Positions 1 to 33,442 of a DNA stretch of 33,442 nucleotides are shown piece by piece. Where the stretch lies: IMG/VR virus record IMGVR_UViG_3300025769_000442, positions 1 to 33,442 of that record, one strand, 5' to 3'. This DNA is from a virus. Under the pieces are notes generated by a model, which was not told where the DNA came from, made no database searches, and saw only the letters and a list, made by a program, of their open reading frames with translations. The stretch's first letter is position 1. Each line of letters starts with the position of its first letter. The position numbers and the translations under genes are program-made.

Positions 1-1046
1 TATTTTCTGGTGGTCAAGATTCAGGTGGTAGGCTTAACGTAATACAACAGATTACAATAGCTACTACAGGAAACGCTACAGATTTTGGCGATTTACTTTC
101 AGTTACTTCTTATAATGCATCTACTTGCTCTGGTAATCCAGCAGTACAAAACGAAACAGGTTTTGCTCCAGCAGCCATAGGGTTATTCGCAGGTGGTGAA
201 CCTTCTGCTGGTGGTAATCAAAGCACCATTGAATATATAGACATAGCCACAACAGGTAATTCATCTATGTTTGGTGATCTTACAGGAAAACGATATATAG
301 GTGGTTTAGGTTCTGGAATAGCCTCTGCAACTAGAGGTGTATTTGCAGGTGGACATACAGGTTCTGGAGCGGTTGATATTATAGAGTACGTTACTTTTTC
401 AACTAAATCTAAGGCAACAGACTTTGGCAATCTAACTAGTACCATGTATGCTATGGGAGCAGCTTCAAATAGCACAAGAGGAATAGCATTTGGAGGTCAT
501 AGTGGTTCCGCGACAACTAATGTAATTCAATATGTTACTATTGCCAGTGCTGGAAATGCAACAGACTTTGGCGATCTTGGTGGTACTAGTGAAGAAGGAA
601 TGGCATTAGCAAATACTACTAGAGGTGTGCATCATAGGGCTACTAGTTCAAATGTAATGGAGTATGTCACTATTGCCTCTACTGGAAACGCTACGGATTT
701 CGGTGATACTATTACAAATTTACAACGAGCAGGTGCAGTAGCTAGTAGTACTAGAGGTGTATTTGCTGGAGGAAAAAGTGATTTTTATACAACGCTAAAT
801 GTTATTCAATACATTACTATAGCTAGTGAAGGTAACTCAACAGATTTTGGAGACTTAGGAGCCACTATAGAAAGACTATCTGGTGTATCTTCTGGCACAA
901 GAGGGGTATTTAGTAGCAGTAATGCAGTAACAGGTATGGAGTATATTACTATTGCAAGTACAGGTAACGCTACTGATTTCGGAGATATGTCTCTAAACGC
1001 TGGTCATAGAATGACAGCATCAAGCGCACATGGAGGTATAGCATAA
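1..1046 (+). CDS. Kelch-like repeat tail protein, copy 1 (5' truncated)
   Basis: The reading frame is open from the window edge (codons in phase with base 3) to TAA at 1044-1046, so the N-terminus is missing. It is built of about 48-residue repeats. Each has a TRGVFAGG-type strand, a [IV][IQD][YF][VI]TIAST strand and a NATDFGDL turn. This spacing mimics kelch repeats (GG ... Y ... aromatic ... R), so a beta-propeller fold is inferred. One repeat is visible before a NETGFAPAAIGLFAGG linker and six follow it; the protein ends in SSAHGGIA, as in its two downstream paralogs. The stop overlaps the next start (TAATG). Likely a tail-tip or fibre-associated protein that touches the host surface, judged from its place with virion genes; binding function is not shown. 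Confidence is high for the gene, moderate for the fold. Confidence 0.85.
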   Translation, partial: FSGGQDSGGRLNVIQQITIATTGNATDFGDLLSVTSYNASTCSGNPAVQNETGFAPAAIGLFAGGEPSAGGNQSTIEYIDIATTGNSSMFGDLTGKRYIGGLGSGIASATRGVFAGGHTGSGAVDIIEYVTFSTKSKATDFGNLTSTMYAMGAASNSTRGIAFGGHSGSATTNVIQYVTIASAGNATDFGDLGGTSEEGMALANTTRGVHHRATSSNVMEYVTIASTGNATDFGDTITNLQRAGAVASSTRGVFAGGKSDFYTTLNVIQYITIASEGNSTDFGDLGATIERLSGVSSGTRGVFSSSNAVTGMEYITIASTGNATDFGDMSLNAGHRMTASSAHGGIA

Positions 1047-2914
1047 TGGCTCCATCATTCTCAGGTGTATGGAATATATCTACTCAATATCAGTATAGAA
1101 CTGGTTGGCCTATTGATGCTAATTTAGGAGCAAAAGGTTTTTTTGCAGGTGGTTCTGCTAATGCTGGAACCTCTAATGTTGTAGATGTTATTACGATAGA
1201 ATCTACTGGTGCTAATGCTACAGACTTTGGAAATTTAACAGCAACTAGAACAAAAGGTTTTGCTACTTCTAATAATACAAGAGGATTAATAACAGGTGGA
1301 GAAGGTGGTATTTCATCTGCTGCTAGTATTGATTATATAGAATTAGCCTCTGCTGGTAATGCTAGTGATTTTGGAGATTTGGCTAATCATGCTTCTTTTA
1401 GAGAGGATGGTTGTGCGTTTGCAGGTAATGTAAGAGCAATATTTGCAGGTGGAAACGACAATACAGGGGGAGGTGGTGTTGGTAAAGATTATATTGATTT
1501 TGTAACTATCCAAACACTAGGTAATGCGATAGATTTTGGTAATCTTACTGATGGCCTTAATGCAAATGCGGGATTTGCAAGTTCTACTAGAGGAATAAGT
1601 TCTGGAGGATACAATGATGCTGGTTCCAGTTCTAATATAATTCAATATGTTACGATAGCTACTACTGGAAATGCTACAGATTTCGGAGATCTTACTGCTG
1701 CAAGATATGCAACTACTGGTTGTGCAAGTGCAACAAGAGGTTTAACAGCAGGAGGTGTTGATGGTGGTAGCAATAACATAATTGACTATATTACAATAGC
1801 CTCAATTGGTAATGCTACAGATTTCGGGGATTTGACAAAAGCATCGTACTATAACACTGCCTGTTCAAATGCAACAAAAGGTCTGCTTACAGCAGGTACA
1901 AATAACTCCACTCAAGCTGTAGAATTTGTAACCCTAGCTACTACAAGCAATTCTGCTGACTTCGGAGATCTTAGTGTAGCTCGTGTATTTGCCGAGGGTT
2001 TTTCAGACAGTACACCTTCAAGTGCATTAGAGGCAGGTTTTCCTCCTGCTGCTATGGGATTGTTTGGTGGTGGTTTAGGTGACGGTAGTCCAAGATATTT
2101 GCCAACAATAACATATATAAATATTGCATCTACTGGAGACACAATACTTTTTGGTGATCTAAGTGTTGGTAGAGATTATATTTCAAGTGGTGGATTTGCT
2201 TCAACTACTAGAGGTTGTTTTGCAGGGGGATATAATGGAAGCCAAACTAATATAATAGATTTTGTAGCTTTTTCTACAAAAGGCAAGGCAACGGACTTTG
2301 GAAACTTAACAACAGATCCTTATGGTGGTGCTGCTGGATCTAATTCTACAAGAGGTATTAATGCAGGAGGAAATGCTACTAGTGGTGCAACTAATATAAT
2401 TGACTATGTTACTATAGCAAGTGCAGGTAATGCGACAGATTTTGGGGATCTGCTTGGAGCAAAACAGTATTTAACTACTGTTCAAAGTTCCACACGATTA
2501 GTCATTGGTGGTGGTTTTCAATCAAACGTAATTCAATATGTCACCATAGCCAGTACAGGAAATGCTACAGATTTTGGAGATTTAACTCAAGCTAGAGGCA
2601 ATTTATCAGGAGCAAGTTCTTCTACTAGAGGTGTGTTTGGTGGCGGTAATTCTAGCGGTACAGTTAATACTATTGATTACATTACTATCGCTTCTACTGG
2701 AAATGCTACAGATTTTGGAGATCTTACAGTAACAAAAGAGTTTGCTCCTGCTGTATCTTCTGGAACAAGGGCTGTATTTGGCTCGAAAGAAAACAGTAAT
2801 GTTATGGATTATGTAACTATTGCAAGTACAGGCAATGCTCAAGATTTTGGAGATATGTTACCTTATCATGTAAATGGTGGATCAGTATCAAACTCACATG
2901 GAGGTATAGCTTAA
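1046..2914 (+). CDS. Kelch-like repeat tail protein, copy 2
   Basis: 622 aa, complete. The N-terminal segment carries SGVWNISTQ and YRTGWP, a W/WP motif also present in copy 3 and often seen at the start of Gly-rich marine phage tail proteins. I count twelve DFG[DN]L-type turns, six before the AGFPPAAMGLFGGG linker (near residue 340) and six after it. This suggests two six-bladed propellers in one chain. The C-terminus SNSHGGIA looks like a partial strand that could close the second propeller. Start ATG overlaps the previous stop (TAATG) and its own stop overlaps the next ATG the same way, so the three are probably translationally coupled. Probable receptor-binding or tail appendage role by context; no catalytic motif is seen. 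Confidence 0.88.
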   Translation: MAPSFSGVWNISTQYQYRTGWPIDANLGAKGFFAGGSANAGTSNVVDVITIESTGANATDFGNLTATRTKGFATSNNTRGLITGGEGGISSAASIDYIELASAGNASDFGDLANHASFREDGCAFAGNVRAIFAGGNDNTGGGGVGKDYIDFVTIQTLGNAIDFGNLTDGLNANAGFASSTRGISSGGYNDAGSSSNIIQYVTIATTGNATDFGDLTAARYATTGCASATRGLTAGGVDGGSNNIIDYITIASIGNATDFGDLTKASYYNTACSNATKGLLTAGTNNSTQAVEFVTLATTSNSADFGDLSVARVFAEGFSDSTPSSALEAGFPPAAMGLFGGGLGDGSPRYLPTITYINIASTGDTILFGDLSVGRDYISSGGFASTTRGCFAGGYNGSQTNIIDFVAFSTKGKATDFGNLTTDPYGGAAGSNSTRGINAGGNATSGATNIIDYVTIASAGNATDFGDLLGAKQYLTTVQSSTRLVIGGGFQSNVIQYVTIASTGNATDFGDLTQARGNLSGASSSTRGVFGGGNSSGTVNTIDYITIASTGNATDFGDLTVTKEFAPAVSSGTRAVFGSKENSNVMDYVTIASTGNAQDFGDMLPYHVNGGSVSNSHGGIA

Positions 2915-4875
2915 TGACTCAAAGATACCTTGGTGGGATAATAACAGCAAACCCAACAGAGCCATCTAGTAATCTATCTACTGCATCTGCATCTGGTATG
3001 TGGACATTGCAGGAAGCATTGAGTTTCTATAGAGCAGGTGATTGGCCTGATCCTTCTAATACGCCTAGCAATGCTTTTTTTGTAGGAGGTTTTTCGGGAG
3101 CAGGTAATAGTACATCAGATGTAATACAAACAGTTGTTGTTGAATCGGCAGGTAATGCGACAGATTTTGGAGACTTAACCGCTGCTAAAAGTTCAGGTAG
3201 TAGTTTTTCTAATGATACTAGAGGCTTTTATGCAGGAGGAGGTAGTGGTAATGTAATTGAAAAATTTACTATGGCCTCTTCTGGTAACGCTACTGATTTT
3301 GGTGATTTAACAAATACACCTGATCTTGGTTCATCATTAGCTAACAATGTTAGAGGTATTTTTGCAGGAGGTAATGTTTCAGGTGCAGTAAATGTAATTC
3401 AATATATAACAATACCTACTGATGGTAACGCTATTGATTTTGGTGATCTTCTATCAACAACAAAAGATAGAGCAGGACAATCAGCTTCTACTACAAGAGG
3501 TATAATAGCAGGTGGTAATACAGGAAGTGTTAGTAATGTAATCCAGTATATTACCATTGCTTCTACAGCTAACGCTACAGATTTTGGTGATCTTACTCAA
3601 GCTAGAAACTATATGAGTTCAGGTGTCTCAGCGTCATCAACAAGAGGCTTATTTGCTAGTGGTTATAATAATAATATGACTTCTTATAATATTATAGATT
3701 ACATCACAATAGCAAGTACAGGAAATGCGACAGATTTTGGTGATATGTCTAGTCATGGTTATAGAGGAGGATCAACAAGTAATTCTACTAGGGCATTGTT
3801 TGCTGGTGGGTATAGAGGAGATGGTAACTTAGGTTCTGCTGCTGAAGGTGTATCTAATGTTATAGATTTTGTAACTATAGCTTCAACTGGTAATGCGTCA
3901 GATTTTGGTGATTTATTAGATGTATTTGGTGAAACTAGTGGTTGTTGTGCTGGTACACCAGCAGGGCAAAACGAAACTGGATTTCCTCCTGCTGCTATGG
4001 GTTTAATTGCTGGTGGTAATGAGCCTAATAACACAACTATTGCTTATATTAACATTGCAAGTACAAGTAATGAAATTCAGTTTGGAGATTTAACAAGCAG
4101 AAGATATAGATTATCAGGTGTAGCAAGTGCAACTCGTTGTGTTTGGTGGGGTGGTTATATTCAAGCAAATACAGCAGCAATGGAGTTCAGCACATTTAGC
4201 ACAAAAGGAATAGCACAAAACTTTGGAAATTTAACAAGTCTTAATAATAGCTCTTTAGGTTCTGTAAGTAATGGTACTAGGGGTGTATTAGCAAGAGGAG
4301 ATGTAGCTGGTAGTGAATCGAATATCATTGAATATATAACTATAGGTACAGAAGGAAACTCTACAGACTTTGGTGATTTAACTCTAGCAAGAAATTATGG
4401 TGGAGGTAATGGAAACTCTACTACTAGAGGATTATTTGCTGGTGGTTTTACAGGATCTGCATGGTCAAACGTTATTGATTATGTAACTATAGCTAGTACT
4501 GGAAACGCACAAGATTTTGGTGATATTAGCACTGCTACATATTACGCTGGTGGTGGGGGAAGTTCAACTAGAGCAGTTTACGGTGGTGGTGCAACTGCAT
4601 CTGCTGATGTAAATACAATAGAATATGTGACCATAGCCAGTACAGGTAATGCTACTGATTTTGGGGATCTTACTGTAGCTAGACAAACAGGTACAGGATC
4701 TATGTCTAGTTCTACTAGGTGTGTATTTAGAGGAGAAAACGATGTAGGCGATTCTCAAAACGTAATGGACTATATAACTATTGCTTCTACTGGAAACGCT
4801 ACAGATTTCGGAGACACTATTGCTAGTAGAGATCAGGCAGGTGGAGTTACCTCTAATTCACATGGTGGAATTTAA
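2914..4875 (+). CDS. Kelch-like repeat tail protein, copy 3
   Basis: 653 aa, complete. The architecture matches copy 2: an N-terminal SGMWTLQEA ... YRAGDWP segment, six kelch-like repeats, a NETGFPPAAMGLIAGG linker and six more repeats, ending SNSHGGI. Residues special to a given repeat position are kept between copies. For example the first repeat after the linker has YINIAST and a diverged turn (EIQFGDL), and the second has FSTKG and FGNL. This points to duplication of the whole gene. It is the last gene before a new promoter at 4883. Likely a host-contact tail component; a glycan or protein target cannot be told from sequence. Confidence 0.88.
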   Translation: MTQRYLGGIITANPTEPSSNLSTASASGMWTLQEALSFYRAGDWPDPSNTPSNAFFVGGFSGAGNSTSDVIQTVVVESAGNATDFGDLTAAKSSGSSFSNDTRGFYAGGGSGNVIEKFTMASSGNATDFGDLTNTPDLGSSLANNVRGIFAGGNVSGAVNVIQYITIPTDGNAIDFGDLLSTTKDRAGQSASTTRGIIAGGNTGSVSNVIQYITIASTANATDFGDLTQARNYMSSGVSASSTRGLFASGYNNNMTSYNIIDYITIASTGNATDFGDMSSHGYRGGSTSNSTRALFAGGYRGDGNLGSAAEGVSNVIDFVTIASTGNASDFGDLLDVFGETSGCCAGTPAGQNETGFPPAAMGLIAGGNEPNNTTIAYINIASTSNEIQFGDLTSRRYRLSGVASATRCVWWGGYIQANTAAMEFSTFSTKGIAQNFGNLTSLNNSSLGSVSNGTRGVLARGDVAGSESNIIEYITIGTEGNSTDFGDLTLARNYGGGNGNSTTRGLFAGGFTGSAWSNVIDYVTIASTGNAQDFGDISTATYYAGGGGSSTRAVYGGGATASADVNTIEYVTIASTGNATDFGDLTVARQTGTGSMSSSTRCVFRGENDVGDSQNVMDYITIASTGNATDFGDTIASRDQAGGVTSNSHGGI

Positions 4876-4882
4876 ATAAACC

Positions 4883-4911
4883 TTGACAAATACTTGAAAA
4901 TATGGTATAAA
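4883..4911 (+). promoter_or_regulatory. Sigma70-type promoter for the second virion operon
   Basis: TTGACA at 4883-4888, a 17-nt spacer, then TATAAA at 4906-4911 (extended context TATGGTATAAAT). It sits in the only sizeable gap on the + strand, between the kelch genes and the 276-aa gene at 4961. The fit to the bacterial housekeeping consensus is close, so host RNA polymerase use is likely. Confidence 0.8.
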
Positions 4912-4915
4912 TGAG

Positions 4916-4931
4916 ATCCCTTTTGAGGGAT
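4916..4931 (+). other. Hairpin at the predicted mRNA 5' end
   Basis: ATCCCT (4916-4921) and AGGGAT (4926-4931) form a 6-bp stem with a TTTG loop just downstream of the -10 box. The transcript would start inside or right before it. It may protect the 5' end of the virion mRNA. It could instead be a weak terminator for the kelch operon, but only a couple of Ts follow the stem. Confidence 0.5.
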
Positions 4932-4960
4932 TTCCCAAAAACATAAATGGAGTTTAATAC

Positions 4961-5791
4961 ATGACTAATACTAGTTTAGTAGCACATGAACTAAAAGTAA
5001 ACTTACCTGCTGATGTAAAGCCAGAATACAATACTATGTTGGCTAACATACAGGAGAAAATGCCAGCAGTAGCACAAGCTACTTCTAACTTTCACAAGTC
5101 GCACTCACAGTTCATGGGTGTTACATTAGACGTAACTGCAATCACGCCTATTCGATCTGTAAAGCACACACTAGCTGAGATAGATAGGACTAGAGGTGCA
5201 TTGCAAGAAGCATACATTGGTATGAAGAAGAAAGAGAATGAACTAAAGAAGAAAGAACGTGAATTAGAAACGTGTGAGGATGATCTAGATCGTGAACTAC
5301 TAGAGATAGAGATACTAGAGATAGAAGGTCATCTAGCAGGTACTAAGAATAGTGTACAGGGTGCAATCAGAAAGATGTCATTTTTTACTAACCAGTATGA
5401 CAACCTTATGAAGCATATAGGTAAAGAAGAACTGACTGAAGCTGACTACGAGTTAGAGGAAGCACGATACCATATTATGACCTGTATGAAACAGGCATTA
5501 AATAGTGCTAGACCTAGAGGTGGTACAATTGATGAGGGTAATATGATCTACCTATTTGACTTAGGTATCAATGCAGCCCAAGCACAAGCAGAAGTATTTG
5601 CGTACCTACAATGGGAAAATAAAATTATTAGTGAAGGTAAAGCCCCAACTCATGCTAATACAGTAGAATGGTTAGAGGCTTGTGCAGATAAGTGGGCAAG
5701 TTGTCCTGCTGATTTTGCAAACAGTCGTGGGTTTGATGTGTATGATCCATTGTCATTAACTAATGTACCACAATTAGAAGCAGCCGAATAG
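4961..5791 (+). CDS. Coiled-coil protein of unknown function, first gene after the promoter
   Basis: 276 aa. ATG follows a GGAG ribosome-binding site (ATGGAGTTTAAT). The middle third (about residues 80-140) is a charged K/E-rich helix with heptad-like leucines, probably a coiled coil; the rest looks alpha-helical and soluble. No enzyme motif, signal peptide or membrane segment is visible. Being the first gene of the operon led by the consensus promoter at 4883 suggests an abundant product, perhaps a virion or assembly (scaffold-like) protein. That role is inference only and I do not recognise the family. Confidence 0.8.
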   Translation: MTNTSLVAHELKVNLPADVKPEYNTMLANIQEKMPAVAQATSNFHKSHSQFMGVTLDVTAITPIRSVKHTLAEIDRTRGALQEAYIGMKKKENELKKKERELETCEDDLDRELLEIEILEIEGHLAGTKNSVQGAIRKMSFFTNQYDNLMKHIGKEELTEADYELEEARYHIMTCMKQALNSARPRGGTIDEGNMIYLFDLGINAAQAQAEVFAYLQWENKIISEGKAPTHANTVEWLEACADKWASCPADFANSRGFDVYDPLSLTNVPQLEAAE

Positions 5792-5805
5792 GAAAGGAAA
5801 CCAAT

Positions 5806-6150
5806 ATGGCTTATAAAGTATGTAAATATCGGCTCAATGCTGATGGAACAATACCAGACTTCTTGCATTTCGGGCATAGCCCAATGGGGATGCATGGAGT
5901 GTATGTAGTTGTAGATGCCGATACAGCATCCCCTAGAGATAATGTTATGATCGGCATTGTTAAAGATGGTGGTAGCGGTGATTTTGAGGAGATTACTAGT
6001 AAAGATAATCTACAAACATATCTAACTTCTGTATCAGGAGATTGGACAGATCCAGATCCAGATGACCCCGATAGTACTGTAGCATTTGATAATGCAGCTC
6101 ATGCAACTTTAGTATGGGATGCTTTAGACGCTTGTAACGCGACACTATAA
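5806..6150 (+). CDS. Small acidic protein of unknown function
   Basis: 114 aa, beginning 14 nt after the previous stop with AGGAAA upstream. Predicted beta-rich N-terminal half (VYVVVDAD) and an acidic, proline-rich stretch near residues 84-92 (DPDPDDPDST). No recognisable domain. It lies within the virion operon, so a structural or assembly role is possible but not shown. Confidence 0.75.
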   Translation: MAYKVCKYRLNADGTIPDFLHFGHSPMGMHGVYVVVDADTASPRDNVMIGIVKDGGSGDFEEITSKDNLQTYLTSVSGDWTDPDPDDPDSTVAFDNAAHATLVWDALDACNATL

Positions 6151-6160
6151 GGAGCAAACT

Positions 6161-6400
6161 ATGATGGGCGAGATATCACCAGTAATTTTTTGGAACGTAG
6201 TACTAACGCTGGTGATCGCACCTGCTATATGGATGTTCAGAAACCTCATGGGAGAAGTTAAACGCATAGATATACTTCTAAATAGAACTAGAGAAGATTA
6301 CTCTACTAAAGCAGAGCTAAGAGAAGATATGAGAATGGTTACAGAAGCTCTACATAGGTTAGAGGATAAGTTAGATAAAGTATTAGAGAGGGGTAAGTAA
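6161..6400 (+). CDS. Small one-TM membrane protein with cytoplasmic coiled coil (possible lysis accessory)
   Basis: 79 aa. One hydrophobic segment at about residues 7-27 (VIFWNVVLTLVIAPAIWMF) is followed by a charged helix with heptads (KAELREDMRMVTEALHRLEDK). Two ATGs are adjacent; the first is chosen because GGAG lies 8 nt upstream. Size and layout fit a small holin or inner-membrane spanin-like protein, or a virion membrane anchor. No outer spanin partner or endolysin was seen nearby, so the lysis role is tentative. Confidence 0.75.
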   Translation: MMGEISPVIFWNVVLTLVIAPAIWMFRNLMGEVKRIDILLNRTREDYSTKAELREDMRMVTEALHRLEDKLDKVLERGK

Positions 6401-6401
6401 G

Positions 6402-7688
6402 ATGGCTCAGTTAAATTTATTTGAAAAACAGACATATTTAAATAACAACCCAGATTTAGTTGCAGCATTTAATGATCCTAACACAGGTCAATCTGATCTT
6501 TTTGAGGGTGATATAAATGCTTTTGCAGAAGCACACTATAATTATGCTGTAAATACTAAAGAGGAAGTAGATAGTCCTGCTAGAAATTTAAGTTTAGCTC
6601 CTACTCCTTCTTCAACAGGAATTACTCAAGAACAACTTACTGAAGCAATAAGTGGTATTGAAACTAATGTTGATAACAGATCATATGGAGGTAGTAGCAC
6701 AGGTCCATCTCAAGCAGAAATGATTGCAGCTTTTAAAGCTGCTCAACCTGATTTAGACACTTCTGGTATTATGAGTGCTATTGGTACAGGAACTACTGGT
6801 GTAGATACACCTGCTACAGGACTATATAGACCATTAGAAGGGTTACAGGCTCAAGTAGGACAACAAGCTACTGATACTCAAGCTGCTACAGGATTGTTTC
6901 AACCTTTAGGTAACATAGAATCTAGAATAGGTCAAGCAGCAATACCAGGAACAACAGATGGTGAAGCTGTAGCACCTACAGGATTGTTTGCAGGACAAGC
7001 AGGTATCATGTCTAACATTGGTCAAGCAGGTACAGCATCACAAGAAGCTACTGGATTATATGGTGGACAAGCTAACATATTAGGTAATCAAGGTACAATA
7101 ACTGCAAATCAAGCTGCAATCGGTGGTGGAGTAACAGGATTACAACAAACAGTGGGTCAGGCAGCAGGAGTAGAAGCAGATGGTGTAACTCCTACAGCAC
7201 CTACAGGATTGTTTGCAGGACAAGCTGGATTAGTAAGTGGTCAACAACAATTAGGTAGAAATATAACTGGTGAGTTAGGTGGACTAGGTAGTGACTTAGC
7301 ATCCTTTCGTACAGCAGCAGAAGCATATCAAAGACAAGCAGAGACTGCCAGGGGTGACATACAAGGTACACAAAGAGCAGGTCAATCAGAACTAGAAAGA
7401 CAAATAGGTGGTGTAGGTATAGCGTCTAATCGTGCAGCAGAAATGCTTACACAACAAAGACAAGCTGAAGCATTGGCTAATAGACAAGCACGATTTGCAC
7501 AACCAGCTAATCCTGTACAACAACAGGCACAGTCTTTTGCACAGACAGCAGGTAGAAACTTAGCTACCCCAGCCGCACGGCAACAAGCTGTAGGTCCATT
7601 GGGACCACAATCTCAAGACCCTAGAGATGTATTTATTCAAAATTTATTTAGAACTTCTCAGGGATTGATGAATAGAACACCAGTGTAA
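6402..7688 (+). CDS. Virion-associated protein with N-terminal NPD module and TGLF repeats
   Basis: 428 aa. Residues about 5-50 form a degenerate copy of the module YLxxNPDxxxA ... HY, found twice in the next protein. Residues about 139-270 contain six copies of an Ala/Gly/Gln-rich unit starting TGL[FY] or TGL (at residues 139, 163, 193, 217, 245 and 268; period 23-30). The C-terminal part is an Ala/Gln-rich charged helix. The composition resembles internal or ejection proteins of short-tailed phages. Start ATG lies one base after the previous stop, with GAGGGG just upstream. Function inferred from position and composition only. Confidence 0.82.
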   Translation: MAQLNLFEKQTYLNNNPDLVAAFNDPNTGQSDLFEGDINAFAEAHYNYAVNTKEEVDSPARNLSLAPTPSSTGITQEQLTEAISGIETNVDNRSYGGSSTGPSQAEMIAAFKAAQPDLDTSGIMSAIGTGTTGVDTPATGLYRPLEGLQAQVGQQATDTQAATGLFQPLGNIESRIGQAAIPGTTDGEAVAPTGLFAGQAGIMSNIGQAGTASQEATGLYGGQANILGNQGTITANQAAIGGGVTGLQQTVGQAAGVEADGVTPTAPTGLFAGQAGLVSGQQQLGRNITGELGGLGSDLASFRTAAEAYQRQAETARGDIQGTQRAGQSELERQIGGVGIASNRAAEMLTQQRQAEALANRQARFAQPANPVQQQAQSFAQTAGRNLATPAARQQAVGPLGPQSQDPRDVFIQNLFRTSQGLMNRTPV

Positions 7689-7699
7689 GGTAGGATATC

Positions 7700-9517
7700 A
7701 TGGCAGAACAAACTCCCGATATAAGTAACTATATAGATCCTAATACAGAGCAAATACGTCAGGATCTTCAGGTAGATCTTTCTGCCTTTGAGAAGCAGTA
7801 TTTAGATGCAAACCCAGATGTTGCTCAAGCAGTAGGTGGTGTTCCTGGTGCAGGTATTCAACATTATCTTGATTATGGTAAAAGAGAAGGAAGAAGTGGT
7901 GTATCACCAGCATTACAAAATTTAAACGCTTTAGATTATCAAGCATTAACAGCTAATCCAAATGATCCTAATTTACCACAAGATGTAAGAGATCGTATGC
8001 TGGCAGGATTAAAAAGTAGAGATGTAGGTAGAGCAACAGGTTATCAAGGTATATTTAGTGGATTAGAAGGTGGGGAAAACTACGATAGGTTTAAAACTGC
8101 TGTAGGTTCTAGAACAAACTTTGCAGATCCTTTTGGTAGACAGACTGCATTAGGTAGAGAAGAAGAACAAAGAGATGCACCTAGTTTAATTAAAGGTACG
8201 TTTGATGAAGAACAGTATCTTAAAGATAACCCAGATGTTGCAGCAGCAGTAAGAGCAGGTACAATACCTTCAGGTAAAGCGCACTTCGATGCTTTTGGTG
8301 CAATTGAAGGTAGAGAACAACCTAAAGAAGGTGGTACGGAGTTAGAGTTACAAAGATTAAAAGCTAAAGAAGATGAGTTTTTAGATGCAAAAGATTATAC
8401 AATAGATCCTACTAGGTTTGATATTGATGCAAAAACAGCAGCAATAGATACTGCTAGAGATGCAGTTAAGACTGATGTAGGTGATTTTACTGCACAAGAA
8501 AGATATAATTTAGTAGCTAAAGAAAATATAGAAGCTGCACAACAGAAAGAACTAAGCGATAAAGTTAATGCACAAAAAGGTATTGTAAGTAAAGATGCTA
8601 CTGTACAAGGTCAATTAGAAAGCTTGATGGCTCAGTTTGATGGTGGAGAGATACCAGCATTTGCAGCAGGTGCTATAAGAACAGCAGAACAAAGATTGGC
8701 TGCTAGAGGAATGGGTGCATCTAGTATGGCAGGGGCTGCTATCGTACAGGCTGCTATGGAAGCTTCTACACCTATAGCTGCTGCTGATGCAGAAACGTAT
8801 AGACGTATGCAAGAACTTAACCTAAACAATAGACAACAGGCAGAAGTTCTTAATGCTCAAATGTCACTACAGTTAGATGTAGCTAATCTTAATAATGAGC
8901 AACAGGCTAGAGTAACTAACGTAGCTAATCGTGTACAGAGTTTATTTACTGATCAGGCAGCAATTAATTCATCTAGACAGTTTAATGCAGCCAATGAACA
9001 ACAAAATGATCAGTTCTTTGCTAATCTGTTTAATGATACTGCTAAGTTTAATACAGCACAGACTAATGGACTAAGACAGTTTAATGCAGGACAAGAGAAT
9101 GCTATAGAGCAGTTTAACTCTACACTAGCAGATAATAGAGAACAGTTTAATCAGAAGAACTCTATTATCATAGATCAAGCTAATGCTGTATATAGAAGAA
9201 ACATTAATACTTCTAACACTGCCATAGCTAATGCAGAGGCTGAGTATAATACTAGAAACCTATTTAATATAAGTCAGAATGCTCAGAATAGATTACTACA
9301 AGAACAAAGAGATCAAATAAACTTTGCAAGAGTAAACTCACTAAACGAGACTGCATTTCAGAATAACTTAGCGTTATCTTCATATGCTTTTGACAGAGAT
9401 CTAGAACTAGCAGGAGATATAGCTACAGGTAGTGTAGTAGGAGATTTATTAGGATCTGCATTTGATGCAGGTTTTAAAGCTCTTCCAGGAGTTATTAAAT
9501 CGTTTAAAGAATCATAA
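7700..9517 (+). CDS. Candidate internal virion protein with NPD modules and 11-residue repeats
   Basis: 605 aa. Two copies of the module YLxxNPDVAxAV ... H[YF] ... [GE]GR occur at about residues 33-70 and 170-203; such modules are common in secreted and surface proteins of marine bacteria and phages. Residues 428-493 contain six consecutive 11-residue repeats with Phe at 428, 439, 450, 461, 472 and 483, mostly [KRDE]QFN, inside a long Asn/Gln-rich helix. A hendecad pattern implies a straight or right-handed coiled coil. In short-tailed phages helical proteins of this kind enter the periplasm to carry DNA, so an ejection-channel role is plausible. The C-terminus has a Gly/Ala-rich amphipathic stretch. 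Confidence 0.85.
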   Translation: MAEQTPDISNYIDPNTEQIRQDLQVDLSAFEKQYLDANPDVAQAVGGVPGAGIQHYLDYGKREGRSGVSPALQNLNALDYQALTANPNDPNLPQDVRDRMLAGLKSRDVGRATGYQGIFSGLEGGENYDRFKTAVGSRTNFADPFGRQTALGREEEQRDAPSLIKGTFDEEQYLKDNPDVAAAVRAGTIPSGKAHFDAFGAIEGREQPKEGGTELELQRLKAKEDEFLDAKDYTIDPTRFDIDAKTAAIDTARDAVKTDVGDFTAQERYNLVAKENIEAAQQKELSDKVNAQKGIVSKDATVQGQLESLMAQFDGGEIPAFAAGAIRTAEQRLAARGMGASSMAGAAIVQAAMEASTPIAAADAETYRRMQELNLNNRQQAEVLNAQMSLQLDVANLNNEQQARVTNVANRVQSLFTDQAAINSSRQFNAANEQQNDQFFANLFNDTAKFNTAQTNGLRQFNAGQENAIEQFNSTLADNREQFNQKNSIIIDQANAVYRRNINTSNTAIANAEAEYNTRNLFNISQNAQNRLLQEQRDQINFARVNSLNETAFQNNLALSSYAFDRDLELAGDIATGSVVGDLLGSAFDAGFKALPGVIKSFKES

Positions 9518-9528
9518 GGGAGTAGAAT

Positions 9529-9828
9529 ATGTTTTCAGCAATAGCAAGTTCAATTATATCACAAGGGGCTAGTAAGTTTCTAGGCAGTGCAACAGGTGGT
9601 GGTAAAGGTAGTAAAGTAAAAACACCAGAGTTTTCTAAGAAACAGGCTAAAGTAGTATCAAGTGTAAAAGATACAGGAACTGAAGATATAAGGTTTAAAG
9701 AGTTTGCGAATTTAGGTACTGCTAATCAAGTAGCCTCATTAATATCAAGACATGATAGTTTAATGAAAGCAGTAGATACCGATGAGGGTGCAGTTAAAGG
9801 CTCAATAGGTAGATCAACTATAGCGTAA
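9529..9828 (+). CDS. Small basic protein of the virion operon
   Basis: 99 aa with a GGGAG ribosome-binding site. The N-terminus is mildly hydrophobic (FSAIASSIISQGASKFLG), followed by a Lys-rich Gly/Ser linker and a helical C-terminus. No family recognised. Its place between large virion proteins suggests a minor virion or assembly component. Confidence 0.75.
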   Translation: MFSAIASSIISQGASKFLGSATGGGKGSKVKTPEFSKKQAKVVSSVKDTGTEDIRFKEFANLGTANQVASLISRHDSLMKAVDTDEGAVKGSIGRSTIA

Positions 9829-9837
9829 GGGTGTGAC

Positions 9838-10353
9838 ATGGAAGATAAAGATTTAGTAATGTTTGATGGTCCTATTCCAGGATCTTCTTTAACAGGGGAA
9901 TTAGGTGCGGAAGCACATGAACGTCCACCTGAGATAACTGATCCTGCTGATGCGTATGAGGATTTAGCTAGACGTATGGCTATTCCTGAAGCATTTGAAA
10001 GAATTGCTGTAGCTGCTGAACTAGGAACTCCTGTAGAACTAATTGCTAGAGCAATGGTATTTAGTGGATGGGCTAATGGTAAATACAGTTTTGATGTACA
10101 GTATCTTATCTATGGACCTTTCTTTGAGTTACTAATGAAGATGTTAGATAGTGCTGGAATAGAATATATTGCTCTAGCCAAACGTAAAGAAGATACAAGT
10201 TTAAATAAAGCTTTAAAAGAACTACAAAAGAAACGTGATAAGATTAAAGAACTTACAGGTGAGACGGATGAAGAAGATGAAGAGGAGCCTGAAGAGTTAG
10301 AAGAAACCCCTGATGTTCCTAAACGAGGCGGTCTAATGGGAGGAGAAGAATAA
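9838..10353 (+). CDS. Small protein with acidic tail, virion operon
   Basis: 171 aa. The central helical region (about residues 35-110) resembles a compact all-alpha fold. A Lys-rich helix follows, then a strongly acidic run near 142-158 (DEEDEEEPEELEE) and a GGLMGGEE end. Start ATG follows GGGTGTGAC. The stop overlaps the next ATG (TAATG). The family is not recognised. The acidic tail could mediate partner binding or charge neutralisation in the capsid, but this is inference. Confidence 0.78.
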   Translation: MEDKDLVMFDGPIPGSSLTGELGAEAHERPPEITDPADAYEDLARRMAIPEAFERIAVAAELGTPVELIARAMVFSGWANGKYSFDVQYLIYGPFFELLMKMLDSAGIEYIALAKRKEDTSLNKALKELQKKRDKIKELTGETDEEDEEEPEELEETPDVPKRGGLMGGEE

Positions 10354-11477
10354 TGGCTATATCTGCTGGTATGAAAATTGGCATGGCTTCAGGGTTTATG
10401 GCGAGAAGAGAAAAGATAGAAGAACAAGAAAAAGAACAAACAGATGACTTTCGTGAAGCAACTAAGACTGCTAAGAAAAGAGCGCAAGGTATATTAGCTA
10501 AACAAAAAGCTACTAGAGAAGAAGATATACTTACAGGCCAAGGTCTAATACAAAGTCAGGAAGTAGCTCCTTTGATGAAAAACTTAAAAGTAAGTGATGA
10601 TTTGCTTGCAGCTATAGGTTTAGAACAAAAAGTTTTAGAAAGACAGGGATTTACTGCAAAAGAAATAGCTAAAGATCTTTCAAACAAAATAGTAGACATT
10701 GCTACAAAAATGGATAAGCAAAAACAAAAGAAGTTACAGGATGCTCAAAGACAAGAAGCAGAAGTAGAAAAAAGTAAAAGTACTCCTAGAAACTTTGCAA
10801 ACATTGTATCTGAGGCTTTCTCTGGTAGTGCTAGAGGAGAAGCAGCAAGAGATCTAATTAAACAAAGCATAACACCTGAAGAACAAAAGGTTATTGATAG
10901 TGACTTTACAACAGAAGAAAGAAAAGCTTCTTTAGGTTTAACTCCTGAAAGAACCATATCACCTATACAAAGAGAAAGAAGATATAAATTAGAATCAGCA
11001 AGATTAGCAGATAGTGAAAAAATAAAAAGTGAAAATCAAAATAATGCAATAGATTTACTACAAGTTATTATTACAACTCCAAAAGAAAGTTTAACAGAAG
11101 AAGAAATGAGTAATTCTTCAGAAACTATTTTTCAAATACAAGAAAAAGGAATTGAGTTAAACACTGAAAACGTACAAAAATTAACAGCAGATATTGCAAA
11201 ACGAGGAGTTAAACCAGTATTAATAGAAATAATGTCTATGGAACACAGTCTTCAAACAAAAGAATCTACTGGTGAAAAATCCTCTGAAGGTAGTAAGGAA
11301 GATAAAAAAGAAACAACTGATATAGATTCAAGTTTTAATCCAAGTATCTTAACACAAGAAAATGTAGTTAGATCAATATCAAAGGATGAGAAAATATATA
11401 AAGATCCTGATACAGGTATAAACTATAGAGTTAAAAGAAATTCTACTATGGATGTTATAGGAGCTAAAAAAATATAA
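10353..11477 (+). CDS. Helical, charged candidate virion protein
   Basis: 374 aa, almost entirely Lys/Glu/Gln-rich and predicted helical, with a short hydrophobic N-terminus (MAISAGMKIGMASGFM) and a long charged helix at about 20-150. No enzymatic motif. Both ends overlap neighbours by one base (TAATG), so it is coupled to the 171-aa gene before it and the 1697-aa gene after it. Size, composition and position fit an internal virion protein that works with the giant one; this is inferred. Confidence 0.8.
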   Translation: MAISAGMKIGMASGFMARREKIEEQEKEQTDDFREATKTAKKRAQGILAKQKATREEDILTGQGLIQSQEVAPLMKNLKVSDDLLAAIGLEQKVLERQGFTAKEIAKDLSNKIVDIATKMDKQKQKKLQDAQRQEAEVEKSKSTPRNFANIVSEAFSGSARGEAARDLIKQSITPEEQKVIDSDFTTEERKASLGLTPERTISPIQRERRYKLESARLADSEKIKSENQNNAIDLLQVIITTPKESLTEEEMSNSSETIFQIQEKGIELNTENVQKLTADIAKRGVKPVLIEIMSMEHSLQTKESTGEKSSEGSKEDKKETTDIDSSFNPSILTQENVVRSISKDEKIYKDPDTGINYRVKRNSTMDVIGAKKI

Positions 11478-14400
11478 TGGCTTTAACTAGAGAAGATATA
11501 TTAAAAGATAAAGAATTAGTATCTACATTATCAGATTACGGATTCAAACGTAATGGCGAAAGTTATAATACTAAAGAAGAAGCTATTGATGGTTTCTTAG
11601 AAGACTATCGTGCGCTTCAATCTAATACTGTGTCTGCTGGTAAGTTTATAAACTTTGTTAGTAATTTAAATGATGATGATCCTGAAGAAGCAGAGTTTAA
11701 ACAGAGACTAGGTAAACTGTATAAAAAAGTAGATGAAGAAGTAGATGAGGTATTTGGTGATACTAGTACAGGTCAAAAATTAGAAGCTGTAGGAGAATAC
11801 TTAAAATACACTGTAATAGATCCAATTAATCTACTAGGTCTTGGTGCAGGTAAATTAATAGCTGGTGCTGCTGGTAGGGCTGCATTAAAACCATTACTAA
11901 GTAGAGCATTTGCAAGTAAAGCAGGTGCTATAGCTACTCCTGCTATTACTGAAGCTGCTATAGGTGCAGGTCAGGAAGCTTTAGTACAAACAGCAGAAAA
12001 AGATATAGGTGCTAGAGAAGGTATGAGTGCAGCAGAAATAGGTACTGCTGGTGCATTAAGTGGTGTAGTTGGTGGAGTAGCAGGTGCAATAGGTTCTAAG
12101 TTTGCTGGTGGTAAAAGAATAGCAGAAACAGAAAAGAAAATAGCAGAGAACTTAGAAGATACTGTACAAGGTAGAGGTGCTAAACTAGATAACTTAAAAA
12201 ATGCAGTAGAAAAAACAGGAGATGATTACGAGGGATCGTATGTATTTCTAAAAGATAGCTCAGACATTGGTGATGAATATGACTCAATGGGTAAAGTTAT
12301 TGGATTTAATAAAGATAATCAAACAGCAACCATAGAGTTTATAGGTAAGAAAGATGAAACAGGAACTATAACAAGAGATATAGATCTTGGTGAAGCAAAA
12401 TTAGCTACAGAGAAACAAGTAAAAGACTCTACAGAAAGTTACATAAAAGAAAACAAAAAGTTTCTTGATAAGTCTGACCCTAACTTTGAAGAGTTTAAGA
12501 AAGCTCTTGGTGCAAATGGTATAGATTTAGATACTCCTAGATTTAAAAGAGTAACAACTCCAGAGTTTTCTAATGATATAAATCAAGCAGTTATGAGAGC
12601 TATTGATGAAAGTCCAAGACTTAAAGCAAGAATAGATCCTAGAAAAAGAGTAACAAGTCAGATAGCAGATTTAGTTAGAGATGATGAATTTGTATCTGCT
12701 AACCCAGATATAATGAATGCATTTATTAGAGAGGGTATTGATCCAGAAGATGTAGCCACTTTTATAATATCAGAGTCTAGTATAGTTGGACAGAAGTTAG
12801 GTGGTAAAGGATTAGTAGCTCAAGACATACAAAAGAAATTTATACCTGCATTACAGAAAGCAACTTCAGAGCTTACACCTGAACAACGTGGTCTGTTAGA
12901 TATAATAAAAGAAGAAAAACTAATAGAAGAACGCATGGCTAATAAGTTTAATGTGGGTGTAGATATATGGAGATCTTTCTTAATATCACAACCTGCTACC
13001 ACAATGCGTAATATCATAGGTTCTGCTTTACGTGTTCCTGGTCAAACTATTGAAGGACAACTAGATAATTTCTTTAAGAGATATGATACACAACTATTAG
13101 GATATGACACACAAGTAGATAGTAAAATGTTAAATCGTGGTGTTTTAGATTTAAGTAAAAATTTATTTAATCCAGAAGATGCTATACCTCTAGCTAGATT
13201 AGTTGCAAAAGATTTTTCTAAAGTAGACAAACTATTGTTTCAGGTGTTTGATGATTATATGCCTGTTAAAAGAGAAGAACTAGGATTCCTTGGTAAATCA
13301 CTTAGTACTGCATCTAACTATCTAAATGTATTAAACAGACAACAAGATAGGGCAATTAAATCTGCAAGTTTTCTAAGTGAGTTAGATGCTCAAATAAAAA
13401 CTGCTCGTAATAGAGGTATAATAACTGACACTAATGTATCAAGTATAGATGATGTTTTACAACAAAATAAACTAAATTTATTAAATGATGAGATGGTAAG
13501 TAAAGCATTAGACTTTGCTTATAAGATGACGTATCAAACTAAACGTGCAGGAGATGATTTAGCTTTTGGTGGAGCATTAGTAAATAACGTACAAAAAAGT
13601 TTAAACAATAACTCTGTATTAAAAACAGTTATACCTTTCCCTAACTTTTTAATTAACTCTTTAGTCTATACTACTAATCGTGCTGGATTTGGTGCTATTA
13701 AGATGGCTAAATCTGGTAGACAGTTAATGAAAAGAAATGTAGATGATGCTGTAAAAAATAGGGCAGAGCTAAATAAAGCTCAAGCAGAGTTTGAACAATT
13801 AATGCAAAATCCTAAAGCTGCTGATCCTACAAGAAAAGCACAATTAGAAGATACTATACAGAAGTTAAGTAAAGATTTTGCAGAAGCTGAAAGAAGTTTA
13901 GTTAATCTTAAACGAGGTATGACAGAAACCATAGAAGGTGCAGGCTTACTTTCAGCAGCATTAGCTATGCGTTCTCAGTTAGGTGGTTCTGAGTGGTATT
14001 TAATTAAAGATGGAGAAGGACAAGAGAGAGACTTTAGACCTATCTTTCCTTTAACTCCTTTCTTATTCTTTGCTGATCTAATATTAAAATCATTTAAAGA
14101 TGAACCTATTACTCAAGAATATGTCATAGGTGGTTCAGAAGCTGTATTAGGTGTTACAGTTAGAGCAGGTGCATTGGGTAACTTTGCACGTAATGGATAT
14201 CAAAGATTATCTAATATGGATAATGATCCATTAGCAGCTAAAGACTTTGGTAAATCACTTGGTAGTGTTTTAGGATACTTCCTTGGTGGATATGCAACTC
14301 CTACAAGACCTATTCAAGATCTTATTCAATCTGCTACAGGCAGTGAACAAATTGAAAGAAGAATGCAGAAGAATGCATTTGGAATAGATTTTGAAATAGA

Positions 14401-16570
14401 AGCTCCTGTATTTCAAGGGATGGTAGATGAGGTAGCAAAGAATGTATTTAGAGGTACGCCTTTTGAGAAAGCTGTATTCGCTGATACACCTGAATTTATA
14501 TCAGGAACTTCTGAACAAACACCTAGACCTGTAGATGCACCTATACAGAAACAATTCTCAGGTGCAACAGTAGCTCCAAGAAAAACTGTTGTAGGGGAAG
14601 AGTTATCTAAGTTAGGAATACCAGAATATAAAACTGGAGCAGGTACAAGGGTTCCAGAATATAACTATGCATACAAAAAGGCATTAGGTGAAATATCTAC
14701 AAAGATAGTAGAACCATTTTTAAATGATCCAGAGTATTTTAATAAACCTCCTAAAGAAAAACGTAGGATATTAGATAATATCTTTTTTGGTAAGAGTTCA
14801 GCAAATGTTCCTCCTAGACTTTTAAAAGCATTAAGAGTTGATAGACTTGATAAAACATTTAATAATGTAAGACAATTAGCAAATGCTATGGTTAAAGCAG
14901 CAAGACCTAACCTGCATTACTTAGCTAATTTTAGAAAAGGTGTATCATCTGATGATTTTTCTGATGCTGCTGAAATATACAAACAAAGATACCCACAAGA
15001 AAATTTAGATAATATATTAACATATGTAGATGAACAAAAAAATAAAGAAGCTTCAGATAAACAAAAGGCTATATTAGAAGAAATAAAATCAATTGCTACT
15101 AAAAGAGGCTCATTAGGTCAAAGAGATTTTACTACATTACAAAAAACTGCTAGAAGATACAACATGAAAACATCTTCAGGTGTAGATGATTTGAAGTTTG
15201 CTGAAGGTGGTTTCGTAGAGGATATTGATCCTGAGTTTGTTTCTGATGAGACTACTGAGTTTTCTGATATTGATCCTGAGTTTGTTCAAGAATATAAAGT
15301 TGAAGATCAAATGGATGAATTAGGATTAGCTCCAGAAGGTAGATTAATTCCTAGATCATCTAATAAAGTACCTCTTACAACTAAAGATTCTAAATCAGTA
15401 ACAGAAGAAGAAGTTAAAAATTTAGCTAATACATTAACTCAAATTGGTGTGGATATGTCTCCAGTGGGAACATATGAAGCAATAAAAAATTTACCTCAAA
15501 ATGTAAAAGATTCTGTAAATGAATATGATAAAGGTAATATAGGTAAGGCTGCATTATTAATGGTATTAGGAACTGCTGGAGCAATACCAGGAATGCCTAG
15601 TAACGTAATTGGTAAAGCTGTTAAAGGTAAGCCTGTTAAGGGTAAAGTAATATCTGCTGACGAGGTAGTTGCAGATGATGCAACAAAAACCTATGCTAAA
15701 AGTATAGAAGATGCAGATAGATTTAATAATGTCGAAGATTGGCAAGCTGAAGTTAAAGTTATTAAAAAAAGTAATAATATTGATCTTAGTGTAAGAACAC
15801 CTGAATTAGAAGCATCAGCTAAAAAACTTATTAATAAAGAAATTCCTAGAGAAGAACATTTACGTTCTATAGATAAATATAAACCTGTACGAGGTTTTGA
15901 TGAGTTACCCAGACAACCTACAGATAAAGCAGTGGTTTTTGCATTAAACAATTCTCAAAGAGAAAAAGGTTTATTTCAGTTACCTGAAGAGGTTACTAAA
16001 AAACTTAATGTAAAAAGATCACCATTAAAAGTAGGAGATCCTGTGCAGGGTAGATTAGATATTCCTGCTTATCTAGACCATGATACTTGGATTGTAACAC
16101 TGCTTAGTCCTCAAATAAAAAATGCAAAAGGAAACAGAACATCAATATATGGTAAAGCTATACATTATGCACCAGATTCTAAAAAAGGACACGTTGAATT
16201 TAAGGCTGCAGAAGGGCTTGGACAAAAAATTGCAACAGGACATAATAAAACACCTTATGCTACTGTTATGGGTACAGTAAAAGATTTAGATTCTGAAAGA
16301 ATTAGAAAAAAAGCTAGTGAGATATTAAATGATCCTGAGTGGGTTCAACTATCTTTTGATCCTAGAAGACAAACTAGTTTCTATGTTAGAAAAGGTGCAG
16401 ATGGATTACCTGTTCATACACCTATTGCATCAGCAGATGAAGTAATACAAATAGGACCACTAGTATTGGCAAAAAATGCTGTAGCAAAAACAAAAAAAGA
16501 TGGTACACCTTGGACTGATTTAAACAGAGGTGGTTCTATAAATAGACAAATGGTAGCATTAGGATTATAA
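11477..16570 (+). CDS. Giant candidate ejection / internal virion protein (1697 aa)
   Basis: The largest gene in the window. Order seen: a charged N-terminus; a Gly/Ala-rich hydrophobic region at about residues 113-211 that could insert in a membrane; a beta-rich insert near 255-315 (EGSYVFLKDSSD); a long mixed helical core with hydrophobic stretches near 720-760 and 855-905; a FAEGGFVEDIDPEFV linker in which IDPEFV is repeated 15 residues later (residues 1249 and 1264); and a C-terminal domain. That domain has YIRK-like basic patches and, near 1650, SADEVIQIGPLVLAKN, a signature I associate with the C-termini of very large polyvalent phage and prophage proteins. No lysozyme or transglycosylase motif was identified. 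By size and position it parallels T7 gp16, but homology is not shown. Confidence 0.85.
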   Translation: MALTREDILKDKELVSTLSDYGFKRNGESYNTKEEAIDGFLEDYRALQSNTVSAGKFINFVSNLNDDDPEEAEFKQRLGKLYKKVDEEVDEVFGDTSTGQKLEAVGEYLKYTVIDPINLLGLGAGKLIAGAAGRAALKPLLSRAFASKAGAIATPAITEAAIGAGQEALVQTAEKDIGAREGMSAAEIGTAGALSGVVGGVAGAIGSKFAGGKRIAETEKKIAENLEDTVQGRGAKLDNLKNAVEKTGDDYEGSYVFLKDSSDIGDEYDSMGKVIGFNKDNQTATIEFIGKKDETGTITRDIDLGEAKLATEKQVKDSTESYIKENKKFLDKSDPNFEEFKKALGANGIDLDTPRFKRVTTPEFSNDINQAVMRAIDESPRLKARIDPRKRVTSQIADLVRDDEFVSANPDIMNAFIREGIDPEDVATFIISESSIVGQKLGGKGLVAQDIQKKFIPALQKATSELTPEQRGLLDIIKEEKLIEERMANKFNVGVDIWRSFLISQPATTMRNIIGSALRVPGQTIEGQLDNFFKRYDTQLLGYDTQVDSKMLNRGVLDLSKNLFNPEDAIPLARLVAKDFSKVDKLLFQVFDDYMPVKREELGFLGKSLSTASNYLNVLNRQQDRAIKSASFLSELDAQIKTARNRGIITDTNVSSIDDVLQQNKLNLLNDEMVSKALDFAYKMTYQTKRAGDDLAFGGALVNNVQKSLNNNSVLKTVIPFPNFLINSLVYTTNRAGFGAIKMAKSGRQLMKRNVDDAVKNRAELNKAQAEFEQLMQNPKAADPTRKAQLEDTIQKLSKDFAEAERSLVNLKRGMTETIEGAGLLSAALAMRSQLGGSEWYLIKDGEGQERDFRPIFPLTPFLFFADLILKSFKDEPITQEYVIGGSEAVLGVTVRAGALGNFARNGYQRLSNMDNDPLAAKDFGKSLGSVLGYFLGGYATPTRPIQDLIQSATGSEQIERRMQKNAFGIDFEIEAPVFQGMVDEVAKNVFRGTPFEKAVFADTPEFISGTSEQTPRPVDAPIQKQFSGATVAPRKTVVGEELSKLGIPEYKTGAGTRVPEYNYAYKKALGEISTKIVEPFLNDPEYFNKPPKEKRRILDNIFFGKSSANVPPRLLKALRVDRLDKTFNNVRQLANAMVKAARPNLHYLANFRKGVSSDDFSDAAEIYKQRYPQENLDNILTYVDEQKNKEASDKQKAILEEIKSIATKRGSLGQRDFTTLQKTARRYNMKTSSGVDDLKFAEGGFVEDIDPEFVSDETTEFSDIDPEFVQEYKVEDQMDELGLAPEGRLIPRSSNKVPLTTKDSKSVTEEEVKNLANTLTQIGVDMSPVGTYEAIKNLPQNVKDSVNEYDKGNIGKAALLMVLGTAGAIPGMPSNVIGKAVKGKPVKGKVISADEVVADDATKTYAKSIEDADRFNNVEDWQAEVKVIKKSNNIDLSVRTPELEASAKKLINKEIPREEHLRSIDKYKPVRGFDELPRQPTDKAVVFALNNSQREKGLFQLPEEVTKKLNVKRSPLKVGDPVQGRLDIPAYLDHDTWIVTLLSPQIKNAKGNRTSIYGKAIHYAPDSKKGHVEFKAAEGLGQKIATGHNKTPYATVMGTVKDLDSERIRKKASEILNDPEWVQLSFDPRRQTSFYVRKGADGLPVHTPIASADEVIQIGPLVLAKNAVAKTKKDGTPWTDLNRGGSINRQMVALGL

Positions 16571-16580
16571 GGAGATAACT

Positions 16581-17033
16581 ATGGGTGGATTCCCAATGGA
16601 GATATTTACGCTTTTAGCATCAACCGTATTAGGTGGTGTTATGAGCATATGGGGGCAGAACATTAAGTCTAAGCAAGAGGCTAACAAAATGTATATAGCC
16701 GCCCTAACAGAAGAAAGCAAGATCGTTGCTTCTGCAAGAGAACATGGTGTAAAAGATGTACACTTTGCATGGACCAGGAGAATAATAGCATTGTCTGCTG
16801 TATTCTCTATTATCGTGCTACCTAAGATAGTACCACTGATATATCCAGAACATCCTTGGATGGTTACTGTAGGTTATGCAGAGCTACAAGGTGGGTTTAT
16901 GAATTGGATGTTTGGCCCAGATAAGGCTATGATGTGGAAATCATTTCAAGGCTTTGTAATTACCCCATTAGATACAAACTTAGTCGCTGCAATCACTGGC
17001 TTGTATTTCGGTGCAGGGTTCACCAAAAGATAA
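16581..17033 (+). CDS. Three-TM membrane protein, holin candidate
   Basis: 150 aa with GGAG 7 nt before ATG. Hydrophobic segments lie at about residues 6-24 (IFTLLASTVLGGVMSIWG), 66-87 and 130-147. Between the first two is a charged helix, and a basic-aromatic motif HFAWTRR precedes TM2, as in the 3-TM holin family of gene transfer agents and phages (GTA_holin_3TM-like). Being the last gene of the late operon fits a lysis role. An alternative is a virion membrane protein. The family call is from memory of the pattern, not a search. Confidence 0.78.
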   Translation: MGGFPMEIFTLLASTVLGGVMSIWGQNIKSKQEANKMYIAALTEESKIVASAREHGVKDVHFAWTRRIIALSAVFSIIVLPKIVPLIYPEHPWMVTVGYAELQGGFMNWMFGPDKAMMWKSFQGFVITPLDTNLVAAITGLYFGAGFTKR

Positions 17034-17053
17034 GGGGGAAAATTAATTCCCCC
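17034..17053. terminator. Bidirectional intrinsic terminator between convergent arms
   Basis: GGGGGAA (17034-17040) pairs with TTCCCCC (17047-17053) around a 6-nt AATTAA loop. It starts right after the TAA of the holin candidate and lies 8 nt from the stop of the - strand gene at 17062. T-rich sequence follows on both strands (AAGTCTTTCT on +, TTATCTTTT on -), so it can stop transcription arriving from either side. Confidence 0.85.
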
Positions 17054-17061
17054 AAGTCTTT

Positions 17062-17385
17062 CTAAGTTACGTTTTTATTTAGCTTTAGTATAAGCCTAGA
17101 GTCCTCAATTGTTTTCAGATCTCCAAGCACTCCTAATCTATCTTGTACTATTTTAGGTAGTGATCCAAGAAATGCACAATTAGATGCAGTCTCCATAGTT
17201 CCGTAAGCATACTCATTGCCATAAGAATCTATGTAGTTACCTGTAACATTATCATATGGGCATGAACTGTCATGTATCCATTTCTTACTGTCTGCATAAC
17301 TAAACCCTATAGCACTGATTAGCATTAATGCAGTTATAGATAAACCTATTAGTAACTTTACTTTAGAACTATTTTCATTAATCAT
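17062..17385 (-). CDS. Small exported or membrane-anchored protein
   Basis: 107 aa. The N-terminus is a lysine-containing hydrophobic helix (about 9-29, VKLLIGLSITALMLISAIGFSYA) that could be a signal peptide or anchor. The rest is polar with two cysteines (SSCPYD, ASNCAF) that could pair in the periplasm. Last gene of the - strand operon; its start overlaps the upstream stop by 4 nt (ATGA). Family unknown. Confidence 0.7.
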   Translation of the reverse strand: MINENSSKVKLLIGLSITALMLISAIGFSYADSKKWIHDSSCPYDNVTGNYIDSYGNEYAYGTMETASNCAFLGSLPKIVQDRLGVLGDLKTIEDSRLILKLNKNVT

Positions 17386-17573
17386 TTCTTACTCCAATCT
17401 TCTACAATATAATCATACAACATATTTATCTCGTCCTCATTCTCTTCTATCAATTGGACTCGATCATTAGGCCAAGAATACTTTCTAGCATATTTCTTAG
17501 CATCTTTTAACAAAGCAAAACCATTACTGGTTTTATTGCCTTCTGGTTTTGTTACTACTACTTTGTAGTACAT
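17382..17573 (-). CDS. Small acidic protein of unknown function
   Basis: 63 aa, soluble. The N-terminus is beta-like (MYYKVVVTK) followed by a Lys-rich helix and an acidic C-terminus (EENEDEINMLYDYIVEDW). The ribosome-binding site AGGGAGAA lies about 10 nt before ATG. It overlaps the next gene by ATGA. No family recognised; such small late-in-operon genes are often accessory host-takeover genes, but nothing specific is seen here. Confidence 0.65.
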   Translation of the reverse strand: MYYKVVVTKPEGNKTSNGFALLKDAKKYARKYSWPNDRVQLIEENEDEINMLYDYIVEDWSKK

Positions 17574-17585
17574 ATCACATTCTCC

Positions 17586-17861
17586 CTACATTGTCAAGTG
17601 TATTCTAAATAAACTTGTCAGTAGCGTAGCTAGAGCAAATGCATTTATAACCATTAATGCTCTATCATTCCATAACATCCCTACAATTAACCAACCACCA
17701 ATACCTATTGAATGGAAATACAAGTTCAATGGGAAGATGTTGTTGGCAGTTAGTACTGTAGAAACCATTAGTATTATACTCGATACCCACTTGATATACC
17801 AATCAACGGTATATAATGGGGTTTTGGTAATAATTTGTATTCCTTTGTGGTCTTTCCACAT
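17586..17861 (-). CDS. Small multi-TM membrane protein (DUF6552-like)
   Basis: 91 aa with two to three hydrophobic segments (about residues 25-42, 52-66 and 69-86). Motifs DWYIKWVSSI and WLIVGMLWNDRALMVINA resemble a short membrane-protein family common in marine bacteria and phages that I recall as DUF6552; that label is from memory. The ORF begins immediately downstream of the structured 142-nt gap at 17862-18003, so its expression may be controlled by that element. Molecular role unknown. Confidence 0.68.
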   Translation of the reverse strand: MWKDHKGIQIITKTPLYTVDWYIKWVSSIILMVSTVLTANNIFPLNLYFHSIGIGGWLIVGMLWNDRALMVINAFALATLLTSLFRIHLTM

Positions 17862-18003
17862 TTTTTACTCAATTCTTAAAAAAATGACCTCGTAGGATAA
17901 GGTAGAAGAGGGTGTAAGCAATGTCTCTGGTAGGTAGTGTCCAGATTTTACCTACATCCTCTCTAGCCTAGCTTAAAATGGCTCTCAGAGGATTTGCCCT
18001 AAA
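17862..18003 (-). ncRNA. Structured intergenic RNA candidate (leader or small RNA)
   Basis: This is the longest stretch without a plausible gene in the right arm. In - strand RNA, a 7-bp perfect stem (ATCCTCT 17993-17987 with AGAGGAT 17962-17956) encloses a 4-bp AGCC/GGCT stem. It directly abuts a second perfect 7-bp hairpin (GTAGGTA 17955-17949 with TACCTAC 17936-17930). AGGG (18000-17997) can pair with CCCT (17912-17909) to close a three-way junction. A weak stem (ACCT/AGGT, 17903-17887) followed by seven Us (17884-17878) then resembles a terminator. It lies between the exported 106-aa gene and the 91-aa membrane gene. I cannot match it to a known RNA family. Confidence 0.5.
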
Positions 18004-18324
18004 TTACCACTTAATTTCATCTTTTTTCTTTATAATTTCACCTGTTGAGCCTGAATCTACCCAACATAGTAACTGAGAGTTCTCAGGACGTATAATTGCA
18101 GCAGTCCAGGTTCCAGATGTAGTATTGTTAAATATAAATGTTATGTGTCCTCTGGATGATATTCCACGAAATACGATTTGTTCTCCGTGTTTATCTTGAA
18201 TATACGTTTTAGCCTCTTCCAGACTTTTGCACCCTGCTCTTTCTGGTGCTTGACTATACGATGTGGAAACATTGAACATAAGCAAACATAAACCAATTAA
18301 ACCTCCTGTAAGTATTTTAGTCAT
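18004..18324 (-). CDS. Small secreted protein with signal peptide
   Basis: 106 aa. A clear signal peptide: Lys4, hydrophobic core LTGGLIGLCLLMF, then STSYSQA with likely cleavage around residues 24-26. The mature part has two cysteines (RAGCKS and LLCWVD) and beta-rich segments. AAGGAGGTT is the ribosome-binding site, and the gene starts one base after the ThyX stop. A periplasmic accessory protein; function not recognised. Confidence 0.75.
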   Translation of the reverse strand: MTKILTGGLIGLCLLMFNVSTSYSQAPERAGCKSLEEAKTYIQDKHGEQIVFRGISSRGHITFIFNNTTSGTWTAAIIRPENSQLLCWVDSGSTGEIIKKKDEIKW

Positions 18325-18325
18325 C

Positions 18326-19000
18326 TTAACCTCCTTTAAGGTTAGTTATTAGAGATATCCAACTTTCAGGAAACAATGGTAATATAATATCATGCCATTG
18401 ACTTGCTAAATCTTGTATCTCTTGTTGTGCAGTAGATTCACTGCGTAAATTATATGCCCTAGCCCAAGCATACAATGATCCTGTTACATAATACTCAGTG
18501 TATGTTGACTGAGGTAGAACCATTCTAGCTTGTTCAGGACAAACATCCATACCTAGTAAATGTATATAAGTCCACTTAGCTTTATTAATAGACTGAACAT
18601 ATGCATCTATCATAACGTTATATGGATTTATATCTATAGTTTCTTCTGATGAGCCTTGCTTCCTATCATCAGCTTTCTTTCTCCACTCTGTAGGTATAAA
18701 GAACTCAGGAAGATCATCTACATACCTTCTACTAACTTCATTATAACTAAATCCAACAGTATGTTTGAACCTTTGTCTAGCTACAAAGAGAGGTACTTTC
18801 TCTCGCATTGTTATCATGCAATGTGTGAAGGGTGTGAAGTGTTCATTTCTTGCAAGGAAGTCTAATAACTTCTGATCCTTTGCATTAAGAAACACACCCA
18901 TCTCTGATACACTAAAAGAGGACTCCTTGTTGAAGCTGACCCTCGCTGCATTGACTACTGTTAGATCCGTTCCCATTGAGTCTACTAAGGTAGCTTTCAT
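18326..19000 (-). CDS. thyX: Flavin-dependent thymidylate synthase ThyX
   Basis: 224 aa, typical length. ThyX makes dTMP from dUMP using methylene-tetrahydrofolate and FAD/NADPH. The signature region reads RQRFKHTVGFSYNEVSRRY (about residues 75-93), a variant of the RHRxxSxNxxSxR motif in which the central His is Gln, as in several phage enzymes. The N-terminus (VNAARVSF) and HFTPFTHC also match the family, as do RMVLPQSTYTEYY and a C-terminal R (LRSESTAQQEI). AGAGGA precedes the ATG. It shares 89 nt with the end of the upstream nuclease gene. It supplies dTMP for phage DNA together with the nearby RNR. Confidence 0.95.
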   Translation of the reverse strand: MKATLVDSMGTDLTVVNAARVSFNKESSFSVSEMGVFLNAKDQKLLDFLARNEHFTPFTHCMITMREKVPLFVARQRFKHTVGFSYNEVSRRYVDDLPEFFIPTEWRKKADDRKQGSSEETIDINPYNVMIDAYVQSINKAKWTYIHLLGMDVCPEQARMVLPQSTYTEYYVTGSLYAWARAYNLRSESTAQQEIQDLASQWHDIILPLFPESWISLITNLKGG

Positions 19001-19433
19001 CTTTACGTTCCTCTATTAAAAATCCAGGATAATATTTTTTAACTGCTTTATTCCAACATTCTTCTACTGTAAGTCCATAAGTAAACTGTCTTAGTTTTTT
19101 AACAGTAACTGATCCTCCATCACCGTATATAGATTTGATTGCTTTAAAATTAAGGTAGTATATTTCTTTTGTATCTAGGATAACACAAGCTACTATCTCA
19201 AAAGAGTTTTCATCATAGTAATGATTGTGTCTTTTTCTAACTCTAAATGTTTCTCCTATGTTAGATACCATAGCCTTAACTTGTATTCTAATAGGACGTT
19301 CAGTGTGAGAAATACAAACAATATCTGTGTCGGCTGCATCTATATGATAAGCAGATATGCCCATCTCAGATAAGTTTGCTAGTATTATAAATTCACCCTG
19401 CTTACCTACTAGAGTTTTCTCTGGTTCAGGCAT
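18912..19433 (-). CDS. PD-(D/E)XK nuclease-like protein
   Basis: 173 aa. The N-terminal core has the order of a PD-(D/E)XK fold: GKQGEF (Glu14), a helix, DTDIV (Asp37), then IQVK (Gln51, Lys53). This arrangement occurs in small phage endonucleases and Holliday-junction-resolvase-like proteins. Likely a DNA endonuclease for genome processing or host DNA breakdown. The Ser/Asn/Gln-rich C-terminal 30 residues overlap the thyX start in another frame, an unusually long overlap (89 nt). The start overlaps the upstream RMF-like gene by 25 nt. Fold call is moderate, substrate unknown. Confidence 0.75.
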   Translation of the reverse strand: MPEPEKTLVGKQGEFIILANLSEMGISAYHIDAADTDIVCISHTERPIRIQVKAMVSNIGETFRVRKRHNHYYDENSFEIVACVILDTKEIYYLNFKAIKSIYGDGGSVTVKKLRQFTYGLTVEECWNKAVKKYYPGFLIEERKDESYLSRLNGNGSNSSQCSEGQLQQGVLF

Positions 19434-19552
19434 CTATAGTACTCCTTATTGTAGCCTCGTTGCCATTCCCTTGCTCTATCAGAAGTAGGAGGAAACGGAT
19501 TGTTTTTGTTCCTCCTAAATCCGTTCCTACCCTGTTCTAGAATATCCCTCAT
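19409..19552 (-). CDS. Ribosome modulation factor-like small protein
   Basis: 47 aa from ATG at 19552; a longer TTG-started version would run back into the RNR gene and is less likely. The sequence MRDILEQGRNGF, then NPFPP, REWQRGYNKEYYR, matches the layout of Rmf-like small proteins (E/QG..A/GF, NP[FY], W..G[FYW]). Rmf in bacteria binds 30S/70S ribosomes and promotes hibernating 100S dimers. A phage copy could modulate host translation, but it may instead be a generic small RNA- or DNA-binding protein. Basic, with 8 Arg. It sits between nrdJ and a nuclease in a coupled operon. Confidence 0.65.
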   Translation of the reverse strand: MRDILEQGRNGFRRNKNNPFPPTSDRAREWQRGYNKEYYRCLNQRKL

Positions 19553-19571
19553 AGGAAAAGGGTATCTTCTT

Positions 19572-21275
19572 TTATACGCCACAAACCCCTCCTGAGTTGG
19601 TAATTTCACAGATATCATGTGTCTCAACGGCTTCTTCAAATTCTGTTCCTAACTTATCTACTGCCTCACTGTAAGGTACTACAGAGAGAGGCTGACCACC
19701 ACGGCAACCATCTGGATACACTGTAAATCCACGTAATCTATGTGCATATGATGCTAGTGTATTAGCAAAATCACTTACAGTATCCTCATTATTAAACTTA
19801 GATCCCCAAGAAGGCAGATTGATGGTAGAACTAATAGACATATCTACGTAGTCTTGCACATCTGCTTGAAACTTAATTCTTCTTTCGTAATCGTCTGCTA
19901 AGTCTAGTGCAGATTCAATCTTATCAGGATCAGCATCGTACATATCAATTAATTCTTGTGCTGCGGAATCTACAACATATTGATACTTCCACTTAGTACC
20001 ACCTGTTAAGTATCTACGCTTATATGCTACAGCAAAGATAGGCTCTATTCCACTGGAGCTACCAGCGAGTATAGAAATACTACCAGTAGGAGCGATAGCG
20101 CGGTTCGCAACTGGTCTTGATATGGATAACTCGTCAGCAAATTCCTTAGAGATGTTATCACTGACACCTTTATAGATTGACAACCACTTGTGTAGTTCTG
20201 GGGTAACTTCATACTTCTCTCCTCGTTTAACTAACCATTCGTGCATACCCATAAGACCTAAACCTAGTCTTCTGTTTTTCTCTCTAACTTTATACACTTT
20301 AGCATAAGGTAGTTCTGCTCTTAGCGTACCACAGATTAAGAATTTAGTAGCAAGTTCAACGACTCTAGCAAGCTCTTGAAGTGAATCAATGCGTCCAAGA
20401 TTGACACTACCCAGATTACAAACATCACTGTCATCAGCAGAAGTAACTTCTGTACAAGCATTTCTAAGAGTATCCTTTTCATTCTCCATGAAGTTAAAGC
20501 TAAATCCTGGTTCAGCAGAAGTTAATGCCTGTTCAACATTCTTCATAAACACTTCACCAACATCACCTGTCTTCCAATAGTTCATCAACCATTCAGTATC
20601 ATAATTAACGCTGATGTTAGTCATGTCTAAAGGTGCGCGGAAGTTAAAGTCTTGTTCTTTAATATCTTTAAAGGTAAATCCTGTAGTACCAACATTCATA
20701 TCACCCCAATTCTTAGCAGTTAAGAAGCTAGGGATATCATTATGCTTCCAGTTAAGTGATGCATACATGGCTGATCTACGTGATCCTCCCTGCATTACAT
20801 TAGCACCTATAGAGTTGATCATCTGCATCTTAGGTATCGGGCCAGATGCTAATCCACCTGAACCACCTAAAGATCTTCCTGACTCACGATAGATAGAATA
20901 ATCTACTCCAATACCTCCACCAGTCATCAAACATGATTCTGCTTTCCAACTTAGATTTGCCCAATCTTCTCTTGTATCTTCTTCAGCAGATAATAGGAAA
21001 CAGTTATTGTAAAATCTTCTATCTCTTCCTGCATAATAAATATATCTACCACCAGGAACAAACTTGAGATCTGTTATATACTTCTGTAGTTCTTTACGTT
21101 CTTCCTTACGCATCAAAGCTTCTTCACCTGCACGTAAGTTACCACATACATCTTCTACAAGTACCCTAGATAACTGCTCCCACGTATCGCAACCAGTGTG
21201 TGCGTACTTTAAGTTAAATATATCTTCAGAGAATTTGGATCTGAACATTGGATTCATGTTTGATTTAAATGTCAT
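19572..21275 (-). CDS. nrdJ: Adenosylcobalamin-dependent (class II) ribonucleotide reductase
   Basis: 567 aa. It reduces ribonucleotides to deoxyribonucleotides using a B12 radical, independent of oxygen and without a small subunit; no NrdB gene is nearby. Visible features: NNC (Cys92) in the first redox position, NACTE (Asn272, Cys274, Glu276) as the thiyl-radical site, Cys286 in VCNLGSVNL as the redox partner, the QGGSRRSAMY substrate segment, PTGSIS (396-401), and C-terminal cysteines Cys556 and Cys565 for reductant exchange. It is shorter than the monomeric lactobacillar enzyme (about 740 aa) and shows no ATP-cone domain, so allosteric control may be reduced. AGGTGG precedes ATG. Activity depends on host cobalamin. 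Confidence 0.93.
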   Translation of the reverse strand: MTFKSNMNPMFRSKFSEDIFNLKYAHTGCDTWEQLSRVLVEDVCGNLRAGEEALMRKEERKELQKYITDLKFVPGGRYIYYAGRDRRFYNNCFLLSAEEDTREDWANLSWKAESCLMTGGGIGVDYSIYRESGRSLGGSGGLASGPIPKMQMINSIGANVMQGGSRRSAMYASLNWKHNDIPSFLTAKNWGDMNVGTTGFTFKDIKEQDFNFRAPLDMTNISVNYDTEWLMNYWKTGDVGEVFMKNVEQALTSAEPGFSFNFMENEKDTLRNACTEVTSADDSDVCNLGSVNLGRIDSLQELARVVELATKFLICGTLRAELPYAKVYKVREKNRRLGLGLMGMHEWLVKRGEKYEVTPELHKWLSIYKGVSDNISKEFADELSISRPVANRAIAPTGSISILAGSSSGIEPIFAVAYKRRYLTGGTKWKYQYVVDSAAQELIDMYDADPDKIESALDLADDYERRIKFQADVQDYVDMSISSTINLPSWGSKFNNEDTVSDFANTLASYAHRLRGFTVYPDGCRGGQPLSVVPYSEAVDKLGTEFEEAVETHDICEITNSGGVCGV

Positions 21276-21441
21276 CGTTTACTACCACCTTTATATTATC
21301 TATGACTATACCTTCCAGAGCATCTGAAACAGCAGATGATATTAACTCTTTCATGTCTTCTTCTAATCCTGCCTTACCATCAACAGGAACCCAACAGGCA
21401 TCACTATCTATCTGGGCATTTATATAAATAGATACTACCAT
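21265..21441 (-). CDS. 58-aa conserved-looking small protein upstream of nrdJ
   Basis: A short ORF with ATG at 21441 and TAA at 21265-21267, overlapping the nrdJ start. It begins six bases after the upstream TGA and fills the whole 172-nt gap, which otherwise has no gene. The product begins MVVSIYINAQIDSD, has an acidic helix and ends IVIDNIKVVVNDDI, giving an alpha/beta pattern with two hydrophobic strands. Function unknown. Tight packing at both ends is the main evidence that it is real. Confidence 0.65.
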   Translation of the reverse strand: MVVSIYINAQIDSDACWVPVDGKAGLEEDMKELISSAVSDALEGIVIDNIKVVVNDDI

Positions 21442-21447
21442 ATTATC

Positions 21448-21792
21448 TCACAATTGCCAATCTACTTCAGCTTCAACTTTAGCTAAAACATCTTGTTGTC
21501 TGGCAGTTTCTAATTTAGTTACAGCATCCATCGATCCTATCTCTCCTCCTAAACCTGCATAACCTGCTATATCAACCCAACTATCTTGATGAGTAGGGTT
21601 CTTAGCTAATCTTGCCATCTTAACCCATGCCATACACAGTGCTACATCTTCTCTGGTTACGTGTTTTTTTAATATGAGACTCCATCCTTGTGCTATATCA
21701 TTGAAGTTAGTAAATGCATCTCCGTACTCCTTATCCCTATCTCCTGTAATAAGTTCACTTGCTTTTTTTAATATTATCTCTCTTGGAATCAT
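21448..21792 (-). CDS. DUF6378-like protein, possible NTP pyrophosphohydrolase relative
   Basis: 114 aa, all-alpha. Motifs ASELITGDRDKEYGDAF, EDVALCMAWVKMARLA and HQDSWVDIAGYAGLG match a small phage family I know as DUF6378, often next to nucleotide metabolism genes. The conserved acidic and basic pairs (Asp49, Lys58, Arg61, Asp70, Asp74) are reminiscent of MazG-type all-alpha NTPases, so a role in clearing or balancing nucleotides is possible but unproven. Start overlaps the upstream stop by one base. It lies within the nrdJ-thyX cluster, in line with nucleotide metabolism. Confidence 0.78.
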   Translation of the reverse strand: MIPREIILKKASELITGDRDKEYGDAFTNFNDIAQGWSLILKKHVTREDVALCMAWVKMARLAKNPTHQDSWVDIAGYAGLGGEIGSMDAVTKLETARQQDVLAKVEAEVDWQL

Positions 21793-22088
21793 TAATGTAA
21801 CCTTTTTGAAAAGTTAGCGTATACGATGTTACCTTCTATTTTTTCTATCTTTTTAGCTGGTTTTATATTATACTCTTCTGCTAATCTTATAGATGCTTCT
21901 TCAACTACACTTTCTAATACTTCTCTAATTCTAATACCAATGTTTTCAATCATATCAGAACCATTAAAGTTACCATCGTATATCTGAAGTTCATTACGTT
22001 TCTTATCAAGTGTACAAAATACTCCATACGTATTGTCAGGTATAAGTATTTCGTGTGCTATTTCTTCGTCTTCTTCTTTGTCGGACAT
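21792..22088 (-). CDS. Small acidic protein of unknown function
   Basis: 98 aa. A Glu/Asp-rich start (MSDKEEDEEIAHE) is followed by a beta-like stretch (TYGVFCTLD), a helix (about 52-72, IREVLESVVEEASIRL) and a basic end. It overlaps the nuclease gene upstream by 31 nt and the next gene by one base. No family recognised. Confidence 0.7.
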   Translation of the reverse strand: MSDKEEDEEIAHEILIPDNTYGVFCTLDKKRNELQIYDGNFNGSDMIENIGIRIREVLESVVEEASIRLAEEYNIKPAKKIEKIEGNIVYANFSKRLH

Positions 22089-22483
22089 ACTGTCAACTCC
22101 ATAAAATCATCAGCATACATTAGTGCTAACGGACGTTTTCGATCACCTTTTAATATTGCTACAGGTTTTGTAGCTTTCATCATATTAGTCTCTGCTTGTT
22201 CTAAGGCAGCATATACAGCAAAGGATGATCTTGCTTTGCATTCAACTGTCCAAGGAAACAATCTACGTGCCAAAGGACTAAGACCTATATCAGGTCCATT
22301 AACTCCACCAGGAGTTGACGTAATATCATCATCCTCGACACCTTTAAGATGCTGTTGAAGGTAATTACGTACCCACTGTTGAAGCTTGCGTCCTTTAGCT
22401 TTAGCAGACGCTACACTTATTCTACTTGAAGACCGTGTAGTGGTGGTAGGCATTTGCTGACTTTGATTTAGGGTTGCGTTCAT
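22058..22483 (-). CDS. PD-(D/E)XK nuclease, Holliday-junction-resolvase-like candidate
   Basis: 141 aa. The core reads GRKLQQWVRNYL (helix), then GPDIGLS (Asp65), WTVECK (Glu81, Lys83) and YAALEQAE, the usual D ... ExK layout of small PD-(D/E)XK endonucleases. Probably an endonuclease that resolves branched replication intermediates, analogous in role to T7 endonuclease I; that role is inferred from position after Cas4-like and SSB-like genes. ATG at 22483 gives a 62-nt overlap with the upstream gene; an internal ATG at 22453 would reduce this. A Ser/Thr-rich N-terminal 25 residues precede the fold, and the C-terminus is Lys-rich. Confidence 0.75.
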   Translation of the reverse strand: MNATLNQSQQMPTTTTRSSSRISVASAKAKGRKLQQWVRNYLQQHLKGVEDDDITSTPGGVNGPDIGLSPLARRLFPWTVECKARSSFAVYAALEQAETNMMKATKPVAILKGDRKRPLALMYADDFMELTVCPTKKKTKK

Positions 22484-23282
22484 ATTTTAGATCAGGCCAA
22501 CAAGTATATCTAAAACTACAATAAGAACAAGTCATACTTAGTTTTCTATTACCTGTTGGTTTACGATAAAAGAACTCCTCTTCATCAGTAAATCCACGTA
22601 CAAAGTTATCCTCTGTTGCTTCCTTATAACGATTAATAGTATCTTCTATCTTATTAGTATAGCTCTCTTCATCATCAGGATTAGCTTGAACTATTTTCAT
22701 TTCACCTGATTCTTTACTAACAGCTATCCAACCACCTGCTTTTATTTCTGGAGTCTCTTCTCTCTCAGCCTTAGTATAACCAAACAACTGAGCGCAATAT
22801 CCAAAGTCATCATTTTCTTTCAGTGCTTCATAAGAAGCAAACTTCTTTTCAAAAGCAAATCTTGATGCACTTTTTATATCCCATAGAGAATAACCATTAC
22901 CATCTTTAATGATTAAATCAAGTTCTCCATTAATGTAATCTCCATCAGGAGTTTTGTAACCTACTCGTTTATTTAAATCTACTATTTCTACACCTGCTGC
23001 TAACAGGATAGCTACAGCAATTACTTCAGTCATATCTCCGTATAACATTTTAATACGAAAAGAGTTTGACTCAGGAGCTTTGGGCCAACCTAGTTTCTCT
23101 GCGTGTAACTGGCAGAATGGTTTGCCTACCTGAGACATAGAGGGAAGTTTAGCTCCCCCCTTTCTCTTAAAATTAAACTTACCTAACTTACTATTAAACA
23201 TCTGACTAGCACGAAACACTATGTCATCTGGAATTTTAGGATCACCAGCAAGGTAAGTATCAATCTTTGTTTGAAGATCCAT
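22422..23282 (-). CDS. Cas4/RecB-like PD-(D/E)XK exonuclease with Fe-S cysteines
   Basis: 286 aa from ATG at 23282, directly after the upstream TAA; a longer TTG-started form (23318) would run into that gene. PD-(D/E)XK residues are visible: Glu86 in GDMTEV, GELDL (Asp122), WDIK (Asp135, Lys137) and the RecB-type Q-motif QLFGY (165-169). A lone Cys57 together with CSYCSFRYTC (Cys252, 255, 261) forms the four-cysteine pattern of Cas4 and AddB 4Fe-4S nucleases. Likely a single-strand-acting exonuclease in phage recombination or end processing. No cas1, cas2 or repeats are present, so this is not CRISPR adaptation. Confidence 0.85.
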   Translation of the reverse strand: MDLQTKIDTYLAGDPKIPDDIVFRASQMFNSKLGKFNFKRKGGAKLPSMSQVGKPFCQLHAEKLGWPKAPESNSFRIKMLYGDMTEVIAVAILLAAGVEIVDLNKRVGYKTPDGDYINGELDLIIKDGNGYSLWDIKSASRFAFEKKFASYEALKENDDFGYCAQLFGYTKAEREETPEIKAGGWIAVSKESGEMKIVQANPDDEESYTNKIEDTINRYKEATEDNFVRGFTDEEEFFYRKPTGNRKLSMTCSYCSFRYTCWPDLKYERNPKSKSANAYHHYTVFK

Positions 23283-23283
23283 C

Positions 23284-24114
23284 TTATAGTGGGATCTCGT
23301 CATTGAGTAAGTCATCAAGATCAGTTTTAATTCCAGCAGGAACCATGTTCTCTCGCATCTTCTCTGCTACCTGATCATTCTCTACCTTAACAAGATCAAT
23401 GAAGTTAGTAATGTACCCCCTAGTCTCATCAGTTAGGGGATGATGTTCTCCAAGTAAAGGGGTATACTTCAGGACAAAGTATTTGTTTGATCCTGTTTTC
23501 TTTAACTCATAACCAACCTTCATATCAAAGTTAAGAGGCATAGACTGTTGCCTAATCATGCTAGTCATAACTTTACTGATCTCCATAAAGTTAGATGGTC
23601 CTAGCTTCATACGAAAAGGAACATCCTTTATCTCTACCTTATCACCTGATGCAGCCGTAGGTTTATCCATACGTATTAGACCAAAGATATTTCTATATAA
23701 CTTAGCCTTAGATGCTGTAGCGTATGCTACTGGATCAACTGCACGTAACTTCTCACGTTGCTTAGAAGGTATCCATCCACACTTATCACCACCATCCCAA
23801 TCTAATGCAGTATCAGAGAACTGCTTGAAATGCTGAGACATATTAGAAAACTTCTGAATATCGGAATCAAATACAGAAGTCTGCATTGTGTCTAGAAATA
23901 TTCTGAAGTAAGTATCTTTAGCAAATACTTCTCCAAGATCAGGATGAGATAGTCCTATAGATGGTGCAGGTATTCCCTCTACCATATCTCCATCTATATC
24001 TGTAGTGCTATCCTTATTAATCCTGGCCCTAGCTAGTATTGGCCCTGAGTTCATGGTAGAATACAAGGCCGATAGATCAGTAGAATTACCGTCTATATTC
24101 ATTAATTGATTCAT
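23284..24114 (-). CDS. Single-stranded DNA-binding protein candidate
   Basis: 276 aa. The central part is beta-rich with aromatic and basic residues (FRMKLG, YELKKTGSNKYFVLKY), and the chain ends in the acidic tip DLDDLLNDEIPL, which resembles the DDDIPF-type tip by which bacterial SSB recruits partners. It is the first gene after the promoter at 24144-24172, as expected for a protein needed in bulk. It lies between PolA and two nucleases, which fits an SSB. A clear OB-fold motif cannot be proven by eye, so the call rests on tip, position and size. AAAGGGG precedes ATG. Confidence 0.65.
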   Translation of the reverse strand: MNQLMNIDGNSTDLSALYSTMNSGPILARARINKDSTTDIDGDMVEGIPAPSIGLSHPDLGEVFAKDTYFRIFLDTMQTSVFDSDIQKFSNMSQHFKQFSDTALDWDGGDKCGWIPSKQREKLRAVDPVAYATASKAKLYRNIFGLIRMDKPTAASGDKVEIKDVPFRMKLGPSNFMEISKVMTSMIRQQSMPLNFDMKVGYELKKTGSNKYFVLKYTPLLGEHHPLTDETRGYITNFIDLVKVENDQVAEKMRENMVPAGIKTDLDDLLNDEIPL

Positions 24115-24125
24115 ACGAATCCCCT

Positions 24126-24138
24126 TTCATTAAATGAA
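24126..24138. promoter_or_regulatory. Palindromic operator candidate in the SSB-like leader
   Basis: TTCATT-A-AATGAA is a perfect 13-nt inverted repeat lying between the -10 box (24144-24149) and the ribosome-binding site of the 276-aa gene. It could be an operator for a repressor or a short leader hairpin. It is AT-rich, so chance is a real alternative. Confidence 0.35.
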
Positions 24139-24143
24139 TGATG

Positions 24144-24172
24144 CTTATAGCATACTTTTATTATTTTGTCAA
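24144..24172 (-). promoter_or_regulatory. Sigma70-type promoter for the SSB-like gene and downstream operon
   Basis: On the - strand TTGACA (24172-24167), a 17-nt spacer, then TATAAG (24149-24144) preceded by TATGC. The -35 box overlaps the polA stop codon. The leader to ATG at 24114 is about 30 nt. The layout matches the other promoters in this window. Confidence 0.8.
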
Positions 24173-26250
24173 TTAAAATCTTGTTGATCCATCCAATTAT
24201 TTCCACGAGACATCTCTACTTCTAAAGGTATGTAGTCAGGTAAACCAAAGCGTTTCTTTGCTTCCTCTTGTGCATCTAACAAACACTGTGGGCCTATCTC
24301 CTTAACTATATCTATCTCATCTGGATGAGTATCAATCAAGACGCTATCATGTACTGTATTGATTACTACACTTTGTAATCCTTTCTCTTTCAGTTTGTTA
24401 AATAATAATATCACACCTAATGGTACAATCTCTGCTGTAGCTACAGACTGAACAGGATAGTTTACTATCTGTGTTTTGAAGTTAGCATTACCTGATCTGT
24501 TTCTCTCACAGTCAGGGAAACTAAACTGTCTACCTGTAGCAGTTGTCACTACTTTGGTTGAGATGGCTTCGTTCTGGAGCTTGTCATGCCACTTAAAGAT
24601 GCCTTGATACTTTCCAAAGAACTCTTTGAAGTAAATTTGTTGAGCAGGAGTTCCTTGAGTTCCACCATACAATGGACGGAAGGTGGAAGCTTTTGCTGCT
24701 CCTCTGTCAGTAACTTCTCCATTGTCGGAGAGGACTTTGGCAGTGTAGGCGTGAACGTCAAAGCCAGATTCGACTTCTCGTTTAACTGTTTCATCAGTTG
24801 CGAGTATTCCTGCAATTCTAAACTCAAGTTGAGAGTAATCAATTTCGACAAGTGTACCTCCTTTAAATCTACTTACGAATGCCTTACGAACTGGAAACAA
24901 TCTACCTTTAGGCATATTCTGTAGATTGGGATTAGAACTACTTAAACGACCAGTTGAAGTAATACACTGATTAAAATTAGAATGAAGTAAACCATCTGAT
25001 TTCATACCCTTCTTTATACCTTCAATAAATGATGCACGATAAGTATCTATAGCTGATAGTCTGATCAGTGATTCAAGAAACTTTTTTACATCAGGATCTG
25101 TAGTAGTTCTAAGATGTTCTGTGAGTGTTATCTTATCAGTCTTAAACCCACCTGCTGATGCTAGTTCTAACTTAGGTCTGATCCGTAACCCTGCTACCTC
25201 ATCTACTTCTAAATAAAGTACACCTAGTCCTTCACAGTACTCACACTTGGTAGGTTTCTTAAACTTCTCTCCGTTCTTCTTAACTTTATAATAGTGTCCT
25301 TTACCATAACAGCTGCCACACTTAATCGCTCTGGTTTTAAACGCAACACTGAAGCAGGATTTAAATGCTGATCTGAAACCCTCATCCTTCATGTAAGGTC
25401 TTCTCTTAGGCTTCCCCTTATCATCTACACCTATATCCATTACCTCTTTCCAGAGCTTCTTATCTGTAAGATTGCATGAATATACAACAGTAGATAACTG
25501 TTCAGGAGAAGATAAGTTTATATCCTTATCGCCCATAAGTTTCCTGGTTTCTGTCTGAAGATACCTAGTAAGTTCTTCTTGTTCTTTCTGATAGTCTGCA
25601 TCAACCTGATCAAGTACACTAAGATCAATAGCCATACCTGATCGTTCTATGTCTGTTAATACAGAACAAAACTCACACATAAGATCTCTTATAGGTAGCA
25701 GAGAATAGTTTTCATTTTCTCTAAATAATCTTTCTTGCTTCTGGAATATATCAGCCGTAGCTAGTATGTCATCACGTAAGTAGGAGATCTGTAGATTTTT
25801 AGGAAGATCACTATAGTTCATACCTTTATCAAGCATATTCTTTAGTACATCCTGCTTCCTTACAGAATCATACTTATGAGATAATGCCTCAAGACTTAGT
25901 TTATTACGAACACCTTTACTCAATACATACTCATTAATCATGGTATCAATAATCTTTACATCACAATCAATACCAATCTCACGCAGCCACGCAACATCAA
26001 ACTTAGCATTGTGAGCCACGACATACTTTGCATTACTTAATACACGTTTGAAAGTATTAAACTCAGTAAAATTATTATCTTCTACATTCAAAATAACTAC
26101 TTCAGTATTACCATTAAGAAGATAACCATGAGGAGATCTTAATGTATAGCCTAATGCTACGAAAGTATTATCCTTGTTGTATGGTGAGGGATCTTTACGA
26201 TCCCCTCCTAAATCTATTTCAAGATCTAATACGACTGCATAGTCAGTCAT
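24169..26250 (-). CDS. polA: Family-A DNA polymerase with 3'-5' exonuclease and DnaJ-like zinc finger
   Basis: 693 aa. Exonuclease motifs: DLEID (Asp9, Glu11), HNAKFD (81-85), YLRDD (157-161). Polymerase motifs: A, EIDYSQLEFRI (Asp471); B/O-helix, Arg516, Lys520, Phe524, Tyr528; C, VHDS (His634, Asp635). Phe524 corresponds to E. coli Phe762. Between the two domains lie two CxxCxGxG units, Cys311/Cys314 and Cys336/Cys339, like the zinc repeats of DnaJ; this arrangement is a hallmark described for HMO-2011-type phages. The finger may bind DNA or a host processivity partner, taking the place of the T7 thioredoxin loop, but that is speculation. Start overlaps the upstream 48-aa gene by ATGA. It replicates the phage genome with the adjacent helicase and primase. 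Confidence 0.96.
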   Translation of the reverse strand: MTDYAVVLDLEIDLGGDRKDPSPYNKDNTFVALGYTLRSPHGYLLNGNTEVVILNVEDNNFTEFNTFKRVLSNAKYVVAHNAKFDVAWLREIGIDCDVKIIDTMINEYVLSKGVRNKLSLEALSHKYDSVRKQDVLKNMLDKGMNYSDLPKNLQISYLRDDILATADIFQKQERLFRENENYSLLPIRDLMCEFCSVLTDIERSGMAIDLSVLDQVDADYQKEQEELTRYLQTETRKLMGDKDINLSSPEQLSTVVYSCNLTDKKLWKEVMDIGVDDKGKPKRRPYMKDEGFRSAFKSCFSVAFKTRAIKCGSCYGKGHYYKVKKNGEKFKKPTKCEYCEGLGVLYLEVDEVAGLRIRPKLELASAGGFKTDKITLTEHLRTTTDPDVKKFLESLIRLSAIDTYRASFIEGIKKGMKSDGLLHSNFNQCITSTGRLSSSNPNLQNMPKGRLFPVRKAFVSRFKGGTLVEIDYSQLEFRIAGILATDETVKREVESGFDVHAYTAKVLSDNGEVTDRGAAKASTFRPLYGGTQGTPAQQIYFKEFFGKYQGIFKWHDKLQNEAISTKVVTTATGRQFSFPDCERNRSGNANFKTQIVNYPVQSVATAEIVPLGVILLFNKLKEKGLQSVVINTVHDSVLIDTHPDEIDIVKEIGPQCLLDAQEEAKKRFGLPDYIPLEVEMSRGNNWMDQQDFN

Positions 26251-26393
26251 CGTTTTAATCCTGCTGCCTGTTTATCTAACACACGATCTATAACACTACG
26301 ATCACGCCTAACTGCTTTTAATACTGATTTCTTTACGTTCCTTCTCTCACCTTTTGAAGTATAATTAGTTCCTGAATTTTTTCTTTTAGGCAT
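26247..26393 (-). CDS. 48-aa very basic protein directly upstream of polA
   Basis: A short ORF with ATG at 26393 (AAGGA upstream) and TGA overlapping the polA start (ATGA). The product starts MPKRKNSGTNYTSKGERR and is rich in Lys/Arg, then forms one charged helix (about 20-42). Likely a nucleic-acid-binding accessory or small regulatory protein, by charge only. It is the first gene of the transcript from the promoter at 26471. Confidence 0.75.
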   Translation of the reverse strand: MPKRKNSGTNYTSKGERRNVKKSVLKAVRRDRSVIDRVLDKQAAGLKR

Positions 26394-26443
26394 TATATAT
26401 ATCCTTATATAGTATTATATTATATATTATTATATAGTATATA
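26391..26443. other. Extreme AT tract with direct repeat, origin candidate
   Basis: From 26405 to 26443 only two bases are not A or T. TATATAGTAT occurs at 26406-26415 and again at 26431-26440. The tract lies in the leader between a promoter and the polA operon, in the middle of the replication genes. An easily melted tract downstream of a promoter is how T7-type primary origins look, so it is an origin candidate; it may simply be an AT-rich leader. Confidence 0.35.
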
Positions 26444-26470
26444 GGGGTTCTCTAAAGCTGATAACTCACC

Positions 26471-26499
26471 CATATATCATGAATTTTAAGGTATGTCAA
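26471..26499 (-). promoter_or_regulatory. Sigma70-type promoter for the polA operon
   Basis: On the - strand TTGACA (26499-26494), a 17-nt spacer, and TATATG (26476-26471) in the context ATGATATATG. It lies just after the helicase stop (26515). The leader of about 70 nt runs through the AT tract to the 48-aa gene. Confidence 0.75.
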
Positions 26500-26514
26500 G
26501 TAAAAAATGTACTA

Positions 26515-27780
26515 TCAATCAACATATCTTGATATTTTTGGTTCGATACGTACTGTAGCGCGACCATGTGACCCTCCTAATTTGTTCTTTGACACGTGTA
26601 AATACCTCAAGAAGTTATCATCCTTACCTTCTGTATTCTCTTTACCAATCCCAATGATAACATCAGCTTCGGCTGCCTTACCTATCTTAGAGTTAGCCAT
26701 CTGAGTAAACCTTAGTGATGTTCTACCATCAGCAGTAGCATCAGCCTGAGATACAGCAATCAATGCTAACTCATGTTTCTTAGCTATGGTTCTAGCCTTA
26801 ATGTATATCTCACTTAACCTTAGATCATCTCTGGGAAAAGTACCACCTACTTGCATCTTATCTAACTGATCTATAATCACAATATCAAATGGCCCTGACC
26901 TTGCTATGATTGAGTTAAGCTTCTCCATTGATTCACACTTGTCACTGTTAATCATCTCAATGTTATCTTTTACTTTTGCCCATGAAGTTTTACCCATAAC
27001 CCCGTCAGTCATAGCTTCATCTACTTCTAATGCAGAGTAAGCAGAACCTGCCCTTGTCATAGTTCTTTCAGCAGGTTCTTCATTACATACCATGAGTACC
27101 CTTGCACCTTGATCAGCAAAACCTCTAGGAGAAAATGCAGTACTTACAGCAAATGCAGACTTACCAGTTTCAACCAATGCAAACACAGTAGTTAAAGTTC
27201 CTGCACCTATTCCTGGACATAGCATATGCAGTTGAGAAAGATTCCAAGTCCACGGATAAGTTTGTTTGGTAGGATTAAACATATCATCCCATTCTTTTGA
27301 TATAAAACCTATATCATCTTGAACTTCTATACCACCTTCATATTGATCTAGTAGTTCTTGAATAGGTTCTAAACTCTTGATAGATCCATCCATTAACTGC
27401 AACCCTAAGTTAGCTATAGTCTGTCCTAGATGTTCCCTGAATGCAGACTGAAGTATATCTGAACCTATGTCTGGCTTGATCTCACCCTTCATTCTTCTTG
27501 TAATATCAAGTATGGCTGCACGTTGCGAACCAGTAAGCATGGGGTTCTCTGCAAATATTAATGCTTCGACTTCAGCTACAGTTAAATCTCTTTCATACTT
27601 AGAGTGAGAGTTATTTACTACATCAAAGATCTTCTTACTTTCTTTTTCAAAATAATCTTTTGATATCATATGGTTATGATCGCGCCAGAAATTATGATTA
27701 AGAAATAACTCTAGCAACATATTAGCTACGCTATCCTCTGGTTTAGGTGATTCATTGAATGGTACAATATCTGCCATCAT
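26515..27780 (-). CDS. Replicative DNA helicase, DnaB/gp4-like (SF4)
   Basis: 421 aa. It unwinds the fork for PolA using a RecA-type ATPase ring. Walker A is A201-L-V-E-T-G-K-S (lysine 207), with Ala replacing the usual first Gly; Walker B is DIVIID (299-304); catalytic glutamate CNEE near 233-234; VSQ (Gln345) fits the sensor motif. The N-terminal 150 residues are helical, as in DnaB N-terminal domains. Primase is encoded separately just upstream (4-nt ATGA overlap), unlike T7 where the two are fused. Two ATGs are adjacent and the first is used here. Confidence 0.92.
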   Translation of the reverse strand: MMADIVPFNESPKPEDSVANMLLELFLNHNFWRDHNHMISKDYFEKESKKIFDVVNNSHSKYERDLTVAEVEALIFAENPMLTGSQRAAILDITRRMKGEIKPDIGSDILQSAFREHLGQTIANLGLQLMDGSIKSLEPIQELLDQYEGGIEVQDDIGFISKEWDDMFNPTKQTYPWTWNLSQLHMLCPGIGAGTLTTVFALVETGKSAFAVSTAFSPRGFADQGARVLMVCNEEPAERTMTRAGSAYSALEVDEAMTDGVMGKTSWAKVKDNIEMINSDKCESMEKLNSIIARSGPFDIVIIDQLDKMQVGGTFPRDDLRLSEIYIKARTIAKKHELALIAVSQADATADGRTSLRFTQMANSKIGKAAEADVIIGIGKENTEGKDDNFLRYLHVSKNKLGGSHGRATVRIEPKISRYVD

Positions 27781-28526
27781 ACTAATACTCCTTGTGGATA
27801 TTCTTTGGGATCATACTTTAATACTTTCATAGTTGTTTCAGTAAACTGTTTTAATCTTTTAGTCAACGATAAAGCTTTCCTACTTGCATCTTTATCTAAA
27901 CAGATAACGCAATTAGAATATCCTTTAGCTATACCTATTGCTCTGTCTGATAGATCAGTACCAAGTAAAGCCATAGCAGTACCATAATGACTGATCGCAC
28001 AAGCACTGGCTGCATCCTCTACAATGTATAAAGTCTCGCCATATCCTGCAATGAATGGTTCACCAGTGTTCTCATACTTATGCCACTTGGTTCCTCTACT
28101 CAATGCTCTACCTACTGCATCAACTGCTCTACCTGCTGATGCTATAGTAAATACTGCACGATCTTGAACAACATCATGGAATAGTTCTACCCTTCCCTCT
28201 CGCCATGCTTTTGTTACATTATTCTTATCCATATATCTCACCATCTTCTCTGGAAAGTATGAAGAAAAATGGGACGGCACTACTAGTGGCACTACTCTTT
28301 TCTTTGTAAGTTCAACTGGTTTGGTTATTCGATTTACTAATGCATCCTTAGACATAGCTACAGTAGTAGCACCTTTAGCATTGCACGATGCCTTATAACA
28401 ATTCCAGATTACTAAACCATCCTTAGAAGTTATGGTGAATGTTTTTATCCCTGCACAGTTTGGGCAGTTGATACGTTTAGTTTCACCATCACTCAAGAAT
28501 AGATCGTCTATCAAATCGTGGATCAT
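27777..28526 (-). CDS. DNA primase with zinc finger and TOPRIM domain
   Basis: 249 aa. A zinc-binding module (Cys21, Cys24, Cys43, Cys48) is followed by a TOPRIM fold with VED (Glu169-170 region) and LDKD (Asp211, Asp213) for metal binding. It makes RNA primers for lagging-strand synthesis and probably partners with the helicase whose start overlaps its stop. It is compact, about the size of the T7 gp4 primase half. AAAGAGGTTAAGA lies before the ATG. High confidence from motif order and neighbour. Confidence 0.92.
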   Translation of the reverse strand: MIHDLIDDLFLSDGETKRINCPNCAGIKTFTITSKDGLVIWNCYKASCNAKGATTVAMSKDALVNRITKPVELTKKRVVPLVVPSHFSSYFPEKMVRYMDKNNVTKAWREGRVELFHDVVQDRAVFTIASAGRAVDAVGRALSRGTKWHKYENTGEPFIAGYGETLYIVEDAASACAISHYGTAMALLGTDLSDRAIGIAKGYSNCVICLDKDASRKALSLTKRLKQFTETTMKVLKYDPKEYPQGVLV

Positions 28527-28549
28527 TCTTAACCTCTTTCTTTTTATTT

Positions 28550-28714
28550 TTAATTATTCTGGTCTGATATTTTGATGTCCTCAGATCTTTTGCGATAGGG
28601 TTGGATCTCTTGATCAATGTTTTCTTCTTCCCACTCATCAAAAGTCTCCAACCACTCGTCTATAATATCAGATACAGGCCGTTTATCTGTTATCACCTGA
28701 TCCACCGATAACAT
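28550..28714 (-). CDS. Small acidic protein overlapping mazG
   Basis: 54 aa from ATG at 28714; a TTG start 21 nt earlier is also possible. It overlaps the 3' end of mazG by 32 nt. Rich in Glu/Asp with aromatic spacing (EWLETFDEWEEE) and a basic tail (YRKRSEDIK). No family recognised. The odds of coding are supported mainly by tight packing between mazG and primase. Confidence 0.55.
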   Translation of the reverse strand: MLSVDQVITDKRPVSDIIDEWLETFDEWEEENIDQEIQPYRKRSEDIKISDQNN

Positions 28715-29006
28715 TTCTAGCTTTTCTATCTTCAAGCTTCATAACATTATACTCTTTTACTTTGTTAAAGTCTAAACCTAGATCATCAATCAATCTAGCT
28801 AATGCCCAGAGAACATCACCTAACTCTCTTTCTAGATCCGTCTTCCTAGTTGGAGAGACAATACCTTTATCATCTCTATAGATCTTCTTGACTTGGTTGC
28901 AAACTTCCCCTACCTCACCTGCTAACTCAAGTGATGGGTAGATAATTGGGTTGTCATAAATTGCAGTTGAACGTGTCCACGTTTGATAGCTTGTTAAATC
29001 ACTCAT
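28683..29006 (-). CDS. mazG: MazG-type nucleotide pyrophosphohydrolase
   Basis: 107 aa, single MazG domain. The metal-binding motif ExxE...ExxD is intact: Glu31, Glu34, then Glu61, Asp64. The C-terminal KLEDRKARNVIGGSGDNR is the classic end of phage MazG proteins. It hydrolyses (d)NTPs to monophosphates. In marine phages it is proposed to adjust nucleotide pools or host alarmone signals, though alarmone activity is disputed. Neighbours are replication genes. No obvious promoter of its own. Confidence 0.93.
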   Translation of the reverse strand: MSDLTSYQTWTRSTAIYDNPIIYPSLELAGEVGEVCNQVKKIYRDDKGIVSPTRKTDLERELGDVLWALARLIDDLGLDFNKVKEYNVMKLEDRKARNVIGGSGDNR

Positions 29007-29009
29007 TGT

Positions 29010-29219
29010 TTATACCTTTATGTCTATAAGTTTACCTATTGATTTTGAATTATCTTTAGTCGGCTGCAGGAAGTCTGCTTTCTCTACTGGAGGAACTGGT
29101 ACATTTGATTGCGCTTTATGTGCATGACTAAGCTTACTCTCATGTACTCTCAAATCTCCACTTGGAGAGTATACAGGATGTTTAAGTAATGTGCTAGTAC
29201 CAATGTGATCTATACTCAT
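29010..29219 (-). CDS. Small protein of unknown function
   Basis: 69 aa, His- and Pro-containing, probably poorly ordered (HPVYSPSGD, NVPVPPVEK). Start overlaps the upstream stop by 4 nt and the stop lies 3 nt before the mazG start. No family recognised. Confidence 0.62.
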   Translation of the reverse strand: MSIDHIGTSTLLKHPVYSPSGDLRVHESKLSHAHKAQSNVPVPPVEKADFLQPTKDNSKSIGKLIDIKV

Positions 29220-29404
29220 TTATTACCTCCTAGTTTCTCTATTATTTTCTCTTGTCTATCTATGATATTACAGAGCATTCGCTTCTCTTTCATTAATGCT
29301 AAGATCTCTTCTTCCTGGTAGGCAATCTTCTTGTCATCACCCAATGTTACTAAGCCAACTCTTTTATAGAGTTTCTCAAAGTGTTCTACTGATCCCATCC
29401 TCAT
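29216..29404 (-). CDS. Small coiled-coil protein
   Basis: 62 aa, mostly helical with heptad-like hydrophobics from about residue 30 on (EEEILALMKEKRMLCNII). It overlaps both neighbours by 4 nt. Function unknown; possibly a small adaptor or inhibitor of a host protein, without specific evidence. Confidence 0.62.
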   Translation of the reverse strand: MRMGSVEHFEKLYKRVGLVTLGDDKKIAYQEEEILALMKEKRMLCNIIDRQEKIIEKLGGNK

Positions 29405-29820
29405 GCTACTCGCTCCATAAAAGCTCTTCTAATCATAATTTCCTCAAACTTATATTTCTTACCAGTTTTTATATCCTGCATAATTATCGGATAAGCTTTA
29501 GCTTTAGAGTTATACCCTATAAGTTTATATCGGGTTACACCCATACGATATTCTTTGTTGAGTATATCATCTTTATTTACTCCTAACTCTTCTGCTATGT
29601 ATTTAGCATACCAAGTTAGACTATCTGATAATTTCTTATCACGTTTATCCATTGCTCCTGCAATCTTTATATCAACTTTGAATGTGACTAATTCATTATC
29701 GAAAGAACCGTTTAAGAACTCTCCTTCCAACCCATACTCTTCTAGTTTAGATCGGATTGCTTCGTTCATATCAACTCTAAGTTGCTTACAAACATCTCTA
29801 TTGATTTGTGTAATCTTCAT
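29401..29820 (-). CDS. Uncharacterised 139-aa early protein
   Basis: 139 aa, alpha/beta, positively charged. N-terminal helix DMNEAIRSKLEEYGLEGEF, a strand FKVDIKIAGA, and a C-terminal YKLIGYNSKAK ... KKYKFEE segment. The end RRAFMERVA and YKLIGY echo the C-terminus of the upstream 66-aa protein (YKLLGIRG ... FVA), so the two may share a small beta module. ATGA overlaps on both sides. Family not recognised. Confidence 0.72.
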   Translation of the reverse strand: MKITQINRDVCKQLRVDMNEAIRSKLEEYGLEGEFLNGSFDNELVTFKVDIKIAGAMDKRDKKLSDSLTWYAKYIAEELGVNKDDILNKEYRMGVTRYKLIGYNSKAKAYPIIMQDIKTGKKYKFEEIMIRRAFMERVA

Positions 29821-30017
29821 GCTACAAATCTTCCACCTGTTGTTCCACGGATTCCTAATAACTTATACCGATACTTGATAGTCTTTGTAAAGTACTGCTT
29901 GTATACCCTACCATTTACATCACCACCTGCGGATGCTGCTTTATTCTCAATCTCTACTACATCCTTCTCACCAGTGAAACGATTAGTTCTCTGGATTACT
30001 GTTGTAGTTCTAGCCAT
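29817..30017 (-). CDS. Small basic early protein
   Basis: 66 aa, rich in Thr/Arg/Lys, beta-like (KYRYKLLGIRGTTGGRFVA). It overlaps the next gene by 4 nt and the previous by 8 nt. The C-terminal YKLLG motif resembles that of the 139-aa neighbour. Function unknown. Confidence 0.62.
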   Translation of the reverse strand: MARTTTVIQRTNRFTGEKDVVEIENKAASAGGDVNGRVYKQYFTKTIKYRYKLLGIRGTTGGRFVA

Positions 30018-30192
30018 TTCTTTGCTCCTTTAAGTATGCTCTAATTATATATACTAAATTCATATCCGCTAACATTACTGCTCCACCTCTACTATTTACC
30101 CTGCAAGTTTCAGTTAATGCAGTGGCTAAATCCTCTGGAATTTTGCATCCTGTTAGTGTTGCCTGGATTTCTAAGGCTTGTTTTACATTCAT
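30010..30192 (-). CDS. Small early protein, first gene after a promoter
   Basis: 60 aa with AAAGGATT before the ATG. Two helices separated by a loop containing CRVNSRGGAVM. It is the first gene downstream of the promoter at 30219-30247, so probably expressed early and strongly. No family recognised. Confidence 0.68.
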   Translation of the reverse strand: MNVKQALEIQATLTGCKIPEDLATALTETCRVNSRGGAVMLADMNLVYIIRAYLKEQRNG

Positions 30193-30218
30193 ATTTTTAA
30201 TCCTTTCTTTGTTAATTC

Positions 30219-30247
30219 TTTATACTATATTTTATAATTAATGTAAA
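30219..30247 (-). promoter_or_regulatory. Sigma70-type early promoter
   Basis: On the - strand TTTACA (30247-30242), a 17-nt spacer, and TATAAA (30224-30219) in the context TATAGTATAAAG, close to the TATGGTATAAAT of the promoter at 4883. It fills the gap between two small-gene groups and would drive the run from 30192 through mazG and primase to helicase. Confidence 0.72.
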
Positions 30248-30265
30248 CCCACGAACAAATATTAT

Positions 30266-30385
30266 TTATCCTTCCCATTTATCGTTGTAAATCTTAACTA
30301 AAGTATATACTGCAATACATCCGAAACAGCACATGATTATAAAAAACTCATTACTGAAAATCACATCTATTAGAATATCAATCAT
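30266..30385 (-). CDS. 39-aa single-TM peptide
   Basis: A short ORF whose ATG (30385) overlaps the stop of the 66-aa gene upstream. The sequence begins MIDILIDVIFSNEFF, has a hydrophobic helix (about 14-31) with three cysteines, and a polar end (KIYNDKWEG). Probably a small membrane peptide. Evidence is position, coupling and hydrophobic pattern; no homolog known to me. Confidence 0.5.
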   Translation of the reverse strand: MIDILIDVIFSNEFFIIMCCFGCIAVYTLVKIYNDKWEG

Positions 30386-30578
30386 CGTCTATCTCATTTC
30401 TAGGATCTACGGCAGCACCCTTATACCCATAAGCATTATCAATGTCTGGCTCACCTTCATACGATGCAAGCTTACCTTTAATTACTTCTATAGGTATTGG
30501 GCCATCATACATATTTTCTAAACGCCATCTATCTACTGGTTTTAATTTACTCATTAATGTAAATTTATCTAAATCCAT
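30378..30578 (-). CDS. Small acidic protein of unknown function
   Basis: 66 aa; TAGGAGAGT precedes ATG. Helical N-terminus followed by an acidic, Gly-containing tail (EGEPDIDNAYGYKG ... DDD). Soluble. No family recognised. Its stop overlaps the tiny TM ORF that follows. Confidence 0.62.
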   Translation of the reverse strand: MDLDKFTLMSKLKPVDRWRLENMYDGPIPIEVIKGKLASYEGEPDIDNAYGYKGAAVDPRNEIDDD

Positions 30579-30587
30579 TTTACTCTC

Positions 30588-30641
30588 CTATATGTTTATT
30601 AATATTGTACTAACACAAAACCATATAATAAGATACATCAT
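30588..30641 (-). CDS. 17-aa hydrophobic micro-ORF
   Basis: MMYLIIWFCVSTILINI, a single hydrophobic helix. Its first ATG overlaps the stop of the upstream 66-aa gene (TAATG), and its TAG forms part of the next ribosome-binding site (TAGGAG). It could be a micropeptide or a translational coupler, or chance in AT-rich DNA. Confidence 0.3.
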   Translation of the reverse strand: MMYLIIWFCVSTILINI

Positions 30642-30841
30642 TAGTTTATCTTCCTACTCTTTACAATTTCCCAGTCAACACCTTTTGGCGTTCTTCTACC
30701 ATGTTCTATAATTTTCATTATAGTTTTAACTGGTACTTTCAAAGTCTCAGATAATACCTTGGCTTCCTTCAATCCATAATCTTTATTATTATGGGCTGCC
30801 GTCCAGATCATCTCTGTAATTGCATCGGATAAATTAGACAT
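30641..30841 (-). CDS. Small helical protein, possible HTH
   Basis: 66 aa. The stretch from about residue 22 (YGLKEAKVLSETLKVPVKTIMKIIEHG) has the look of a helix-turn-helix (AKVLSETLKVPVKTI), followed by a basic tail. A transcription regulator is possible but weakly supported. It overlaps the upstream gene by 8 nt. Confidence 0.6.
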   Translation of the reverse strand: MSNLSDAITEMIWTAAHNNKDYGLKEAKVLSETLKVPVKTIMKIIEHGRRTPKGVDWEIVKSRKIN

Positions 30842-31019
30842 TATGTACGTCCCTCAATTGTTCGTGCATGATTTTCCTGGTTTTATTGATATGCCAATCA
30901 ATAATTGTTTCTGGTCTGGATTGTTGAAAATATCCCTCGCTTAAACCATGTTTTACAGCATCAGTATTAAGGCTTAAAAGATGTTTAATCTCTTTTAGTT
31001 TAACTCTAATTCGTTTCAT
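30834..31019 (-). CDS. Small basic protein of unknown function
   Basis: 61 aa, Lys/Arg/His-rich, helical (MKRIRVKLKEIKHLLSLN; WHINKTRKIMHEQL). Could bind nucleic acid by charge. AAGAAGGGATCTAAACA lies before ATG. No family recognised. Confidence 0.6.
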   Translation of the reverse strand: MKRIRVKLKEIKHLLSLNTDAVKHGLSEGYFQQSRPETIIDWHINKTRKIMHEQLRDVHNV

Positions 31020-31022
31020 TGT

Positions 31023-31247
31023 TTAGATCCCTTCTTTATTGTCTAGAAATTTATGTAATTGGATTATATCAAATATTCTACTTTCAACTTCTTTGGCTCT
31101 ATTGCCGAATGTGTTTTTTATCTTAGTAGTTAAATCATTGGCTACTCTATCTGATTGTTTATCTCTTATGAATTGCTCTAACTCTTCACAATCTAATTTA
31201 TTAAACTCTTTGCATTCTGTTGGTATCTCTATTTTAATATATGCCAT
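31023..31247 (-). CDS. Small helical protein of unknown function
   Basis: 74 aa, acidic N-terminal half with one cysteine pair region (CKEFNKLDC) and long charged helices. ATG is preceded by AGGAGACTAAGACA, an element repeated exactly in front of the 39-aa gene upstream. No family recognised. Confidence 0.62.
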   Translation of the reverse strand: MAYIKIEIPTECKEFNKLDCEELEQFIRDKQSDRVANDLTTKIKNTFGNRAKEVESRIFDIIQLHKFLDNKEGI

Positions 31248-31262
31248 TGTCTTAGTCTCCTA
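31245..31262. repeat. 18-nt translation-start repeat, copy 1
   Basis: On the - strand TAGGAGACTAAGACAATG, covering ribosome-binding site, spacer and start codon of the 74-aa gene. Identical to 31369-31386. Confidence 0.85.
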
Positions 31263-31371
31263 ATAAAATTTCTTTTAATTGTCTTATTGATTTACCAGTT
31301 ATCCTTGAAAGTTCTTTTAATGTCATATTAATATTGTTGTCAAATAATCTACAAATTTCTTTATTAGTCAT
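31252..31371 (-). CDS. 39-aa HTH-like micro-protein
   Basis: A short ORF with ATG at 31371 and a strong AGGAG site. Residues about 17-37 (TLKELSRITGKSIRQLKEI) have the spacing of a helix-turn-helix (L-x-x-L-x-x-x-x-G-x-S-x-R-x-L). Possibly a small DNA-binding regulator, or half of a larger ancestral one. Its stop codon lies inside the ribosome-binding site of the 74-aa gene, so the two are coupled. Confidence 0.6.
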   Translation of the reverse strand: MTNKEICRLFDNNINMTLKELSRITGKSIRQLKEILLGD

Positions 31372-31386
31372 TGTCTTAGTCTCCTA
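31369..31386. repeat. 18-nt translation-start repeat, copy 2
   Basis: Identical 18 nt in front of the 39-aa HTH-like gene. The sequences on either side differ between the copies, so only the initiation region is shared. Confidence 0.85.
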
Positions 31387-31467
31387 TCATCTAGATATTA
31401 CTATGCTCATTATGGCGATAACAATAAACACTGTTATCATTATCGCCGTTACTACTATCTCAAACAT
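31387..31467 (-). CDS. 26-aa single-TM micro-protein
   Basis: ATG at 31467 overlaps the stop of the gp88-like gene; TGA at 31387-31389. MFEIVVTAIMITVFIVIAIM then SIVISR is an almost pure membrane helix. It fills an otherwise empty gap of about 90 nt. Coding is supported by stop-start overlap and composition only. Confidence 0.5.
   Translation of the reverse strand: MFEIVVTAIMITVFIVIAIMSIVISR
31414..31447. other. Inverted repeat inside the 26-aa ORF
   Basis: GGCGATAA (31414-31421) and TTATCGCC (31440-31447) pair perfectly around 18 nt. An alternative inner stem, GATAACA with TGTTATC, has an 8-nt loop. It could be an RNA hairpin separating the gp88-like gene from the small genes, or a protein-binding site. 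Confidence 0.4.
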
Positions 31468-32296
31468 TTACAACAAAACCTGTTGTATCGGTGTTACCTG
31501 TTTTCTTTTCACGCAATCCCACTATCACGCCCCGATCATCTAAGAACCTGTTATCAGTTAGATCGCCGTCTATAACACGATGACCTAGATACTTGATAGG
31601 CAAGTCTTGACCCTTTTTAGTATCGAACACTACAGCCACGTTAACGCCCGATTTAATAGCGTCGTGTATAGTATTATCTGTAGTATCTTCAGTACGCGAT
31701 AGAGTAACACTATAACGCCCGATAAGATTAAGCTTAGTATGCTTAATTACTTTTGTGTAATCATAGATTGCATCTAATCCCATATCCCATAATTTAGGAA
31801 ACAAGACATAGAAATTGATATCACTAATTACATTAGGACGAAATGCGGTCTTTGCATGAAGTCTTAAAGCTTTTCTTTTCATTGCTTCAATCTCTTTTAA
31901 AGCTTGCGCTATGAATTGATCACGATAATCAAACCATAGAATGGTACGAGTGATGCGAGCAATTAATACCGTATGGTTTCCATCGTGAACCATATGTCTT
32001 TGACCATGACCAGAAAACATTAGACAAGCTTTTGCACATCCAAGACTAGCACCAGCACACGTGTTATATCCTGATACCCATGTAGGTGCTAATTGAAATC
32101 CTGCTGTAAGATATTTGATATCATCGCTATGCTTTTCTAACTTGGTATTAGTCGTGACAAGCTTAGGCAATTTAGACCAATTAAGAGATCCGTCTTTATT
32201 GGTAGCTAATGCAATCTTCATTTTTGCACTATGGCGGGATTTAATTACTAGCTTATCTTCTTCGGTGATTGTCTTGATTTTGTTTGATATAGTCAT
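31460..32296 (-). CDS. gp88-like Cys-motif protein of unknown function
   Basis: 278 aa. A central cysteine motif TCAGASLGCAKACLMFSGHG (Cys80, Cys87, Cys91) followed by His-rich residues (GQRHMVHDGNH) resembles a phage family I recall as gp88-like (mycobacteriophage gene 88). The cysteines may hold a metal or Fe-S centre. The function of that family is not established. The C-terminal part is alpha/beta with DKKG-like turns and ends GFVVNV. AGGAGAAC precedes ATG. It is paired with the cytosine methyltransferase and, like it, looks CpG-richer than the rest of the arm. Confidence 0.75.
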   Translation of the reverse strand: MTISNKIKTITEEDKLVIKSRHSAKMKIALATNKDGSLNWSKLPKLVTTNTKLEKHSDDIKYLTAGFQLAPTWVSGYNTCAGASLGCAKACLMFSGHGQRHMVHDGNHTVLIARITRTILWFDYRDQFIAQALKEIEAMKRKALRLHAKTAFRPNVISDINFYVLFPKLWDMGLDAIYDYTKVIKHTKLNLIGRYSVTLSRTEDTTDNTIHDAIKSGVNVAVVFDTKKGQDLPIKYLGHRVIDGDLTDNRFLDDRGVIVGLREKKTGNTDTTGFVVNV

Positions 32297-32325
32297 TGGT
32301 TTGTTCTCCTATGAGTTAAGATTAA

Positions 32326-33390
32326 TTATTTTAGTTCAGTTAAAATATGACAAATTGTATCGATTGTAAATCCATTACCTAGCATCTTATAGCGTTGGGT
32401 ATTGCTTACATGGTTCGTATAGTTATCGGGAACTGTTTGCAATCGCTCGCATTCTAGTGGAGTAAGCTTACGATACTGTAAGTTATCAATATAAACTTTA
32501 GGTTCACGATGACCACCTTGCATTGTAGTTAATGTAGGTGATTTACCGTTGGCATGATAAACACGCTTGATAGCATCTTGTCCGTTTAGATCCGCATTAC
32601 CTACGTGGCATAATCCGTCTTTAGAATATTTTAATTCTACATTAAAAAGCTTTTCCATATTCCCATATTTAAAATAGTTATTAGCTATGTATCCAATTGC
32701 ATAGCCATGAGTTCCCGCACACAATGTTGGGCCTTTCTTGTTATGATCGTGTATAGTATTAGCTTGCGATTTATAGTTAGGGTTTAACTGATTACCGCCA
32801 ACATAATTCTTTAATAAGCTTTCGCCTGCTAGATACTTACTATCAACATTAGTTTCTAAAATATCTTTCATAACTATCCCTTTATCTTTTGGTAGCGTTG
32901 GAATATTCAAGTTTGTCCAGTAAAGTCTATACCTATTTTGGGCCGAAAAGATATTTGAATTGATTGCTACGGGTTCAATGACTTGACCCATAACATCCGA
33001 TAAAGCTTTTGTCATTCGGTCTTGGTTTGATTTAGTCATTCTTACATTTTCAACCAATACTTTTAAATTAGGGTTGATAGCTAAACAAGCTTTAACAAGT
33101 CTTAACCCTTCAAAGAATAGGCCCGATCTTTCCCCTTCTAATCCTTTCTTATCACGTGAAGCGAAGCTCAAGTCTTGACACGGGCTTCCCATAACCAATA
33201 GGTCAATATGACTATTCACGTTTAGTTTTGTTACATCGCCAACTTGAATAGTATCGGGAAAGTTTGCTTGCGTTACTTTGATAGCATACTTGTCAATCTC
33301 ACTAGCGTAATAGTTATCAACTTTGATACCTAGCTTTTTGAGTGCTAGTTGGGTTCCTGACATTCCGTCAAATAAAGATAATACGTTCAT
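32326..33390 (-). CDS. C5-cytosine DNA methyltransferase
   Basis: 354 aa, complete. Motif I LFDGMSGTQLAL (AdoMet site), E31-x-D33 of motif II, catalytic GSPCQDLS (Cys71), ENV (114-116), QNRYRLYW (151-158, motif VIII), and the C-terminal RKLTPLECERLQ and MLGNGFTID (motifs IX-X). The target-recognition region lies at about 180-290. It probably methylates phage DNA to avoid host restriction, or mimics host methylation; no restriction enzyme partner is seen, so it is an orphan. GGAG precedes ATG. Target sequence unknown. Confidence 0.95.
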   Translation of the reverse strand: MNVLSLFDGMSGTQLALKKLGIKVDNYYASEIDKYAIKVTQANFPDTIQVGDVTKLNVNSHIDLLVMGSPCQDLSFASRDKKGLEGERSGLFFEGLRLVKACLAINPNLKVLVENVRMTKSNQDRMTKALSDVMGQVIEPVAINSNIFSAQNRYRLYWTNLNIPTLPKDKGIVMKDILETNVDSKYLAGESLLKNYVGGNQLNPNYKSQANTIHDHNKKGPTLCAGTHGYAIGYIANNYFKYGNMEKLFNVELKYSKDGLCHVGNADLNGQDAIKRVYHANGKSPTLTTMQGGHREPKVYIDNLQYRKLTPLECERLQTVPDNYTNHVSNTQRYKMLGNGFTIDTICHILTELK

Positions 33391-33416
33391 TGGTTTTTCT
33401 CCATTGTTGGTTTTGA

Positions 33417-33442
33417 TTAGTCATTCCAAATTGGGTCGTTAT
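33417..33442 (-). CDS. 3' end of a further - strand gene (partial)
   Basis: In one - strand frame the last 26 bases read as a C-terminus NDPIWND followed by TAA at 33417-33419, just upstream of the methyltransferase ribosome-binding site. Only seven codons are in the window, so the gene itself cannot be identified. Another frame is also open through this edge. Confidence 0.35.

Follow-up and report, generated by a model that had tools for sequence, protein, structure and literature searches.

The first 4,875 nucleotides of the window, a term used here for the whole analysed stretch of viral DNA (33,442 nucleotides), very probably encode a three-member tail-fibre or receptor-binding cassette, in which the proteins A, B and C combine slot-specific anchors with exchangeable six-bladed kelch-type rings. 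Judged by its genes, the window is an HMO-2011-type podovirus, a representative of an abundant ocean virus type. Such viruses are recognised by homologous polymerase, coat and tail genes in a conserved order. Aligned over its length, the window polymerase shares 37-41% identity with the polymerases of HMO-2011, the Roseobacter CRP phages and Pelagibacter phage HTVC033P. Since the window does not contain the coat and tail genes, these were read in the relative L006, where the coat protein is 59-66% identical to that of the HMO-2011 group and the tail genes correspond and follow in a similar order. All three gene sets were found in this way, the coat and tail genes via L006.

Two further genes of the window were noted. 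The protein encoded at 31460-32296 on the minus strand matches Pfam GP88 (PF17338, E 6e-29). For the protein of 1697 aa encoded at 11477-16570 on the plus strand, Pfam gave nothing below E 0.1 and PHROGs nothing below E 0.01; it shows partial similarity only, to hypothetical proteins of Roseobacter CRP phages, and is perhaps an internal virion protein.

Repeat number and fold of the rings

All genes of the cassette are located on the plus strand. Gene A (3-1046) is devoid of a start, its 5' end being cut by the contig, and comprises the end of ring 1, the inter-ring linker GFAPAAIG (159-182) and the whole of ring 2, with six blades by repeat count (183-1043). Gene B (1046-2914) encodes the slot-2 twin six-bladed propeller protein of 622 aa, composed of an N-terminal anchor, MAPSFSGVWNISTQYQYRTGWP... 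(1046-1123), a ring 1 of six blades (1133-2035) and a ring 2 predicted to be six-bladed and kelch-type (2036-2911), with the linker GFPPAAMG at 2036-2059. Gene C (2914-4875), of 653 aa and placed in slot 3, consists of an anchor, MTQRYLGGIITANPTEPSSN...SGMWTLQEALSFYRAGDWP (2914-3068), and 12 repeats, with the linker GFPPAAMG at 3979-4002. The end of the cassette is marked by a conserved plus-strand gene of 276 aa (4961-5791) belonging to phrog_1409, where no function is assigned; its DNA is about 93% identical in several relatives.

The first-pass annotation had counted exactly 12 FG turns in each complete gene, six on either side of the linker, and six turns behind the linker of the partial gene. 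Both counts were reproduced with the turn taken as FG[DN], which must be its meaning, because plain FG dipeptides are more numerous (15 in B, 13 in C). In B the FG[DN] turns lie at residues 61, 109, 164, 213, 260 and 306, before the linker at 331, and at 369, 418, 466, 510, 557 and 601 behind it; C has six on either side of its linker at residue 356, and the 5'-cut gene A has one before and six after GFAPAAIG. In alignment, A and C are 51-56% identical to B.

A 48-position repeat profile, built from family members, was run on all open reading frames (ORFs) of the window and of the fetched relatives, some of which came from a DNA-pattern scan of the genome collection. Among 297 complete non-redundant family ORFs, six repeats are present in 219, twelve in 46 and eighteen in one; after filling gaps from degenerate repeats, these figures become 223, 52 and one. 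The exceptions are mostly broken neighbouring ORF pairs summing to 6 or 12, or cases of one over-degenerate repeat. In all 46 of the twelve-repeat ORFs, repeats 6 and 7 are set 57-76 aa apart, compared with 48 ± 2 aa elsewhere. The repeat count is tied to multiples of six, and this is not due to chance.

Several unusual arrangements were noted. The eighteen repeats lie in an ORF of 919 aa (L149:4307-7066, minus strand) and correspond to three rings per chain. Split ring genes, visible as two abutting ORFs whose repeats sum to six (1+5 or 2+4), are located at L008:9501-10711, L077:2817-4027 and L028:5415-6377, and partly visible in L009 and L027; for the slot-1 ring gene, split in several related contigs, a frameshift, an assembly error and a real split are the candidates. 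In L013, L045, L044 and L029 (L013, L045 and L029 being part of the records G001, G002 and G003), single-ring genes are arrayed head to tail, often together with LamG domains; with about 8 to 13 genes or more in the stretch covered, these sets are larger than the three slots of the window. Ring arrays are also present in the GTDB genome contigs L053, L054, L056 and L060, labelled Pirellulales, Porticoccaceae and Epulopiscium. L053 has all three slots and, over one ring, its DNA is 87% identical to that of the viral contig L008, so it is probably phage DNA binned with bacteria; as strong genome-collection matches of this kind look like misbinned phage contigs, no host is claimed from them.

The earlier proposal that each chain is a twin six-bladed propeller is supported by a confident model for ring 2 of B, by the repeat counts in sixes and, for A and C, by their alignment to B. 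The AlphaFold2 model of this ring (2036-2911, alignment of 106 rows) reached a pLDDT of 95.6 and a pTM of 0.93. In the PDB it is matched best by six-bladed kelch domains, those of KLHL12 (6v7o: E 3.6e-19, TM 0.83/0.85), K13, KLHL3, KLHL17 and KEAP1, and by the designed SAKe6 propellers, so that the outcome contrary to the proposal, a fold without a closed six-bladed ring, did not occur. Among predicted viral proteins (BFVD), the best matches are an uncultured phage protein (39% identity), S-SKS1, and BcepSaruman together with other phage kelch-motif proteins. The full-length model of B, obtained from 19 aligned rows, is of moderate quality (pLDDT 72, pTM 0.50) and does not fix how the two rings sit relative to each other; in the PDB it matches single kelch rings, with whole-length alignments to the tandem propellers of LRP/megalin. 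From the alignment to B, two rings would be expected in C, and the cut-off remainder of ring 1 in A. An integrin-type FG-GAP propeller was also considered and rejected, as Pfam scans revealed no FG-GAP family and kelch domains are the best structural matches.

The first repeat of a ring starts at strand B, and a strand A motif (SNxHGG) is found at the end of the chain; from this, blade 1 would be closed by both chain ends. The C-terminal strand A would thereby join the N-terminal strands B-D and complete blade 1, and since it is completed by the ring's own chain ends, every ring would represent a self-contained cassette.

In canonical kelch repeats, a Gly-Gly doublet is followed by a tyrosine and a tryptophan six residues apart. 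The doublet is retained over the 2406 repeats of the family at profile positions 21-22 (G 82% and G 89%), where it ends a hydrophobic strand. The aromatic pair consists of Tyr/Phe at position 34 and Phe (96%) at position 46, with eleven residues between them, and Trp makes up about 1%; in the 48-position profile, the Phe that stands in for the kelch Trp precedes an invariant Gly. The idea of a degenerate kelch motif with FG instead of Trp is thus correct as regards the residue, but the aromatic spacing is unlike that of canonical kelch repeats. The other kelch hallmark, repeats of about 44-56 residues forming the four-stranded blades of a closed propeller, is found in both the 48 ± 2 aa spacing and the predicted fold. 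The profile search suggested as a check did not recognise the repeats: with the Pfam Kelch models, neither A, B and C nor 43 relatives were matched at E ≤ 1, and PF01344 gave no match over the window even at E ≤ 10. For this reason the family is placed outside the Pfam Kelch families, in spite of its kelch-type fold. Searches of Pfam, PHROGs and PDB sequences indicated no functional family for the rings, and fold comparison alone was informative.

Slots, anchors and ring exchange

In the HMO-2011-like relatives, ring genes are found at up to three positions in a fixed order, each with its own N-terminus: (i) an fn3-type anchor in slot 1; (ii) MAPS[FY]SGVWNISTQYQY in slot 2; (iii) MTQRYLGGIITANPTEPSSN... 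in slot 3, followed by the 276-aa gene. The slot-2 anchor, as represented by B, is conserved at the DNA level in about 14 loci. Gene A is probably the slot-1 gene, which possesses the fn3-type tail-fibre anchor in relatives, because it precedes the slot-2 gene, an order also seen in L006, L036 and L037; as the gene is cut by the contig, we only infer slot 1 of the window. In L006 and L036, a tail protein gene of 840-916 aa neighbours the cassette on its upstream side. One and the same slot carries a single ring in some phages and two rings in others.

The anchors are not restricted to rings. The slot-3 anchor bears a non-propeller domain in L005, L006, L007 and L011, and in L005, L007 and L011 this cargo is the tail-fibre domain DUF7483; in L005 and L011 it matches the ‘tail fiber protein’ family phrog_24898 (as low as 7e-71) as well as a virion structural family. 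Phage DSL-LC04 has the slot-3 anchor in a concanavalin-like lectin gene, and a slot-2-type anchor is joined to a Gly-rich domain in L148. The slot-1 gene matches the ‘tail fiber protein’ family phrog_30742 in L006 (1.2e-19) and L005 (7e-21). The rings of further relatives stand behind LamG or fn3 domains and, in one member, behind an Mtd_N-like (major tropism determinant) domain. Both parts of a modular receptor-binding protein, the conserved N-terminal anchor and the exchangeable C-terminal module, are found in this family. Three slots with distinct anchors, and tail-fibre cargo in the same slot, also lend circumstantial support to the earlier suggestion that A, B and C together form one host-contact structure. 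In HMO-2011, what follows the coat, tail and amidase genes carries mainly tail fiber annotations and includes a C1q-domain gene, and the corresponding region of CRP-738 opens with a putative tail fiber protein.

The two rings of B differ sharply in their relationship to the same relatives. Compared to L005 and L006, protein identity is 90-91% for ring 1 and 52-54% for ring 2; at the DNA level, ring 1 is 82-100% identical by 100-nt bin, and the identity drops from about 90% to 50-60% at the linker, which marks an exchange boundary. In L036, the ring-1 end of the slot-3 gene matches the first 157 nucleotides of the window at 98.7% identity, and this block likewise stops at the linker. The DNA of gene starts is conserved in 8-15 loci, whereas most stretches inside the rings match 0-3 loci. 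In comparisons of twin-ring genes from different contigs, 18 of 23 internal block ends, which are not fully independent as several come from one phage lineage, fall within 60 nt of a ring boundary, a result reached by none of 20,000 random placements. Related phages thus appear, from these sequence comparisons, to swap whole rings at fixed mounting points, and homologous recombination is the presumed process, with the direction of exchange equally presumptive.

Variable face and function of the rings

The most variable positions over the 2406 repeats are the DA segment (6-8) and the BC loop (23-29), which has insertions in one repeat out of three; conservation is seen in the CD hairpin and the AB turn. 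In six ortholog or paralog pairs, the BC loops are 13-53% identical as against 71-88% for the CD hairpins. The BC and DA loops of kelch domains share one face, which forms the substrate pocket in KEAP1 and KLHL3, and the AB and CD loops constitute the opposite face (PMC6650413). In the ring family it is this pocket face that varies, as would suit contact with changing host surfaces. Part of the loop variability could come from relaxed constraint instead of selection.

In the mechanism proposed for the cassette, the slot-specific N-terminal anchor would fix each protein to the virion tail, and the C-terminal module would consist of one or two closed, exchangeable six-bladed kelch-type propellers. 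The BC and DA loops, most variable in sequence and length, would most likely contact a glycan or protein of the host surface, and the conserved AB and CD turns (STRG; STGNATDFG) would occupy the opposite face. By recombining whole rings at the conserved anchor and linker DNA, related phages would re-tool the contact surface and change its specificity with the mounting point kept. Virion location, host binding and host range as the selective force are all presumptive parts of this mechanism.

The rings might instead decorate the virion, studding the capsid or tail and binding abundant ligands such as particle glycans or cell debris, with no part in deciding the host range. The varied N-terminal anchors would suit such a role, as would the very long ring-gene arrays of L013, L045 and L029, which exceed what one receptor would seem to need; the mature virion of phage CBB contains a kelch protein whose role is not known, according to the available text of its description (PMC5259590). 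This explanation is nevertheless unlikely, given the tail-fibre family N-termini of slot-1 proteins, a slot-3 anchor common to tail-fibre-type cargo, and a locus that lies behind the tail genes, where HMO-2011 has its tail-fibre region. Propeller enzymes occur in phage tailspikes and a location at the host surface is plausible, so the rings might also act as sialidase- or lyase-like depolymerases cutting a host surface glycan. We regard this as very unlikely: the structures matched best are kelch domains that bind and are not enzymes, none of the enzyme families in Pfam gave a convincing match to the rings, and the loops are most variable where an active site would need conservation. A solenoid or beta-helix, which stacked tandem repeats of some 48 residues might in principle form, can be dismissed almost with certainty, since the rule of six, twelve and eighteen is not expected of a solenoid and the very confident ring model matches closed six-bladed propellers.

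The tail-fibre or receptor-binding cassette, as the preferred reading, can be extended with some reserve into a wider picture. Marine phages would probably possess three-position tail fibres with interchangeable single, double or triple ring tips, swapped whole by recombination at the gene starts and the linker, and in some relatives this system would run to an array of a dozen ring genes or more. The result would be a combinatorial form of host recognition that protein family searches miss because the repeats are without the kelch Trp. Swapping of whole rings at fixed mounting points is what is expected of parts that grip a bacterial host. The ring profile, the fixed anchors and the clean exchange points would let candidate host-recognition modules be read from metagenomes, and these could then be tested ring by ring. 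The family also provides a natural example of a closed propeller ring as the unit of exchange and a cautionary case of an abundant fold unseen by standard family models.

Relation to known systems

A description of the ring family was not found in the literature searched, most subscription papers being outside its reach, and this does not prove absence. Among HMO-2011-type isolates (HMO-2011, CRP-1/2/3, CRP-738 and HTVC033P), other genes occupy the ring locus, and tblastn with B gave no propeller relative. When B and a single-ring relative were compared by tblastn with isolate phages, Synechococcus phage S-SKS1 was the sole match. This nearest annotated isolate (BFVD M4QT40; record 202-206 kb) shares the propeller fold at 27% identity, but it is a large cyanophage, and its repeats have no FG turn in the repeat-profile scan. 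A propeller-like sequence resembling B was also noted in S-SKS1 at L035:5062-5682, where no gene is annotated.

The kelch propellers KLHL12, KEAP1, Plasmodium K13 and SAKe6 have in common with the rings six four-stranded blades, the Gly-Gly doublet, a blade 1 closed by the chain ends, and BC and DA loops on one face. The differences relate to the Trp and the aromatic pair six residues apart in those proteins, as opposed to Phe-Gly and a distance of eleven here, to the mounting of the present rings on phage anchors, and to the Pfam Kelch models, which recognise no ring of this family. The loop face is conserved in K13 and variable in the ring family.

Kelch-like proteins from giant phages and others (CBB_550/552/554, BcepSaruman and a PhiPA3 virion protein) resemble the family in propeller fold and, as far as the available descriptions go, in clustered genes; CBB_552 has been detected in the CBB virion (PMC5259590). 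They differ in being only 11-17% identical to ring 2 of B and in being called kelch by existing models, and the available text on the CBB kelch proteins does not describe ring exchange on shared anchors (PMC5259590).

Klebsiella and E. coli tailspikes, in the available parts of their descriptions, join a conserved N-terminal anchor to a C-terminal module exchanged horizontally (PMC8262889, PMC10408124). In the ring family, by contrast, no enzyme domain was recognised, the unit of exchange is the propeller ring, and a second exchange point lies between the two rings of a chain. Phage kelch-like proteins, one of them in the CBB virion (PMC5259590), and modular receptor-binding proteins of anchor and tip (PMC8262889) are thus already known from these sources. 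What appears to be new is a large, profile-invisible family of kelch-type proteins in marine phages, with ring-wise exchange, one to three rings per chain and a three-slot layout.
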